Of a DNA stretch of 64,000 nt, positions 1 through 64,000 are shown in pieces (the first letter of the stretch is position 1; each line of letters opens with the position of its first letter). The translations under genes were made by a program, and so were the position numbers. The notes under the pieces are model-generated. The model did not search any database and was not told where the DNA came from. It saw only the letters and a list, made by a program, of their open reading frames with translations. Location of the stretch: NCBI GenBank assembly GCA_018057825.1, contig JAGPCY010000004.1, positions 124,001-188,000 on the forward strand, written 5' to 3'. Source of the DNA: Kofleriaceae bacterium (GTDB lineage: Bacteria > Myxococcota_A > Polyangia > Haliangiales > Haliangiaceae).

Positions 1-1
1 C

Positions 2-457
2 ACCAAGCAGACCAAGCTGGAGCAGCCCCGGAGCGACATCAACGTCACGCCTCTGGTCGATGTCGTCTTGGTGCTGCTCATCATCTTCATGGTGATCACG
101 CCGATGATGTCGCGCGGCCGCGACATCAAGCGCCTGCCCAAGACCCAGAACCACTACGAGCTCAAGGACGGCCAGCAGCCGGTCATCGCGCTCGACTACG
201 ACGCCAAGACCGACACCTACCCGGTCTACTACGACAAGGAGCGGCTCGGTGAGCTCCAGGAGGAGGGCGTCAAGGACCGGCTCGCCGACAAGATCCAGCG
301 CGGCTGGACCAAGGTGAAGATCGTCGAGCTGCAGAACCGGGTCTACATCAAGGCCTCCGCCGAGATCCCCTACGAGAAGGTCTACCCGCTCCTCATGGCG
401 ATCAACGAGATGGGCGTGACCTCGATCGACCTCGGCACCAACGACAAGGACAAGTGA
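2..457 (+). CDS. ExbD/TolR family biopolymer transport protein (5' partial)
   Basis: The reading frame is open from the left edge, so the N-terminus and start codon are missing; 151 residues remain. It begins with the ExbD signature DINVTPLVDVVLVLLIIFMV, a single N-terminal membrane helix carrying the conserved Asp of the proton channel. A periplasmic domain of about 100 residues follows. ExbD/TolR proteins work with an ExbB/TolQ partner to turn proton-motive force into work on outer-membrane systems. No ExbB is visible and it probably lies to the left of the window. The next gene is a second ExbD 4 bp downstream, so the two are almost certainly co-transcribed. Family is certain; the exact partner system (TonB, Tol or gliding-type) is not. 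Confidence 0.93.
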   Translation, partial: TKQTKLEQPRSDINVTPLVDVVLVLLIIFMVITPMMSRGRDIKRLPKTQNHYELKDGQQPVIALDYDAKTDTYPVYYDKERLGELQEEGVKDRLADKIQRGWTKVKIVELQNRVYIKASAEIPYEKVYPLLMAINEMGVTSIDLGTNDKDK

Positions 458-461
458 CGCC

Positions 462-935
462 ATGGGCATGAACCTAGGTGGCGGCGGGGGAGTGAAGAAC
501 GACATCAACGTGACGCCGCTCATCGACGTCGTCTTGGTGCTGCTCATCATCTTCCTCGTGACCATGCCGATCATGATGCGGACGATCACCCTCGAGGTGC
601 CGCGCAAGACCACCGACATGGACGACGTGTCGGCGGTCGGCAAGCAGATCACGGTGACGGTCAAGGCCGACCTCACGGTCGTGATCAACACCGGCGACAA
701 GGAGCTCGAGCCGATGCCGGTGGCCGCGGTCGCGACCACGATCCGCCCGCTCCTCGAGGACAAGAAGACCGAGAAGCTGGTCTTCGTCGACTTCGAGCCC
801 CGGGTGCCGTGGGCCGAGGTCGTCGGCGTGATGGACAGCATCCGCGCGGTGTCGAGCGACCCCCAGCACAACGACATCAAGGTCGCGCTCAAGATGAAGG
901 ACGACAAGGCCCCCGAGGGCGCCGTGAATCCGTGA
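462..935 (+). CDS. ExbD/TolR family biopolymer transport protein
   Basis: 157 residues. The N-terminus has a Gly-rich cytoplasmic tail, then NDINVTPLIDVVLVLLIIFL, the transmembrane helix with the proton-channel Asp. A periplasmic domain typical of ExbD/TolR follows. It starts 4 bp after the first ExbD gene, so the pair is translated from one message. Tandem ExbD paralogues with one ExbB are common in Myxococcota and related groups, and the two copies are presumed to form heteromers. The transcript seems to end in the double hairpin at 947-1000. The start is the ATG at 462; no closer alternative fits the conserved N-terminus. Confidence 0.94.
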   Translation: MGMNLGGGGGVKNDINVTPLIDVVLVLLIIFLVTMPIMMRTITLEVPRKTTDMDDVSAVGKQITVTVKADLTVVINTGDKELEPMPVAAVATTIRPLLEDKKTEKLVFVDFEPRVPWAEVVGVMDSIRAVSSDPQHNDIKVALKMKDDKAPEGAVNP

Positions 936-946
936 TACGTGAGCCA

Positions 947-1000
947 GAGAGGGTTTTTCGAAAAAACCCTCCCCCAGCATTCGCTGGGGCCCCCTCCCAA
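947..1000 (+). repeat. Solo copy of the double-hairpin 3'-end repeat, likely transcript end
   Basis: Starts 11 nt after the ExbD stop codon. Hairpin 1 has arms AGGGTTTTT / AAAAACCCT around TCGA (950-970). It is followed by CCCCC and hairpin 2, CCCCAGC-ATTC-GCTGGGG (about 972-990), then CCCCCTCCC. The same order (AGGGTTT hairpin, C-run, GC-rich hairpin, C-rich tail) appears on the minus strand just after the stop codon at 26564. A 17-nt piece (AAACCCTCCCCCAGCAT) recurs at 1112-1128. There is no classical U-tract after the stems, so I call it a structured 3'-end repeat rather than a proven intrinsic terminator. Confidence 0.6.
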
Positions 1001-1186
1001 AACGTCCGGATCTCGGAAGCGCCGTCGGTGACCCCACCGGCGGCGTTGTTGCGTGAGGGCGGGGGTTCTGCCGCTGTCTGCTTCAGCGCGGGTTGGCGGT
1101 GACCTCCGGCGAAACCCTCCCCCAGCATGCGCGAGAGCAGCGAACGGTTTGAATGCCGTCGCGAGACGGGGACGTGTGAGGCAGAT

Positions 1187-1232
1187 GGCTCGGGCTCGGA
1201 ATCGGGCTCGGGCTCGGGCTCGGCATCTTCCC
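1187..1232 (-). repeat. Short hexanucleotide array (GAGCCC type) 3' of the RCC1 lipoprotein gene
   Basis: Plus strand reads about six copies of GGGCTC with one AATCGG variant; on the minus strand this is GAGCCC repeated. It lies about 50 nt beyond the stop codon (1280) of the minus-strand lipoprotein gene. It is the shortest of seven such arrays in the window and has the same orientation relative to the gene it follows. The rest of the 936-1279 gap holds the hairpin repeat at 947-1000, its partial copy at 1112-1128, and nothing else I recognise. Confidence 0.7.
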
Positions 1233-1279
1233 CCTCTCCAACCTGGACTCGAACGCCCGCCGCATGGGCGGGCCCTGGG

Positions 1280-4200
1280 TCACCACACGTCGATGAAGGG
1301 CAGGGCGTCGCCCATCTCGCCGGGCTGGTCGCCGCGGTAAATGGTGTCGCCCTGGCCGAGCTGACCGTTCAAGTTGCCGCCCCAGCACTTGATCTGATCG
1401 GAGGGGGTCAAGATGCAGGTGTCGTAGAGCATCGTCGACAGCAGGTCGGGCGTGACCCCGGTGCCGAGCGCGATCGCCGGCAGGTTGTCGCCCAGCTCAC
1501 CCGGGTTGTCGCCGAGCCAGTTGGAGTTGCCCTGGCCGAGCTGGCCGAAGTCGCCGAAGCCCCAACACTTGACCGCGCGGTTGTCGAGGAGCGCGCAGGT
1601 GTGATGGCCGACCGCGATCGCCAGCGCGGTCCGCCCGGTGCCGAGGCTGATGGCGGGCAAGGCGTCGCCCATCTCGCCGGGGGCGGCGCCGCGGTCGCCG
1701 CCGTCGCCCTGGCCGAGGGCGCCGAAGGAGCCGAAGCCCCAGCACTTGACGGTGCGGTTGGTGAAGCGCGCGCAGCTATGGAGCTCGCCGAGCGCCACCT
1801 CGGCGACGGTGAGGCCGGTGCCGAGGTTGACGGCGGGCAGGGCGTCGCCCATCTCGCCGGGGCCGTCGCCGCGGTGGGCGGTGTCGCCCAGGCCGAGCTG
1901 GCCGCGGTCGTTCCGTCCCCAGCACTTGACCGCGCCATTGTCGAGGAGCGCGCAGGTGTGGGAGCCGCCGGCCCACACCATCAGCGCGGTCCGCCCGGTG
2001 CCGAGGTTGACCGCGGGCAGGGCGTCGCCCATCTCGCCCGGACCGTCGCCGCGGTTCGCGAGGTCGCCGAGCCCGAGCTGGCCGACGTTGTTGGCGCCCC
2101 AGCACTTGACCGCACCGTTGTCGAGCACGGCGCAGGTGTGCTCGGCGCCGGCCTCGAGCTGGACCGCGGTGCGGCCGGTGCCGAGGTCGACGGTCGGCAA
2201 GGCGTCCCCCATCTGGCCGGGGCCGTTGCCGCGGCTGGCGCTCGAGCCGAGCCCGAGCTGGCCGCCCGAGTTGTAGCCCCAGCACTTCACCGTGTCGTTG
2301 TCGAGGAGGGCGCAGGTGTGCTCGCCGCCGCTGGCGAGGAGGACCGCGGTCCGCCCGGTGCCCAGGTCGACCTCGGGCAGGTTGGCGCCCATCTCTCCGG
2401 GCTGGTCGCCGCGCCGGTCGACGTCGCCGAGCCCGAGGTTGCCGTAGGCGTTGAGCCCCCAGCACTTGACCCCGCCGTCGCTGGCCAGCGCGCACATGTG
2501 CGAGTTGCCACCGGTGAGCTGCAGGATCGCGTCGGCGGGGGCGACCGTGATCGTCACCAGCCCGGTGTCCGTGGCGGCGCCGTCGCTGACCGTGTAGCTG
2601 AAGCGGGCGGTGCCGAGGAAGCCGGTCGTCGGGGTGAAGGTGATCGAGCCGGCGGTGAGCGCCACGGTGCCGTTCGCCGGGCTGCCGACGGCGGTGACCG
2701 TGAGCGGGCCGCCGTCGACGTCGGTGTCGTTGGCGACCAAGGACGCGGCGGTCAGCGTGAGCGGCGTGTTCTGTGCGGCCGACCGCGTGTCATCGACCGC
2801 GACCGGCGGGTCGTTCACCGGCGTGATCGTGACGGTGACCGCGCCGGTGGCGGTGGCGGCGCCGTCGCTGACCGTGTACGTGAAGCCGCCGGTGCCGCTG
2901 GCGTTGGCGGTCGGGGTGAAGGTGATCGAGCCGGCGGCGAGCGCCACGGTGCCGTTCGCCGGGCTGCCGACGGCGGTGACGGTGAGGGGGCCGCCGTCGA
3001 CGTCGGTGTCATTGGCGGCCAGCGTGGCGGCGGCGAAGGTGAGCGCGGCGTCCTCGGCGGTGGTGCGCGCGTCGGCGACCGCGACCGGCGCGTCGTTGAC
3101 CGGGGTGATCGTGACGGTGACCGCGCCGGTGGCGGTGGCGGCGCCGTCGCTGACCGTGTACGTGAAGGAGCCGGTGCCGCTGGCGTTGGCGGTCGGGGTG
3201 AAGGTGATCGAGCCGGCGGCGAGCGCCACGGTGCCGTTCGCCGGGCTGCCGACGGCGGTGACGGTGAGGGGGCCGCCGTCGACGTCGGTGTCATTGGCGG
3301 CCAGCGTGGCGGCGGCGAAGGTGAGCGCGGCGTCCTCGGCGGTGGTGCGCGCGTCGGCGACCGCGACCGGCGCGTCGTTGACCGGGGTGATCGTGACGGT
3401 GACCGCGCCGGTGGCGGTGGCGGCGCCGTCGCTGACCGTGTACGTGAAGGAGCCCGTGCCGCTGGCGTTGGCGGTCGGGGTGAAGGTGATCGAGCCGGCG
3501 GTGAGCGCCACGGTGCCGTTCACCGGGCTGCCGACGGCGGTGACCGTGAGGGGGCCGCCGTCGACGTCGGTGTCGTTGGCGGCCAGCGTGGCGGCCGCGA
3601 AGGTGAGCGCGGCGTCCTCGGCGGTGGTGCGCGCGTCGGCGACCGCGACCGGCGGGTCGTTCACCTGCTCGACCTGCAGCGTCACGGTCGCGGTGTCGGT
3701 CGCGGTGCCGTCGCTCATCGTGTACGTGAACGTGGCGTCGCCGGCGACGTCGGCGGCGGGGGTGAACGTGATCGTGGCGTCGGTGAGCGCGACCGCGCCG
3801 CCGACCGCATCGCCGACCGCGGTGATGGTGAGCGGGTCGCCGTCGACGTCGGTGTCGTTGGCGAGCAAGGTCGCGGCCTCGATCACCTGCGCTTGATCCT
3901 CGACCGCGGCGCGGACGTCGGCGACCGCGACCGGCGGGTCGTTGACGGGGGTCACGGTGACGCGGAGGGTCGCGCTGGCGGTGAGCCCCCGGGCGGTGGC
4001 GGTGACGGCGAGGGTCTCGGTGCCGGTGGCGTCGGCGGTCGGGGTGTAGGTGACCACCAGCCCGTCGACCGTCACCGCGCCGCGCGCGGGCGGCGCGACC
4101 GCGAGCGTCACCGGGTCGCCGTCGGGATCCGTCGCGGCGAGGGTCACCGCGATCGCCGTGTCCTCGGGGGTCGACGCGGTGGCGTCGCCGATGGTGGGCG

Positions 4201-4342
4201 GGCGATCGTCCGGCGTCGCCGGGTCCCCACAGCCCACGACCAGCGTCACCGCGAGCGACCACAGGGACCACCAGGCGCCGGCCCGTCGACTGGAGAGTGC
4301 GAGCATCCTTGACGCTACCGCGAGACCGTTCGGTCGATCCAT
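1280..4342 (-). CDS. Lipoprotein with six Ig/cadherin-like repeats and a seven-repeat RCC1 propeller
   Basis: 1020 residues. A signal peptide ends in lipobox LVVGC (Cys38), so the protein is predicted to be membrane-anchored and exposed. Residues ~46-605 hold six tandem Ig/cadherin-like repeats of about 94 residues, most with PVAVAD near the start and NDTDVDG inside; repeats 3-5 are nearly identical at DNA level. Residues ~605-1020 hold seven RCC1-type repeats (HTCAL...VKCWG...GQLGLG), enough for one seven-bladed propeller; each has a Cys pair that could form disulfides. The start is the ATG at 4342 because GGAG lies 8 nt upstream; the ATG at 4306 would still keep a signal peptide. It is probably a surface binding protein; the ligand is unknown. 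Confidence 0.9.
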   Translation of the reverse strand: MDRPNGLAVASRMLALSSRRAGAWWSLWSLAVTLVVGCGDPATPDDRPPTIGDATASTPEDTAIAVTLAATDPDGDPVTLAVAPPARGAVTVDGLVVTYTPTADATGTETLAVTATARGLTASATLRVTVTPVNDPPVAVADVRAAVEDQAQVIEAATLLANDTDVDGDPLTITAVGDAVGGAVALTDATITFTPAADVAGDATFTYTMSDGTATDTATVTLQVEQVNDPPVAVADARTTAEDAALTFAAATLAANDTDVDGGPLTVTAVGSPVNGTVALTAGSITFTPTANASGTGSFTYTVSDGAATATGAVTVTITPVNDAPVAVADARTTAEDAALTFAAATLAANDTDVDGGPLTVTAVGSPANGTVALAAGSITFTPTANASGTGSFTYTVSDGAATATGAVTVTITPVNDAPVAVADARTTAEDAALTFAAATLAANDTDVDGGPLTVTAVGSPANGTVALAAGSITFTPTANASGTGGFTYTVSDGAATATGAVTVTITPVNDPPVAVDDTRSAAQNTPLTLTAASLVANDTDVDGGPLTVTAVGSPANGTVALTAGSITFTPTTGFLGTARFSYTVSDGAATDTGLVTITVAPADAILQLTGGNSHMCALASDGGVKCWGLNAYGNLGLGDVDRRGDQPGEMGANLPEVDLGTGRTAVLLASGGEHTCALLDNDTVKCWGYNSGGQLGLGSSASRGNGPGQMGDALPTVDLGTGRTAVQLEAGAEHTCAVLDNGAVKCWGANNVGQLGLGDLANRGDGPGEMGDALPAVNLGTGRTALMVWAGGSHTCALLDNGAVKCWGRNDRGQLGLGDTAHRGDGPGEMGDALPAVNLGTGLTVAEVALGELHSCARFTNRTVKCWGFGSFGALGQGDGGDRGAAPGEMGDALPAISLGTGRTALAIAVGHHTCALLDNRAVKCWGFGDFGQLGQGNSNWLGDNPGELGDNLPAIALGTGVTPDLLSTMLYDTCILTPSDQIKCWGGNLNGQLGQGDTIYRGDQPGEMGDALPFIDVW
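2823..3669 (-). repeat. Three tandem 282-bp coding repeats
   Basis: Inside the lipoprotein gene, three units of exactly 282 bp (94 codons) start near 2823, 3105 and 3387. They differ at only a few positions and encode Ig-like repeats 3-5. Such DNA identity, including silent sites, indicates recent duplication or gene conversion, and the copy number may vary between strains or be mis-assembled. Confidence 0.88.
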
Positions 4343-4392
4343 CGTCGGATCTCCGAGGGGGGCGGTCGCAGCGGGCGGCACGGGCCGCGCCG

Positions 4393-4758
4393 TCACCAGA
4401 CGTTGGCGTCGTCGCCCAGGGGGCCGCGCTGCGCGCGGACGACGCAGAAGCGATGGCCGGTGGGCGCCTCCATGACCCACCAGGTGCCGACCTGGCGCAG
4501 GCGCTTGGCGCCGAGCGCCTCGAGGCGCGCGACCTCGGCGGGGATGTCGTCGGTCTCGATGTCGAGGTGGACCCGGCTCGGGTGATCGACGCGCTGGACG
4601 AAGACGATGGGCTGGTTGGCGCGGTCGGCGAGGGTGGCGTAGTCGCCCTCGGTCTCGACGACGGGGCGCCCGAGTGCGGCGCTCCAGAAGGCGGCGGCGG
4701 TGTCGAGATCGCCCTCCTGGCAATCGATCCCGAACGAACACAGACGGCTCTTGTGCAT
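4393..4758 (-). CDS. VOC (glyoxalase/bleomycin-resistance fold) family protein
   Basis: 121 residues, the length of a single-domain VOC protein. The pattern fits: an N-terminal beta-strand with CSFGIDC, the AAAFWSAALG helix, HLDIETDDI as central strand with a possible metal-ligand His, and a C-terminal WWVMEAPTGHRFCVV strand. VOC proteins bind a divalent metal and act on small molecules (isomerases, dioxygenases, antibiotic binding); the substrate cannot be predicted. A TAGGCT box ends 7 nt before the ATG with no Shine-Dalgarno. The gene lies 50 bp upstream of the lipoprotein gene on the same strand and may share its transcript. Confidence 0.85.
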   Translation of the reverse strand: MHKSRLCSFGIDCQEGDLDTAAAFWSAALGRPVVETEGDYATLADRANQPIVFVQRVDHPSRVHLDIETDDIPAEVARLEALGAKRLRQVGTWWVMEAPTGHRFCVVRAQRGPLGDDANVW

Positions 4759-4765
4759 GGCCCGC

Positions 4766-4771
4766 AGCCTA
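4766..4771 (-). promoter_or_regulatory. Putative leaderless -10 box for the VOC gene
   Basis: Minus strand reads GGTAGGCT; the hexamer TAGGCT ends 7 nt before the ATG at 4758. This places a +1 at or next to the start codon. Spacing and sequence match many other genes in the window. Confidence 0.45.
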
Positions 4772-4777
4772 CCGCGC

Positions 4778-5110
<333 letters not shown>

Positions 5111-5142
5111 CCTCCGGCCCGGCTCCTCCCGCCCCCGCGCCG

Positions 5143-6042
5143 CTACTTCACGACGATCTTCCCGAGGCCGCGCAGCTCGCCCGTCATCTCCCAGGTCGTG
5201 CCGCGCTTGGCGAAGCGCCGAAACCGGAGCTGGCCGCCGCGGTTGAGCTTCACGTAGAGGATGGTCGACGCGCGATCGAGATCACCGCCGGTCAAGGTGA
5301 GGGCCGTGCCCTCGGGATCGACGAGGGTCACGGTGGTCGGCGCGGTGGTGACGCCGGCGGCGGTCAGGAGATCGAGGATGTGCCAGCCCGGGGTCTCGGT
5401 GTCGCCGATCGGCGCGGTGATCGACGGCACGGCGGTGAGCTTGTCGCCGGTGAGGACGGTCGGGCCGGCGGCGGTCTCGACCGTGATGGTCAGGGCGGCG
5501 GTGGGCGCCGGGCGCTCGCCGTCGCCGTCGTGGCGGTGGCCTTCGCCGTCCCCGCCGCCGCGGTTGCCCTTGGCCATGACCTCGGCCGCGACCGCGCCGC
5601 GATCGTCTTTGGTCTTGACGATCACCTTGGCCAGGGGCGCGACCGGCGAGGTCAGGACGCCGCCCTTGGCGAGGCCGAAGGCCACGGCGCCTCGCGCGTC
5701 GACGGCCAGGGCCGGGATCGCGTCGGCGTGCTCGCGGGCGGGGGCCATGATCGTCGTGGCCTGGCCGTCGGCGGCGATCGCGATCACCGCCAGCCAGGTC
5801 TCGGGGGCGCTCACGCCCGGCACGACCTCGACCAGTGCCCGCGGCGCGGTCGACAGCGACGCCGAGGTCGCGACCTGGCGCTCGTCGATGAAGAGCGCGA
5901 TCGGTCGGTCGGTCCGGGCCGGCGGCGGTGTGGCCTTCTTGCAACCAGCGCTGAGCCCGATGCTGAGCCCGGCCGTGGCGACGACCGCGGTGACGGCGGC
6001 CAGGTTGAACGCGACCGACACGGTGAGGCGACCGAACGACAT
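5143..6042 (-). CDS. Lipoprotein of unknown function
   Basis: 299 residues. The N-terminus has a hydrophobic stretch ending in lipobox LSAGC followed by KK and a Pro-rich linker. Mid-protein there is a His/Asp/Gly-rich loop (GEGHRHDGDGER) that could bind a metal. The C-terminal third (WHILDLLTAAGV and following strands) faintly recalls the molybdopterin-binding fold of sulfite-oxidase-like proteins, but without ligands I can confirm. The start at 6042 keeps a normal lipoprotein signal. It begins 11 bp after the next lipoprotein gene upstream ends, so the two form an operon. Function unknown. Confidence 0.8.
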   Translation of the reverse strand: MSFGRLTVSVAFNLAAVTAVVATAGLSIGLSAGCKKATPPPARTDRPIALFIDERQVATSASLSTAPRALVEVVPGVSAPETWLAVIAIAADGQATTIMAPAREHADAIPALAVDARGAVAFGLAKGGVLTSPVAPLAKVIVKTKDDRGAVAAEVMAKGNRGGGDGEGHRHDGDGERPAPTAALTITVETAAGPTVLTGDKLTAVPSITAPIGDTETPGWHILDLLTAAGVTTAPTTVTLVDPEGTALTLTGGDLDRASTILYVKLNRGGQLRFRRFAKRGTTWEMTGELRGLGKIVVK

Positions 6043-6053
6043 CGCCGTCGAGC

Positions 6054-6620
6054 CTACTCGATCCAGCGCACGATCGAGAGCCGGCTGGCCTCGTCGCGGG
6101 CCTCCTGGGGGAGCTGGGCGCGCACCGCGGTGCGGCCGCGCCAGGCCACGGCACCGCCGCGCCAGGTGATCCACGCCGCCAGGGACTCGACCTCGTCGGC
6201 GGTCGCGTCGGCGAACAGCTCGATGCGGACCTCGGGCAGCTCGCTGCCGCGGTCGACCAGGGCGCCCCGCCGATCGACCGGCTGGAGCGGTCCCACCGCG
6301 TGGACCTCGGCGCGCCCGCGCCAGGTCGCGACCTCGGCCGCGGTCAGCCGCACGACGTAGCCGTCGTCGCCGTGGAGATCGTCGCCCGCGCCCAGGCGCG
6401 CCGCCGCCGCGCGCCGGGTCTCGGGGGCGCCGGCGAGCTGGACCACGTAGGCCCCGCGATCCTCGGGGGCGTAGTCGCCGATCACCTCGCCGTAGGCATA
6501 CAGCGCGACCGGCGCTCCGGTCGGCGACAGGACCTGCCAGGGCGGCGCGGGCCGCGGCGCGGGCGTGGCCCGACAGGCCAGGGCGAGCCCGACGGCGATC
6601 GCGGCGAGGCCAGGACGCAT
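6054..6620 (-). CDS. Lipoprotein resembling a stand-alone subtilase N-terminal prodomain
   Basis: 188 residues, lipobox LALAC after a short signal peptide. The body reads VVQLAG..., then YVVRLTAAEVATWRG..., a V-HAVGPLQP motif, and ends in LSIVRWIE. This order resembles the N-terminal region of some secreted S8 (subtilisin-like) peptidases, where the VRW-V/I-E segment leads into the catalytic domain. Here the protein stops exactly there and no catalytic domain follows. It may be a protease inhibitor or chaperone-like orphan prodomain, or a remnant. TACACT ends 6 nt before the ATG at 6620, supporting that start. It is operonic with the gene at 5143-6042. Confidence 0.75.
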   Translation of the reverse strand: MRPGLAAIAVGLALACRATPAPRPAPPWQVLSPTGAPVALYAYGEVIGDYAPEDRGAYVVQLAGAPETRRAAAARLGAGDDLHGDDGYVVRLTAAEVATWRGRAEVHAVGPLQPVDRRGALVDRGSELPEVRIELFADATADEVESLAAWITWRGGAVAWRGRTAVRAQLPQEARDEASRLSIVRWIE

Positions 6621-6626
6621 GCCGGC

Positions 6627-6632
6627 AGTGTA
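6627..6632 (-). promoter_or_regulatory. Putative leaderless -10 box for the 6054-6620 gene
   Basis: Minus strand TACACT, 6 nt before the ATG at 6620. No Shine-Dalgarno is present between it and the start. Confidence 0.45.
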
Positions 6633-6776
6633 CGAGCCCGGCCGGCCCGTCGTCATGGGGCGCGCGGCCGATCCGACCCGGGGCTGGCGCGCGGCCGGGG
6701 CCACCGGGGCCGCCGCCCGGCCCGGCGTCACCACATCGTCACCCACGGCCCGCTTGCCTGCCCCCCTGCCGGCCGG

Positions 6777-6782
6777 TACCGT
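6777..6782 (+). promoter_or_regulatory. Putative -10 box for the OPA transporter gene
   Basis: GGTACCGT, with TACCGT ending 9 nt before the ATG at 6792. Same arrangement as other unit-leading genes in the window. Confidence 0.35.
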
Positions 6783-6791
6783 GCCGGTCCC

Positions 6792-8462
6792 ATGTCCCGG
6801 CCGATGCGGCGATCGCTCTTGTTTCTGTTCGTCGTCGAGGTCGCCATCGGCGCCGCGATCTGGTTCGGCTCCGGCACCCCGTCGCAGGCCCAGCCGGCCG
6901 CGCCGACCGTGGCCGAGCCCGCCCCGGCGCTGTCGCCGGCCCCGCCGCCGCCGTCGACCGTGGCCCCGGCCCCGGCCGAGCCCGGGACGTTCAAGTGCCC
7001 GACCAAGCCGCCGCGCCCGTCCAAGCCCTTCCACGAGGACCTGATCCCGATCGGCATCCTGGTCGCGTTCGTGGGCTTCGTCCTGTGGCGGCTGCCCAAG
7101 GTCGAGCTCGGCCACTCCAAGGCCTTCCGCCGCCGCCGCACCCTCAACTGGCTGCCGCTGGGCCTCACCTATTCCTTCCTGTACTTCGGCCGCTACAACC
7201 TGAAGGCCTACCAGGGCATCGGCCTCGACGAGGCCGGCTACGCCGCGGTGTTCGGCGTCGGCTCGATGGTCTACGGCCTGTCGCTCATCGTCAACGGGCC
7301 GCTCACCGATCGCCTGGGCGGCCGCGCCACGATCCTCATCTCGGCCGCCGGCGCTGCGCTGTCGAACATCCTCATGGGCTACATGGCGGCCACCGGCGAC
7401 ACCTTCGGGATGTCGCCGGTCAAGGCGTTCTCGATCGCCTACGGCGCCAACATGTACTTCCAGAGCTTCGGCGCGATCTCGATCGTCAAGGTCAACGCCG
7501 CCTGGTTCCACCTGCGCGAGCGCGGCACCTTCGGCGGCATCTTCGGGATCTTGATCTCGCTCGGCCTGTACTTCGCCTACGACTTGGGCAAGCGCATCAC
7601 CGAGGAGCTGGCCATCGAGTGGCTGTTCTACATCCCGGCCGGGCTCCTCCTCCTGTTCTTCGTGTTCTCGGCGATCTGGGTCCGCAACCAGCCGTCGGAC
7701 ACCGGCCACCCCAACTTCGAGCTGGGCGACGCCACCGACGAGGGCGAGAAGCTCACCGCCGGCCAGGTGGCGTGGCGGATGATCACCCACCCGGTCCTCA
7801 TCGTGATCGCGATGATCGAGCTGTGCTCGGGGTTCTTGCGCCAGGCCATCCTCCAGTGGGGCACCGACTTCGGCAAGGGCATCGGGCTGGGCAACACCTT
7901 CGTGTTCCAGAACTGGGGCCTCGTGTCGTGCATCGCCGGCATCACCGGCGGCATGTTCGCCGGCGCGATCAGCGACCACATGTTCAACTCGCGGCGCAGC
8001 CCGGTGTCGGCGGTGCTCTACGGCATCATGCTGGCCGGCGCGATCTCGATCGTGCCGCTGTTCGCGGCGCCGTGGGCGATCGGCTGGTCGGTCGCGGTCA
8101 TGTCGATGGCGATCATCGGCGTCCACGGCATGTTGACCGCCACCGCCTCGGCCGACTTCGCCGGCAAGAAGAACACCGGCATGGCGGTCGGCCTGATCGA
8201 CGCCTTCGTCTACGCCGGGTCGACGATCCAGTCGTTCATCTACGGCGCCTACCTGCCGCGGTCGAAGATCCCCGACGCCAACGGCTGCCTGGTGTCCAAC
8301 CCGGCGGCCAAGGACATCGACAACTGGCACATCTGGCCCTACGCGATGATCCCGGTGGCGGCGATCGGGTTCTTCCTGGCGCTGCGGATCTGGAACGCCA
8401 AGCCGATGAAGCGGCCGCCGCCGCCGCCCGAGCTGCCGCCGGCCAAGGCGGCCGACAAGTAG
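6792..8462 (+). CDS. MFS transporter, organophosphate:phosphate antiporter (GlpT/UhpT/PgtP)-like
   Basis: 556 residues. A first hydrophobic segment and a Pro/Ala-rich loop with one Cys (FKCPTKPPRP) precede the transporter core, an uncommon N-terminal extension. The core begins NWLPLGLTYSFLYFGRYNLK, close to the YFGRYN signature of the OPA family. DRLGGR follows between helices 2 and 3, with about 12 membrane helices in all. It ends in a Pro/Lys-rich cytoplasmic tail. OPA proteins exchange inorganic phosphate for glycerol-3-phosphate, hexose phosphates or phosphoglycerates; the substrate is not determined here. The gene is divergent from the lipoprotein pair at 6620 and 50 bp upstream of the sirtuin gene. 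Confidence 0.85.
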   Translation: MSRPMRRSLLFLFVVEVAIGAAIWFGSGTPSQAQPAAPTVAEPAPALSPAPPPPSTVAPAPAEPGTFKCPTKPPRPSKPFHEDLIPIGILVAFVGFVLWRLPKVELGHSKAFRRRRTLNWLPLGLTYSFLYFGRYNLKAYQGIGLDEAGYAAVFGVGSMVYGLSLIVNGPLTDRLGGRATILISAAGAALSNILMGYMAATGDTFGMSPVKAFSIAYGANMYFQSFGAISIVKVNAAWFHLRERGTFGGIFGILISLGLYFAYDLGKRITEELAIEWLFYIPAGLLLLFFVFSAIWVRNQPSDTGHPNFELGDATDEGEKLTAGQVAWRMITHPVLIVIAMIELCSGFLRQAILQWGTDFGKGIGLGNTFVFQNWGLVSCIAGITGGMFAGAISDHMFNSRRSPVSAVLYGIMLAGAISIVPLFAAPWAIGWSVAVMSMAIIGVHGMLTATASADFAGKKNTGMAVGLIDAFVYAGSTIQSFIYGAYLPRSKIPDANGCLVSNPAAKDIDNWHIWPYAMIPVAAIGFFLALRIWNAKPMKRPPPPPELPPAKAADK

Positions 8463-8501
8463 CGCGGACCGCCAGCTTTGCCCGCATCGCCGGGGTCGGG
8501 G

Positions 8502-8507
8502 TAGAGT
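8502..8507 (+). promoter_or_regulatory. Putative leaderless -10 box for the sirtuin gene
   Basis: GGTAGAGT; the hexamer TAGAGT ends 5 nt before the ATG at 8513. Confidence 0.45.
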
Positions 8508-8512
8508 CAGCC

Positions 8513-9334
8513 ATGGCCGGGTTGCCGCCCAAGCGCGAGACCATCGACCGCAAGCTGGTCGACGACGTCGCCAAGGTGCTGGCCAACGCCGCCAACGTCC
8601 TGTTCATCACCGGCGCCGGGATGAGCGCCGACTCCGGCCTGCCCAGCTACCACGGGGTCGGCGGGCTGTTCGAGCGGCCCCTGGTCGACGACGGCCTGAC
8701 CCTGGAGGCGGTGCTGTCGCCGGCGATGTTGGCCCAGCGCCCGGACGTCCTGTGGCGCTACGTCCACGAGCGCGAGCTGGCCTGCCGTCACACCGCGCCC
8801 AACCGCGGCCACGAGGTCCTGGCGCTCCTCGGCGAGCGGATCGCGCGCACGGTGATCGTCACCCAGAACCTCGATGGCCTGCAGCGCCGGGCCGGCGCCA
8901 AGCGCGTGATCGCGCTCCACGGCGACCTCCACGATCTGCGGTGCACCGCGTGCGCGTGGACCAAGACCGTCACCGACTACGCGACCCTGGCCCTGCCGCC
9001 GACCTGCCCCAAGTGTGGGGCGATGGTGCGGCCGGGCATCGGCCTTTTCGGCGAGCCGCTGGCCGAGCAGCCGTTCTCCGAGTTCGAGGCCGAGGTCGCG
9101 CGCGGCTTCGACCTGGTGTTCCTGGTCGGGACCTCGGCCTTGCCGCCCTACGTCGCGCGGCCGGTGCTCCTGGCCAAGAGCGAGGGCGTCTTGACCGTCG
9201 AGATCAACCCGACCCCGACCGACCTGTCGGACGTCGTCGACGTCCGCTTCGCGACCACGCCCAAGCACGCCCTGCGGGCGCTGTGGATCGCCTTCAAGGG
9301 CAAGAGCGTGATGGCGACCCGCCTGGGGCGGTGA
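8513..9334 (+). CDS. Sir2-family NAD-dependent protein deacylase
   Basis: 273 residues. The Rossmann NAD site reads GAGMSADSGLPSYHG (33-48), then TQNLDGLQ (117-124) and the catalytic His136 in ALHGDL. A four-Cys zinc ribbon follows (C144, C147, C165, C168), and VGTS and EINP motifs close the fold. The usual DFR triad after the GAG motif is SYH here, so the Arg often linked to NAD positioning is missing; related subfamilies have TYR. It removes acyl groups from lysines with NAD; substrates are unknown. It lies 44 bp upstream of the formaldehyde genes and may be co-transcribed, although frmA has its own -10-like box. Confidence 0.9.
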   Translation: MAGLPPKRETIDRKLVDDVAKVLANAANVLFITGAGMSADSGLPSYHGVGGLFERPLVDDGLTLEAVLSPAMLAQRPDVLWRYVHERELACRHTAPNRGHEVLALLGERIARTVIVTQNLDGLQRRAGAKRVIALHGDLHDLRCTACAWTKTVTDYATLALPPTCPKCGAMVRPGIGLFGEPLAEQPFSEFEAEVARGFDLVFLVGTSALPPYVARPVLLAKSEGVLTVEINPTPTDLSDVVDVRFATTPKHALRALWIAFKGKSVMATRLGR

Positions 9335-9365
9335 TCCCGGGCGGCCGGCGACGCGGCCGGCGCGG

Positions 9366-9371
9366 TACAGT
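9366..9371 (+). promoter_or_regulatory. Putative leaderless -10 box for frmA
   Basis: CGGTACAGT; TACAGT ends 7 nt before the ATG at 9379. The same octamer GGTACAGT precedes the FHA gene on the other strand (13554-13559). Confidence 0.45.
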
Positions 9372-9378
9372 GCCGGCG

Positions 9379-10487
<1,109 letters not shown>

Positions 10488-10488
<1 letters not shown>

Positions 10489-11336
10489 TGACCGCCGTCA
10501 CCACCCGCAGCGAGCAGCGCTCGTTCGGCGGCGTCATGGGCTTCTACCAGCACGCCAGCGCGGCCTGCGCCGGCGCGATGCGGTTCGCGGTGTACCTGCC
10601 GCCGGCCGCGGCGCGCGGCCCGGTGCCGGCGCTCTACTACCTGGCCGGCCTGACCTGCACCGAGGAGACCTTCGTCGTGAAGGCCGGGGCCCAGCGGCTG
10701 GCCGCCGAGCTCGGCCTGGCCCTGGTGGCCTGCGACACCAGCCCGCGCGAGGCTCGGTTCCCCGGCGATGACACGGCCTGGGACTTCGGCCAGGGCGCCG
10801 GGTTCTACCTCGACGCCACCGCCGCGCCGTGGCGCGACGCCTACCGGATGGAGACCTACGTCGTCGACGAGCTGGTCGCCACTGTCGAGGCGGCCTTCCC
10901 GATCGCTGGCGATCGCCGCGGCATCACCGGTCATTCGATGGGCGGCCACGGCGCGTTGACCCTGGCGCTCCGCCACCCGGGTCGCTACGCCAGCGTGTCG
11001 GCGCTGGCGCCGATCGTCGCGCCGAGTCAGGTGCCGTGGGGCCACAAGGCCTTCACCGGCTACCTCGGCGACGATCGTGCGGCCTGGGCCGCCCACGACG
11101 CGTGCGCGCTGGTCGCCGGCGGCGCGCGCTTCCCCGGGCCGGTGCTGATCGATCAGGGCCTGGCCGACAAGTTCCTCGAGCGCGAGCTGGTCCCCGAGCG
11201 CCTCGAGGAGGCGGCCGCGGCGGCCGGCGTCGACGTCACCGTGCGCCGGCACGCCGGCTACGACCACAGCTACTACTTCGTGGCCAGCTTCATCGAGGAT
11301 CACCTGCGGCACCACGCGGCCGCGCTGGTGCGGTAG
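10488..11336 (+). CDS. frmB: S-formylglutathione hydrolase
   Basis: 282 residues. Alpha/beta-hydrolase of the esterase D family: LYYLAGLTCTEE near residue 50, nucleophile Ser150 in GHSMGGHG, and the acid and His in DQGLADKF and GYDHSYYF. It hydrolyses S-formylglutathione to formate and glutathione, the second step after frmA. Its ATG shares one base with the frmA stop, so the two are coupled. No formate dehydrogenase follows; the transcript instead runs into a hexanucleotide array. Family assignment is certain. Confidence 0.97.
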
Positions 11337-11545
11337 GAGGTCGAGGCGGAGGCGGAGGCGGGGACCGAGACCGAGGCGGAGGCCGAGACCGAGACCGAGG
11401 CGGAGGCCGAGACCGAGGCCGAGACCGAGTCCGAGACCGAGTCCGAGACCGAGGCCGAGACCGAGTCCGAGACCGATGCGGAGGCCGAGTCCGAGACCGA
11501 GTCCGAGACCGAGTCCGAGTCCGAGTCCGAGACCGAGTCCGAGGT
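11337..11545 (+). repeat. Hexanucleotide array directly 3' of frmB
   Basis: Begins at the base after the frmB stop. Plus-strand units are GAGGCG, GAGACC, GAGGCC and, toward the right, GAGTCC in long runs, with one GATGCG. It reads GAGNCC on the frmB strand, as in the other six arrays. From 11546 to 11687 I see no further feature. The array plus that stretch fill the 351-bp gap before the next gene. Confidence 0.88.
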
Positions 11546-11687
11546 AGATGGTTGGTGCGGCTGCGACGGGCGCGACGATCCGGTGGTCGCACGGCACCTT
11601 CGGTGGCTCGGCGATGGTTGGCGCTGCTATTCGCTGTCACCGCGGCGCGGAGGCGCGGCGGACGGCAGGCGTGGCACCGTCACGGCG

Positions 11688-12644
11688 ATGATGCGCTCGT
11701 CGGGAACCTTGCTCGCGTTGCTCGTGGCCGCATGCACGGCGCGGTCGGTGGCCCCGGTGGCGCCCGCGCCCTCGGGTGCTCCGCCGGAGGAGGCGGCGTC
11801 GGCGTCGGCGTCGGCGTCGACCTTGACCCCAGAGCGCCGGGCGTGGTGGGAGGCCCGACGGGCCGGCGAGCCGCTGCCGGCCGGGGCCCGCGCCGACGAC
11901 GCGGTCGACGAGCTGGCCGCGCTCCTGGCCGATCGCGATCCGACGGCCCGCGATCGCCTGGGCTTCGAGGTCCTGGTGCGTTGGCTCGAGCCCGGCGGAT
12001 TGTCCGACGCCGCGGTCGATCGGCTGCGCGACCTCCTGGTGGCGCGCACCGCCGGACCGATCGTCGCCGGGGACGCGGTCTTCGCGCGGTCGTTCGCGGC
12101 CCTGGCGCTGTCGGCGATCACCGCCCGCGAGGTCAAGGCGCCGCGGTGGGACGTCGCCACGCTCGGCGCGCAGGTCGCGGCCGCGGTCGCCTACGCTGGC
12201 CGCGAGACCGATCTGCGCGGCTACACCGGCGCCGCGACCGGCTGGGCCCACGCCGCCGCTCACGCCGCCGACTGGCTGAAGTTCCTGGCCCGCCATCCCC
12301 GCCTCGACGCCGCGGGGGCCCGCGCGATCCTCGACGGCGTGGCCGCCCTGGTGGCGCGGCCCCACGGCGTGCGCCTCCACCACGGCGAGGACGAACGCGT
12401 CGCCGCTGCGATCCGGGCGGTGGCGCGCCGCGCCCTGGTCGACGACGCCGGCCTCGACGCCTGGTTGGCGACGATGCTCGCCCCGGTGGCCGCCGGCTGG
12501 CCCGAGCCCTTCGACCCCGCGGTCTACGCCACCCAGCGCAACGCCCGCGACGCCCTGGTCAGCGCCTTCGTCGCGCTGACCATCGACGACAGCCCGGGCG
12601 CGGCCGCCGCCCTGGCGCGGCTGCGCGCGGCGATGACGCGGTGA
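11688..12644 (+). CDS. DUF2785-like lipoprotein
   Basis: 318 residues. Signal peptide with lipobox LLVAAC, then an Ala/Ser linker. The body is helical and includes LRGYTGAATGWAHAAAHAADWLKFLARHP, which matches the conserved RGYTG...GWAH..AH.AD core of DUF2785, a helical family of unknown function. The start is the first ATG of a double ATG at 11688/11691; an upstream GTG at 11583 would destroy the lipoprotein signal. It ends 15 bp before the convergent FHA gene ends. A lipoprotein signal on this domain is unusual as far as I know. No function can be assigned. Confidence 0.8.
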   Translation: MMRSSGTLLALLVAACTARSVAPVAPAPSGAPPEEAASASASASTLTPERRAWWEARRAGEPLPAGARADDAVDELAALLADRDPTARDRLGFEVLVRWLEPGGLSDAAVDRLRDLLVARTAGPIVAGDAVFARSFAALALSAITAREVKAPRWDVATLGAQVAAAVAYAGRETDLRGYTGAATGWAHAAAHAADWLKFLARHPRLDAAGARAILDGVAALVARPHGVRLHHGEDERVAAAIRAVARRALVDDAGLDAWLATMLAPVAAGWPEPFDPAVYATQRNARDALVSAFVALTIDDSPGAAAALARLRAAMTR

Positions 12645-12659
12645 CGGCGCGCGCCGCGC

Positions 12660-13547
12660 TCAGGTCTTGTCCTCGACGACATCGCCCGGGTACAGCTCGA
12701 GGGCGAGCTGGCCGGTGCCGTCGGAGCGGAGCAGGTCGCGGACGCCCGCGGCGCGCAGGCGCGCGCGCAGGCGACCGATCGCGACGTCCCAGCGGTGGCG
12801 CACGGTCAGCGGGTCGGCCTCGTCGGGCCAGACCTCGCGCGCGATGACGTCCCAGTGGGTCGGGCCGCCGCACGCCACCAGCTCCGACAGGATGCGCGCG
12901 CCGGTGCCGCCCAGGGTGTGGACCTTCTGGTTGCGCCGGTAGATCTGCACGCTGTCGTAGTACGCGACCAGGCGGACCGGCGCCGCGGTGTCGGCGGCGC
13001 GCTCGGTGGCGAGGGCGCCGGCCTCGGCCAGGGGCACCAGCTCGAAGCCGAAGCGGCAGGCGTCGAGGACGACGTGGTCGCCCGGCGCCAGCGCCCGCGA
13101 CGCGCCATCATGCTGGAGCCGCCAGCGATCGCCGACCGACCACACGACGGCGCGCGCCTCGGGGATGAGCTTGCCGTGGACCCGCGGTGGGTCGACGGTG
13201 AGGCTGGCGACCTGGGGCAAGAGCTGCCGCTCGCCCGACGGCAGGACCACCGCCAGGACCGCGGCCGGCGCGTGGACCTGGGTCACGGTCAGGACCAGAC
13301 CGTCGACGATCGTGACCGCCAGGCCGGGGCGCAGGACCACCTCCTCGGTCGGCTTGCCGTCGACGATCACCAGCCGGCGCAGGGCCAAGAGGCGCAGCTC
13401 GTCCTTGCGCAGGCTGACGATCGCGTGGGCCTCCGACACCCGCGGGTCGTCGAGGACCACCGCGGCGGTCGGGGTCCGCCCGATTAGATCGCCGTGGCCG
13501 ACGAGGTGGTCCTCGCCGAGTCCGGTCACGACCGCGTAGGCGCGCAT
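12660..13547 (-). CDS. FHA domain protein with C-terminal winged-helix domain
   Basis: 295 residues. The N-terminal ~85 residues are an FHA domain with the phosphothreonine-binding residues Gly23-Arg24, Ser38 and His41 (IGRTPTAA...VSEAHAIVS). A middle segment (~110-190) is beta-rich. From ~200 the sequence (IYRRNQKVHTLGGTGARILSEL...WDVIAREVWP...WDVAIGRLRARLR) fits an OmpR/SARP-type winged helix. A likely role is a phospho-dependent transcription factor. It is divergent from a large Ser/Thr kinase gene 87 bp away, a plausible source of the phospho-signal. TACAGT ends 6 nt before the ATG. Confidence 0.82.
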   Translation of the reverse strand: MRAYAVVTGLGEDHLVGHGDLIGRTPTAAVVLDDPRVSEAHAIVSLRKDELRLLALRRLVIVDGKPTEEVVLRPGLAVTIVDGLVLTVTQVHAPAAVLAVVLPSGERQLLPQVASLTVDPPRVHGKLIPEARAVVWSVGDRWRLQHDGASRALAPGDHVVLDACRFGFELVPLAEAGALATERAADTAAPVRLVAYYDSVQIYRRNQKVHTLGGTGARILSELVACGGPTHWDVIAREVWPDEADPLTVRHRWDVAIGRLRARLRAAGVRDLLRSDGTGQLALELYPGDVVEDKT

Positions 13548-13553
13548 GGCCCG

Positions 13554-13628
13554 ACTGTACCGCGGTGCTACCGGCCCCGAGGCGCGCGGCGCGGTGTGAG
13601 AGGTTCGTGAGGTCGGCCGCGGTAGCAT
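13554..13628. promoter_or_regulatory. Divergent promoter region, FHA gene / kinase gene
   Basis: Two -10-like boxes face outward. Minus-strand GGTACAGT (hexamer 13554-13559) lies 6 nt before the FHA ATG. Plus-strand GGTAGCAT (hexamer 13623-13628) lies 6 nt before the kinase GTG at 13635. Both would give transcripts starting at the first codon. Confidence 0.45.
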
Positions 13629-13634
13629 CGCCGT

Positions 13635-16600
13635 GTGGTCGACGATCCACCCGACCCCGCACCCGCGACGTCCGCGGCGCCGACCGAGCCGGCCGGCCCG
13701 CGCTCGCTGGTCGGCCTGAGCGAGACCGCCGACGCGCCGGCGCCGGCCGCCATCGCCGGGCACCCCTTTGCGATCGACGACGATCGCCGCTACCGCGAGG
13801 TCACGGTGGTCGGCGCCGGCGGGCTGGGCACGGTGCTCTTGGCCCGCGATCAGCGCCTCGATCGCGACGTCGCGCTCAAGCGCATCGCCGCGCGCGACGG
13901 CGACCCCGAGGCCGGCGCGCGGTTCCTGCGCGAGGCCCGCATCACCGCGCGCCTCGATCACCCGGGCATCGTGCCGATCCACGACGCCGGCCGCACCGCC
14001 GATGGCCGGCTGTTCTACACGATGCGCTTGATCCGCGGCCGCGAGCTCCTCGGCCCCGACCACGCCGCCGCCGCGCCCGAGGCCCGCCTCGGCGGGCTCG
14101 GCGCGTACATCGCGGCGTGCCACGCGGTCGGCTACGCCCATCGCCACGGCATCGTCCACCGCGATCTCAAGCCGGCTAACATCATGATCGGCGAGTTCGG
14201 CGAGGCCCAGGTCGTCGACTGGGGCCTGGCCGAGGCCCTCGACGAGCCGATCGCCGCCGACGCCCCCGCGGTCGGCACGCTGCCGTACCTCGCGCCCGAG
14301 GCGGCGGCCGGCGGTCGCGGCACGATCGCCGCCGATGTCTGGGCCCTGGGCGCGATCGGCTACGAGCTGGTCACCGGGAGCCGGCGCCGCCCCGGCGAGC
14401 GCCTCGAGGTGCTCGCCGCCCTGGCCGACGGTGCGCTGCCCGCCGCGACCTGGCCCGCCGAGGCCCCGGCCGAGCTGCGGGCGATCCTCGAGCGGGCCCT
14501 GGCGATCGATCCGGCCGCCCGCTACCCCGACGCCGAGGCCCTGGCCCTCGATCTCGAGGCCTTCCGCGACGGTCGTCGGGTCGCGGCCTACCGCTACTCG
14601 CCGTGGCAGCTCGCGCGGCGCTTCGTGATCGCGTGGCGCTGGCCGCTGGCGCTCGTGGGCGCTGCGCTTGTCACCGGCGGCGCGGCCCTGGCCGTCACCG
14701 CCCACCGCACCGAGCGGCAGCGGGTGCGGGCGGTCGCCGCCGAGCGCGCGACCCGGGCCGAGCTGTCGCGCGCCGAGGCCGCCCTGGCCCGCGCGCTGGC
14801 GGCCCGCGCGGTCGCCGCCTTCGCCGCCGGTCGCCACGCCGAGGCCGAGCTGGCCGCCGCGCTGGCGCTCGGGCACGGCGAGGACCCCGACGCGCGCGGC
14901 GTGATCGCCGCGATCGCGGCCGCGCCCTACGCCAGCGTGGTCGAGCGACTCGCGCTGCCGGGGTGTCCGTGGGTCATCCCCGGCGCCGACGGTGACGCCC
15001 TGTGCCTGCAGGCCGACGCCGTCGAGCGCTGGACCACGGCGCCGCTGGCGCGCGCGTGGCGAGTCGGCGGCCGGTTCGACGGCGCGGTCGCCACCCGCAC
15101 CGTGGTCGCGGCCTGGGACGCCCTCGGCTTGACCACGATCGATCGGGCGACCGGCGCGGTCCAGCGCTTCGCGGACCCGACGCGGCGCGCGGCGGTCGAG
15201 CTCGATCGGCCACACCACGCGGTCACCGATATCGACCGCGACTATCTCGCCCTCGAGTCCGGCGGTCAGGTGCAGGTGGTCTACGACACCGAGGCCTTCG
15301 CGATCGTGACCGCACCGTGTGGCCGGGCCGCGGTCGACGCGCTGGCGGTAGCCAAGACCGCGGTGTGGGTGGCGTGTAGCGACGGGCGCCTGCGGGTGGC
15401 CGCCATCGACGGACCGACCTCGGACCTCGGACCGATCGGCCTCGGCCCGAGCGACGGCCGGGTCACCAGCCTGGCGCTCGACGAGGCCGGCGTCGAGCTG
15501 GCGCTCGGCACGACCACCGGCGCGATCGTGCGCCGCGATCTTCGCGGATGCTTCGCGCCGGGCTGCGCCCCGCGGCCCGAGCGGCGCGTACCGCCGCGCG
15601 GCGACGGTGGCGTGCGCGCGCTGCACCAGCTCGGGCCGAGCACCGCGGTGGTGTCCGACGGCGGCGATGCGGTCGTGCTCGACGACGATCCGCTATGGCC
15701 GCGCTTCCGGGTCCCGGTCGCGCCGGGCGCCGAGCTGGTGGCCGAGGAGGGCGGCCTGGTGGTCGGCGGCGCGGCGCGCTGGCGCTTCGGCGGGGAGGTC
15801 CGCGGCGGACCGGCGGGCTTCTCGGGCCCGCCGCGACCGACCGCCCTCGCGGTGGCCGCCGACGGCGCGCTGGCGATCGGCGGCGATCGCGCGCTCCGGG
15901 TGTGGTCGGTGGACGGCGCGGTGGTCGAGCTGCCGGTCGGCGGTCGGGTCGCGTCGGTGGCCTGGTCGCGCGACGGTCGGCGCCTCGCGGTCGCCCTCCT
16001 CGACGACCCCGACGTCGGCGTGCGCTGGTTCGAGCGCGACGGCGCCGCGCTGCGCGAGCGGCCGCTGCCCGGCGCGCCCGGGTCGGCCCGCCACGTCGAG
16101 TTCACCGCGGACGGGGCGCTGCGCGCGCTGTCTTCGGGCGAGCTGGTGGTGTGGGAGGTCGCGGGGCCGCCAGCTCGCCACGACGCGCCGGTGGCCGAGG
16201 TGGTGAGCGCCGACGGCGCCTGGCTGTGCGATGGCGCCGGCCGACGGTGGCAGCGCCGCGATCGGAGCTGGACCGCGGTCGGGCGTTGCGTCGACGCCCT
16301 CGGGGTCGCCGCCGACGCCCGCGGCGCGCGCCTGGCGGTGGCCGGCCGGCGCGCGGTCGCCCTCGAGGAGGTCGCGACCGGCGCCGTCACGCCGATCGCC
16401 CTCGCGGTCGAGGTCACCGCGGTCGCCCTGGCGCCCGACGGCGGCTACCTGGCGGTGGGCACCGCCACCGGCGCCGTCGAGGTCCGCCGGGTCGCCGACG
16501 CCGCGGTCGTCGCGCGCCTGCACGGCCATCGCCATCCGATCACCGGCGTGTGGTTCACCGCCGACGCCGTGATCACCGCCGGCGCCGACGGTGTCGTCCG

Positions 16601-16691
16601 CCGCCACCTCCTGGCCCCGCTCGCCGCCGCGCCCGCGGACCTCGCCGCCGCCGCGGCCGCCCGCTGGCGTCCCTCGCCGGACCCGCCGTGA
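13635..16691 (+). CDS. Transmembrane Ser/Thr protein kinase with C-terminal beta-propeller (WD40-like)
   Basis: 1018 residues, GTG start. The kinase domain (~54-320) has GAGGLG as P-loop, Lys82 (VALKRI), HRDLKPAN with catalytic Asp177, and VGTLPYLAPE. The Mg-binding DFG is DWG (195-197), a substitution that usually keeps activity because the Asp is retained. A membrane helix follows at about 328-352, then a short charged Ala-rich helix. About 600 residues of WD40-like blades run to the end (RVTSLALDEAG, VASVAWSRDG, VTAVALAPDG, HGHRHPITGVWFT). Thus the kinase is cytoplasmic and the propeller is on the far side. The divergent FHA/winged-helix gene may be its target. Confidence 0.9.
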   Translation: MVDDPPDPAPATSAAPTEPAGPRSLVGLSETADAPAPAAIAGHPFAIDDDRRYREVTVVGAGGLGTVLLARDQRLDRDVALKRIAARDGDPEAGARFLREARITARLDHPGIVPIHDAGRTADGRLFYTMRLIRGRELLGPDHAAAAPEARLGGLGAYIAACHAVGYAHRHGIVHRDLKPANIMIGEFGEAQVVDWGLAEALDEPIAADAPAVGTLPYLAPEAAAGGRGTIAADVWALGAIGYELVTGSRRRPGERLEVLAALADGALPAATWPAEAPAELRAILERALAIDPAARYPDAEALALDLEAFRDGRRVAAYRYSPWQLARRFVIAWRWPLALVGAALVTGGAALAVTAHRTERQRVRAVAAERATRAELSRAEAALARALAARAVAAFAAGRHAEAELAAALALGHGEDPDARGVIAAIAAAPYASVVERLALPGCPWVIPGADGDALCLQADAVERWTTAPLARAWRVGGRFDGAVATRTVVAAWDALGLTTIDRATGAVQRFADPTRRAAVELDRPHHAVTDIDRDYLALESGGQVQVVYDTEAFAIVTAPCGRAAVDALAVAKTAVWVACSDGRLRVAAIDGPTSDLGPIGLGPSDGRVTSLALDEAGVELALGTTTGAIVRRDLRGCFAPGCAPRPERRVPPRGDGGVRALHQLGPSTAVVSDGGDAVVLDDDPLWPRFRVPVAPGAELVAEEGGLVVGGAARWRFGGEVRGGPAGFSGPPRPTALAVAADGALAIGGDRALRVWSVDGAVVELPVGGRVASVAWSRDGRRLAVALLDDPDVGVRWFERDGAALRERPLPGAPGSARHVEFTADGALRALSSGELVVWEVAGPPARHDAPVAEVVSADGAWLCDGAGRRWQRRDRSWTAVGRCVDALGVAADARGARLAVAGRRAVALEEVATGAVTPIALAVEVTAVALAPDGGYLAVGTATGAVEVRRVADAAVVARLHGHRHPITGVWFTADAVITAGADGVVRRHLLAPLAAAPADLAAAAAARWRPSPDPP

Positions 16692-16704
16692 GGCGCGGTT
16701 GGGG

Positions 16705-18063
16705 CTACTGGAACATCGAGACCCGCAGTTTGCCGAAGCCGTTTAGCACCGTGCTGTCGGCCGGCCGCGACATCACCCGGACCCGGTTGCCGACGTTGCC
16801 CTCGATGCTCCACACCGTGCCGATACCGCCGTCGCCAGCCGGATCGAACGCCAGGAACATCCCGGCGTGGCTGTCCATGGCCTGGTAGTTGCCCGGCTTC
16901 TGATCGCTCGGCAGCGACTGCACCGCGTCGTAGTACAGGTTGGCGGGGTCGTTGCGATAGAACGACCGATCGTCGGCGTCCAGGCTGACCTCGGCGGCGG
17001 TGTAGTTCTGGCACCCGGACGCGATCACGCCGAGCTGACCGTCCGCGTTCAGGTCGACCAGCTCGGTGCCGCAGCCGTCGTCGTCGGGATCGCGGAAGGC
17101 GTTGGGCACGTTGTTGGGGTTCATCGTGGCTTGCCAGAACGTGGTGCCGCCGTCGACGACCACGTTGGCCGCCAGGTTGCCGTCGAGGCCGTCGGTCGCC
17201 ATGGCGCCCGCCCAGTGATAGAACCAGTCGCACCACAGGAGGTCGTCGCCGACGTGGTAGCTGGCGTGGAGCGGCGCGAGCGACGAGCCGGTGTAACGGC
17301 TGCCGTCGGGATCGGTCGTGCCGTTCTTGCCCACCAGGCCGTCCAGATCGTCGCCGAGCTGATCGAGGGCCTGGAGCACCAGATCGATCCGCCCACCTTG
17401 CAGGGGGCCACTGGGGTCGCTGATCGTGCCGCCGCTCATCGCGTAGAACCAATCGCTGGTCGGCCCGAGCGCGACCCCGGCGTTGGTGAACAGGCGGATC
17501 TGGAAGCGGTACACCGCCCGCGGCGCGAGGCCGAGCGGGAGCGCCACCGGATCGACGACCAAGGTGTGGGGAAACGGCAGCGCCGGCAGGCCGGGCAGGA
17601 GCGGCGGGAAGCGCCACCAGGTCACGCCGGCGGTCAAGGTCATGCTGGTCCGCGCCATCACCACCGCCGGCGCCGACGCCGACGACAGCGCCTGGACCGT
17701 GAGCTGGTAGTCGATCGAGCCCATGGTCTCGAGGTGGGTGCGGGCGGCGGCGTTCGTGACCCGGATCTCGAACGGCGCCACCCGGGAGAACAGCGAGGTC
17801 TCGAGGGGCCGCACGGTCCGGTATCGCAGCATCGGCTCGTCGACGATGCCGCTGCAGTTGTCGTCGAGACCGTTGGCCAGCTCGGCCCGGCGCGGGTGGA
17901 TCAGGGCGTTCGTGTCGTTGCAGTCGTCGCCGACCTGGTAGCCGTCGGCGTCGGCGTCGACGCCGAGCGCTTGCTCGGCGAGGTCGAGCTCATCGGGGGC
18001 CTCGGCCAGACACGCAGTGAGGAGCACCAAGGGGAAGGTCAGGAGCGCTGAGGGGCGTCGCAT
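16705..18063 (-). CDS. Lipoprotein with MopE-type motif
   Basis: 452 residues, lipobox LLTAC. Right after the lipobox comes an acidic metal-type motif, DADADGYQVGDDCNDTNALI then NGLDDNCSGIVDE, as in the MopE copper-protein and calcium-loop family. The remaining ~380 residues form a beta-rich unknown domain with several Trp (WWRFPPLL, WFYHWAG) and scattered acidic DxDxDG loops (DPDDDGCG, DLNADGQLG). It is probably an exposed outer-membrane lipoprotein. It ends 13 bp from the convergent kinase gene end and has no obvious operon partner. Start is the ATG at 18063. Confidence 0.82.
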   Translation of the reverse strand: MRRPSALLTFPLVLLTACLAEAPDELDLAEQALGVDADADGYQVGDDCNDTNALIHPRRAELANGLDDNCSGIVDEPMLRYRTVRPLETSLFSRVAPFEIRVTNAAARTHLETMGSIDYQLTVQALSSASAPAVVMARTSMTLTAGVTWWRFPPLLPGLPALPFPHTLVVDPVALPLGLAPRAVYRFQIRLFTNAGVALGPTSDWFYAMSGGTISDPSGPLQGGRIDLVLQALDQLGDDLDGLVGKNGTTDPDGSRYTGSSLAPLHASYHVGDDLLWCDWFYHWAGAMATDGLDGNLAANVVVDGGTTFWQATMNPNNVPNAFRDPDDDGCGTELVDLNADGQLGVIASGCQNYTAAEVSLDADDRSFYRNDPANLYYDAVQSLPSDQKPGNYQAMDSHAGMFLAFDPAGDGGIGTVWSIEGNVGNRVRVMSRPADSTVLNGFGKLRVSMFQ

Positions 18064-18171
18064 GGCGCCCAGCTCTGCAAGCGCGCGGCCACGCGCCAGC
18101 GCGCCCACGACTGCGGCCCCGGGACCTGGTCACCCCGGTGGAGGTGCGGCGCCGGTCCCTCGCGGTCCCGG

Positions 18172-19029
18172 TCAGCCCGATGGCGTCGCGCGGTCCCCGG
18201 CGTTGGGCCCCAGGGGCAGGGCCTCGCCGTGGCCGAGGATGCGCACGCCGGCGATCCCGGCGGCGGCGGCCTGGACCTCGAGGCGCTTGCGTGGCCCCTG
18301 GCTCCCCGACAGCCGCAGGTTGACCGTGCCCCAGTGGATCGGCACCAGGGCCCGAGCCCCGAGCCGCTGGTAGATGTCGAGGGCGCAGTCGGGATCGATG
18401 TGGACGCCGCGGTCCATCGCGGTGCGCCGCCACCGGTAGTACGCGACCGGCAGCATGCCGCCGATCGGCAGGAGCGTGGCCGCCAGGTCGAAGCGCTTGC
18501 CCAGCTCGTCGAAGACCGAGTGGTCCGAGAAGTCGACGTCGCCGGCGTGGTGGACCGCCAGACCGTCGGCGCGGACCACGTAGCCGGTGCACACCGGGGC
18601 GTCGCCTTTGCGCCAGCGGCCGTTGTCGTGCTTGGTCTCGACCGCGACCACGTCGACGCCGCCCAGGTCGACGTGATCGCCGGGCTCGGCCTCGCGGACC
18701 TCGCGGAAGCCGAGATCGGCGACGATCGGTCGAGCCCCGCGCGGCACCACCAGGAGCGTGTCGCGATCGATGGCCTTCAGGGTCCACCGGTTCAGGTGAT
18801 CGACGTGGGAGTGGGTGATGAGGACCGCGTCGACCGGGCCGGCCCGACGGGCCCGACCGCGACCCAGCGGGTCGAAGAGCACCCGACGGCCGGCGAGCTC
18901 GACCACCGCGGTGGCGTGGCCGAGCCAGGTCACCGCCGGGCCGCCGGGCGGGGCGGCCGCGGTCTCCGCCCGGGCTGGCACTGGTTCAGCGCCGGCCGGT
19001 TGGGCGCCGGGATCCGTAGCTGTCGCCAT
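18172..19029 (-). CDS. MBL-fold metallo-hydrolase (UlaG / NAPE-PLD-like)
   Basis: 285 residues. The metallo-beta-lactamase metal motif is HSHVDH (HxHxDH), preceded by TWLGHATAVVEL and LFDPLG. Further ligands are Asp in HHAGDVDFSD and His in VPIHWGTVNL. This order matches the family of NAPE-phospholipase D and L-ascorbate-6-phosphate lactonase relatives. The N-terminal ~30 residues are a low-complexity Ala/Pro tail with no signal peptide, so it is cytoplasmic. It is divergent from a LysE-type exporter across a 26-bp gap with a palindromic -10. The substrate is unknown. Confidence 0.87.
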   Translation of the reverse strand: MATATDPGAQPAGAEPVPARAETAAAPPGGPAVTWLGHATAVVELAGRRVLFDPLGRGRARRAGPVDAVLITHSHVDHLNRWTLKAIDRDTLLVVPRGARPIVADLGFREVREAEPGDHVDLGGVDVVAVETKHDNGRWRKGDAPVCTGYVVRADGLAVHHAGDVDFSDHSVFDELGKRFDLAATLLPIGGMLPVAYYRWRRTAMDRGVHIDPDCALDIYQRLGARALVPIHWGTVNLRLSGSQGPRKRLEVQAAAAGIAGVRILGHGEALPLGPNAGDRATPSG

Positions 19030-19037
19030 CGGGCGCT

Positions 19038-19045
19038 GCTATAGC
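19038..19045. promoter_or_regulatory. Palindromic bidirectional -10 (GCTATAGC)
   Basis: GCTATAGC reads the same on both strands, so a TATAGC hexamer faces each way. It ends 8 nt before the ATG at 19029 (minus) and 10 nt before the GTG at 19056 (plus). Only 26 bp separate the two start codons, so one box could serve both genes. Confidence 0.5.
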
Positions 19046-19055
19046 ACGGGGGCCC

Positions 19056-19685
19056 GTGCTCACGTATTTCCTCATCGGGGCCGCGATCGGCGCGCTGACC
19101 GGCGTGCCGATCGGTCCGGTGAACGTGGCGGTGATCGACGCGGCCTATCGCCACACCCTGCGGCGCGGCATCGCGGTCGGGCTGGGCGGCGCGATCGGCG
19201 ACCTGCTGTTCTCGGGCGCGGCGATGTTGTGGATCGGGCCGCACCTCATCGGCAAGCCCGGGGTCAAGCCGGTGCTGTTCGCGATCTCGGGGGTGGTGCT
19301 GGTGATCTACGGCATCCTGACCACGCGCAGCCAGCCGCCCGCGGCGCCGGCCGCCGGGCACCACGCCATCCCGCCGTACCACGAGATCTGGAACGGCCTG
19401 ACGGTGGGGCTCGGCCTCATCGTCCTGAACCCGGCGGCGATCGTCACCTGGGTCGTCGTGGTCGGCTCGCACCTGAACGATCTGTCGACCGGCGAGGCCA
19501 TCGCCGCCGCCCTCGGGGTGTTCGTCGGCAGCTTCGCGTGGTTCTCGTTCGTCGCCTTCATCGCCGACAAGGGCAAGCGGCTGATGGGCGAGCGCGCGAT
19601 CTGGATCATGCGCGGCGTCGGCGTCGCGCTGATCGGCTACGGCCTGTACTCGCTGGGGCGCGCGATCGCCTACTTCGTCGGCTGA
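19056..19685 (+). CDS. LysE-family translocator
   Basis: 209 residues, GTG start, about six membrane helices. The N-terminus FLIGAAIGALTGVPIGPVNV carries the G-x-x-x-G-P-x-N pattern of the LysE/RhtB exporters. Helices near residues 40-60, 70-90, 110-135, 150-170 and 185-205 follow. The family exports amino acids such as lysine, arginine or homoserine lactones; the substrate cannot be read here. A shared palindromic -10 box suggests co-regulation with the MBL hydrolase. It ends 22 bp before the convergent copper gene pair. Confidence 0.85.
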   Translation: MLTYFLIGAAIGALTGVPIGPVNVAVIDAAYRHTLRRGIAVGLGGAIGDLLFSGAAMLWIGPHLIGKPGVKPVLFAISGVVLVIYGILTTRSQPPAAPAAGHHAIPPYHEIWNGLTVGLGLIVLNPAAIVTWVVVVGSHLNDLSTGEAIAAALGVFVGSFAWFSFVAFIADKGKRLMGERAIWIMRGVGVALIGYGLYSLGRAIAYFVG

Positions 19686-19707
19686 CGGCGCGGCTGACGG
19701 CGCGGCC

Positions 19708-20280
19708 CTACCAGCCGAGCAGGCCGCCGGGATCGAGGCGCCGGCGCAGGCGGGCCGACACCGCGCAGCCGAACACCGGCTTGCTGGCCAGGGGCCGGTC
19801 GTCCTCGACCGCGGCCAGGATCGCGACGTCGCGGGGCCGGTTCGCGGCGGGGGTGTCGAAGTAGCCGCCGGTCCAGGCCAGGCGCCCGTCGATGAGCACC
19901 GTCACGACGGGCGCGGCGTCGAGGCGCGCGACCTCGCCCGGCCAGCTCGGCGCGACCGCGTGGACCGCGAACCCGGCGGCGCGCAGCGGCGCGGGATCGA
20001 TCCCGCCCGCGACGATCACGGTCTCGGCCCAGCCCGGCCGCGGGCCGCGCCGGGCCAGGTGCGAGACCAGCAGGCGGGTGCACGAGCAACGGGCGGGGAT
20101 CACGTGGATGGCCTGACGGGCGCCGGGCTGGGCCACCGCCGAGGTCGCGGCGACCAACGCCGCGCGGTCCCGCGGACCGGGCAGGGCGCCGGTGTGGCCG
20201 ACCGCGAGCTGGGCCGCGATCGCGATCACCACCACGGCCCACACCGCGAGCGCGGCCGAGATCCAGCGCCCGCGGGTCAT
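19708..20280 (-). CDS. Membrane-anchored Cys-containing protein coupled to the SCO1-PCuAC gene
   Basis: 190 residues. One N-terminal membrane helix (ISAALAVWAVVVIAIAAQLAV) is followed by a periplasmic domain with VIPARCSCTRLLVSHLARRG, a CxC pair at the start of a helix as in a thioredoxin-like fold. VTVLIDGRLAWTGGYF fits the later strand and turn. Its ATG overlaps the TGA of the SCO1-PCuAC gene (ATGA), so translation is coupled. A redox or metal-transfer partner in copper delivery to a terminal oxidase is a reasonable inference. I do not recognise a named family. Confidence 0.75.
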   Translation of the reverse strand: MTRGRWISAALAVWAVVVIAIAAQLAVGHTGALPGPRDRAALVAATSAVAQPGARQAIHVIPARCSCTRLLVSHLARRGPRPGWAETVIVAGGIDPAPLRAAGFAVHAVAPSWPGEVARLDAAPVVTVLIDGRLAWTGGYFDTPAANRPRDVAILAAVEDDRPLASKPVFGCAVSARLRRRLDPGGLLGW

Positions 20281-21215
20281 CCATCCCCACGCCCGGCGGT
20301 GATGAGCGGCACGACCGCGATCGCGCCGATGTCGGTGGTCACCACCACGGCCGGCGCGGCAGCGGCGCCGTCCACCAGCATCAGGTGTTGGCCACCGGGC
20401 GCCAGCACGGCGGTCCCGCCTGGCGCGATCGTGAGGGTCTCGAGCTGGCGCATCCGCGCGACGCCGTCGACGACCTCGCTGGCGTGGACCTCGACCCGGC
20501 CCCGGCCGGCCAGGCCGAGGGGCGCGACCCCGGTCACGGCGATCGCCCGGTCGCCGCGGTTCTTGAACCGCCCGTAGCCGACCCCGACGGGGCCGGGCTG
20601 CCGCGGGGTCCACAGCTCGATCTCGAGGGCCGGGCGCCAGGTGTCGCGCAGCGCGGACACCCCGGCCACGACCTCGGCGCCGTCGCGCGGGGCCGGCAGC
20701 GCGCCCGCGAGGTTGCCCTGGGGATCGACCACGAAGACCGCGGCGCTGTGATCGAAGGTGCCGTCGCGGTTGTCGACGTAGGTGGCGCCGAGCGCCGCGA
20801 CCGCGCGGTCGAGCTGGGCCGGCGTGCCGGTCAAGCCGCGGATCGCCGGGTGGAAGGCCGCGACATACGCGGCGAGGTGGGCGCGGTCGCGCGCGGGGTC
20901 GACCGCCAGGAACGCCGCGGCCAGGGTCGGCTCGCGGCTGACCGCGTCGGCCAGGCGGGCCAAGGCGGTCGGGCACACGTCGGGGCAGCTCGTGTACCCG
21001 ACGGCGACCACGGTCCAGTGGCCGGCCAGGATCTCGGCGCCGACCGCGTGACCGGCGCCGTCGTCGAGCTCGAGGTCGGCCAAGGACGTCGGGGTCGGGG
21101 CCACCCAGGGGATCGGCCGCTGGTCCGGCCACGGCAGGCCGCGCTGCGCAAAGGCGATCACCACGAGCGTCGCGAGCCCCAGGAGCGCGGCGATCAGCCG
21201 TTGGCGGGGCGACAT
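20277..21215 (-). CDS. SCO1/SenC copper chaperone fused to a PCuAC domain
   Basis: 312 residues. An N-terminal membrane helix (8-23) anchors a periplasmic SCO1 domain with the copper ligands Cys77 and Cys81 (TSCPDVCP) and His156 (FDHSAAVFVVD). From ~205 a PCu(A)C domain follows; His244, Met255, His277 and Met279 fit the family motif HX10MX21HXM exactly. SCO1 and PCuAC normally act as separate proteins that pass copper to the CuA site of cytochrome c oxidase; here both are one chain. The next gene overlaps by ATGA and encodes a CxC membrane-anchored protein. No oxidase subunits are in the window. Confidence 0.92.
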   Translation of the reverse strand: MSPRQRLIAALLGLATLVVIAFAQRGLPWPDQRPIPWVAPTPTSLADLELDDGAGHAVGAEILAGHWTVVAVGYTSCPDVCPTALARLADAVSREPTLAAAFLAVDPARDRAHLAAYVAAFHPAIRGLTGTPAQLDRAVAALGATYVDNRDGTFDHSAAVFVVDPQGNLAGALPAPRDGAEVVAGVSALRDTWRPALEIELWTPRQPGPVGVGYGRFKNRGDRAIAVTGVAPLGLAGRGRVEVHASEVVDGVARMRQLETLTIAPGGTAVLAPGGQHLMLVDGAAAAPAVVVTTDIGAIAVVPLITAGRGDG

Positions 21216-21317
21216 GAGAGGGATATCGACCGGCGGCGCCGGTTGGATAGGGGGGCGGCGGGGTACCGGCGCGGGGCCGCCCCTCACCAGCGTCGGCCGG
21301 TGGCCGATTCGATCGGC

Positions 21318-22184
21318 ATGCACGACCTGACCGCGACGATCGAGGCGATCCTGCTTCAGCGGATCGCCAACGATTCGTTGCGGCTCCCGGCCCAGCCGGC
21401 GATCGCGATCAAGGTCCGCGACGCCCTCGATCGCGGCGACGTCCAGTTCGGTCGCCTGGCCCGCATGATCGCCGAGGATCCCCTTTTGGCGGCCGAGATC
21501 GTGCACGCGGCGTCGGCCGCCGCCTTCGGCGCGTCCCACGTCACGTCGCTGGTCGCCGCCATGAACCGCCTGGGCGCGGTCCGCCTCATGCGGGTCGTGG
21601 TCGAGGCCCTGGCGCGGCAGCTCTTCACCTCCAAGGACCCCAAGATCGCCGCCGAGTTCGCCCGCATCCTCGAGCACTCGGTCGCGGTGGCCAAGGTGTC
21701 CGACGGGCTCGGCCGCGCCGTCGATCCGGCCATCGTCGAGGACGCCTTCCTGGTCGGGTTGCTCCACGACCTCGGCAAGGTCGTGGTGGCCAACACCCTC
21801 CTGGCGGCCGAGCACAGCCTGCCCAACCTCGATCGCGGTCGCTGGCGCAATGACTGGCTCGCCTGCACCCACCGGCTGCAGCGCAAGGTCGGCGCGGTCC
21901 TCGCCGAGCGATGGCGGCTGTCGCCGTCGTTGTCCAGCTACCTCACCCTCGAGGACGACTTCGACGCTGCCGCGCCGCGCTCGGCGGTGAACGTGGTCCG
22001 CCTGGCCAACGCCGCGGTCAAGCTCCAGGGGCTGACCGCCGGGCCCGCCGATCGCGACGAGCTGGTCGCGATCGTCGAGATGGGCAAGCTGGTGTGCGAG
22101 CTCGACGGCGACCTGGTGACGGAGGTCGTGACCGAGGCGCTGCCGGCGGCCCCGGCGGCCCCGGCGGTCGCAGCGGCGCGGTGA
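21318..22184 (+). CDS. HDOD domain signalling protein
   Basis: 288 residues. It begins with RLPAQPAIAIKVRDAL and IAEDPLLAAEIVHAASAAAFG, typical of the HDOD domain, and continues with LVGLLHDLGKVVVANTL, a partial HD signature (HDLGK). HDOD proteins are catalytically degenerate relatives of HD-GYP phosphodiesterases and act as signalling scaffolds. An in-frame GTG 18 nt upstream (21300) is an alternative start. It stands 64 bp before the CheY gene, and all four genes to 26072 run the same way. The C-terminus is an Ala/Pro tail of no clear role. Confidence 0.88.
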   Translation: MHDLTATIEAILLQRIANDSLRLPAQPAIAIKVRDALDRGDVQFGRLARMIAEDPLLAAEIVHAASAAAFGASHVTSLVAAMNRLGAVRLMRVVVEALARQLFTSKDPKIAAEFARILEHSVAVAKVSDGLGRAVDPAIVEDAFLVGLLHDLGKVVVANTLLAAEHSLPNLDRGRWRNDWLACTHRLQRKVGAVLAERWRLSPSLSSYLTLEDDFDAAAPRSAVNVVRLANAAVKLQGLTAGPADRDELVAIVEMGKLVCELDGDLVTEVVTEALPAAPAAPAVAAAR

Positions 22185-22248
22185 TCCCCCCTCGACAGCC
22201 GCGCCGGGCGGCCGAACCACCCATCACGGATTTCGGAGGCACGCCCCC

Positions 22249-22617
22249 ATGGCCAAGAAGATTCTGATCGTCGATGACTCTGCCACCGTGCGACACCAGC
22301 TCGGCGGCGTCCTACGCGAGGCGGCCTACGAGGTGCTCGAGGCGGGCGGCGGCCACGAGGCCCTCGACCACGCCCGCGGCAACGCCCTCGACCTCATCAT
22401 CACCGACGTCAACATGCCGGGCATGACCGGGCTCGAGCTGGTCCGTCATCTGCGCCAGCTCGCGACCCATCAGCGCACGCCGGTGTTCATGTTGACCACC
22501 GAGTCGAGCGTCGAGATGGTCAAGCAGGGCAAGGAGGCCGGGGTGACGGCGTGGATCGTGAAGCCCTTCAAGCCCGACATCCTCCTCAAGGGCGTCGCCA
22601 AGATCGCGGGGGTGTGA
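22249..22617 (+). CDS. CheY-like single-domain response regulator
   Basis: 122 residues, a lone receiver. The acidic pair is DD (9-10 in LIVDDS), the phospho-acceptor Asp53 lies in LIITDVNMPGM, and the conserved Lys is in WIVKPF. No output domain is present. GGAGG lies 9 nt before the ATG, a clear Shine-Dalgarno unlike most genes nearby. It is followed directly by the receiver-CheX gene and a histidine kinase with an HPt domain, the likely phosphate source. It may drive a motor or act as a phosphate shuttle. Confidence 0.93.
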   Translation: MAKKILIVDDSATVRHQLGGVLREAAYEVLEAGGGHEALDHARGNALDLIITDVNMPGMTGLELVRHLRQLATHQRTPVFMLTTESSVEMVKQGKEAGVTAWIVKPFKPDILLKGVAKIAGV

Positions 22618-22651
22618 CGTGCTCGCCGCGCGCGATACCCGAGGTGAAGCC

Positions 22652-24052
22652 ATGGCGGACGTGTCCTCGCAGCGCACCGTGCTCATCGCCGACCACGATC
22701 CGTCCCTGCGCTCCCGCCTGGCCGCGGTGGTCCGCGGCCTGGGCCTGGCGGTCGAGGAGGTCAGCCCCGGGCAGGACCTGTGCGCCGCCCTGACGGCCAG
22801 CAAGTTCGACCTCGCGCTCCTCGACGTCAACGAGGCCATCGATGGCGGCCGCGGCCTGGCCGCGCTGCGCGGGGCCGGCGACCAGCGGCAGGTCCTCATG
22901 ATCCTGGCCGAGCTCAAGGCCGCGGCCCTGGCGCCGATGATGCGGCTGGGGGTCGGCGGCTACGTGCTCCGGACCCAGAGCGACCCCGACGTCGCCAACC
23001 AGCTCCGCAAGATCCTGCGGCTGCCGGTCGAGCCCCCGGCGCCCGCGCCCCGGCCGCGTTCGGTCTCCGACCCGGCAGGGCCGCCCCTGGTCCCGGCCCG
23101 GCAGGCCGAGGCCCCCAAGCCGGCGGTCGCCGACGTGGTCCAGCCCGGGCGGGCGGTCCTGGTCGGCTTCGACGAGCCGTCGTGCCAGGTCATGATAGCG
23201 CGCCTGCGCCAGGCTCGGGTCGACGGGATCCGCGCCACCAGCCCCGACGCGCCCTTCGAGCTGGTCCACAAGGACGATCGCGTGATCGCGGTCATCGCCA
23301 GCCTGACGGCGATGGCGCCCGGCGTGATCGAACAGTTGAAGAACCTGGTCTACAGCCGGCCCAGCCTGACCGTGGTCGTGTGCGGCGGCTCGCGCCACCA
23401 CGCCGACCTCACCGAGTTCACGCGGCTGCAGACCCGCCGGGTCTTGAACGAGCCGGTGACCCCGGCCGAGCTGGCGATGCAGACCGTCGATGCCCTGAGC
23501 GAGAACCACCTCGACGTCGAGACCGTGCAGTTCCTCGAGCGCAGCGTGGCCGCGCTCCTCGACGACAGCCCGCTCGGGATCCAGCCGGCGGCGCCGCACT
23601 TCCGCGTGACCTCGCGGCTCCTGGCGCCGATCGCCGCGATCATCGAGATCGCCGGACCCGAGCTGTTCGGGCGCATGATCATCAGCGGCGATCCGCTGGT
23701 CTTGACGCGGATCGCCCGCCACTGGCTCGGCCAGGTGCCGCGGACCCGGGACGCGGTGTGGGACGCCGCTGGCGAACTCACCAACCGAGTGGCCGGCCAG
23801 CTCCGCGCCTTCTACCGCGCGCGCGGCTACGTCACCCACCAGTCGCCGCCGCTGGTGATCGAGGGCACCGACACCGAGGTGCGCCAGCTCGCCCGCCTGC
23901 CCAGCATCGTCTTCACCTTCGAGGTCGCCCGGCCGGCTGGCCAGATCTTCCTCGAGTGGCACCTGGCCGCGGCGCCGCGCCCGGCCCCGGCCTCGGCGAC
24001 GCCCGACGACGGCGCCGAGATCGCCGACTCCGGTGAGTTGACCTTCCTGTGA
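22652..24052 (+). CDS. Receiver-like protein with C-terminal CheX/CheC-type domain
   Basis: 466 residues. Residues ~8-120 form a receiver (VLIADHDPS, LALLDVNEA with the acceptor Asp), but the usual Lys-Pro pair near the end is replaced (YVLRTQSDP), so phosphorylation may be altered. A Pro-rich linker (~125-160) leads to a second receiver-like segment (AVLVGFDEPSCQVM...). The C-terminal ~150 residues include AIIEIAGPELFGRM and AAGELTNRVAGQLRAF, fitting the CheX/CheC phosphatase fold. GAGGTGAAG precedes the ATG. A GTG at 22619 overlapping the CheY stop is an alternative start. It may dephosphorylate the neighbouring CheY. Confidence 0.78.
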   Translation: MADVSSQRTVLIADHDPSLRSRLAAVVRGLGLAVEEVSPGQDLCAALTASKFDLALLDVNEAIDGGRGLAALRGAGDQRQVLMILAELKAAALAPMMRLGVGGYVLRTQSDPDVANQLRKILRLPVEPPAPAPRPRSVSDPAGPPLVPARQAEAPKPAVADVVQPGRAVLVGFDEPSCQVMIARLRQARVDGIRATSPDAPFELVHKDDRVIAVIASLTAMAPGVIEQLKNLVYSRPSLTVVVCGGSRHHADLTEFTRLQTRRVLNEPVTPAELAMQTVDALSENHLDVETVQFLERSVAALLDDSPLGIQPAAPHFRVTSRLLAPIAAIIEIAGPELFGRMIISGDPLVLTRIARHWLGQVPRTRDAVWDAAGELTNRVAGQLRAFYRARGYVTHQSPPLVIEGTDTEVRQLARLPSIVFTFEVARPAGQIFLEWHLAAAPRPAPASATPDDGAEIADSGELTFL

Positions 24053-24092
24053 CCGTCGCTGGTTCCCGCAGTGGTTTCGCCTGGAGTCATCG

Positions 24093-26072
24093 ATGAGCGC
24101 CGTCCTCCGCACCTTGATCCTGCCGTCGACCGTGACCGACTTCGAGCGCGCCTACCTGCGCAAGGTCAACCGGGTCGGGCTGGGGTTCTTCCTCGCCCAC
24201 CTGCCGGTCCTGCCGCTGGTCGCGTGGTGGAACGACACCGGCCCGCTCCTGGCCCTGGTCTTGACCGTCCTGGTGGCGATCGGACCGGCGCTGGCGTTCG
24301 TGGCGGCGCCCAACCCGCGCACGGTCGGTGTGGTGTACGGCGTCGCGGCCATGGCGATGGGTGGGGTCCTGGTGCACCACGGCCACGGCGAGCACCAGAT
24401 CGAGATGCACTTCTACTTCTTCGTCGTGCTCGCGATGATGGCGGTCTACGCCAACCCCCTGGCGATCGTCGCCGCGGCGGCGACGGTGGCGATCCACCAC
24501 GTCGTCTTGTTCGCCTGGTTGCCCGGCAGCGTGTTCAACCACGACGCGACCTACTGGACCGTGGTCCTGCACGCCCTGTTCGTGGTGATCGAGTCGGTCG
24601 CCACGGTGTTCATCGCGCGCAGCTTCTTCGACAACGTCGTCGGCCTCGAGAAGATCGTCGCGCAGCGGACCGCCGATCTCGACGCCCGCAACCGCGAGCT
24701 ACGCCTGGTGCTCGACCACGTCGATCAGGCGATGTTGACGATCGATCGCGACGGCGCGATGTCGCCCGAGTGCTCGGCGACCACCGAGGTCTGGTTCGGA
24801 CCGCGCCGCGTCCCGACCTTCGCCGACTACCTGCGGCCCCATGCCCCGGGCGCCGCCGATCAGTTCGCGGTGGCGTGGGAGCAGGCGACCCAGGAGATCC
24901 TGCCGATCGAGCTGGCGATCGATCAGCTCCCCCACGACCTGGCGATCGGCGACCGCGCGTACCAGCTCGCGTACACGCCGATCGAGCACGACGCCCACAT
25001 CAGCGGCGCCCTGGTCGTGATCACCGACGTGACCGCCGAGGTCGCCGCCGCCCAGCTCGAGGCCGAGCGCCGCGAGTTCGCCACGGCGGTCCAGCACCTG
25101 GCCGCCGATCGCACCGGGTTCCTGGAGTTCCTCGCCGAGGCCCACGCCCAGGTGACCGCAGTCACCGGGCGGCAGCGGCCCAACCCGGTGGCCTTCAAGC
25201 GCATGGTCCACACCCTCAAGGGCAACGCCGCGATCTACGAGTTCACGTCGATCGCCCAGGCCTGCGAGCGGATCGAGGACGAGCTCGCGTCGCCCGGGGC
25301 CGCGTCCGACACCACCCTGGCCGCGCTGGCCGCGCGCTGGGGCCGGCTCGAAAGCGCGCTCCACAGCCTCCTCGATCGTGGCAACCGCCACCGGATGGAG
25401 GTCGACGAGGCCGATTACCGCGCGGCCCTGGACGCCATCGCTCGCGGCGAGTCCCATGCCGACCTGGCCGCGCAGCTCACGCGCTGGCGGATGGAGCCGA
25501 TCGGCCGCCGCCTGGCCAAGGTCCGGGAGCAGGCGCGCCGGATCGCGACCCGCCTGGGCAAGACCGACCTACGGGTCGAGGTCGAGGGCGAGGACGTCCA
25601 GATCGATCCTGAGCGCTGGGCGCCGCTGTGGGGCTCCTTCGTCCACCTGATCAGAAACGCGATCGATCACGGCATCGAGGCCTCGGACGAGCGCATCGCC
25701 CGCGGCAAGGCGCCGGCAGGTCGCCTGGTCATCCGCGCCACCGAGGACGACCACGAGACCCGCCTCGAGCTGCGCGACGACGGCCGCGGCATCGACTGGC
25801 AGGCCGTCGCGGCCCGCGGTCGCGACCTGGGCGTCTCGGCCAAGAGCCGCGAGAGCCTGGTGGAGGCCCTGTTCGCCGACGGCCTGTCGACCCGCATCGA
25901 GGTCAGCGAGTTCTCCGGCCGTGGCGTCGGCCTGGGCGCCGTGCGCGCCGCCGCCGTCGCCGCCGGCGGCACCATGACCATCGACAGCGAGCCCGGCCAG
26001 GGCACCACCATCCGGTTCTCGATCCCCCGCGCCCCGCTCGCCCCGGCAGCCGCCCCCGGCCGCGCGGCCTGA
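24093..26072 (+). CDS. Membrane CheA-like histidine kinase with PAS and HPt domains
   Basis: 659 residues. Five to six membrane helices (~28-175) include HHGHGEHQIEMHFYFFVVL, a His-rich sensor-like segment seen in other kinases and MCPs. A coiled-coil linker and PAS-like domain (~185-318) follow. An HPt-type helix bundle has phospho-acceptor His373 in VHTLKGNA. The ATP-binding domain has HLIRNAIDHGIE as N-box, DDGRGID and GRGVGLGAV. There is no CheW-like domain and no receiver. The HPt His linked to a CheA-type ATPase suggests trans-phosphorylation to the CheY two genes upstream. GGAG lies 7 nt before the ATG. A hexamer array starts right after the stop. Confidence 0.88.
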   Translation: MSAVLRTLILPSTVTDFERAYLRKVNRVGLGFFLAHLPVLPLVAWWNDTGPLLALVLTVLVAIGPALAFVAAPNPRTVGVVYGVAAMAMGGVLVHHGHGEHQIEMHFYFFVVLAMMAVYANPLAIVAAAATVAIHHVVLFAWLPGSVFNHDATYWTVVLHALFVVIESVATVFIARSFFDNVVGLEKIVAQRTADLDARNRELRLVLDHVDQAMLTIDRDGAMSPECSATTEVWFGPRRVPTFADYLRPHAPGAADQFAVAWEQATQEILPIELAIDQLPHDLAIGDRAYQLAYTPIEHDAHISGALVVITDVTAEVAAAQLEAERREFATAVQHLAADRTGFLEFLAEAHAQVTAVTGRQRPNPVAFKRMVHTLKGNAAIYEFTSIAQACERIEDELASPGAASDTTLAALAARWGRLESALHSLLDRGNRHRMEVDEADYRAALDAIARGESHADLAAQLTRWRMEPIGRRLAKVREQARRIATRLGKTDLRVEVEGEDVQIDPERWAPLWGSFVHLIRNAIDHGIEASDERIARGKAPAGRLVIRATEDDHETRLELRDDGRGIDWQAVAARGRDLGVSAKSRESLVEALFADGLSTRIEVSEFSGRGVGLGAVRAAAVAAGGTMTIDSEPGQGTTIRFSIPRAPLAPAAAPGRAA

Positions 26073-26073
26073 G

Positions 26074-26245
26074 CGCGAGAGCCCGAACCCGAGCCCGAAC
26101 CCGAACCCGAACCCGAACCCGAGTCCGAACCCGAGTCCGAGTCCGAGTCCGAGTCCGAACCCGAGACCGAGTCCGAGTCCGAGTCCGAGTCCGAGTCCGA
26201 GTCCGAGTCCGAGTCCGAGTCCGAGTACGAGCCCGAACGCGATCC
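26074..26245 (+). repeat. Hexanucleotide array directly 3' of the histidine kinase gene
   Basis: Plus-strand units are GAACCC and GAGCCC on the left, changing to long runs of GAGTCC on the right, with one GAGACC. It starts within 2 nt of the stop codon and reads in the same sense as the kinase. The variant used differs from the arrays rich in GAGACC, so each array seems to expand its own local version. Confidence 0.88.
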
Positions 26246-26279
26246 CAGTACGTCTGAGTTCACCCGACCCTACGCTGAA

Positions 26280-26565
26280 CCTCCGGCGCCCCGGAGGGGC
26301 GCCGGCCGACCGGAGGGAGGCGTCTCGGAGGGGAGGCTCGCCGGGGGCGTGACCCCGGCGAGGGGAGGTTTGGTGACAAACCTCCCCAAAGAGCACAGGG
26401 AGGCGTCTCGGAGGGGAGGCTCGCCGGGGGCGTGACCCCGGCGAGGGGAGGTTTGGTGACAAACCTCCCCAAAGAGCACAGGGAGGCGTCTCGGGCGGGG
26501 GACCCGCCGGGGACCTGGCCCCGGCGGGGGAGGGTTTGGTGACAAACCCTCCCAAAAAGAACGCT
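26280..26565 (-). repeat. 83-bp tandem hairpin repeats 3' of the 26564-27202 gene
   Basis: Units start with CGTCTCGG at 26321, 26404 and 26487, a period of 83 bp. Copies 1 and 2 are identical, and copy 3, next to the gene, has diverged. Each unit folds into two hairpins: GCCGGGG/CCCCGGC, and GGGAGGTTTG/CAAACCTCCC around GTGA. On the minus strand it starts about 13 nt after the TAG at 26564 and matches the solo element at 947-1000 in order and orientation. With the array at 26074-26245 it accounts for the 491-bp gap between these convergent genes. Confidence 0.85.
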
Positions 26566-27202
26566 AATTCGCTTCGAGGGCCGCGAGCAGCTCGCCCACC
26601 GACGCCTCGACCCGACCCGCGAGGGCCTTGGTCACCGGCAGGTCGTCCTCGGCGAGCAAGGCCGAGAGCCGGCGCGCGGCGCCCAAGAGCTGGCTGCGCA
26701 CGCGCTCCTTGCGCTCGTCGTCGCCCTCGGGGAAGGCGACCTCTTTGTACTTCTTCGCGAGCATCGGCGCCTCGGCGCCTTCCTCGAAGGCGAAGCGCCG
26801 CATGTCGGCCAGGGTGGCCTCGTCGGCGGCGCCGCGATCGGTGGCCTTCTGCACGAACTCGACCGCGGCCATCGACGGGATCGGCTCCTCGGGCAAGGCC
26901 CGGGCGCGCTCGAGGACGTTGGGCGCGCTCGACTCGAGGAAGCGGAAGCTGCCGAGGAGCTTGGCCACCGTCGAGGACCGCAGGTGCAGCTCCTTGCGAC
27001 AGTACGAGTCGAAGTCGGTGAAGCCCCAGCGCCGCCACGACTCGTGCTTCTGGACCCGGGCCAGGGCGTCGGCCAGCTCGAGCCAGGTCCGCTTGAAGGC
27101 GCGGGCCTTGGCCAGGGTGTCGGCGCGCTCGGCGTCACCCGACACCGCCAGCAGGCGGTCTTCCATCTGGCGATCGGTCTTGGTGATGATCTTCGAACCC
27201 AC
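26564..27202 (-). CDS. Unknown protein, helical, DNA-binding-like N-terminal half
   Basis: About 212 residues, no signal peptide or membrane helix, charged and helical. The segment WLELADALARVQKHESWRRWGF, then FDSYCRKELHLRSSTVAKLL and FRFLE, looks like a helix-turn-helix style core, but I cannot name the family. The C-terminal half is Glu/Arg-rich and probably a helical bundle. I chose the GTG at 27202 because TAGCGT lies 7 nt upstream; a GTG at 27211 adds three residues. It is divergent from a lipoprotein gene with a strong palindrome between, and its 3' end touches the 83-bp repeats. Confidence 0.75.
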   Translation of the reverse strand: MGSKIITKTDRQMEDRLLAVSGDAERADTLAKARAFKRTWLELADALARVQKHESWRRWGFTDFDSYCRKELHLRSSTVAKLLGSFRFLESSAPNVLERARALPEEPIPSMAAVEFVQKATDRGAADEATLADMRRFAFEEGAEAPMLAKKYKEVAFPEGDDERKERVRSQLLGAARRLSALLAEDDLPVTKALAGRVEASVGELLAALEAN

Positions 27203-27209
27203 GGCGCGC

Positions 27210-27215
27210 ACGCTA
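27210..27215 (-). promoter_or_regulatory. Putative leaderless -10 box for the unknown gene
   Basis: Minus strand TAGCGT, ending 7 nt before the GTG at 27202. Confidence 0.35.
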
Positions 27216-27273
27216 TGCGATCGGTCTGATCGTGGCCAGGGCGCGGCCGCCGGTTTTCCCCGACGGACGCCGA

Positions 27274-27300
27274 CCGCGGCTCAGAAATCTGAGCCCGCGG
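27274..27300. promoter_or_regulatory. Near-perfect palindrome in a divergent intergenic region
   Basis: CCGCGGCTCAGA, a short A centre, then TCTGAGCCCGCGG: 12-bp arms with one extra base in the right arm. It lies between the start codons at 27202 and 27356. It could be an operator for a dimeric regulator or a hairpin in the upstream part of either transcript. Confidence 0.5.
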
Positions 27301-27355
27301 CGCAGGATCGTCAGGGCTTGCGGGCGGCACGGAACCTGCTCATCCTCGAGCGACC

Positions 27356-28096
27356 GTGCGCGCGCTCGCGATCCTCTGGGCCCTCGGGGCTGCCGCCTGC
27401 ACGTCGTTCTACGACGCCGGCGCGAGCCTCGATGACGAGGCCGCCCCTGGGGCCTGCGCGATCGACGACGACTGCGTCCTGGCCGGGCCGACCTGCTGCG
27501 ACTGTCCGACCTACGCCACCTCGGTGACCAGCGGCTGGGCCGAGAGCTGCGCCAACGTCGACTGTCCGACCCCGGGCGGCGCCTGCACGGGCCTCGAGGC
27601 CCGCTGTCAGGACGGCGCCTGCGTCGCGACCTGCGGCGCGGCGGCCTGCGACCTGTCGTGCCCGAGCGGCTTCGCCTCCGACGCCGCGGGCTGCCTGGTG
27701 TGCGCGTGCGCGCCGGCCTCCGCGCCGGCCGAGTGCGAGCGCGACGATCAGTGCGTCCAGACCCGCGCCGACTGCTGCGGCTGCGCGCGGGGCGGCACCG
27801 ACACCGCGGTGCCGATCGGGACTCGGGGTGGCTTCGACGACGGCCTCGGCTGCCCGGCCGATGGCGCCAGCGTCGCGTGCCCCGAAGTCACCACCTGCGA
27901 TCCAGCGGCGATCCCGCGGTGCCTGGCCGGCCAGTGCCAGCTCGCCACCGCCGGCGCGCCACCGCCGACCTTGCCCGACGGGGCCTGCGGTCGCGCCGAC
28001 CTGCCGCCGTGTCCGGCCGGGTCGCGCTGCGTCCTCAACCAGAGTGGCGAGGCCGGTCCCCTCGGGGTCGGGGTGTGCGTGGCCAGCAAGCGGTAG
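27356..28096 (+). CDS. Cysteine-rich lipoprotein
   Basis: 246 residues, GTG start, lipobox LGAAAC. About 30 cysteines are spread over the mature protein in motifs such as [32 protein letters not shown] (antistasin-like spacing) and [15 protein letters not shown]. The halves resemble each other around TCCDC and DCCGC, suggesting an internal duplication. The cysteines point to a disulfide-rich extracellular fold on the outer membrane. No enzyme motif is seen. It ends 29 bp before the kinase gene, which has its own TATACT box. Confidence 0.82.
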
Positions 28097-28110
28097 GGCT
28101 GGCGACGCGT

Positions 28111-28116
28111 TATACT
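28111..28116 (+). promoter_or_regulatory. Putative -10 box for the PEGA kinase gene
   Basis: TATACT, the best match to a vegetative -10 in the window, ends 9 nt before the ATG at 28126. No Shine-Dalgarno lies between them. Confidence 0.5.
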
Positions 28117-28125
28117 GACGGCCTC

Positions 28126-30051
28126 ATGAGTTCCGGCGGCAACACGCGTATGGGCCCTGGTGGCTCGGGGGACCTGCCGTCGGCGGGGTCGTCGACGTCG
28201 ATCCCGGCGGGGTCGGCCCCAGCAGACGGCGCCGAGGCGACCCTGGTCGGCGAGATCCTCGACGGCCGCTACCGGGTGACCAAGAAGCTCGGCGAGGGCG
28301 GGATGGGCGAGGTCTACGCCGCCGAGCACATCCACATCGTCAAGAAGGTCGCGATCAAGCTCCTGCGGCCCGAGATCGTGTCCAACCAGGAGGCGGTCAC
28401 CCGCTTCCGCCAGGAGGCCCACTCGGCCTCCTCGATCGGCCACAAGAACATCATCGGCATCCTCGATTACGGCCAGCTCAAGGACGGCCGGATCTACCTG
28501 TGCATGGAGCTCCTCGACGGAGCGCCCCTCAACGATCTGATCAAGACCCCGCTGCCCGCGGATCGCCTGCTCAACATCCTCATCCAGACCGGCCACGGCC
28601 TGGCCGCGGCCCACGCCAAGAACATCGTCCACCGGGACATGAAGCCGGAGAACATCTTCGTCACCACCGGTCCGTCCGGCGAGGATGTCCCCAAGCTCCT
28701 CGACTTCGGCATCGCCAAGGTCGCCGGTCAGGACGGCCAGAACAACCTGACGCGCACCGGCACGATCTTCGGCACGCCGTACTACATGGCGCCCGAGCAG
28801 GCCCTCGGCCAAAGCGTCGACGGCCGCTGCGACATCTACGCGATGGGCGTCATCTGTTACGAGGTGTTCGCCGGCTCGCTGCCGTTCATGGGCGAGTCGT
28901 TCATGGGCATCTTGACCCAGCACATCACCACCGAGCCCGAGCCGGTGGCGCAGCGGGCGGCCAAGGCCGGTCGGACCCTGCCGCCGGGGCTGGCCGAGGT
29001 GATCGCGCGGGCGATGGCCAAGGATCCCGACAAGCGCTACCGCACGATGGACGAGTTCGTGAACGGGCTGGTCGAGGTCTACCGGACCATGGCCGGCGCT
29101 GGAATGAGCTCGTACCTCGAGGCCTTCAAGCCGGCGACTGGGATGATGCCGGCGGCGGGCTCCTCGGGGATGCCGCCGGCGATGCCGGGCCGGCCGTCGA
29201 TCCCGCCGGGCGCGAGCGCGCCCACGGTCGTGGCGGGCGCCATGCCGGGGCTGGCCTCGCCGACCCCGGCGCCGTATCAGGGGCAGCCGCCCTACGGCGC
29301 GGGTCAACCGCCCTACGGCGCCCAGCCACATCCTCACGCGCCGAGCGGCCCGTACCCGGCGCCGGGGGCCAGCGCGAGCGCGCCGTACTTCAACCCCGAC
29401 TCGTCGCAGTTCCAGATGGCCGAGGCCGAGCCGCCCAAGAAGGGCAAGGCCGGTTTGATCGCGGCCTTGCTGCTGGTGGTGATGGTCGCCGGTGGCGTCG
29501 CCGCGGCGATCGTCCTGTCGGGCAAGAAGAAGGACAAAGAAGGTGGCGGTGACGATCCGGTGGCGGTCGCGACCGACGCCGCGGTGGTCGCGGTGGCGAC
29601 GCCGGACGCGGCCGGCGCCGTCGCGACCGGCGACCCGATCGACGCCGGGGCCGCGGCGACCGACGAGCCGATCGACGCCGGGCAGCTCGCGGCCCTCGAG
29701 GTCGACGCCGGCGACCCCGGCGTACCACCCGACCCGGTCGATCCGCCCGACGCGGGCACCACCGGCGAGCCGTCGATCGACATCGCGGTGCTGGTGTCGT
29801 CCAACGCCCGCGGCGCGGTGGTCTGGGTCGACGGCAAGGCGGTCGGCAAGGCGCCCAAGATCGTCAAGGTGACGCCGGGCACGACGCACGAGGTCACGGT
29901 CAAGGCCAAGGGCTACGAGGACAAGACCATCACCGTCGACGGCCTCGAGGAAGAGGTCAAGGTGCGCCTGAAGGCCCTGCCCGGGACCAAGCCGCCCAAG
30001 CTCGACTGCACCAAGCCCGAGAACGCGATGCACCCCGACTGTATGGGCTGA
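28126..30051 (+). CDS. Transmembrane Ser/Thr protein kinase with PEGA domain
   Basis: 641 residues. The kinase domain (~49-330) is complete: GEGGMGEVY, Lys78 (VAIKLL), HRDMKPEN with Asp171, LLDFGIAK with Asp193, and [10 protein letters not shown] Pro/Gly/Tyr-rich linker (~345-435) with repeated PPYGA precedes a membrane helix (~447-468, [20 protein letters not shown]). Outside the membrane an Ala/Asp-rich region leads to a PEGA domain (~560-605, [20 protein letters not shown]), a surface-layer type domain. The tail has two Cys ([16 protein letters not shown]). It is a typical myxobacterial sensor kinase; ligand and substrates are unknown. A TPR protein gene follows 120 bp downstream. Confidence 0.93.
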
Positions 30052-30171
30052 TCGCCGACGCTCGGCGACCGCGGTGCCCCGGATCACAGGCGCCGCGCAG
30101 ATCGCCGCCGACGCCGCCGCGATCTGGCACGATCGATCCGCTAACCGCCGCCGCCAGCCCCCGAGGTCCCC

Positions 30172-30960
30172 ATGCGCCCCATCCTCCGCACGCTCCTGCC
30201 GCTCGTCGCCTTGCTCGTCTCCGCCGCCGTCGCCGTGGCTCAACCCGACCCGCTGGTCGAGGCGCGGGCCCACTACCAGGCCGGAACCGCCAAGTTCGCC
30301 GCCGCCCAGTACGACGAGGCGGTCGCCGAGTTCCGCGCCGCCGACGCGCTGGCGCCGTCGCCGATGAACGACTTCAACATCGGCCTGGCCCTCGACCGCA
30401 AGGGCGACGCCGCGGGCGCGGTCGCCGCCTATCGCTCGTACCTCAACCGGTCGCCCAACGCCGCCAACCGCGGCGAGGTCGAGGCCTCGATCGCGCGGCT
30501 GGCGTCCGCCGCCGCCGCCGCCGAGGCCGCCGCCGCCGAGGCCGCGCGCCAGGCCGCCGCCGAGGAGGCCGCTCGTCGGGCCGCCGCCGAGGCCGCGGCC
30601 GCCGCGACCCGCCCGGCCGCGCCGTCGACGACCGGCGATCCCACCCTCGACCGGGTCGCGACCGTCGACCTCGCCGCCGCCCGCGGCGCCCAGCCGCTGC
30701 CGGCCCCGAGCGCGGCCGCGACGCCGCCTAGCCCGGCGGGTGGCGATCCAGCGGCGCCGCCGCCGGCCGACCAGCCCAAGCCCAAGGCGTCGAAGCCGAT
30801 CTACAAGAGCCCGGTGTTCTGGGTGCTGGCCGCGGTCGGCGTCTACGTCCTCATCACGCTCGCCGACGACGGCTCGGACACCCAGGCCGGCCGGCTCGGG
30901 TTGATGGAGCCCGTGGGCTCGCCGCGGATGACCGGCGGCGCGACGGTGTTCTCGTTCTGA
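30172..30960 (+). CDS. Exported TPR protein with Ala-rich coiled coil and C-terminal membrane helix
   Basis: 262 residues. A cleavable signal peptide (LLPLVALLVSAAVAVAQ) is followed by a TPR pair (HYQAGTAKFAAAQYDEAVAEFRAADAL, FNIGLALDRKGDAAGAVAAYRSYL). An Ala/Glu/Arg coiled coil spans ~105-145, then a Pro-rich spacer and one membrane helix near 205-225 (SPVFWVLAAVGVYVLITLA). GAGGT precedes the ATG. Proteins of this layout are common beside PEGA kinases in Myxococcota, but the function is not known. Immediately after the stop comes a hexamer array. Confidence 0.82.
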   Translation: MRPILRTLLPLVALLVSAAVAVAQPDPLVEARAHYQAGTAKFAAAQYDEAVAEFRAADALAPSPMNDFNIGLALDRKGDAAGAVAAYRSYLNRSPNAANRGEVEASIARLASAAAAAEAAAAEAARQAAAEEAARRAAAEAAAAATRPAAPSTTGDPTLDRVATVDLAAARGAQPLPAPSAAATPPSPAGGDPAAPPPADQPKPKASKPIYKSPVFWVLAAVGVYVLITLADDGSDTQAGRLGLMEPVGSPRMTGGATVFSF

Positions 30961-31043
30961 GCGAGGGAGAGGCGGAGACCGAGGCGGAGACCGCGGCCGA
31001 GACCGAGGCGGAGGCCGAGACCGAGACCGAGGCCGAGGTGGAG
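30961..31043 (+). repeat. Hexanucleotide array directly 3' of the TPR gene
   Basis: Plus-strand units GAGGCG, GAGACC and GAGGCC start right after the stop codon at 30960 and run nearly to the end of the convergent TauE/SafE gene (31051). As a convergent gap it shows that orientation follows the plus-strand gene that ends at the array, not the one beyond it. Confidence 0.82.
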
Positions 31044-31050
31044 TGGTGGG

Positions 31051-31790
31051 CTAGGCGAACTCCTCGATCAGCACGAGCACGGCCATGGCCAGGACCAGGA
31101 GGCCGAAGGCGCGGCGCAAGGTGGCCGGGGCGATCCGGCCGGCCAGGCGGCCGCCGACGATGGCGCCGAGCACCGACAGCGCGCTGACCGCGAGGGTCCA
31201 CGGCCAGTCGATCGCGACGTGATCGAGGCGCTCGAGGAAGCCGGCGGCGCTGGTGCAGGCGATGACCAGGAGCGACGTGCCGATCGCGCGCTCGACCGCG
31301 AGGCCGGCGCCGAGGACGAGGACCGGCACGACCAGGAAGCCACCGCCGGCGCCGACGAAGCCGGTGAGCGCGCCGACCGCGAGGCCGAGCCCGAGGGCCA
31401 CCGCCAGCGGCAGTCGGGTCCGCGGCGGTGCCGCGGTGCGCCGGCCGCGCAGCATAGCGACCGCGGTCGCGAGCATCATCGCCGCGAAGCACACCATGAG
31501 GACGTGGCCGGAGACCCCGCGGGCCAAGCGTCCCCCGACGAGCGCTCCGACCATCCCGGCAGCGGCGAAGCCGAGCCCGGTGCGGACCTCGACGCGGCCG
31601 GCCCGGGCGTGGGTCAAGGCGCCGGCGGCGCTGGTCAGCGCGACCACCAGGAGCGAGGCCGCGATCGCGGCCTTGGCCGGCCACCCGGCGACGTAGGTGA
31701 AGACCGGCACGGTCAAGACCGAGCCGCCGCCGCCGAGGAGCCCGACGATCGTGCCGATCGCCAGGGCCAGGGCCAGGACCGCGGCCAGCA

Positions 31791-31791
<1 letters not shown>
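31051..31791 (-). CDS. TauE/SafE (TSUP) family permease
   Basis: 246 residues, about eight membrane helices in two halves. Each half begins with the family's Gly-rich motif: GTIVGLLGGGGSVLTVPVF near the N-terminus and GALTGFVGAGGGFLVVPVL in the middle. TSUP members export or import small sulfur- and carbon-containing anions (sulfite, taurine, sulfoacetate). Its ATG shares one base with the stop of the sigma-54 activator gene upstream (TGATG), so the two are coupled and the activator probably controls it. The stop is 8 bp from the end of a hexamer array. Confidence 0.88.
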
Positions 31792-33125
<1,334 letters not shown>

Positions 33126-33134
33126 CGGCGCGCC

Positions 33135-33199
33135 AGGGTACCCGCGCGCGCGGTCGGGCAGCAAGCCCGCCCCGGCGCCTCGGCGCCCCGTGATACAAC
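33135..33199. promoter_or_regulatory. Divergent promoter region, EBP gene / DOMON lipoprotein gene
   Basis: Minus-strand GGTACCCT (hexamer 33135-33140) is 9 nt from the ATG at 33125. Plus-strand TACAAC (33194-33199) is 7 nt from the ATG at 33207. The start codons are 81 bp apart. Confidence 0.4.
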
Positions 33200-33206
33200 G
33201 CCGGCC

Positions 33207-34646
33207 ATGAGCCTCCTCCGAGCTCCGCGGTGGGCCCTCGCGCTCTTGCTGGCGTCGTGCGTCGACAAGTCGCCGCCGCCACCGCCCGTCGATCCCGCGC
33301 TGGTCGCCGAGAACCTCTTGTCGGCGCCGCCGGCGGACCTGACCCAGCGCGTCGACGCGACCTTCGGCGGCGGCGTGGTCTACCTCGGCAACACCGTCGA
33401 GCTGGCCCATCCCGGCCCGGTGGTGCCCGGCGACAAGCTGACGATCGTCCACTACTGGCAGGTGAACCAGGCGCCGCCCAAGGGCTACCGGGTGTTCTCG
33501 CACCTGACCGGCGACCGCGGCGACTTCGCCAACGTCGACCTCACCGACATGCGCAAGGGCCACCCGCCGGACACCTGGCGCCCCGGCGAGGTGATCCGCG
33601 ATCGCCAGACCTTCATCCTGCGCAAGGACTGGAAGTCGCCGAAGCTGGCGCTGTCGGTCGGGCTGTACCAGAAGGGCAGCGCCAAGGTCAGCGATCGGCT
33701 GGCGGTCACCGGCGCGCCGTCGAAGGACGGCGCGGTCACCGTCGCGACCTTCGAGGTCGACGTCGCGCAGCCGACCGGCCCGATCGCCAAGCGCGCGGTC
33801 GGCGCGATCGTCGTCGACGGCAAGGCCACCGAGCCGGCCTGGCGCGAGGCGCTGTCGACCGCCGGCTTTCAGACCGCCGAGGGCAGCCCCGAGCCCAACG
33901 GCCCGACCGCGGCCAAGCTGACGTGGGACGATCAGCACCTCTACGTCTACGTGTCGGCCACCGACAACGACGTGGCCTCGAGCTACACCGCGACCGACGA
34001 ACCGATCTGGAAGGCCGACGTGATCGAGCTCTTCATCGACGCCGACGGCAACGGCAAGGGCTACGTCGAGCTGCAGGTCAGCCCGAAGAACGTGCAGTTC
34101 GACACCTGGTACGCGATCGGTCGCCCGAACGACGACAAGAGCTACAGCGCGGCGATGACGACCGCGGTCGAGGTCCGCGGCACGCTCAACAGCGGCAGCC
34201 TGGACGATCAGGGCTGGGACGCGGAGTTCGCGATCCCGTGGGCCGCGGTCAAGGGCAACGATCCGTCGATGGCCGTGCGCTTGCCGCCGCAGCCGGGCGA
34301 CACGATGAAGTTGAACGTCGTGCGGGTCGACTATCCGGCGGGCGGCTCGCCGAGCGCGTCGGCGTGGAACCGGATCCGCTACACCGACTTCCACTCGATC
34401 GATCGCCTGATGACGATCACCTTCGGCGATCCGGCCGGCGGCATCAAGCCGGCGGCCGAGGCGCCCGCGCCGGGGACCACGCCCGCGCCCGCGCCGGGGA
34501 CCACGCCCGCGCCCGCGCCGGGGACCGCGCCCGCGCCGGGGCAGGTGCCTGGCATCGCGCCGGTGTCCGGCAAGGCGACGCTGGCGCCGGCCGGGACCGC
34601 CCCCGCGGTCGTGACGCCCACACCCTCGGCGCCGCCGACCCCGTGA
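33207..34646 (+). CDS. Lipoprotein with CBM9/DOMON-like domain
   Basis: 479 residues, lipobox LLASC. Residues ~50-195 form a beta domain ([26 protein letters not shown]) with an Ig-like feel. Residues ~205-415 match the CBM9-like/DOMON family: [57 protein letters not shown] and [10 protein letters not shown]. Such domains bind carbohydrate or haem. The C-terminus is a Pro/Ala repeat (TPAPAPG) that may span the peptidoglycan. TACAAC ends 7 nt before the ATG. A CAP-domain lipoprotein follows 41 bp later and may be co-expressed. Confidence 0.86.
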
Positions 34647-34673
34647 CGGCCGGCGCGCGGCCGCGGGTCGCGC

Positions 34674-34679
34674 TAGCCT
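34674..34679 (+). promoter_or_regulatory. Putative -10 box for the CAP lipoprotein gene
   Basis: TAGCCT, ending 8 nt before the ATG at 34688. Confidence 0.4.
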
Positions 34680-34687
34680 CTCGCTCC

Positions 34688-36340
34688 ATGCGCCGCTCGT
34701 GTTCGTTGGTCGTGCTCGGCCTGATCGCCTGCGGCGGTCCGCCCAAGAAGGTCGGTGGGCAGCCGAGCTGGCGGAGCCCCGGGCCCGACGAGCCACCGCC
34801 ACCGCCACCCGTCGCCGTGCCGACGCTGACGCTCACGCCGAGCGCCCCGCCGACCGCGGCCTACAACGATCCGCCGGTCGCGGTCGCGCCGATCACCGCG
34901 CTGGGCGACGCGGTCCGGGCCGAGATCGCGGCGCTGGCGCCGGCCGGGGTCGCGCCGGTCGCCGACGGGCGGATGTTCGCCGCGGCGTCGGCGCTGGCGG
35001 CGATCGTCCCCAAGCAGGGCATCCTGCCGTACCCGCTGGTCGAGTTCGCGCTCCAGCACCACGGCATCATCGAGCCGTCGCCGTCGATGTTCGTGTTGTG
35101 GGCTGACGCCGCGACGCCGGGGCCCCTGGTCCAGGCGATGCGCGAGCGCCTGGCCGAGCTGCTGCACGGCGACCCGCCGGCGCGGTGGGGCGTCGGCCTG
35201 GCGACCCGCGCCGAGGGCGTCGCGGTGGTGGTGATGGCCCAGGTCTCGATGGTCGAGACCCAGCCGATCCCGCGCGCGCTGCCGAGCGGCGGCAAGGCGC
35301 CCCTGGTCGGCAAGCTCCGCTCGGGGGTGGTCGACCCCGAGGGCTTCGTCACCGGGGTCGACGGCGCGGTCCGCCGCTTGGCCCTCGTCACCGCGCCCGA
35401 CGGCAGCTTCCGCGGCGAGCTGGCGTGCGATCGGGTCGACGGCGTGATCCAGGTCGAGCTGGCCGGCACCGACCGCACCGGGCTCACGATCCTCGCCAAC
35501 GTCCCGGTGTGGTGCGGCGGGACGCCGCCGCGCTCGGTCACCGCCAGCGTCGAGCCCGAGGACGCCGCCCCGGTGACCTCGGTGGCCGCCGCCGAGGCCC
35601 GGCTCCTCGAGCTGCTCAACCGCGATCGCGGCCTGGCCGGCCTGCCGGCGCTGGTCGCCGACCCGGCGGTCGCCGCGGTCGCCCGGGCCCACAGCGAGGA
35701 CATGGCGCGGAGCGGCTTCGTCGGCCACGTCTCGCCGACCACCGGGTCGGCCCTCGATCGCGTCACCGCCGCCGGCCTCCGCACCAGCGTCGTCCTCGAG
35801 AACATCGCCCGCGCCTACGGACCGGTCGAGGCCCAGGCCGGGCTGATGAACAGCCCTGGCCACCGCGCCAACGCGCTGTCGAGGGTCGCGACCCACGTCG
35901 GCGTCGGGGTCACGCTCGGCGACGAGGTCGCGGGCCGGCGCGAGCTGTACGTGACGATGGTCTTCACCCGCGTCCCGCCCACCCTCGATCCGGCCGCGGC
36001 CCGGGCCGAGCTCCTGCCGCGCTTCACCGCCGGCGGTCGCCTGGCTGGGGCGGACGAGCTCGACGCCATCGCCGACGAGTTCGTGGCCCAGCTCGCCCGC
36101 GGCGTGCCGCGCGCGACCGCCCGTCAGGTGGTCAGCCGACGCCTCGACGCGCTGGGCGGTCGCTACCGCCAAGCCGCCAGCGTGGTCACCGCGGTGACCG
36201 ATCTCGATCAGGTCGATGCCGCGGCGATCATCGGCGACAGCGGCGCCGATCGGATCGGGCTGGCGCTGGCCCAGGGAGATCATCCCGACCTCGGCCCCGG
36301 CGCCTACTGGCTGGTCATCATCCTCGCCAGCAAGCGCTGA
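34688..36340 (+). CDS. CAP (SCP/PR-1) domain lipoprotein
   Basis: 550 residues, lipobox LGLIAC. A Pro-rich spacer comes first, then an N-terminal alpha/beta domain of unknown type (~60-290). The CAP domain (~295-430) has [44 protein letters not shown] and [11 protein letters not shown]; the His and Glu residues of the CAP cleft are present. The remaining ~120 residues ([27 protein letters not shown]) are not recognised. Bacterial CAP proteins are secreted and poorly understood; some bind lipids or cell-wall material. No enzymatic role can be claimed. Confidence 0.87.
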
Positions 36341-36373
36341 CGGACCCGACGGCGTCGCGCGCCGACCCGCGGC

Positions 36374-38653
36374 TCAGCCGGCGGCGCGGCGAGCCACGAT
36401 CCGGGCGACCTCGAGGGCGTCGGCCCAGGCGTAGAGCGCGCCGGCGTCGCCGCGCGGCCGCGCTACCCAGGCGTCGAGGTCGGCCCGGCGGCCGATCGCC
36501 GCGAGCGCCAGGGCCCGGGCCGGCTCCTCGGCGTCGGCGCCGGTGACCGCGCGCGCCACCACCGCGACCACCGCGGCCAGATCGGCGGCCGGGCTCGGCG
36601 CGGCCGCGGCCTCGACGCCGGCAACCATCAAGGTCGGGATCGTGGCGTCGGCCAGGACGACGGTGGCCGGCCCGATCGCGCCGTGGGTCGCGCCCAGCTC
36701 GTGGATGACGACGCAGGCCCGGGCCAGCCGCTTGAGCAGGCGCAGGCCATCGTCGATCGCGATCGCCGCGGTCGCGGCGCTGACCGGCGCGCCGGCCGGC
36801 GCCTCGAAGACCGCGGTCCGGGTCGCTTGCTCGAAGGCCAGGGCGCGCTGCACGAAGGGCGTCGCCGCCCGGGCCAGGGCGCGCAGCCGCGCGATCGCGC
36901 GGTCGGCGCCGGGGCCGTCATCGAAGCGCTCGATCACTACCGAGCGATCGAGCACGCCGTCGACCGCGCGGTACAGCCGCGAGCATCCGGTCGCGCCGAG
37001 CGGGCTCTCGAAGCGATAGCGGCTGGCCTCGGCCGCGGGCTCGTCGGCGGCCAGCTCGGCGATCGAGTGGGGGCGGCTGTCGCGGCGCGGTCGCGGCACG
37101 ACCAGGGTCGGTCCGGCGCGCTCGCCGAGCGCGATCGCCTCGAGGGCGGCCCGGGCCGCGGCCAGCGACGGGAAGCGCTCGCTCGGACCCTTGGCCAGGA
37201 GCTGAGCGCAGATCGGGTCCCAGCCCGGGGCGACGTCGGGCGCGACCGCGCTCGGCGCCGGGGCTGGCTCGCCGAGGTGCTGGGCGACGAAGTCGGGGCC
37301 GAGGAACGGCAGGCGCCCGGTCAGGGCCTCGAACACCGTCACGCCCAGGCCGTAGAGATCGGCGGCGATCGTGATCGGCGCGCCGGTGATCTGCTCGGGC
37401 GACATGTACGCCAGCGAGCCGATCAACCCGCCGGTCTGGGTCTGGCCGAGATCGATCAGGTGGGCGACGCCGAAGTCGCCCAGCTTGGCGGCGCCGCGGC
37501 CGTCGAAGAAGACGTTGGCCGGCTTGACGTCGCGGTGGACCACGCCGCGGTGGTGCGCCAGCTCGAGGCCGCCCAGGAGCTCGAGCGCCATCCGGCGCAC
37601 CTGGGCTCCGCCGAGCCGCTCGCCCGACGCCAACCGCTGGGCCAGCGAGCCGCCGGGCAGGTACTCCATCACCAGGAAGCCGTGATCGAGGGAGGCCTCG
37701 TAGACCTCGACCAGCGCCGGGTGGCGCAGGCCGCTGGCCAGCTTGGTCTCGCGCACGAAGCGCTCGTAGGCGGCGCTGCCGCGGGCGCCGGCCGCGAAGT
37801 ACATCTTGATCGCGACCGTGCGGCCGGTGGTCTCGTCGACCGCGCGGAACACCCGACCGGCGGCGCCCGCGCCGAGCAGGGTCTCGAGCCGGTAGCGTCC
37901 GGCCACCAGCTCGCGCTGGCGCTCGCTCGGCGCCGGCCGGGTCGCCGCCTGTTGCCGCAGGTACTCCGACAGCTCGGGGGCGACCGTCGGATCGTCGGCG
38001 CGGAGCTGGCGCAGGGCCTCGCGGGCGGCGTCGGCCAGGCCCAGGCCGGCCAGCGCCACCACGAGCTGCCGGCGCGCCTCGACCGCGACCGCTGGCGTGG
38101 CCGCCGCCTCCTGCAGATGGCGCGCGGCGACGTCGTAGTGGGCGCGCGCGGTCAGGAGCTGGCCCAGCGCGAGGAGCAGCGGCGGGCGCTCGTCGGCGAC
38201 CGCCAGCTCGAGGGCGCGCTCGAGGACGCGGATGGCCTCGCGGTCGCGGCCCGCGGCGACCAGGAGGCGGGCGGCGTCGCCGTCGGCGTGGGCCCGCTGG
38301 TAGGCCTCGATCGCCTGCTCGACCTGGCCCAGGCGCTCCGCTAGCTCGGCGGCCGGGCGGTGGCGACGGTGGCGCACGTAGGCGGCCAGGGCGACCCGCG
38401 CGCCGTCGTCGGTCGCGATGAGCCGACCGTGCAGCGCGGCGACGTGCGGGTCGGCTTTGGCCTCGAGCGCCGCGCCCAGGGCCCGACCCAGGTCGCCGGC
38501 GCGCTCCCAGGCCGCGGCCGCGGCCGCGAACTCCCAGATCTGCTCCCACAGCCGGGCCGCGCCAGCGTGATCGCCCGCCGCCTCGGCGGCGCGCGCGGCC
38601 TCGGCGTGGCGGCCGGCCCGGCCGAGGGCGTCGCGGTCGTCGTTGATCGCCAC
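36374..38653 (-). CDS. TPR-Ser/Thr kinase-pseudokinase protein
   Basis: 759 residues, GTG start with TACCAT 8 nt upstream. Residues ~1-225 are TPR-like helical repeats. The kinase (~254-510) is complete: GAGAAGRVF, Lys283 (VAIKMY), HRDVKPAN with Asp375, GDFGVAH with Asp393, and GSLAYMSPE. After a short linker a second kinase-like domain (~546-700) begins LGATGCSRLYRAVD and keeps the fold but has lost catalytic residues: Glu575 in place of the Lys (VVIERF), and HGAIGPAT in place of HRDxKPxN. There is no membrane helix, so the protein is cytoplasmic. It is divergent from a PfkB kinase gene across 27 bp. The pseudokinase is probably regulatory. Confidence 0.88.
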   Translation of the reverse strand: MAINDDRDALGRAGRHAEAARAAEAAGDHAGAARLWEQIWEFAAAAAAWERAGDLGRALGAALEAKADPHVAALHGRLIATDDGARVALAAYVRHRRHRPAAELAERLGQVEQAIEAYQRAHADGDAARLLVAAGRDREAIRVLERALELAVADERPPLLLALGQLLTARAHYDVAARHLQEAAATPAVAVEARRQLVVALAGLGLADAAREALRQLRADDPTVAPELSEYLRQQAATRPAPSERQRELVAGRYRLETLLGAGAAGRVFRAVDETTGRTVAIKMYFAAGARGSAAYERFVRETKLASGLRHPALVEVYEASLDHGFLVMEYLPGGSLAQRLASGERLGGAQVRRMALELLGGLELAHHRGVVHRDVKPANVFFDGRGAAKLGDFGVAHLIDLGQTQTGGLIGSLAYMSPEQITGAPITIAADLYGLGVTVFEALTGRLPFLGPDFVAQHLGEPAPAPSAVAPDVAPGWDPICAQLLAKGPSERFPSLAAARAALEAIALGERAGPTLVVPRPRRDSRPHSIAELAADEPAAEASRYRFESPLGATGCSRLYRAVDGVLDRSVVIERFDDGPGADRAIARLRALARAATPFVQRALAFEQATRTAVFEAPAGAPVSAATAAIAIDDGLRLLKRLARACVVIHELGATHGAIGPATVVLADATIPTLMVAGVEAAAAPSPAADLAAVVAVVARAVTGADAEEPARALALAAIGRRADLDAWVARPRGDAGALYAWADALEVARIVARRAAG

Positions 38654-38661
38654 CGCGTCCG

Positions 38662-38671
38662 ATGGTACACG
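38662..38671. promoter_or_regulatory. Overlapping divergent -10 boxes, kinase / PfkB genes
   Basis: ATGGTACACG. The minus strand reads TACCAT 8 nt before the GTG at 38653; the plus strand reads TACACG 9 nt before the ATG at 38681. The two boxes share bases, so polymerase binding in one direction should exclude the other. Confidence 0.4.
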
Positions 38672-38680
38672 CCCGACCCG

Positions 38681-39619
<939 letters not shown>

Positions 39620-40729
39620 CTCCCGGGGCGGCGACCGGTAGGCGCGGCGCGATCACGGTGGCGTAGATCCCGGCCAGGCCGACCACCAGCCAGGCCGCGG
39701 CGCCGGTGGTCAGGAGCGCCAGGCGCAGCCGCCCGAAGAACATCGCGGTCGTCAGCTTGTCCCAGTTGTAGTAGCGGCCGTCGAGGCGGGCGTAGGCGAA
39801 GTCGTTCCAGCCCAGCACGTTCACCGCGTACAGCGCGAACGACGCCGGCAGCCAGAACACCGCGACCCAGCCGAGCGGTCGCAACACCAGGGCCGGCTTG
39901 TCCCACGGTCCAACGCTGCCCTGCAGGGCGTAGCCGACGCTGACGCCGAGGACGACGAAGGCCGCCAGGTGCCACAGCGACACGAAGCGCAACAGGCCGC
40001 CGGCGTCGAAGCCGCGCAGGGCCGCGCCGGTGATGCTCTGATCGGTCAGGTGCTCCCCGGCGATCCCGAACTCGAACTCGCCGGGCACGATCATGCGGGC
40101 GTCGGTGTAGGGCAGGAGCAGGCCGATCGCGGTGACGATCGCGCCGGCGACGACCACCCAGCGCACGTAGGGGTCGCGGCGGCGCAGCACCCGGATCATC
40201 ACGCCGGCGCCGACCACCGCCAGGCCGAACCACACGCCCCACCAGGTCCGGGTCGCGGTCAACGCGGTCGAGCCGAGGCGGGCGACCACGCCGCCGATCA
40301 CCAGCGCGCCGCCGACGACCAGGAACCCGGCCAGCGCCGCCGGCGGCAACCGGCGACCGAGCGGGGTGGCCAGGACCACGCCGAGCGCGGCCAGGACCAG
40401 CGGCGCGATCAGCGCGAAGCTCGGCCCGGCGCTCCACACCGCCCAGGCCGCGCGCAGGCGCTGCAGATCGATCGCCACCGGCATGAGCGCGCCGATCGCC
40501 AGGGCGATCGCGCCGAGCAGCGCCCACCGCCGCAGATCGCCGCCGACCTCGAGCCCGATCCAGCGCACGCCGAGATAGCGGTCGCCGATCAGGTTGGGCT
40601 CGTCGTCACCCGTGCCCGCCGGCCGCACGAGCTGCGCCGCGATCTCGGGATCCTCGAAGTCGGCGCCGCACGCGCGGCAGCGCCGAGCGTCGGCGTCATT
40701 GTCGCGATCGCAGATCGGGCACAGCATGG

Positions 40730-41146
40730 TCACTCGCCCGGATCAGCAGCGCGCGGCGGCGCGTAGAACTCGGCGATCAGCTTGTCGTCGAACTCGTCGG
40801 CGAACCGGCCGACCGAGGCCACCAGGGTCGCGAACTCGTGGGCGTCGAGGCCCTTGCGCGACCGGCCGGCGTGCAGCACGACCCAGCCGTCGGGCTGGAG
40901 GGCGAACGACGCCATCCCGCCCATGAAGGCGTTGTGCTCGAGGAGGCGGCGGAAGAACTCCTCGGTGCGCTCGGTCGGCGCCGCCTTGAACAGCGGCGCG
41001 ATCGCCACGATCGCCGAGCCGGCGGTGCCGATCATCACGATCGCCGAGCCCCACTGCATGCGGAACAGGCCGTCGCCGTGGGCCTCGGCCTTGTCCCGCA
41101 GGTTGGCGTCGGTGAGGAGGGTGTCGATGGACGGGAAGTCGGCCAT
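40730..41146 (-). CDS. CesT/YbjN-like small protein (type III chaperone fold)
   Basis: 138 residues. The alternation of strands and helices (GLFRMQWGSAIVMIGTAGSAIVAIAPLF, EFFRRLLEHNAFMGGMASFALQPDGWVVLHAG, HEFATLVASVGRFADEFDD) fits the CesT/YbjN chaperone-like fold, which also occurs outside type III secretion. TACCCT ends 6 nt before the ATG, supporting 41146 over an upstream ATG at 41176. It is coupled (GTGA) to the membrane zinc-ribbon gene downstream. No type III secretion genes are nearby, so a general chaperone or adaptor role is more likely. Confidence 0.75.
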   Translation of the reverse strand: MADFPSIDTLLTDANLRDKAEAHGDGLFRMQWGSAIVMIGTAGSAIVAIAPLFKAAPTERTEEFFRRLLEHNAFMGGMASFALQPDGWVVLHAGRSRKGLDAHEFATLVASVGRFADEFDDKLIAEFYAPPRAADPGE

Positions 41147-41152
41147 GGGGCG

Positions 41153-41217
41153 AGGGTAGGCGGCCCGGCCCGGCAAGTCGATCGCGGCGGTGGTCGATCG
41201 CGCGGCCGTGGTACGAC
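41153..41217. promoter_or_regulatory. Divergent promoter region, CesT-like gene / FAD oxidase gene
   Basis: Minus-strand TACCCT (41153-41158) is 6 nt from the ATG at 41146. Plus-strand GGTACGAC (hexamer 41212-41217) is 6 nt from the GTG at 41224. Confidence 0.4.
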
Positions 41218-41223
41218 CCGGGC

Positions 41224-42834
41224 GTGACCGCGCGCAGCCTATGGGCCTGGGGCGACCCGGCCCGGTTTCCCGACGACGACGCCCGCCGCCGCCTGGCCCA
41301 GACCGCGCGGCTCCTGACCGGGGGCGCCGCCCCGGCCCTCTTGCCCCTGCCGTCCGACGACGACGCCCAGATCCCGATCGGTCGGCTCGGGGGCGGCGCG
41401 GTCCCGACGGCCTTGGCCGCGCTGGTGTCGGACGCGCCGCGCGATCGCGCCGCCCACGCCTACGGTCGCGCCTACCCGGATCTGGTGCGCGGCTTCGCCG
41501 GCGACTACGCCGCGGCGCCGGATCTGGTGGCGCGCCCGGGCAGCGCGGCCGAGGTCGCGGCGCTCCTCGATTGGTGCGGCGACGCGCGGCTGGCCGCGGT
41601 CCCCTTCGGCGGCGGCACCAGCGTCGTCGGTGGGGTCGAGCTGCCGGTGGCCGCGCGCGACGCCTTCGCCGGCGTGGTCGCCCTCGATCTCGAGCGGTTG
41701 GTCGACGTCGAGGTCGAGCCGACCTCGCAGACCGCCCGGCTCGGCGCCGGGCTGCGCGGCCCGGCCCTCGAGGCCGCCCTGGCGCCCCACGGCCTGACCC
41801 TGCGCCACTACCCGCAGTCCTTCGAGTTCTCGACGCTGGGTGGCTGGTTGGCGACCCGCGCCGGCGGGCACTTCGCGACCGGGCCGACCCACATCGACGA
41901 CTTCTGCGCCGCGCTGACCGTGGTCACGCCGCGCGGCACGGTCGCGACCCGGCGGCTACCAGCGTCGGGCGCCGGCCCGGCCCCCGAGCGGCTGTGGCTG
42001 GGCTCCGAGGGCGCGCTCGGCGTGATCACCGAGGCGTGGATGCGAGTCCAGCGGCGGCCGCGCTGGCGGGCCAGCGCCACGGTCAAGTTCAAGCGCTTCC
42101 TCGACGGCGCCGCCGCCGCCCGCGCGCTGGTGCGCGCCGGCCTGGCCCCGGCCAACTGCCGGCTGCTCGATCCCGCCGAGTGCGCGCTGCACCAGGTCTC
42201 TCTCGACGGCACCGCCGTGCTGATCGTCGGCTTCGAGTCGGCCGACCATCCGCCCGACGCCGCCCTGGCCCGGGCGCTGGAGCTGTGCGCCGATCACGGC
42301 GGCGCGGTGGCCTCGGGGCCCCGGCTCACCGACGAGGCGGCCGGCGCTGGCGAGCGTCCGGTCGAGGCCGGGGCCTGGCGCCAGGCCTTCGTCGATGCGC
42401 CGTACCTGCAGAGCGCGCTGGTGTCGCTCGGCATCCTCGCGGACACCTTCGAGACCGCGTGTCCGTGGGATCGCTTCGCCGAGCTGCACGCCGCGATCGG
42501 CGCCGCGGTCGGCGACGCCCTGCGCCGCACCGTCGGCGGCGGCCTGGTGGCGTGCCGCCTGACCCACGTCTACCCCGACGGCGCCGCGCCGTACTACACC
42601 TTCGTCGCGCCGACCCGGGTCGGCGACGAGCTGGCGATCTGGCGCGAGGTCAAGGCCGCGGCCTCCGACGCGATCGCCGCCAGCGGCGGCACGATCACGC
42701 ATCACCACGCGGTCGGGCGGATCCATCACCCGTGGTACCTGCGCGAGCGCCCGCCGCTGTACGGCGCCGCCTTGGCCGCGGTCAAGCGCGAGCTCGACCC
42801 GGCCGGGATCCTGAACCCGGGCGTCCTGGTGTAG
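41224..42834 (+). CDS. FAD-binding oxidase, alkyldihydroxyacetonephosphate synthase-like
   Basis: 536 residues, GTG start. The PCMH-type FAD domain has PDLVARPGSAAEVAALLDWC, VPFGGGTSVVGGV and the FAD-contact motif HYPQSFEFSTLGGWLATRAGG, as in AGPS. The C-terminal cap carries THHHAVGRIHHPWY, the His-rich motif of the AGPS family active site, and ends KRELDPAGILNPGVL. AGPS makes ether lipids from acyl-DHAP and a fatty alcohol; bacterial relatives may act on other substrates (glycolate or D-lactate oxidases share the fold). No partner lipid gene is nearby. The gene is convergent with the M28 peptidase, 10 bp apart. Confidence 0.85.
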   Translation: MTARSLWAWGDPARFPDDDARRRLAQTARLLTGGAAPALLPLPSDDDAQIPIGRLGGGAVPTALAALVSDAPRDRAAHAYGRAYPDLVRGFAGDYAAAPDLVARPGSAAEVAALLDWCGDARLAAVPFGGGTSVVGGVELPVAARDAFAGVVALDLERLVDVEVEPTSQTARLGAGLRGPALEAALAPHGLTLRHYPQSFEFSTLGGWLATRAGGHFATGPTHIDDFCAALTVVTPRGTVATRRLPASGAGPAPERLWLGSEGALGVITEAWMRVQRRPRWRASATVKFKRFLDGAAAARALVRAGLAPANCRLLDPAECALHQVSLDGTAVLIVGFESADHPPDAALARALELCADHGGAVASGPRLTDEAAGAGERPVEAGAWRQAFVDAPYLQSALVSLGILADTFETACPWDRFAELHAAIGAAVGDALRRTVGGGLVACRLTHVYPDGAAPYYTFVAPTRVGDELAIWREVKAAASDAIAASGGTITHHHAVGRIHHPWYLRERPPLYGAALAAVKRELDPAGILNPGVLV

Positions 42835-42844
42835 CGCGCGGGCG

Positions 42845-43786
42845 CTACGGCGCGTTGGCGTCGTCTTCGATCGCGGCCAGCGCCAGCCGGGTGGCGCCGC
42901 CGAGGAAGCTGAAGTCGATCTTGTCGAGGGTGTCGGTCGGCTGGTGGTAGTGGACGGTGTGGTCGCCGCCGACGAACTCCTCGGACACCCCGATCGCCGG
43001 CAGGCCGCGCTCGACGAACGACTGGTGATCCGAGCGGGTGAAGGCCACCGGGCTCACGCCGAAGCCGCGGGCGGTCGCGTGGCGGCGGTACAGCGCCTCG
43101 AGCGCCGGCGCTGGGGACCACAGCTCGAGCACGCGATCGCCGTCGCCGTCCATGCTGAGCATGTCGAAGTTGTGCATGCTGCGCACCGGGCTGCCGACCA
43201 GCGCGGCGACGTAGGCGCCCGACCCGATCAGGCCGATCTCCTCCTGATCGAAGAACACCAGCTCGATCGGGTGGCGGCGCGGACGCCCGGCCAGGTAGCC
43301 AGCCGCGACCACGACCAGGGCGGTGCCGGTGGCGTTGTCGGCGGCGGCCGGGCTGGCGGGCACGCTGTCGAAGTGGGCGCCGACCACGATCGGCGGGCCG
43401 CTCGGGCCGGCCTCGGTCGGCTCGAGGCGGACCACCAGGTTCTGGCCGGTGCCGTAGTCGCGGGCCACCGGCTCGAGGCCGAGCCGGCGCAGGCGCCCGG
43501 TCAGGTAGTCGCGGGTCTGGGCGCGCTGGGTCGGCGACGACCGCCGGGTCAGGGTCACCCCCGGCGCGGCCGGTTCGGCGCCGGCGAGGACGGCGACCAC
43601 TGTCCGCAGCTCGTCGTCGATCCACGCGCAGTCGTCGGGGCTGGTGCAGGCCGCGGCGGCGTCGAGGTCGCGGGCGTCGGCGGCGGGGGCGGCGTCGGGC
43701 GCGGCCGGCGCATCGACCGCGGGGTTCGTGGCGTCGTCGGCGCCACAGGCGGCGACGAACAGGGCGAGCCAGGGCAAGCGGGTCAC
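42845..43786 (-). CDS. M28-family zinc aminopeptidase lipoprotein
   Basis: 313 residues, GTG start, lipobox LFVAAC. After an Ala/Asp linker the M28 fold shows the co-catalytic zinc ligands in order: His in GAHFDSVP, Asp in AADNATGTA, Glu-Glu in FFDQEEIGL, Asp in NFDMLSMDGDGD and His in TVHYHQPTDTLDK. It is predicted to be a secreted, membrane-anchored aminopeptidase releasing amino acids from peptides. TAGGCT ends 6 nt before the GTG. A hexamer array separates it from the operon upstream. All ligands are intact, so activity is likely. Confidence 0.92.
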   Translation of the reverse strand: MTRLPWLALFVAACGADDATNPAVDAPAAPDAAPAADARDLDAAAACTSPDDCAWIDDELRTVVAVLAGAEPAAPGVTLTRRSSPTQRAQTRDYLTGRLRRLGLEPVARDYGTGQNLVVRLEPTEAGPSGPPIVVGAHFDSVPASPAAADNATGTALVVVAAGYLAGRPRRHPIELVFFDQEEIGLIGSGAYVAALVGSPVRSMHNFDMLSMDGDGDRVLELWSPAPALEALYRRHATARGFGVSPVAFTRSDHQSFVERGLPAIGVSEEFVGGDHTVHYHQPTDTLDKIDFSFLGGATRLALAAIEDDANAP

Positions 43787-43792
43787 CGCGGC

Positions 43793-43798
43793 AGCCTA
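43793..43798 (-). promoter_or_regulatory. Putative leaderless -10 box for the M28 gene
   Basis: Minus strand TAGGCT, 6 nt before the GTG at 43786; identical to the box of the VOC gene. Confidence 0.45.
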
Positions 43799-43825
43799 GC
43801 CCAGGCCCGGCCTCCGCGGGGTCGC

Positions 43826-43980
<155 letters not shown>

Positions 43981-45012
43981 CTACGGCGCGCAGCTCATCG
44001 CGACCTCGCCATCGCGCGGCGTCGTGGCCGCGACCCCGACCGTGCGTCCCACCAGGGCACCGTCGGTGATCGGCACCGAGACCAGCGCCGCCTTGACCTG
44101 CCAGCCGCCGCGCGCACCGGCGCGCCGCTCGAGGACGAAGCTGCCGCGAAGCCGCGCATCGATCGGTGGGGTCCGCCCGGCGAGGCGGGCGCGCAAGGTG
44201 GCCGACGCGATCGCCACCGTACGGCTGGGGGCCAGGGCCAGGCGCAGGCCATCGAGCTCGACGGTCTCGGCGTCGATCGCCGCCGCCAGGGTCGGACCGA
44301 GCCGGACCGCGCCGCCGCGCGCGACCTGGAGCGGATCGGGCCAGGCCGCCAGGGCGTCGGGGCCGCCGTCCCACACCAGCGCGCGATCGCCATCCGGGGC
44401 GATGGCCTCGGCCAGCGCCGCCTGGGCGGCCTTGGCCTCGGGCTGGCCGTCGATCGCCTCGGGCAGGCGCATTCCATCGGGTCCGGTGGCGGCGTCGAGC
44501 CACCGCCCCATCGCCTGCGGGTACGCGACGTGCTCCGCGACCGCGGTCCAGCGATCGTTGTCGCGGACGTAGACCGACATGATCCGCAGCGGCGCGCTGG
44601 CGATCCGCCCGCACACCGGCAGCTCGAAGGTGGCCTCATCGAAGGCCCAGCCCACGGTCTCGTCCGACGACAGGTAGACGTCGAGGGCGCGTGACACCAC
44701 CTTGGTGCGCTGGCCGTCGACGGTGGCGATCGGCCAGCGCTCCGACGGCGCGACCCCGACCGCCAGCTCGCTCGGGCCGGCGCCGATCACGACCAACCCG
44801 ACCTTGGGATCGATGACCGCGGCGGCCGCGGTGCCGTCGAGCCGATCGCGAGCGTAGCTGGCCCGGACCTCGGCGGTCAGCTCGCGCACCAGGCGGGCCC
44901 GGCCACCGCTGCGATCGGTCACCGCCGAGTCGACCAGCACGGTCGAGCGCGGCCGGCGGGTACTGGCGCACCCGGCGGCGACCAGGGCCACGAGCGCCGC
45001 TAGCGCGCGCAC
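43981..45012 (-). CDS. Lipoprotein of unknown function in the XdhC-MocA operon
   Basis: 343 residues, GTG start, lipobox LVAAGC. The mature part is mixed alpha/beta: VLVDSAVTDRSGG, AVIDPKVGLVVIGAGPSELAVGV, then VSRALDVYLSSDETVGWAFDEATFELPVCGR and a domain with DNDRWTAVAEHVAYPQAMGRWL. This resembles other myxobacterial SnoaL-like (nuclear transport factor 2 fold) lipoproteins, but weakly. Its GTG lies inside the last codons of the MocA gene (stop at 45000), so the two overlap by 13 bp and are coupled. A hexamer array starts after its stop. The link to molybdenum cofactor genes is by position only. Confidence 0.72.
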   Translation of the reverse strand: MRALAALVALVAAGCASTRRPRSTVLVDSAVTDRSGGRARLVRELTAEVRASYARDRLDGTAAAAVIDPKVGLVVIGAGPSELAVGVAPSERWPIATVDGQRTKVVSRALDVYLSSDETVGWAFDEATFELPVCGRIASAPLRIMSVYVRDNDRWTAVAEHVAYPQAMGRWLDAATGPDGMRLPEAIDGQPEAKAAQAALAEAIAPDGDRALVWDGGPDALAAWPDPLQVARGGAVRLGPTLAAAIDAETVELDGLRLALAPSRTVAIASATLRARLAGRTPPIDARLRGSFVLERRAGARGGWQVKAALVSVPITDGALVGRTVGVAATTPRDGEVAMSCAP

Positions 45013-45581
45013 GCGGCCTCCGCGCGATCGATCGGGAGATCGGCCGGGACATCGACGTCGCGGATCACCGCTGGATCGTCGACGGCGATCCGGGGCAGGG
45101 GCCGCAGCGCGCCGCGCGCGCCGTCGGGATGGTCGCCGGCCACCAGCGCCGCGAAGTGGGCCCGCGGCACCAGCGGCGGGTGACCGCCGCGCCCGCCCCA
45201 GGTCGGCACCCCGGCGCCGCGCGCCACGAGGGCGGCCAAGGTCGCGGGCGTCACCAGCGGGTGATCGACCGGCCACAGGAACGCGGCATCGATCGCGGCC
45301 GGCAGCGCCGCGAACCCACACGCCACCGAGCTGGCCATGCCGCGGGTCGGCGCCGGGTTCTCGACGGTGGTGAGGCCCAGCTCGGCGGCGTGAGCGGCGA
45401 CCGCGCCGGCGAACGGCGCGCCGACCACGACCACGATCGCGTCGGGCGCGATCCCGGCGGCCGCGGCGGTGGCGGTGATGCGCGCCAGGAACGTGCGCTC
45501 GCCGCACGGCAAGAGCGCCTTGGCCACGCCGCCCAGGCGGGTGCCGGCGCCGGCGGCCAGGATCACCGCGCCCAGCGTCAC
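45000..45581 (-). CDS. MocA-like molybdenum cofactor nucleotidyltransferase
   Basis: 193 residues. The NTP-transferase signature is GAVILAAGAGTRLGGVAKALLP (G-x-x-L-A-A-G-x-x-x-R-x-G-x-x-K), followed by VENPAPTRGMASSV and FLWPVDHPLVTPATL, all typical of the MobA/MocA family (CTP:molybdopterin cytidylyltransferase or relatives). It attaches CMP to molybdopterin for xanthine dehydrogenase-type enzymes. The GTG start overlaps the stop of XdhC (GTGA). No molybdenum hydroxylase subunits are in the window, so the target enzyme lies elsewhere. Confidence 0.87.
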   Translation of the reverse strand: MTLGAVILAAGAGTRLGGVAKALLPCGERTFLARITATAAAAGIAPDAIVVVVGAPFAGAVAAHAAELGLTTVENPAPTRGMASSVACGFAALPAAIDAAFLWPVDHPLVTPATLAALVARGAGVPTWGGRGGHPPLVPRAHFAALVAGDHPDGARGALRPLPRIAVDDPAVIRDVDVPADLPIDRAEAACAR

Positions 45582-46540
45582 GGCGCGACCGCCCACGCGC
45601 CGCGCGCGCCCGGGCCGCGCCGGCGCAACGCCACCAGCTCGGCGGCGATCGCGACCGCGATCTCGGCCGGGGTCTCGGCGCCGAGGTCGAGGCCGATCGG
45701 CGCGTGGACCGCGGCCCAGGCCTCGGGGGCGATGCCGCGCACCGCCAGCCGCTTCTGGAACCGACCGACCTTGCCGCGCGAGCCGATCATGCCGAGGTAG
45801 GTCACCGGCCGCCCGATCAGCTCGGCCACCAGGCGCTCGTCGACCGCGTGATCGCGGGTGACGATGAAGACGTGATCGCCGCCGCCCAGGGGCCCGAGCG
45901 CGCGCTCGACGTCGGCGACCGCGAACGAGTCGATCACCTGAGTCGCGCCGGCGATCGGCCGCTCGAGGGCGCCGGTGTCGCCGTCGTCGCAGACGATGAC
46001 CTCGAACTCGAGCGCGGCCAAGAGCGGCGCCAAGGCCCGGCCGACGTGACCGGCGCCGAACACCAGCGCCCGCGGCGGCGCCGCCACCAGCTCGCGCAGC
46101 GCACCGTCGACCACGCGCGGGGCCCGGCCGTCGTCGGGGCCGGGCTCGTCGAGCGCCAGGCGGCCGTCGTCGAGCGCGGTGGTCAAGACCCGCGGCGTCC
46201 GGGCCGTCAACGCCCCCACCGCGGCCGCCAGCACCTCGCGATCGCGGGCCGCGGGGGCGATCACGAACTCCATCCAGCCACCGCAACACATCGCCAGATC
46301 GCGGACCAGGTGATGGCGGACCCGGCGCGCCGGCGCGCCGGCCGCGACCGCGCGGGCCGCGGCGCTGACCTCGTGCTCGACCCGGCCGCCGCCGATCGTG
46401 TCGAGGCCGTTGCCATCGACGTCGACCGCCATCCGCGCGCCCAGGTGGCGCGGCGCCGAGCCGCCGACGCCGACCACGGTCACGAGCGCGAGGGCGCGCC
46501 CGCCGTCGAGGGCGGCCAGGACGTCGGCCAGGAACGACAC
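45578..46540 (-). CDS. XdhC/CoxI-family molybdenum enzyme maturation factor
   Basis: 320 residues, GTG start with TACGCT 6 nt upstream. The N-terminal XdhC domain has VVGVGGSAPRHLGARMAV, TIGGGRVEHEV and the MCCGG motif near residue 105. The C-terminal Rossmann domain has RALVFGAGHVGRALAPLL, VICDD, RDHAVDERLVAELI and YLGMIGSRGKVGRFQKRL, all family signatures. XdhC proteins bind the sulfurated molybdenum cofactor and insert it into xanthine dehydrogenase or CO dehydrogenase-type enzymes. It is first in a coupled unit with MocA and a lipoprotein. The Cys pair suggests the cofactor binding site is intact. Confidence 0.93.
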   Translation of the reverse strand: MSFLADVLAALDGGRALALVTVVGVGGSAPRHLGARMAVDVDGNGLDTIGGGRVEHEVSAAARAVAAGAPARRVRHHLVRDLAMCCGGWMEFVIAPAARDREVLAAAVGALTARTPRVLTTALDDGRLALDEPGPDDGRAPRVVDGALRELVAAPPRALVFGAGHVGRALAPLLAALEFEVIVCDDGDTGALERPIAGATQVIDSFAVADVERALGPLGGGDHVFIVTRDHAVDERLVAELIGRPVTYLGMIGSRGKVGRFQKRLAVRGIAPEAWAAVHAPIGLDLGAETPAEIAVAIAAELVALRRRGPGARGAWAVAP

Positions 46541-46546
46541 CGCGGC

Positions 46547-46601
46547 AGCGTACACCGGCGCCGCGGCCGCGGCACCGGGCGCGCGGTTTGTGCGCTACCC
46601 T
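46547..46601. promoter_or_regulatory. Divergent promoter region, XdhC gene / PilZ-STAS gene
   Basis: Minus-strand TACGCT (46547-46552) is 6 nt before the GTG at 46540. Plus-strand TACCCT (46596-46601) is 7 nt before the ATG at 46609. The start codons are 68 bp apart. Confidence 0.4.
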
Positions 46602-46608
46602 TGGCGCG

Positions 46609-47745
46609 ATGCCCGTGCGGGTGGTCGCGACCGGGAACCCCGAGGTCTGTCGCCACCTGGCGGCGCCGCCGGTGGCGCGCGCCGGCGTGACCTGGGAGGT
46701 CGCCGCCGACGTCGACGCCCTGGTCGCCGCGTGTCGGGCCGCGCCGCCGGCGATCGCGCTCATCGACGCCGAGGCCTTCGGCGACGGCTACGCCGCGTGT
46801 CGGGCGTTGCGCGACGACCCCGCGACCGCCGCGGTCCGACGCGCGCTGATCGCGCCGCCGACCGGCCTGACCCGCGCCGCCGCCGCCGCCGTGGCCGCCG
46901 CCGGCTGCGACGAGCTCCTGGCCTCGCCCTTGGCCTTCACCGACTTCTGCACCCACCTCGATCGCCTGGCCCCGGTGTCGGTGCGGCGCGATCGGCGGAT
47001 CGAGGTCGCGGTCGCCGCCGAGCTGGGCGCGCCGCCGCTGGCGGCGACGATCGCCAACGTCGGCCCGGGCGGCGTCGGCCTGCGCACGCCGGTGGCCCTC
47101 GCGGTCGGCGCCGCGGTGACGGTCCGGCTGCGCGGCGAGCCCGAGCCCGGTCCGGGCAGCGTCGCTCGGGTGGCCTGGTGCCGGCCGACCGGCGACCCCG
47201 CGGCGCCCTTCGCGTGCGGCGTGGCCTGGGACGGCGAGCCGGCGTTGCGGACCCGGCTCCTCCTCGAGCAGGTCGCGCTCTACGATCTCGAGCCCGGGCC
47301 CGACGCCGTCACCGTCACCGTCCACGGCGATCTCACCGAGCTGACCCGTTTCGCGCCCCTGGCCGCCGCCCTCGTCGGCGCCACCGCGATCACCTTCGAC
47401 CTGGCCGCGGTCCGCTACGTGTCGTCGGCCGGGGTGCGCGCGTGGTGCGAGCTGATCGCCGGCCTGGCCGGCGCCACGGTGCGGTTCCGCCATTGCTCGC
47501 TGCCGATCGTCACCCAGGCGGCGATGGTGCCACTGGTCCTCGGCCACGGCGCGGTCGAGTCCCTGGCCGCACCGTATTACTGCGAGGCCTGCGGCCACGA
47601 CGACGAGCGCCTCCTCGAGGTCGGCGCGATCGCGTGGGGCGACGGCCCTCCGCTCGCGCCCAGCCTGGCCTGCCCGCGCTGCGGCGGTCCGGCCGAGCTC
47701 GACGATCTCCCCGAGCGCTACCTGGCGTTTCTCGCCGAGCGCTGA
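46609..47745 (+). CDS. Receiver-PilZ-STAS-zinc ribbon signalling protein
   Basis: 378 residues, four modules. Residues 1-120 look like a receiver with Asp53 in ALIDAEA, but without the usual acidic pair. Residues ~125-215 fit a PilZ domain (VRRDRRIEV..., NVGPGGVGLRTPV), with Gly where the (D/N)xSxxG motif has Ser, so c-di-GMP binding is uncertain. Residues ~232-320 form a STAS domain with FDLAAVRYVSSAGVRAWCEL, the anti-sigma antagonist motif whose Ser272/Ser273 is the phosphorylation site. A four-Cys zinc ribbon ends it (C325, C328, C355, C358). No membrane segment is seen. It is predicted to be a cytoplasmic integrator; the partner kinase is unknown. Confidence 0.78.
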   Translation: MPVRVVATGNPEVCRHLAAPPVARAGVTWEVAADVDALVAACRAAPPAIALIDAEAFGDGYAACRALRDDPATAAVRRALIAPPTGLTRAAAAAVAAAGCDELLASPLAFTDFCTHLDRLAPVSVRRDRRIEVAVAAELGAPPLAATIANVGPGGVGLRTPVALAVGAAVTVRLRGEPEPGPGSVARVAWCRPTGDPAAPFACGVAWDGEPALRTRLLLEQVALYDLEPGPDAVTVTVHGDLTELTRFAPLAAALVGATAITFDLAAVRYVSSAGVRAWCELIAGLAGATVRFRHCSLPIVTQAAMVPLVLGHGAVESLAAPYYCEACGHDDERLLEVGAIAWGDGPPLAPSLACPRCGGPAELDDLPERYLAFLAER

Positions 47746-47769
47746 GGCCGGGCTCGGCCGCGCCTCGCC

Positions 47770-48549
47770 TCAGCCGCGGGCGATCGTCAGGATGTGCTCG
47801 ACCACCTCGCGCAGCCCGGCGCCCTCGGGCCGCTCCGACAGGTACGCCGGCTTGAACGACAGCTCGTCCCACCACGCTCGGACGTTGGCCACGCCGATCG
47901 ACTTGGGGAAGCCGCCGAACATCGGCGCGTCGTTGAGCGCGTCGCCGACGAAGGCGTAGCCCGACAGGTCGTTGCCGTCGCCGCCCAGGACCTGGCGGAT
48001 CACGGTCACGCACGCTGACAGCTTGTCGAAGTGCGGCGGTCCGAAGTTGACGTGGACGCTCGAGCGCGACGCGGTGAACCCGGCCTTGCGGATCATCGCG
48101 ACCACCTCGTCGGCGGCCGCCGGGGCGAGCGACGCCTCCTCGTTCCAGTCGATCGCCAGATCGACCTCGCGGTACTTCGAGTCGGTCGACAGCCGCGCGC
48201 CCGGGACCTTGGCGACCACGTCGCCGTACAGCTCGAGCATGCGGCGCCGCCACTCCGGCAGGGAGTTGGCCGGCACCCCGTAGAGCCGCGACAGCCGCTT
48301 GCCCTCGCGGATCCAGGTGACGCCGCCGTTCTCGGTCACCACGGCCGCGACCCCGGCCACGGTCATGAAGGCCTGGCCCCAGCCGGCCGGCCGGCCGGTC
48401 ACGAGGACCACCGGGACCCCCGACTCGCCGAGCCGCTCGAGGGCGGTGTAGGTCGCGGCCTCGATGCGGCCGGCGGTGGTGAGGGTCCCATCGATGTCGG
48501 AGAACAGCGCGCGGATCGGTCCGCGCAGATCGGTGAGCGGCAGGGCCAT
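47770..48549 (-). CDS. HAD-superfamily (class IIB) sugar-phosphate-type phosphatase
   Basis: 259 residues. Motif I is ALFSDIDGTLT with the nucleophile Asp, motif II LVTGRP, and motif IV GDALNDAPMFG, with a class IIB cap between. The closest general relatives are Cof-type and mannosyl-3-phosphoglycerate/trehalose-6-phosphate phosphatases. The substrate is probably a phosphosugar but cannot be fixed. TATAGA ends 8 nt before the ATG at 48549. It is transcribed alone; a large hexamer array lies upstream, belonging to the small HTH gene beyond it. Confidence 0.88.
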   Translation of the reverse strand: MALPLTDLRGPIRALFSDIDGTLTTAGRIEAATYTALERLGESGVPVVLVTGRPAGWGQAFMTVAGVAAVVTENGGVTWIREGKRLSRLYGVPANSLPEWRRRMLELYGDVVAKVPGARLSTDSKYREVDLAIDWNEEASLAPAAADEVVAMIRKAGFTASRSSVHVNFGPPHFDKLSACVTVIRQVLGGDGNDLSGYAFVGDALNDAPMFGGFPKSIGVANVRAWWDELSFKPAYLSERPEGAGLREVVEHILTIARG

Positions 48550-48557
48550 GGCGGCGC

Positions 48558-48563
48558 TCTATA
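48558..48563 (-). promoter_or_regulatory. Putative leaderless -10 box for the HAD phosphatase gene
   Basis: Minus strand TATAGA, 8 nt before the ATG at 48549. Confidence 0.45.
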
Positions 48564-48597
48564 GCACGCGCCGCGACGAAGCCGCGGGGTCCAGGTC

Positions 48598-48910
<313 letters not shown>

Positions 48911-48918
48911 TCCTCACC

Positions 48919-49152
48919 CTACGCGATCAACTTCAGCGACGGCGCCAGCGCCGCGGCCACCGGCTGGGCCAGCGATCGGGTCCTCTGGCGGGCCAGCCAC
49001 TCGTCGAGGTCGCCGAGGTTCATGCGCACGATCCCTCCGACCTTGAAGATCGGCAGCGGATCGGGGTCGCGCTGGGCCATGTAGCGGCACCACCGCTCGG
49101 AGCGGCCGAGCGCCGAAGCGATGCTCTTCCAGGTTTCGACGTAGTTGCTCAT
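48919..49152 (-). CDS. Small helix-turn-helix DNA-binding protein (excisionase/HTH_17-like)
   Basis: 77 residues. WKSIASALGRSERWCRYMAQR forms the helix-turn-helix, and PLPIFKVGGIVRMNLGDLDEWLARQR is the typical second half of excisionase/AlpA-type domains. The C-terminus is short and hydrophobic. Such proteins usually control mobile elements or act as transcription factors. No integrase or att site is seen within reach, so a phage link is not supported. The ATG at 49152 has no clear Shine-Dalgarno. It is separate from its neighbours and its 3' end meets a hexamer array. Confidence 0.82.
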   Translation of the reverse strand: MSNYVETWKSIASALGRSERWCRYMAQRDPDPLPIFKVGGIVRMNLGDLDEWLARQRTRSLAQPVAAALAPSLKLIA

Positions 49153-49297
49153 GGGGGCGTGGTCCTGCCGGGGTTCGCCAACGTAGACGCAGGGCGAAGA
49201 CGATCTTCCCGCGCTCCCAGAGGTAGAGCCCGATGGCCGCCAGATGTGACAGGAGAAAACGCCTGACCCGGCGGTGGCGCGACCACCAGGTGGGGTC

Positions 49298-49303
49298 TAT
49301 CCT
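49298..49303 (+). promoter_or_regulatory. Putative leaderless -10 box for the S55 peptidase gene
   Basis: TATCCT, ending 7 nt before the ATG at 49311. Confidence 0.45.
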
Positions 49304-49310
49304 CCCGGGG

Positions 49311-51190
<1,880 letters not shown>

Positions 51191-51194
<4 letters not shown>

Positions 51195-53311
51195 AGCGCA
51201 TCGCCCTCATCGCCGCGGCCGCCGCCGCGGTCCCCGCCGCCGCCACCGCGGTCGCCACCGCTGGTCCCACCTCGACGTGGTCGATCGAGACCTACGGCCA
51301 GTTCGACGCCGGCGACGCCACCGACGCCTACCTGACGTCGCTCGGCGAGGTTCGCCCGGGCTGGCAGACCACCCGGGTCGCCCTCGAGGGCGACGGCGTT
51401 TGGGCGGCGCTGCGCACCGGCCCAGGGGTGTTCGTCCTCGGCACCGACGCCGAGGGCGCGGTGGTCAAGGTCGAGGGTGGCAAGGCCACCAAGCTGACCG
51501 CGATCCCCGGCGCGATCGCCACGATCGCCCTGGCCCAGGCCGGCGGGGCGCTGTACGCCGGCGGCCTGCCCTCGGACACGATCTGGAAGCTCGACGGCGG
51601 CAAGGCGGTGGCCTTCGCCAAGCTGCCCGAGGTCGAGACCGTGTGGGCCCTGGCCGCCGGCGCTGACGGCACGCTCTACGCCGGCACCGGCCCGGCCGGC
51701 AAGGTGTTCGCGATCGACCGTGCCGGCAAGGCTCGCCTGTTGTTCGACACCGAGGACAAGCGGGTCACCGCGGTCACCGTGACCTCGGACGGCGCCGTGT
51801 GGTTCGGCACCAGCGAGCGGGCCCTGGTCTTCCGCTACGACCCCAAGACCAAGACCACGCGGGCGATGGCCGACTTCGCCGGCAACGAGATCGCCGCGAT
51901 CGCCGAGGCCGGCGGCGCCGTCGTGGTGGCCGCCAACGATCTGGCCGAGCCGCCGATCGGGCCGACCAAGAGCGCGTCGGTGGTCGCCGCGGCCGAGAAG
52001 CCCGGCAGCCCCAAGGGCCAGGCCGCCAAGCTGCCCGAGGTCGGCTCGAAGCCGGGCGCCGACAAGGACACGCCGGGCAACGCCGACACCCAGCGCAAGG
52101 GCGCGCGCAAAGGCAAGGGCGCGCTGTTTCGGGTCGGCGCCGACGGTCAGCTCGAGCAGCTCCACGCCCTGACCCAGACCTACTTCACCTCGATCGCGGT
52201 CGGCCCCGACGGCGCGATCTACGCCGGCGCCGCCGACAAGGGGCGGGTCTACCTGGTCGAGCCCGACGACACCGTCGCGACCGCCTTCGACGTCGACGAG
52301 CGCGCGGTGGCCCAGCTCCTGTGGGACAGCGGCAAGCTGGCCTTCACCACCGACGACACCGCTGCCCTGTACCGGGCCGGCGACAAGGCCACCGGCGCCA
52401 AGTACGTGAGCGACGTGTTCGACGCCAAGGGCCCATCGCAGTGGGGCCGCCTGGTCTGGCAGGGCACCGGCAAGCTCACGGTCGAGACCCGCAGCGGCTA
52501 CACCGCCAAGCCCGGCGTCGGCTGGAGCGAGTGGGTCGCCCCGACCAAGCCGAGCGCCAGCGGCGGCGGCCTGATCGGCGGCGCGATCGCCAGCGAGCCC
52601 GGGCGCTACCTCCAATTCCGGGTCAGCCTCCCGGCCGACGGCGCGCTGCGCCGGGTCACCGCGTACTACCTGCCGAGCAACCGCGCGACCCAGCTCGAGG
52701 ACGTGACCGTCGAGCTAGCCAGCCGCGACGAGCGCCCGACCATGAAGGAGGCCGCGGCCAAGGCCCGCAACCCGATCATGAAGGTCAAGTGGAAGATCGA
52801 CAACGCCGACGGCGACGACACCAGCTACACGCTGGCGGTCCGGCGCGACGGCGAGGCCAACTGGCGGGCCCTGGCCCTGGGCAAGCCGCCGTTCACCGGC
52901 ACCAGCTTCGACTGGAACACCGAGACCTTCGCCGACGGCTGGTATCGCCTGCGGGTGACGTCGTCGGACGCGATCGCCAACCCGCCCGAGCGCGCCCTCG
53001 AGGCGGCCAAGACCTCGGCGCTGTTCGTGGTCGACAATAGCCCGCCGACCATCGACGGGCTGAGCGTCAAGGGCGGCAAGGCCGCGGCCACCGTGACCGA
53101 CGCCCTGACCGTGGTCAGCGAGTTCGCGTTCGCGATCGACGACGAGCCGTGGCGGCCGGCGTCGACCGGCGACGGGCTGTTCGACGATCTCACCGAGACC
53201 TTGCGCCTGACCGTGCCGAGCCTGGCCAAGGGCACGCACACCTTGTCGGTCCGCGCCGCCGACGCCAGCGGCAACGTCGCCGCCGCGACCACGACCTTCG
53301 TCGTCCCGTAG
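51191..53311 (+). CDS. Exported beta-propeller protein coupled to the S55 peptidase
   Basis: 706 residues, GTG start, Ala-rich cleavable signal peptide. Residues ~40-420 form a beta-propeller with repeated AVGPDGAIYAGAADKGRVYLV and GADGTLYAGTGPAGKVFAID blades. A Lys/Pro-rich insert (~255-300) interrupts it. C-terminal domains are Ig/fibronectin-like (VKWKIDNADGDDTSYTLAVR, VDNSPPTIDGLSVKGG, RAADASGNVAAATTTFVVP). It overlaps the peptidase gene by 4 bp, so it is probably a substrate, partner or cargo of that enzyme. No catalytic residues are seen. Confidence 0.82.
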
Positions 53312-53415
53312 CGGGGCCGCGGCCGCGCGCCGGTCGATCGGCGCCTCGCGGTCGCGCGATCGAAAAACCCGGTTCCCGCACCCCACCCGCAGCCGAGCTT
53401 TGGCATGCTCTCGCC

Positions 53416-56400
53416 ATGAAGCACGTGTGGGAGCGTCTCGGGGTTCTGGGGGTGGCGGTCGGGGTCATGACCGCGCTGACTGGTTGCACGCGGTGGGCGG
53501 AGCCGCCGCGCTACGGAAGCCTCAAGGCCGATCCGCAGCGACCGTTCGACTACGATCATCGGATCGAGCTGTTCGAGACCGGCAACGGCCTGCGGTTCGC
53601 GGTCCGGCGCGACGCGCGCGCCGGCGTCGCGACCATCGACGTCCGCTACGCCGCCGGCGCCGCGGTCGATCCGCCGGGGCGGGCCGGGCTGGCTCACCTG
53701 GTCGAGCACCTCATGTTCGCGCTTCGCCCGGCGCCGGGCGCGCCGACCTTGGCGGCCGAGCTCGATCGCTTCGCCCTCGACTACAACGCCGCGACCTACG
53801 CCGACGCCACCCACTACCGGACCACGGTCCCGGTCGCGCAGCTCGCCGACGCCCTGGCTCTCGAGGCCCGGCGCATGACCGCCCAGTGCGACCACCTCGC
53901 CGACGCCGAGCTCGAGCGCGAGCGCGACGTGGTGCGGGCCGAGAACGCCCAGCGCGGGGCCGCGGTCCGCCGCCAGCTCGCCGAGGCCATCTTCGGCGCC
54001 GATCATCCCTACGCCCGGCCGGTGTCGTCCGATCAGATCGTCGACGCCACCCGCGCCGAGATCTGCGCGTTCATCACCGCGCACTACGCCCCGGATCGAG
54101 CGGTGCTGGTCGTGACCGGCGACGTCGACGTCGCCGCCGCGCGGGCCCTGATCGGCCGCACCTTCGGCGTCCTTACCCGCCGCGGCGCCGGGGCGCGCCC
54201 CGGTGTGCCCGCGCCGCCGGCCTTCACCGGCCAGGAGGTCACGATCACCGCGCCGGTCGGTCGACCCATCGCCGCGGTCGCGGTGCGCGCGCCGGGCGAC
54301 AGTCGCACCGGCTCGGCGACCTTCGAGCTGGCGGCGATGCTGCTCGACGATCGGCTCGGTCGGAGCGACGCGCGCCACCGCTGGATCACCGACCGCAACG
54401 TCGCCTGGCTGGGCGACGCGCGGGTCCCGGTCTTGGTGCTGGCCCTCGAAGTGTCCGACCTCGGCCAGCTCGACGCCGCGTACGAGGAACTCTACCAGGC
54501 CATCGACGACGTCGGTCGCTACCGCGGCTCCTCGCTGCTGTCGACGGTGGTGGCCGCGCAGCACCTGGCGCGGTGGGACAGCGCCAGCCAGCGCGGCGAG
54601 CGGATCGCGCGCTACCTCCAGCACGCCGATCACAACTGGTTCGTGCTTCAGGATCTGCGCGAGATCGCCACGCCGTGGCACGACGCCTTCCGGCTCCACG
54701 CGCCGGCCTTCGCCAAGGACGCTACCGTGCGGGTGACGATCCGCCCTGGGGCCGCCGGGACCACCGCGCCCGGGCGCGCCCTGGCCCTGACCGAGCGCGA
54801 CCTCCACGTCTGGCGGGTGCCGGTCGATCTCGCCGAGGCCGATCGCCCGGCGGCCCAGCCGCCCTCGGCTCGCGTCGGCGCCGCCCTCGAGCGCTATCAG
54901 CTCGCCAATGGCCTGACCGTCGAGCTGGCCCCCGACGACGACAGCGCGATGGTCGACATGCGACTGGTGTTCCCGGTCGGCTACGCTCACGCCGCGGCCG
55001 ACGCGCCGGTGGTGCCGACCGCCGCCGCCGAGTTCCTCGACTTCGATCGCGAGGGCTACTACTCGTCGTCGGAGCTGCGCCGCCTCGTGTGGGCCACCAG
55101 TCGCGGTACCAGCGTCGACGTCGCGGTCAGCGCGCGCGCGACCACCTTCGCCGCCGCCGGCCTCTACCACTACGCCGACTGGCATCTGTGGTACCTGGCG
55201 TCGCTGATCGATCAGGGCCGCTACGAGAGCCTGGTCGTCGATCGGGCGCGCGCCCTGGGACGCCGCCTGGCGGCCCGCGACGCCGACCGCGCCAACATCG
55301 TCGACGAGGGTCGACGCGCTTACCTCGAGCGCCTGTACGGCGTCGGTCACCCGTTCACGCGCGAGCCGCCGTCGACCGGGCTGGCCTTCGCGCAGCTCGC
55401 GGTCGGCACGCTCGAGGCGTGGAAGCGCGCCTACTACCGGCCGCGCGGCGCCACCCTGATCGTCAGCGGCCGCTTCGATCGGGCGCGGATGCGCACGGTG
55501 ATCGACGAGCTGTTCGGGCCGTGGGCCGACGTCGCGCCGGCGCCGACCCCCGCGGTCCCGACCGCCACCCCGGCGTCGACCGCGAGCTGGTTCGCCTTCG
55601 TCGATCCCGACGCCCGCCAGGTCTTCGTCGACGTCGCCTTCGCGGTGCCGCCCGTCGATACCTCCGACGCCCATGACGTGGTGGTCGAGATGTTGACCGA
55701 CGAGCTGCGCGACGTCCGTGAAGGGATGGCCGCCAGCTACGGCGTGCGCGCGCACCTCGCGACCAGCGCCCAGGGCGGGGCGCTGTGGGTCGACGGCGCG
55801 GTCGATCGCGGTCGCGCCGGCGCGGCCGCGCGCCGCATCCTCGACGTGATCGCCCGCGTGCGCACCGAGCCGGCGATCCGCCGCGCCGCCTTCGTGCGGG
55901 CGCGGCAACGGCTGGTTCGCGCGGCCCAGGACCGCGGGGCCGGCGCGTCGGTGACCGCCAACCGGCGTGCCGCCGCCGCCGCCGCCGGTCAGGGCGCCCG
56001 CCCGGTCGACGATCAGGTCGCGCGCTACGCCCAGGTCACCCTGGCCCAGGTCGAGGCCATCCTCGCCACCGAGCTCGACCCGGCGCGCCAGGTCCTGGCG
56101 CTGTCCGGTCGCGACGCCGATCTCACCGCGGCCTACGCCGAGCTCGGCCACGAGCCCGAGCGCTTCGCGCCGGCGGCCGACGCGCCCCCGCCGCCCCGCG
56201 ACGACGCCGACGAGCCGCAGGAGCCGGCGCCGACCGCCGCGACCCCGGCCACGGTCGCGCTGCGCGTCGGGGTCGCGCCCGACCGTCGCCTGTACCACGG
56301 CGATCGCGCGATCGGCCGCGACGAGTTCCTGCGGATCGCCGGGCGCCAGGACGTGCTCGATCGCATGCGCAACCGGCTGTGGCTGCGGCTCGGCATGGCC

Positions 56401-56721
56401 GGGCTCGGGGCCGCGGCGCTGGTCGGCGGGGCGATCTACGGCTGGAGCCACTCGTGCGCTGACGATCTGCCGGCCCGCGAGGCGGAGGCCTGCGAGGCCG
56501 AGCACTCCCAGCGTCGCCAGCTCGGCGGCTTCACGGCGCTCGGCGGCGCGGCGCTCCTGGTCACCGCGCACTACCTGTCCAACCGCGCCCCCAGCAGCGA
56601 CGAGCTGCGCGACATCTCGGTCGATCACAACACCGGTCGTCGTCGTCGCGCCGCCGCCGCGGTGGTCGCGCCGGTCATCTCCGACCGCGTCGTCGGGCTG
56701 ACCGTGGCCTTGCCGTTCTGA
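53416..56721 (+). CDS. M16-family metallopeptidase lipoprotein with C-terminal membrane helices
   Basis: 1101 residues, lipobox ALTGC (Cys24). The catalytic half has the inverted zinc motif HLVEH (94-98) and the third ligand Glu176 in ERDVVRAENAQR. A second M16 copy (~490 on, RYQLANGLTVELAPDDDSAM) lacks the zinc motif, as is normal for the non-catalytic half. After ~930 comes an unusual tail with an Arg/His-rich segment and two membrane helices (LGMAGLGAAALVGGAIYGW, LGGFTALGGAALLVTAHYL) with Cys between them. M16 enzymes degrade peptides. A second M16 gene follows 133 bp downstream. The layout predicts an outer-membrane-anchored peptidase. Confidence 0.88.
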   Translation: MKHVWERLGVLGVAVGVMTALTGCTRWAEPPRYGSLKADPQRPFDYDHRIELFETGNGLRFAVRRDARAGVATIDVRYAAGAAVDPPGRAGLAHLVEHLMFALRPAPGAPTLAAELDRFALDYNAATYADATHYRTTVPVAQLADALALEARRMTAQCDHLADAELERERDVVRAENAQRGAAVRRQLAEAIFGADHPYARPVSSDQIVDATRAEICAFITAHYAPDRAVLVVTGDVDVAAARALIGRTFGVLTRRGAGARPGVPAPPAFTGQEVTITAPVGRPIAAVAVRAPGDSRTGSATFELAAMLLDDRLGRSDARHRWITDRNVAWLGDARVPVLVLALEVSDLGQLDAAYEELYQAIDDVGRYRGSSLLSTVVAAQHLARWDSASQRGERIARYLQHADHNWFVLQDLREIATPWHDAFRLHAPAFAKDATVRVTIRPGAAGTTAPGRALALTERDLHVWRVPVDLAEADRPAAQPPSARVGAALERYQLANGLTVELAPDDDSAMVDMRLVFPVGYAHAAADAPVVPTAAAEFLDFDREGYYSSSELRRLVWATSRGTSVDVAVSARATTFAAAGLYHYADWHLWYLASLIDQGRYESLVVDRARALGRRLAARDADRANIVDEGRRAYLERLYGVGHPFTREPPSTGLAFAQLAVGTLEAWKRAYYRPRGATLIVSGRFDRARMRTVIDELFGPWADVAPAPTPAVPTATPASTASWFAFVDPDARQVFVDVAFAVPPVDTSDAHDVVVEMLTDELRDVREGMAASYGVRAHLATSAQGGALWVDGAVDRGRAGAAARRILDVIARVRTEPAIRRAAFVRARQRLVRAAQDRGAGASVTANRRAAAAAAGQGARPVDDQVARYAQVTLAQVEAILATELDPARQVLALSGRDADLTAAYAELGHEPERFAPAADAPPPPRDDADEPQEPAPTAATPATVALRVGVAPDRRLYHGDRAIGRDEFLRIAGRQDVLDRMRNRLWLRLGMAGLGAAALVGGAIYGWSHSCADDLPAREAEACEAEHSQRRQLGGFTALGGAALLVTAHYLSNRAPSSDELRDISVDHNTGRRRRAAAAVVAPVISDRVVGLTVALPF

Positions 56722-56854
56722 GACGAGCGGGCGCCGCGCGCGTCGTCGCGCCCTGCCGAAGAGGTCCGTTCCGGAATCTGCCGCTTCTCGAGGCCTCGCG
56801 ATCGTGTCATCGTCGCAGCGAGCCGCGCGGGGGTGCGCGGACTCGGAGGTGTAG

Positions 56855-59650
56855 ATGCGATCGAACTCTCTTCTATTCGTCGGCGCGCTCGGCGTCCTGG
56901 TCGGCTGCGGCTCGAGCCAGCCCAACTTCGGCAGCCTCGAGGCCAACCGCCGCAGCCTGACGGTGCGCAGTGACGTCCAGCTCCTCGAGTTGACCAACGG
57001 CATGATCGTGGCCCTGGCGCCCGACACCCGGACCAACCTGGTGACGGTCGACATGCGCTACCAGGTCGGCGCGGCCCAGGACCCGGCGGGGCGCAGCGGG
57101 CTGGCTCACCTGGCCGAACACCTTACGTTCCAGGTCCCCGGCGACAGCGCCGGCACGCCGCTGTTCGACAAGCTGAACGGCCTCGCGCTCAGCTTCAACG
57201 CCTTCACGACCCACGACGTGACCCACTACACCGCGACCGCCCTGGCCGATCGCCTCGACGCCCTGCTCGAGCTCGAGGCCCGGCGCCTCGAGACCCCGTG
57301 CAGCGCGGTGGCCGGCCCGCGGTTCGTGCGCGAGCGCGACGTCGTCCTCGAGGAGGAGGCCCAGCGCAAGACCACCTGGACCGACGTACTGGGCGAGATC
57401 GATCGCCAGGTGTGGGGCGCCGATCACCCCTACGCGCGCGGGGTCGGTAGCCGCGAGGTCGCGGCCGCGACCCAGGCCGAGGCCTGCGCCTTCGTCGACC
57501 GCTACTACGTGCCCACGCGAGCCATCCTCGTGGTCAGCGGCAACTTCGATCCCGCGGTCATGCAACCGCGCATCGGGCGGCGCTTCGGGCCGATCGCCCG
57601 GGTCAGCGACGCCCCGGGGCCGAGCCTGCCGCCGGCCCTCCGCCTGCGCGGGACCAAGAGCGAGCACTACGCCGACGTCGAGCGGCCGACCGCGCTCATC
57701 TACCTGGACGCGCCGTCGTGGGGCAGCGACGACCAGCCGCTCCACGACGCGATGATCTCGGCGGTCGGCAGCGCGCTCCTCGACCTCGATCGCCGCGAGG
57801 CGTGGGTGGTCGACACCGCGATCGGCTACGTCGGCGCGGGCCACCGCCGGGCCACCCTGGTGATGGTCGAGGTGTCCGATCCAGCCCGGCTCGCCGACGT
57901 GACCCGCGCGGTCCTCGCCGCCGGCACCGGCATCCTGGTCGACGACGATGACGACGGCGACGCCGATGACGACAACGACCCCGACGACCAGGACATCGTG
58001 CATCAGCTCGCGTCGCTGCGCGGCCGGCTGCAGACCAGCACGATCACCGCCGCCGATCGGCCGATCGGCCGCGGCGCCCTCCTGGCCGACTACCTGACCT
58101 TCACCAGCCACCGCGACTTCGCGCTCCACGACATGCGCGGCAACGATGCGATCACCGGCAACCGCCTGCGGGCCTACGCCGCCGAGCGGTTCCGCGCCGA
58201 GCGCGTCCACGTCGCGACGGTGATCCCGAGCGGGCGGGGCGGCACCGGCCGGGCTGCGGTCGCGCTGGCCGGGCCGACCTACGATCTGTCGCCGGCGCAG
58301 TTGCCGGTCGACCCGGCGGCGGCGGCGACGCCGCTCAAGCTGCCGCCGATCGAGGTGCCGGTCACGATCGAGCGCTTGCGCCTCGACAATGGCCTGCGCA
58401 TCCTCCTGTATGCCGCGCCGGGCAGCCCGACGTTCGAGGCCCGGATGGTCTTCCCGGCCGGTCGCGTCGACGAGCGCCGCGGCGAGCGCGGCGTCGCCGC
58501 CCTGGCCACCGATCTGTTGTGGCACGACTTCGATCGCCAGTATCCGGCGCGCACCGTGGCGCTGGTGAACTGGGCGCTGCGCCTGGGCACGGCGATCGAC
58601 ACCTCGGTCGGCGAGGAGTTCACGATCTTCGGCGTCCGCGGCCTGGCGATGTTCGGCGACTGGCACCTGTGGCGCCTGGCGTGGCTGCTCCACCAGGGCG
58701 TGTACCGCGAGGGCGATCTGGCGACCGCTCGCCAGGATCTGCGCGAGGCCGGCGATCGGGAGACCTCGCCGTCGGGGGTGGCGTTCCGCGAGCGGCTGTG
58801 GGGCCGTCGCCATCCCTACGCCCTGCCGCCGCCGAGCGCCGAGGATCTGGCCGAGCTCACGCGCGGTCAGCTCGCCGCCTGGCGCGACGCCCGCTTCGGC
58901 GTCGACGGCGCCACCTTGATCGTGGCGGGCGGCTTCGATCCGGCGGCGATGCGCCGGCACCTGGGCGAGCTGTTCTCGCCGCTGCCGCGCGGCCGGGCCG
59001 CGGCGCGGGCGGCCCTGCCGGACCCGGTCCCGACCCCAGGCCCGAGCTGGATCGGCACGCGGATCCCGACCGCCGATCAGGTGGCGCTGTACGTGAGCTT
59101 CGCCGCGCGCTCGGAGCGCCAGCGCGATCGCGCGGCGCGCCAGGTGCTTACCGCGATGCTCGAGGATCGCCTGCGCGCGCTGCGCGAAGGGCTGGGCGCC
59201 ACCTACGGCGCCAGCGCCGGCTACGCCGCTGGGGTCGGCGGCTCGACCCTCGACGTCTACGCCGCCCTCGATCCGGTGCGAGCGCCGAAGGCCGCGGCCG
59301 CGGCCCTGGCGGCGATCCGCTCCCTGCGCGACGACCCGACCGGCGCGGCGGCTGCCGCCGACTTCGTGCGGGCGCGGCGCCGCTTGGTCGGCGAGGCCCT
59401 GGCGGCGTCGATCGATCCGGCCGACGTCGCCGACGAGCTCGAGTGGGTCGTGCGCAACGGCGGCGACGTCAGCGCCCTCGGGCGCCAGGCCGAGGCCTAC
59501 GCGCGGCTGACCCTGGCCGATGTCGCGGCGGTCGCGCGGGGCGACCTCGATCCGGCGCGCATGGTGGTGTCGGTCGACGGCCGCGCCGAGCCCGCGGCCG
59601 CGGTCCTGGCCGAGCTGGGCGCGACTGACGTCGAGTGGTTCGACGAGTAG
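56855..59650 (+). CDS. M16-family metallopeptidase lipoprotein
   Basis: 931 residues, lipobox VLVGC (Cys18). Zinc motif HLAEH (85-89) and the downstream Glu in ERDVVLEEEAQR are intact. The second M16 half starts near 505 (RLRLDNGLRILLYAAPGSP) and lacks the zinc motif. Between the halves is an acidic stretch near 365-385, DDDDDGDADDDNDPDDQD, which could bind calcium. GGAGGT lies 4 nt before the ATG, a clear Shine-Dalgarno. It is shorter than the preceding M16 protein and has no C-terminal helices. The two are paralogues and may act as a pair, as M16B subunits often do. Confidence 0.92.
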   Translation: MRSNSLLFVGALGVLVGCGSSQPNFGSLEANRRSLTVRSDVQLLELTNGMIVALAPDTRTNLVTVDMRYQVGAAQDPAGRSGLAHLAEHLTFQVPGDSAGTPLFDKLNGLALSFNAFTTHDVTHYTATALADRLDALLELEARRLETPCSAVAGPRFVRERDVVLEEEAQRKTTWTDVLGEIDRQVWGADHPYARGVGSREVAAATQAEACAFVDRYYVPTRAILVVSGNFDPAVMQPRIGRRFGPIARVSDAPGPSLPPALRLRGTKSEHYADVERPTALIYLDAPSWGSDDQPLHDAMISAVGSALLDLDRREAWVVDTAIGYVGAGHRRATLVMVEVSDPARLADVTRAVLAAGTGILVDDDDDGDADDDNDPDDQDIVHQLASLRGRLQTSTITAADRPIGRGALLADYLTFTSHRDFALHDMRGNDAITGNRLRAYAAERFRAERVHVATVIPSGRGGTGRAAVALAGPTYDLSPAQLPVDPAAAATPLKLPPIEVPVTIERLRLDNGLRILLYAAPGSPTFEARMVFPAGRVDERRGERGVAALATDLLWHDFDRQYPARTVALVNWALRLGTAIDTSVGEEFTIFGVRGLAMFGDWHLWRLAWLLHQGVYREGDLATARQDLREAGDRETSPSGVAFRERLWGRRHPYALPPPSAEDLAELTRGQLAAWRDARFGVDGATLIVAGGFDPAAMRRHLGELFSPLPRGRAAARAALPDPVPTPGPSWIGTRIPTADQVALYVSFAARSERQRDRAARQVLTAMLEDRLRALREGLGATYGASAGYAAGVGGSTLDVYAALDPVRAPKAAAAALAAIRSLRDDPTGAAAAADFVRARRRLVGEALAASIDPADVADELEWVVRNGGDVSALGRQAEAYARLTLADVAAVARGDLDPARMVVSVDGRAEPAAAVLAELGATDVEWFDE

Positions 59651-59807
59651 CCGAGGGCTGGGCCTGGACGAGTTGTGATCGCGATCGCGGGGCGGCGATC
59701 GCGGCTTGCGGTCGGACCGGGGGCTGGGGTAGGTTCGACGAATCCGGGCAGGGGCGGCTTTCCCCGACGGCCCGGCGACACGCCTCCGAGGCGGTAGGGA
59801 GAGCACG

Positions 59808-62800
59808 ATGATCTGCAGAAAGCGTGGTTCGCAGGGTGGTTCGCAGCGCGAGTCAGCGCGCGGTTTACAGCGTGGTTCGCAGCGCGAGTCAGCGCGTGGT
59901 TCGAGGGTCCTGGGCGCCGTGGCGGTGCTCGCGGCCTGCGCGAGCTTGACCTGTGGCGGCGACGACGGGACCGGCGGCGACCGGGTGCTGCGCGGCGTGG
60001 TCTACACGACCGAGCCCGTCGTGGGTGCAAGCGTGACGGTGCGCAGTCTCTTCAATGACTTCGCGTACTGTACAGGTGTTCAGACGGCCGACGATGGCAG
60101 CTTCGTCTGCCCGATCCTGGCTGGCGACGACGGCAACTGGTACGTCGTCGCCGAGGGCGGGGCGGGGCTGCCGGCCGGGACGACCTTGCGCGGCGGTGTC
60201 CTCGACGTCGTGCCGCTCGAGGAGCGCACGATCACGGTCAGCCCGGTGTCGGACCTCGCGGTGGCCCTGGCCGACGCGCGGCTCGCGGCCGGCAAGGCCC
60301 CCGATCGGATCGCCGCGTATCACACGGCGGTCGCGCTGTTCGACGCCCACTGGGACACCGATCCCTTCGACGCTGACGTGTTGGACCTGACCGCGCCGTC
60401 GAGCCTCGACGACGGCGCGAAGTTGACGTTGGCGATCCACGGTCTGGCCCAGCTCGCGGCCCAGGCCGCCGTCGAGCAAGGGGTCGCCGCCGGGTCGCTC
60501 ACCCAGCTTCAGCTCCTCGCGCTCCTGCGCCAGGACGTGGCGGCGCCGGGCGAGGTCTTCGACGGCGAGGGCGGCGCGCTGCGCCTGGGCACCTGCGCCG
60601 ACGGGCTGTTTCTGTGCGAGGTCGGCGCCGACTCGCTGCGCGGGTATCTCGGCGGCGCGATCTTGGCCTTCGCGCGGACGCCGGCCAACGGCACCGGCCT
60701 GGGGCGCGACGATCTGCTGACCTGGCTCGAGCGCCTGCGCACCAACGCCGAGCCACAGCTCTTCGGCGCCGCCGCGGTGGGGCCCTTCGATCCGCTGGCG
60801 CCGACGGTGAGCTGGGCCGCGCCGAGCGAGGGCGCGACCTTCACCGCCGGCGAGTCGATCGCGATCGACGTGTCCGCCGCCGACGCCAACGGCGTGGCGA
60901 GCGTGACCGTCGAGGTGGTCGGCGCGACCGCGACGGTGACCGACACCGACCCGAGCCCCGAGCGGTTCGTGGCGATGGTGCCGGTGGCCGGGCTCCCCGA
61001 GGGTCCGCTGACGTTGACCGCGACCGCCCGCGATCTCGACGACAACCCCGCGTCGGCGAGCCGCGGCGTGGTGATCGATCAGGTGAGCGGCGGCACGATC
61101 TCGGGCACCGTGACCAAGGGCCGCGTCGCCGGCGCGACGGTGACCGCGTACCGCTATGGCAACGGCGCGCGCGGCGCGGCGGTCGGCACCGGAACCACCG
61201 ACGCCATGGGCAACCTGACCAACCTGCTGGTCGCCGACGGCACCGCGGGGCCGATCCTCCTCGAGGCCACCGGCGGCAGCTACGCCGAGGACTCGCAGCC
61301 GGCGACCAGCGTGACCCTCGACGTCGCCGATCGCCTGCGCACCGTGATCCCGGCCTACACCGACGGCGCCTCGCTGTCGGCGGTGCAGCTCACGCCGCTC
61401 ACCGAGCTCGCGGTCGCGTACCTCGAGTACCTGACCAGCACGAGCACCGGCGGCGCCGACCTGGCCGCGCGCTGGGCCACCGCCCACGGCGCGATCGAGG
61501 CCCACTTCGGCGTCAGTAACGTCCGCGACGTCACGCCGTCGCCGCCGGCGCAGGTCGACACCCTCGCCGCCAACGATCGCTACGGCCTCGTCCTCCTGGG
61601 CATCTCGCGCGCCGCGTGGCGCGCGTCGGCGGCCGGCGGTGGCGACGCCGGCGCCTTCGGCTCGGCGGTCAACGGCTACGCGGTGACCCGGGCCTGGGCG
61701 CGGGATCTCGGCGACGGCTGCTGGGACGGGCGCGCCGGGACGACGATGCTCACCTACGGCGGCGTCACGCCGCTCACCGCCGAGGCCGCGCGCCTGCACC
61801 TGGCCCAGGCCATCGTCGACTACCTCGGCGACGGCGCGCGCAACCAGACCACCTTCACGACCGCCGCCGACGTCCTGCCGCTCCTCGACACCGTGGCGCT
61901 GGCCGCGACCTCGGCCCCCGGCGCGTGCGCCGGCGGTGCCTTGTTCGCGACGCCGGGGCGGCCCTTCGATCGCGAGCCGCCGGTCATCACCTTCGGCGCG
62001 CTCCCGGCGACCGACCCGTTCGTGCGCGGCACCTTCGACGTCACCGCGACCGCCACCGACAACCTCGACACCGAGCCGTCGCTGACCTTCACCACCGGCC
62101 AGACCGACATCGACATCGATCGGTCCGAGGTGCGCGCGACGATCGCGACCGCCGCGCTGCCCGACGGCGCCCTCACGATCGGCCTGGCGTCGCAGGACGA
62201 CTCGGGCAACGCCGCCACCGCGACGCGCACCGTGACGGTCGACAACACCGCGCCGGCCGTGACCATCACCGCCCCGGCCCAAGCCGGCGGCGTGTACCGC
62301 ACGCTGAACGTCGCGTGGACCACCTTCGAGCCCAACGTCGCCTCGACCACCGCGGAGGTCGACGGCGTCGCGATCGCCAACGGCGGCGGCGTCTCGGCCG
62401 AGGGGCCGCACACGCTGACCGTCACCGTCGACGATCGCGCCGGCAACCGCACCACCGTGACGCGGACCTTCACGATCGACACCGCCGCGCCGACGATCAG
62501 CCTCACCGCGCCCGCCGACGGCGCCCACGTCCGCGGCCCGGTGACGCTCACCTTCGCGGCCACCGACGCCAACCCCGGCGCCACCGCCACCGCGACCCTC
62601 GACGGCTCGCCCATCACCTCGCCCCACACGCTGAACGTCGAGGGGCCCCACACGCTGGTCGTGAACGCCACCGACGCCGCCGGCAATCCCGCCGCCGCGG
62701 TGACGCGCACCTTCACGATCGACAACACCGCGCCGACCCTGACGGTCACCGCCCCGGCCAGCGGCAGCTTCGTCCGCGGCCCGGTGACGCCGACCTTCTC

Positions 62801-64000
62801 GGCCACCGACAATTTCCCGCCGGCCACCGTGAGCGCCACCCTCGACGGCAATCCCTTCCTGTCGGGCACGCCGATCAACACCGAGGGCAGCCACACCCTG
62901 GTCGTGAACGCGGTCGACCGGGCCGGCAACGCCGCGCCGGCCGTGACGCGGACCTTCGTCCTCGACAACACCGCGCCGGTCATCTCCGTCACCGCCCCGG
63001 CGGCCGGCGCCTTCCTGCGCGGCCCGGTGACGCTCATGTTCGCGGCTACCGACGCCAACCCCGGCGCCACCGCCACCGCGACCCTCGATGGCGCGCCCAT
63101 CACCTCGCCCCACGTCGTCAGCGCCGAGGGCTCCCACACCCTGGTCGTGAACGCCACCGACGCCGCCGGCAATGCCGCCGCCGCCGTGACGCGCACCTTC
63201 ACGATCGACAACACCGACCCGGTGCTGACGATCGCGGGCGTGGTCGAGGGCGCCGCCTACCAGCCGGGCGTCACGATCAACTACAGCGGCGCCGACGCGA
63301 ACCTCCTGAGCGTCGTCGGCACCCTCAACGGGGTCGCCGCCGGCACCGGGACCGCGGTGTTCGCGGAGCGCGGCCACACGCTGGTGGTGACCGCGACCGA
63401 TCGCGCGGGCAACGCCACGTCGGCGACCCGGCGCTTCCTGGTCGACGGCACCGCGCCCCTCCTGACCGTCACGGCACAGACGCCAGCGGGGACCTTCGTG
63501 CGCACGCCCGTGACCCTGACGGTGAGCGGCGTCGACAACCTGCAGGACTCCGGCGTCGCCGGGCTGGCCGGGGCCCTCGCATCGACGGCGATCGCGGTGA
63601 CCGGGACCAACAACGGCGCGGCGACCGGCGCGACCGGGAGCGAGGTCACCAACCCCGACGGCAGCCACACCCGGACCGCGACCTTCGCGAGCCTCGTCGA
63701 CGGCACCCTGGCCGCGACCTTCAACCTGACCAACCGCTCGGGCCTGGCCGCGACGCCGGTGACCGTGAACCTGGTCGTCGACAACACCGCGCCGACCAAC
63801 GTGCTCTTCGCGTCGACCGGCTTCGTCGCCGCCGGCGGCACCTACTGGACCGCGGCGGCGCGGCCGACCCTGACCGGCACGGTGACCGAGGCCAACCCGG
63901 GCGCGACCGTGACCGTCCTGAGCGGCGCCACCCCGGTCGGCTCCGGAACCGTGACCGGGGCGAGCTGGACCGCGACGCTCAGCGCCGACGTGCCGGTGTC
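59808..64000 (+). CDS. Giant Ig-like repeat surface lipoprotein (3' partial)
   Basis: The frame is open from 59808 to the window end: 1397 codons, no stop. GGGAGAG lies just before the ATG. The signal peptide has lipobox VLAAC (Cys44) and a long n-region (~33 residues, Arg-rich) built from a 12-residue repeat (GSQRESARGLQR). Residues ~50-330 form a carboxypeptidase-regulatory-like domain (GVVYTTEPVVGASVTV) and helical regions; ~330-520 are Ig-like and again CarboxypepD_reg-like. From ~730 comes a run of 75-80-residue Ig-like repeats with DNTAPT/AGN motifs (VRGPVTLTFAATDANPGA, HTLVVNATDAAGN). It is probably a surface adhesin or stalk protein. Confidence 0.9.
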   Translation, partial: MICRKRGSQGGSQRESARGLQRGSQRESARGSRVLGAVAVLAACASLTCGGDDGTGGDRVLRGVVYTTEPVVGASVTVRSLFNDFAYCTGVQTADDGSFVCPILAGDDGNWYVVAEGGAGLPAGTTLRGGVLDVVPLEERTITVSPVSDLAVALADARLAAGKAPDRIAAYHTAVALFDAHWDTDPFDADVLDLTAPSSLDDGAKLTLAIHGLAQLAAQAAVEQGVAAGSLTQLQLLALLRQDVAAPGEVFDGEGGALRLGTCADGLFLCEVGADSLRGYLGGAILAFARTPANGTGLGRDDLLTWLERLRTNAEPQLFGAAAVGPFDPLAPTVSWAAPSEGATFTAGESIAIDVSAADANGVASVTVEVVGATATVTDTDPSPERFVAMVPVAGLPEGPLTLTATARDLDDNPASASRGVVIDQVSGGTISGTVTKGRVAGATVTAYRYGNGARGAAVGTGTTDAMGNLTNLLVADGTAGPILLEATGGSYAEDSQPATSVTLDVADRLRTVIPAYTDGASLSAVQLTPLTELAVAYLEYLTSTSTGGADLAARWATAHGAIEAHFGVSNVRDVTPSPPAQVDTLAANDRYGLVLLGISRAAWRASAAGGGDAGAFGSAVNGYAVTRAWARDLGDGCWDGRAGTTMLTYGGVTPLTAEAARLHLAQAIVDYLGDGARNQTTFTTAADVLPLLDTVALAATSAPGACAGGALFATPGRPFDREPPVITFGALPATDPFVRGTFDVTATATDNLDTEPSLTFTTGQTDIDIDRSEVRATIATAALPDGALTIGLASQDDSGNAATATRTVTVDNTAPAVTITAPAQAGGVYRTLNVAWTTFEPNVASTTAEVDGVAIANGGGVSAEGPHTLTVTVDDRAGNRTTVTRTFTIDTAAPTISLTAPADGAHVRGPVTLTFAATDANPGATATATLDGSPITSPHTLNVEGPHTLVVNATDAAGNPAAAVTRTFTIDNTAPTLTVTAPASGSFVRGPVTPTFSATDNFPPATVSATLDGNPFLSGTPINTEGSHTLVVNAVDRAGNAAPAVTRTFVLDNTAPVISVTAPAAGAFLRGPVTLMFAATDANPGATATATLDGAPITSPHVVSAEGSHTLVVNATDAAGNAAAAVTRTFTIDNTDPVLTIAGVVEGAAYQPGVTINYSGADANLLSVVGTLNGVAAGTGTAVFAERGHTLVVTATDRAGNATSATRRFLVDGTAPLLTVTAQTPAGTFVRTPVTLTVSGVDNLQDSGVAGLAGALASTAIAVTGTNNGAATGATGSEVTNPDGSHTRTATFASLVDGTLAATFNLTNRSGLAATPVTVNLVVDNTAPTNVLFASTGFVAAGGTYWTAAARPTLTGTVTEANPGATVTVLSGATPVGSGTVTGASWTATLSADVPV
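59835..59896 (+). repeat. 36-bp tandem repeat in the signal-peptide n-region of the giant gene
   Basis: A 23-26 nt core (GGTTCGCAGCGCGAGTCAGC...) occurs at about 59837 and 59873, spaced 36 nt, with a partial copy at 59825. In frame it encodes Arg-rich 12-residue units in the n-region before the lipobox. Confidence 0.6.

Follow-up and report, generated by a model that had tools for sequence, protein, structure and literature searches.

A REP-like, probably mobile double-hairpin repeat with a parallel third segment behind stop codons in a Kofleriaceae bacterium

The analysed window, a stretch of 64,000 nucleotides from a Kofleriaceae bacterium (assembly GCA_018057825.1, contig JAGPCY010000004.1, positions 124,001 to 188,000), carries at 26 kb a head-to-tail array of three repeat units, located behind a gene whose product had no match in a Pfam search.

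26564..27211, minus strand: host gene of the array, 215 aa, TAG stop
26480..26562, minus strand: unit 1 (gene-proximal, diverged), 83 bp
26528..26553, minus strand: unit 1 hairpin 1, GGGAGGGTTTG-TCAC-CAAACCCTCCC, 11 bp (folding and covariation)
26504..26527, minus strand: unit 1 hairpin 2, CCGCCGGGG-CCAGGT-CCCCGGCGG, 9 bp, abutting hairpin 1 (folding and covariation)
26493..26499, minus strand: unit 1 third segment, CCCGCCC, after the linker GTCC
26397..26479, minus strand: unit 2, 83 bp
26445..26470, minus strand: unit 2 hairpin 1, GGGGAGGTTTG-TCAC-CAAACCTCCCC
26421..26444, minus strand: unit 2 hairpin 2, TCGCCGGGG-TCACGC-CCCCGGCGA
26410..26416, minus strand: unit 2 third segment, CCCCTCC, 7/7 parallel complement of GGGGAGG
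26314..26396, minus strand: unit 3, identical to unit 2
26327..26333, minus strand: unit 3 third segment, CCCCTCC
26285..26303, minus strand: distal tail hairpin beyond the last unit, GGCGCCCC-TCC-GGGGCGCC

In unit 1, a T-rich leader precedes hairpins 1 and 2, which are followed by the linker, the third segment, GAGACGC and the tail; apart from a G opposite A, its CCCGCCC is parallel-complementary to GGGAGGG, the foot of hairpin 1. Units 2 and 3 are 82% identical to unit 1. The units, each with an 11-bp hairpin and an adjacent 9-bp hairpin, folded better than all shuffled sequences (z -5.2 and -3.1), and the tail hairpin at 26285..26303 recurs at other loci. Thus sequence comparison and folding confirm the claim of the initial annotation that two identical 83-bp units and a diverged third form two hairpins each; the distance of 13 nt that it gave from the TAG is corrected to 10 nt, the first stem base being 26553. 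The window also contains GAGNCC-type hexamers arrayed at a period of 12 nt (4699-5211, 11277-11614, 26019-26284, 30950-31044, 43758-44052, and 48572-48900), one of these arrays lying directly past the 26 kb element.

The second site lies behind exbD.

462..935, plus strand: host gene ExbD/TolR, TGA stop
942..1005, plus strand: diverged single copy (covariance model 30.9 bits, E 4e-5)
949..971, plus strand: hairpin 1, GAGGGTTTTTCGAAAAAACCCTC, 10 bp
972..989, plus strand: hairpin 2, CCCCAGCATTCGCTGGGG, 7 bp
994..1003, plus strand: third segment CTCCCAAAAC, 9/10 parallel complement of GAGGGTTTTT
1112..1128, plus strand: 17-nt remnant of another copy (3' arm of hairpin 1 and 5' arm of hairpin 2)

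Here the element follows the order of the 26 kb units (hairpin 1, hairpin 2, C-rich tail) with other loops. The same order and orientation had been claimed for 947-1000, along with the duplication of a 17-nt piece at 1112-1128; both claims held, the element extending over 942-1005 and the 17-mer AAACCCTCCCCCAGCAT being present at 964 and 1112. The claimed distance of 11 nt from the ExbD stop is corrected to 13 nt between the TGA and the first stem base. The view that the two sites are unrelated failed: the covariance model that found 942-1005 was built only from TTTG-type units, with the 942 element left out, and both sites therefore belong to one family. No further family copies were found in the window besides those at 26 kb and at 942/1112.

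The proposal of a dispersed, mobile or REP-like 3'-end element has largely held, although mobility is no more than probable. An exact hairpin search of the source genome gave 32 places, and a covariance model yielded no fewer than 148 hits there and no fewer than 141 in a sister species (G003); at most 150 candidates per genome were scored, so that these counts are lower bounds. Few or no further copies would have refuted the proposal, and this was not the case. Five other congeners gave 0-1 hits each. Arrays of 2-7 copies make up 34 of the 58 sampled clusters in the source genome, and 87 of 90 clusters in the sister are single copies. The two carriers have the element mostly at different genes, with only 2 of 90 upstream flanks common to both; orthologous typA and a second gene bear it in both, but in different subfamilies. 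Repeats of the same build with sequences of their own occur in distant members of the class (e.g., in G009, G011, G025, G031, G034, G035, G039, and G153), several of them behind stops, terminators or tRNAs, and also in the congener G005. No Rfam covariance model matched the element at the gathering score. The repeats in G153 (L253-L265) are ~170 nt long and often tandem; some have terminator T-runs directly before hairpin 1, and some are cut after hairpin 1 or hairpin 2.

Compensatory changes in both stems are very strong. Among 143 aligned copies, 478 two-sided pair changes were observed versus about 12 one-sided ones, 94.5% of cells were paired, and the covariation score was 0.476 compared with at most 0.133 for slid controls. 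A repair process that yields perfect palindromes may possibly contribute to this covariation. G-U makes up 0.5% of paired stem cells, versus 6.3% in 23 tRNAs from the same loci. RNA helices normally tolerate G-U pairs, and their near-absence thus indicates a constraint on DNA.

Hairpin 2 is followed by a 4-nt linker and then by a C-rich third segment, which is the parallel (mirror) complement of the hairpin 1 5' arm, counted from the foot (GGGGAGG/CCCCTCC, GGGAAGG/CCCTTCC, GGAGAGG/CCTCTCC, and, at the 942 element, GAGGGTTTT with CTCCCAAAA). Over 99 distinct combinations and six foot positions, 87.6% match this rule versus 65.4% after permutation (z 16). This control, which swaps third segments among elements, does not fully remove relatedness; with one element per distinct arm (21 arms) the values are 84.9% versus 58.3% (z 8.3, 0/2000 permutations). 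The parallel order is enriched only at linker 4, at no other register from 0 to 7, and the rule holds separately in the source genome, in the sister, and in other families of the class. An arm G is opposed by C in 442 of 455 cases, and an arm A by T in 62, A in 33, G in 7, and C in 5; read on the template strand, these data correspond to the purine motif (G.G-C, with either A or T on A-T), and 95 of the 107 A positions comply with it. A parallel rule cannot arise from Watson-Crick pairing inside a single strand, whereas Hoogsteen triplets can give one; the rule is the signature of an intrastrand triple helix. The geometry is natural as well: because the two hairpins abut, the strand emerging from hairpin 2 begins at the foot of hairpin 1. 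That the three strands actually form a triple helix is inferred from this sequence signature only, without any measurement of a triplex. The third segment was also considered as a direct repeat of the hairpin 1 3' arm, pairing antiparallel; this candidate was rejected, as its test was marginal and the parallel order at linker 4 performed far better.

The predicted link to gene ends is strong as well. In 42 of 58 clusters of the source genome and 77 of 90 of the sister, the stop codon of a sense frame falls between -40 and +9 nt relative to the first stem base, compared with 4-5% at random; the most frequent distance is 4-7 nt before the first stem base, and the elements are oriented sense to the upstream gene. 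In the sister, CTGA is found at 49 of 72 element-bearing stops (68%) versus 76 of 308 others (25%; Fisher p 9e-12), and RTGA is avoided at the former; the bias is weaker in the source genome (15 of 35 versus 86 of 341 in the background, p 0.04). YTGA peaks 8-11 nt upstream of the stem, with up to 22 cases versus 0.34 expected per offset, and subfamily B has CTGAG both at its start and at its end. In addition, three sister copies lie directly behind tRNA-like 3' ends, as read by eye, and one directly behind a retron ncRNA. The initial annotation had not noticed the rule for the third strand, the preference for CTGA, or the spread across the class.

One possible but less likely alternative is a host-serving 3'-end RNA element (an mRNA stabiliser, processing signal or attenuator) that selection maintains behind genes and gene conversion homogenises, while active transposition is slight or absent. 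It is supported by the tight stop spacing, by the copies directly behind tRNA 3' ends and the retron ncRNA, by the presence of different subfamilies at typA and the second orthologous gene of both species, and by the recurrence of the architecture across the class. However, G-U pairs are almost absent, and the third-strand data are better fit by DNA purine-motif triplets than by RNA, in which purine-motif triplexes do not form (PMC4666352). The element is also nearly absent from five congeners with the same genes, most loci are unshared, and the CTGA target preference likewise speaks against an RNA function.

Unusual transcription terminators lacking a U-tract would account for strong hairpins placed behind stops and tRNAs. 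We consider this explanation very unlikely, as no terminator-like site was found at the 26 kb window locus, where a T-run precedes the hairpin and does not follow it. In another family of the class, the element sits behind existing terminator T-tracts. Finally, among 89 sister elements with a called downstream gene, 54 lie between co-directional genes, 16 of them at most 40 nt from the next start, and the gap-pgk, ilvC-leuA, and rpoZ-tmk junctions are among the sites occupied.

Comparison with relatives reveals empty sites. Behind typA, the same stop is followed by a bare junction without the element in G001, G002, G005, and G006, and the gap-pgk junction, occupied by an element in the sister, spans just a few nucleotides in relatives. 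In the sister leuA, the element lies within the gene start, which is duplicated, leaving an intact leuA downstream; relatives have one copy. At tmk and a convergent gene, the flanks are duplicated over 38 and 64 nt, and L106 shows a weaker duplication (16/18). Overall, four insertions have flanking duplications of 16-64 nt, and the other tested insertions have none. Leaders are T-rich in the source genome, the sister elements have no T-tracts, and copies are cut short at the distal end only.

The gap-pgk junction of the source genome (L344, upstream of pgk) has a different paired-hairpin sequence. Gene-proximal solo fragments of hairpin 1 (or of hairpins 1 and 2), with short G/T-rich junctions and then a full copy after them, were observed at L019, L021, L086, L100, L120, and L123. 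At L025, L107, L114, L121, and L122, another repeat, ending in CGTTGCAAGGG-type sequence, replaces the 5' half of hairpin 1, and at L103:2893-3029 and L104:3015-3150 the two hairpins are separated by related inserts of ~66 nt (AGGTGGAGGCAGGGGGG...GTGCA). An IS is situated within the hairpin 1 loop at L027:3143-3280, L028, and L115 (contig ends of C66, C70, and C15); its start resembles an IS4-type transposase by eye, GTCGCC/GTCACC is apparently duplicated, and the assembly breaks there.

Target-primed retroposition would offer another route, in which the antisense strand, with an A-tail and a GNRA-looped hairpin at its 3' end, serves as template and is reverse transcribed into T-tracts by a retron-type reverse transcriptase. 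The T-rich leaders, the truncation of copies only distally, the variable length of the flanking duplications, the type XIII retron reverse transcriptase detected by profile in the source genome, and the msDNA-like repeats of Nannocystis cited in PMC6868368 are in agreement with it. However, similar-scoring RVT_1 genes occur in congeners without elements, the sister elements lack T-tracts, most insertions have no duplication, and there is no resemblance to the retron msd, apart from the element placed beside it; this explanation is very unlikely. A retron origin was likewise rejected: the model R2 found no similarity to the msd, and the only clear hit at a retron locus is the element after the ncRNA. 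The idea of a small ribozyme, considered by eye only, was dropped. RVT_1 genes were observed across the genus (L277-L289), and at L280:630-955 (G003) an element lies between the apparent a2 repeat of a retron ncRNA and the reverse transcriptase gene.

No Y1 (HUH) transposase was detected in the source genome by the Pfam profile or with the sister protein, and any mobilising enzyme is thus inferred. In the sister, a divergent Y1 (RAYT-like) protein (255 aa at L301), with YVLNNW at the catalytic tyrosine and a weak match to NF047646 (28 bits, cut-off 80), is encoded many times, in units bounded by terminal inverted repeats CTGATCATTCATC. An element lies at the unit edge in 8 of 15 sampled Y1 loci and nowhere else in those loci; the junction between unit and element is the GAC of GAGACGC at three loci, and the unit at L301 has a 10-bp duplicated target. 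Some relatives have many Y1 genes but no elements, and no hairpin-1-like flanks were observed at Y1 copies of congeners in 14 loci. The adjacency of Y1 units and elements supports either a functional link or a preferred landing site; mobilisation is inferred and remains unproven. Nested long palindromes (e.g., GCGCTGTGGAGTTGCCGGCGGTG... and GCGCTGTGTGGGTTGTGAAGAACGGCGCC) were observed upstream of the Y1 open reading frames in sister units (L299-L309).

The repeats could also be old, immobile and passive, spread by recombination and tandem slippage and serving as targets of Y1 and other IS units. The tandem arrays in the source genome (34/58 clusters), the lack of a detected Y1 there, and the IS units inside elements speak for this possibility; the single dispersed copies of the sister, with their precise CTGA junctions, speak against it and make it unlikely.

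On balance, our data favour, by a modest margin, a REP-like, non-autonomous mobile element acting as folded single-stranded DNA, with Y1 mobilisation, physical triplex formation, and any RNA effect being inferred. Copy number, position, orientation, the CTGA preference, stem covariation, the parallel rule, empty sites, and the sister Y1 units in or beside elements are shown; the near-absence in five congeners, the mostly unshared sites, the empty sites, and these Y1 units together make mobility probable. In gene direction, the proposed element would open with the tetranucleotide YTGA, mostly in the form CTGA and usually provided by the stop codon of the host gene. A leader of ~5 nt would lead to hairpin 1, whose 5' arm is rich in purines, with hairpin 2 stacked directly on it; the 4-nt linker would come next, and then a pyrimidine third strand that would fit into the major groove of the first hairpin. 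The conserved motif (G/T/A)ACG and a tail of variable length, reaching ~60 nt at most, would complete the element. A HUH single-strand Y1 transposase (TnpA-REP-like) would recognise the hairpin and cut at its foot, and the copy would be joined downstream of a CTGA target. An insertion at a stop codon leaves the gene intact, and such copies would therefore survive, always sense to the gene. Copies in the source genome would multiply mainly as tandem arrays, and transcribed hairpins would probably also act as a barrier to 3' exonucleases, as a side effect.

Several points weigh against this mobile-element reading. No Y1 was detected here, while relatives rich in Y1 have no elements; the sister Y1 units, which have terminal inverted repeats and, at L301, also a target duplication, may merely use elements as landing sites; simple HUH insertion would not make the 16-64 nt flanking duplications seen at four insertions; and the GTAG foot of canonical REPs is missing. 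A bolder reading is a class-wide Myxococcota superfamily of mobile elements with the triple helix as identity tag, in which a triplex-capped single-stranded DNA hairpin would be recognised by the transposition machinery and inserted at stop codons, hairpin 1 and the third strand being co-selected. We find this extension conceivable, but the balance of evidence at present tips slightly against it.

Triple helices in bacterial genomes have so far lacked comparative evidence, which 21 distinct hairpin arms from several species in one fixed register now supply, and the cellular use of intrastrand triplexes becomes directly testable. The element adds a CTGA-footed, stop-codon-seeking kind to the REP-like elements, and the two sister species form a natural pair, one with and one without detectable Y1 transposases.

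Among known systems, REPs and REPtrons (TnpA-REP, RAYT; PMC3733652, PMC6006769, PMC8266576) share with the element short, high-copy extragenic palindromes near the 3' ends of ORFs, predominantly between unidirectional or convergent genes, and the association with Y1 transposases, here in the sister species. REPs located at most 20 bp from an ORF end, stop codons provided by the tag, and Y1 genes flanked by terminal inverted repeats are already known (PMC3733652); the stop is the TAG of GTAG REPs in that work and TGA in the myxobacterial element. In contrast to REPs, the foot is YTGA ~5 nt from the stem and not GTAG (GT[AG]G), the element consists of two stacked hairpins, a third strand and a tail (73-140 bp), its arrays have the same orientation whereas REPs form inverted dimers, and no cognate TnpA-REP/RAYT was found in the source genome. 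CGTC-tagged REPs bear CGTC at one end of the palindrome; in the element, antisense CGTC (GACG) ends the core in 119 of 136 copies here, ~11 nt from the nearest stem, and many sister copies have TACG or AACG. The 8-9 bp stem of those REPs starts with two A-T pairs, while the foot pairs of the element are G-C. Class 3 TnpA-Y1 systems, which are rare and reach ~600 copies in Solibacter usitatus (PMC6006769), have a CnGA foot that includes CTGA and high-copy atypical structures, but their signature is Y----Q and not the YVLNNW of the sister Y1. TIRtrons (TIRYT; PMC3733652) resemble the sister units in having Y1 genes bounded by terminal inverted repeats, although the sister units sit in or beside hairpin elements that themselves have no such repeats.

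Without terminal inverted repeats or general target duplication, the elements do not qualify as MITEs of DDE transposons, nor as intrinsic terminators, in which a T-run follows a G+C-rich hairpin; here it precedes the hairpin. The msDNA-like repeats of Nannocystis exedens (Lampson 1997, 2002, cited in PMC6868368) are likewise dispersed structured repeats in a myxobacterium, but no similarity of the element to the retron msd was found. BoxC, PIT, and TM-ECO (PMC4666352) are dispersed bacterial repeats with the capacity to form a G/C-rich triple helix from one strand, and our elements obey the sequence rule for such an intrastrand triplex through the parallel third strand. BoxC belongs to class II (Y-R-RH), with 37 nt, no strand bias, and loops of 1-6 nt, whereas the element falls into class I when read on the template strand and into class III when read on the sense strand, is tied to the 3' ends of genes, and has the order R-Y-hairpin-Hoogsteen, its loop of ~24-28 nt holding the second hairpin and lying outside the loop range of 1-6 nt that the ITxF search covers. 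Known BoxC/PIT copies are extraordinarily identical and thus say little about selection for the third strand, and the open-access literature searched yielded no account of a REP-like element in which a third strand covaries. Overall, the element behaves like a REP, although it is not a canonical one by foot or resident enzyme, and it combines REP features with those of intrastrand triplexes.
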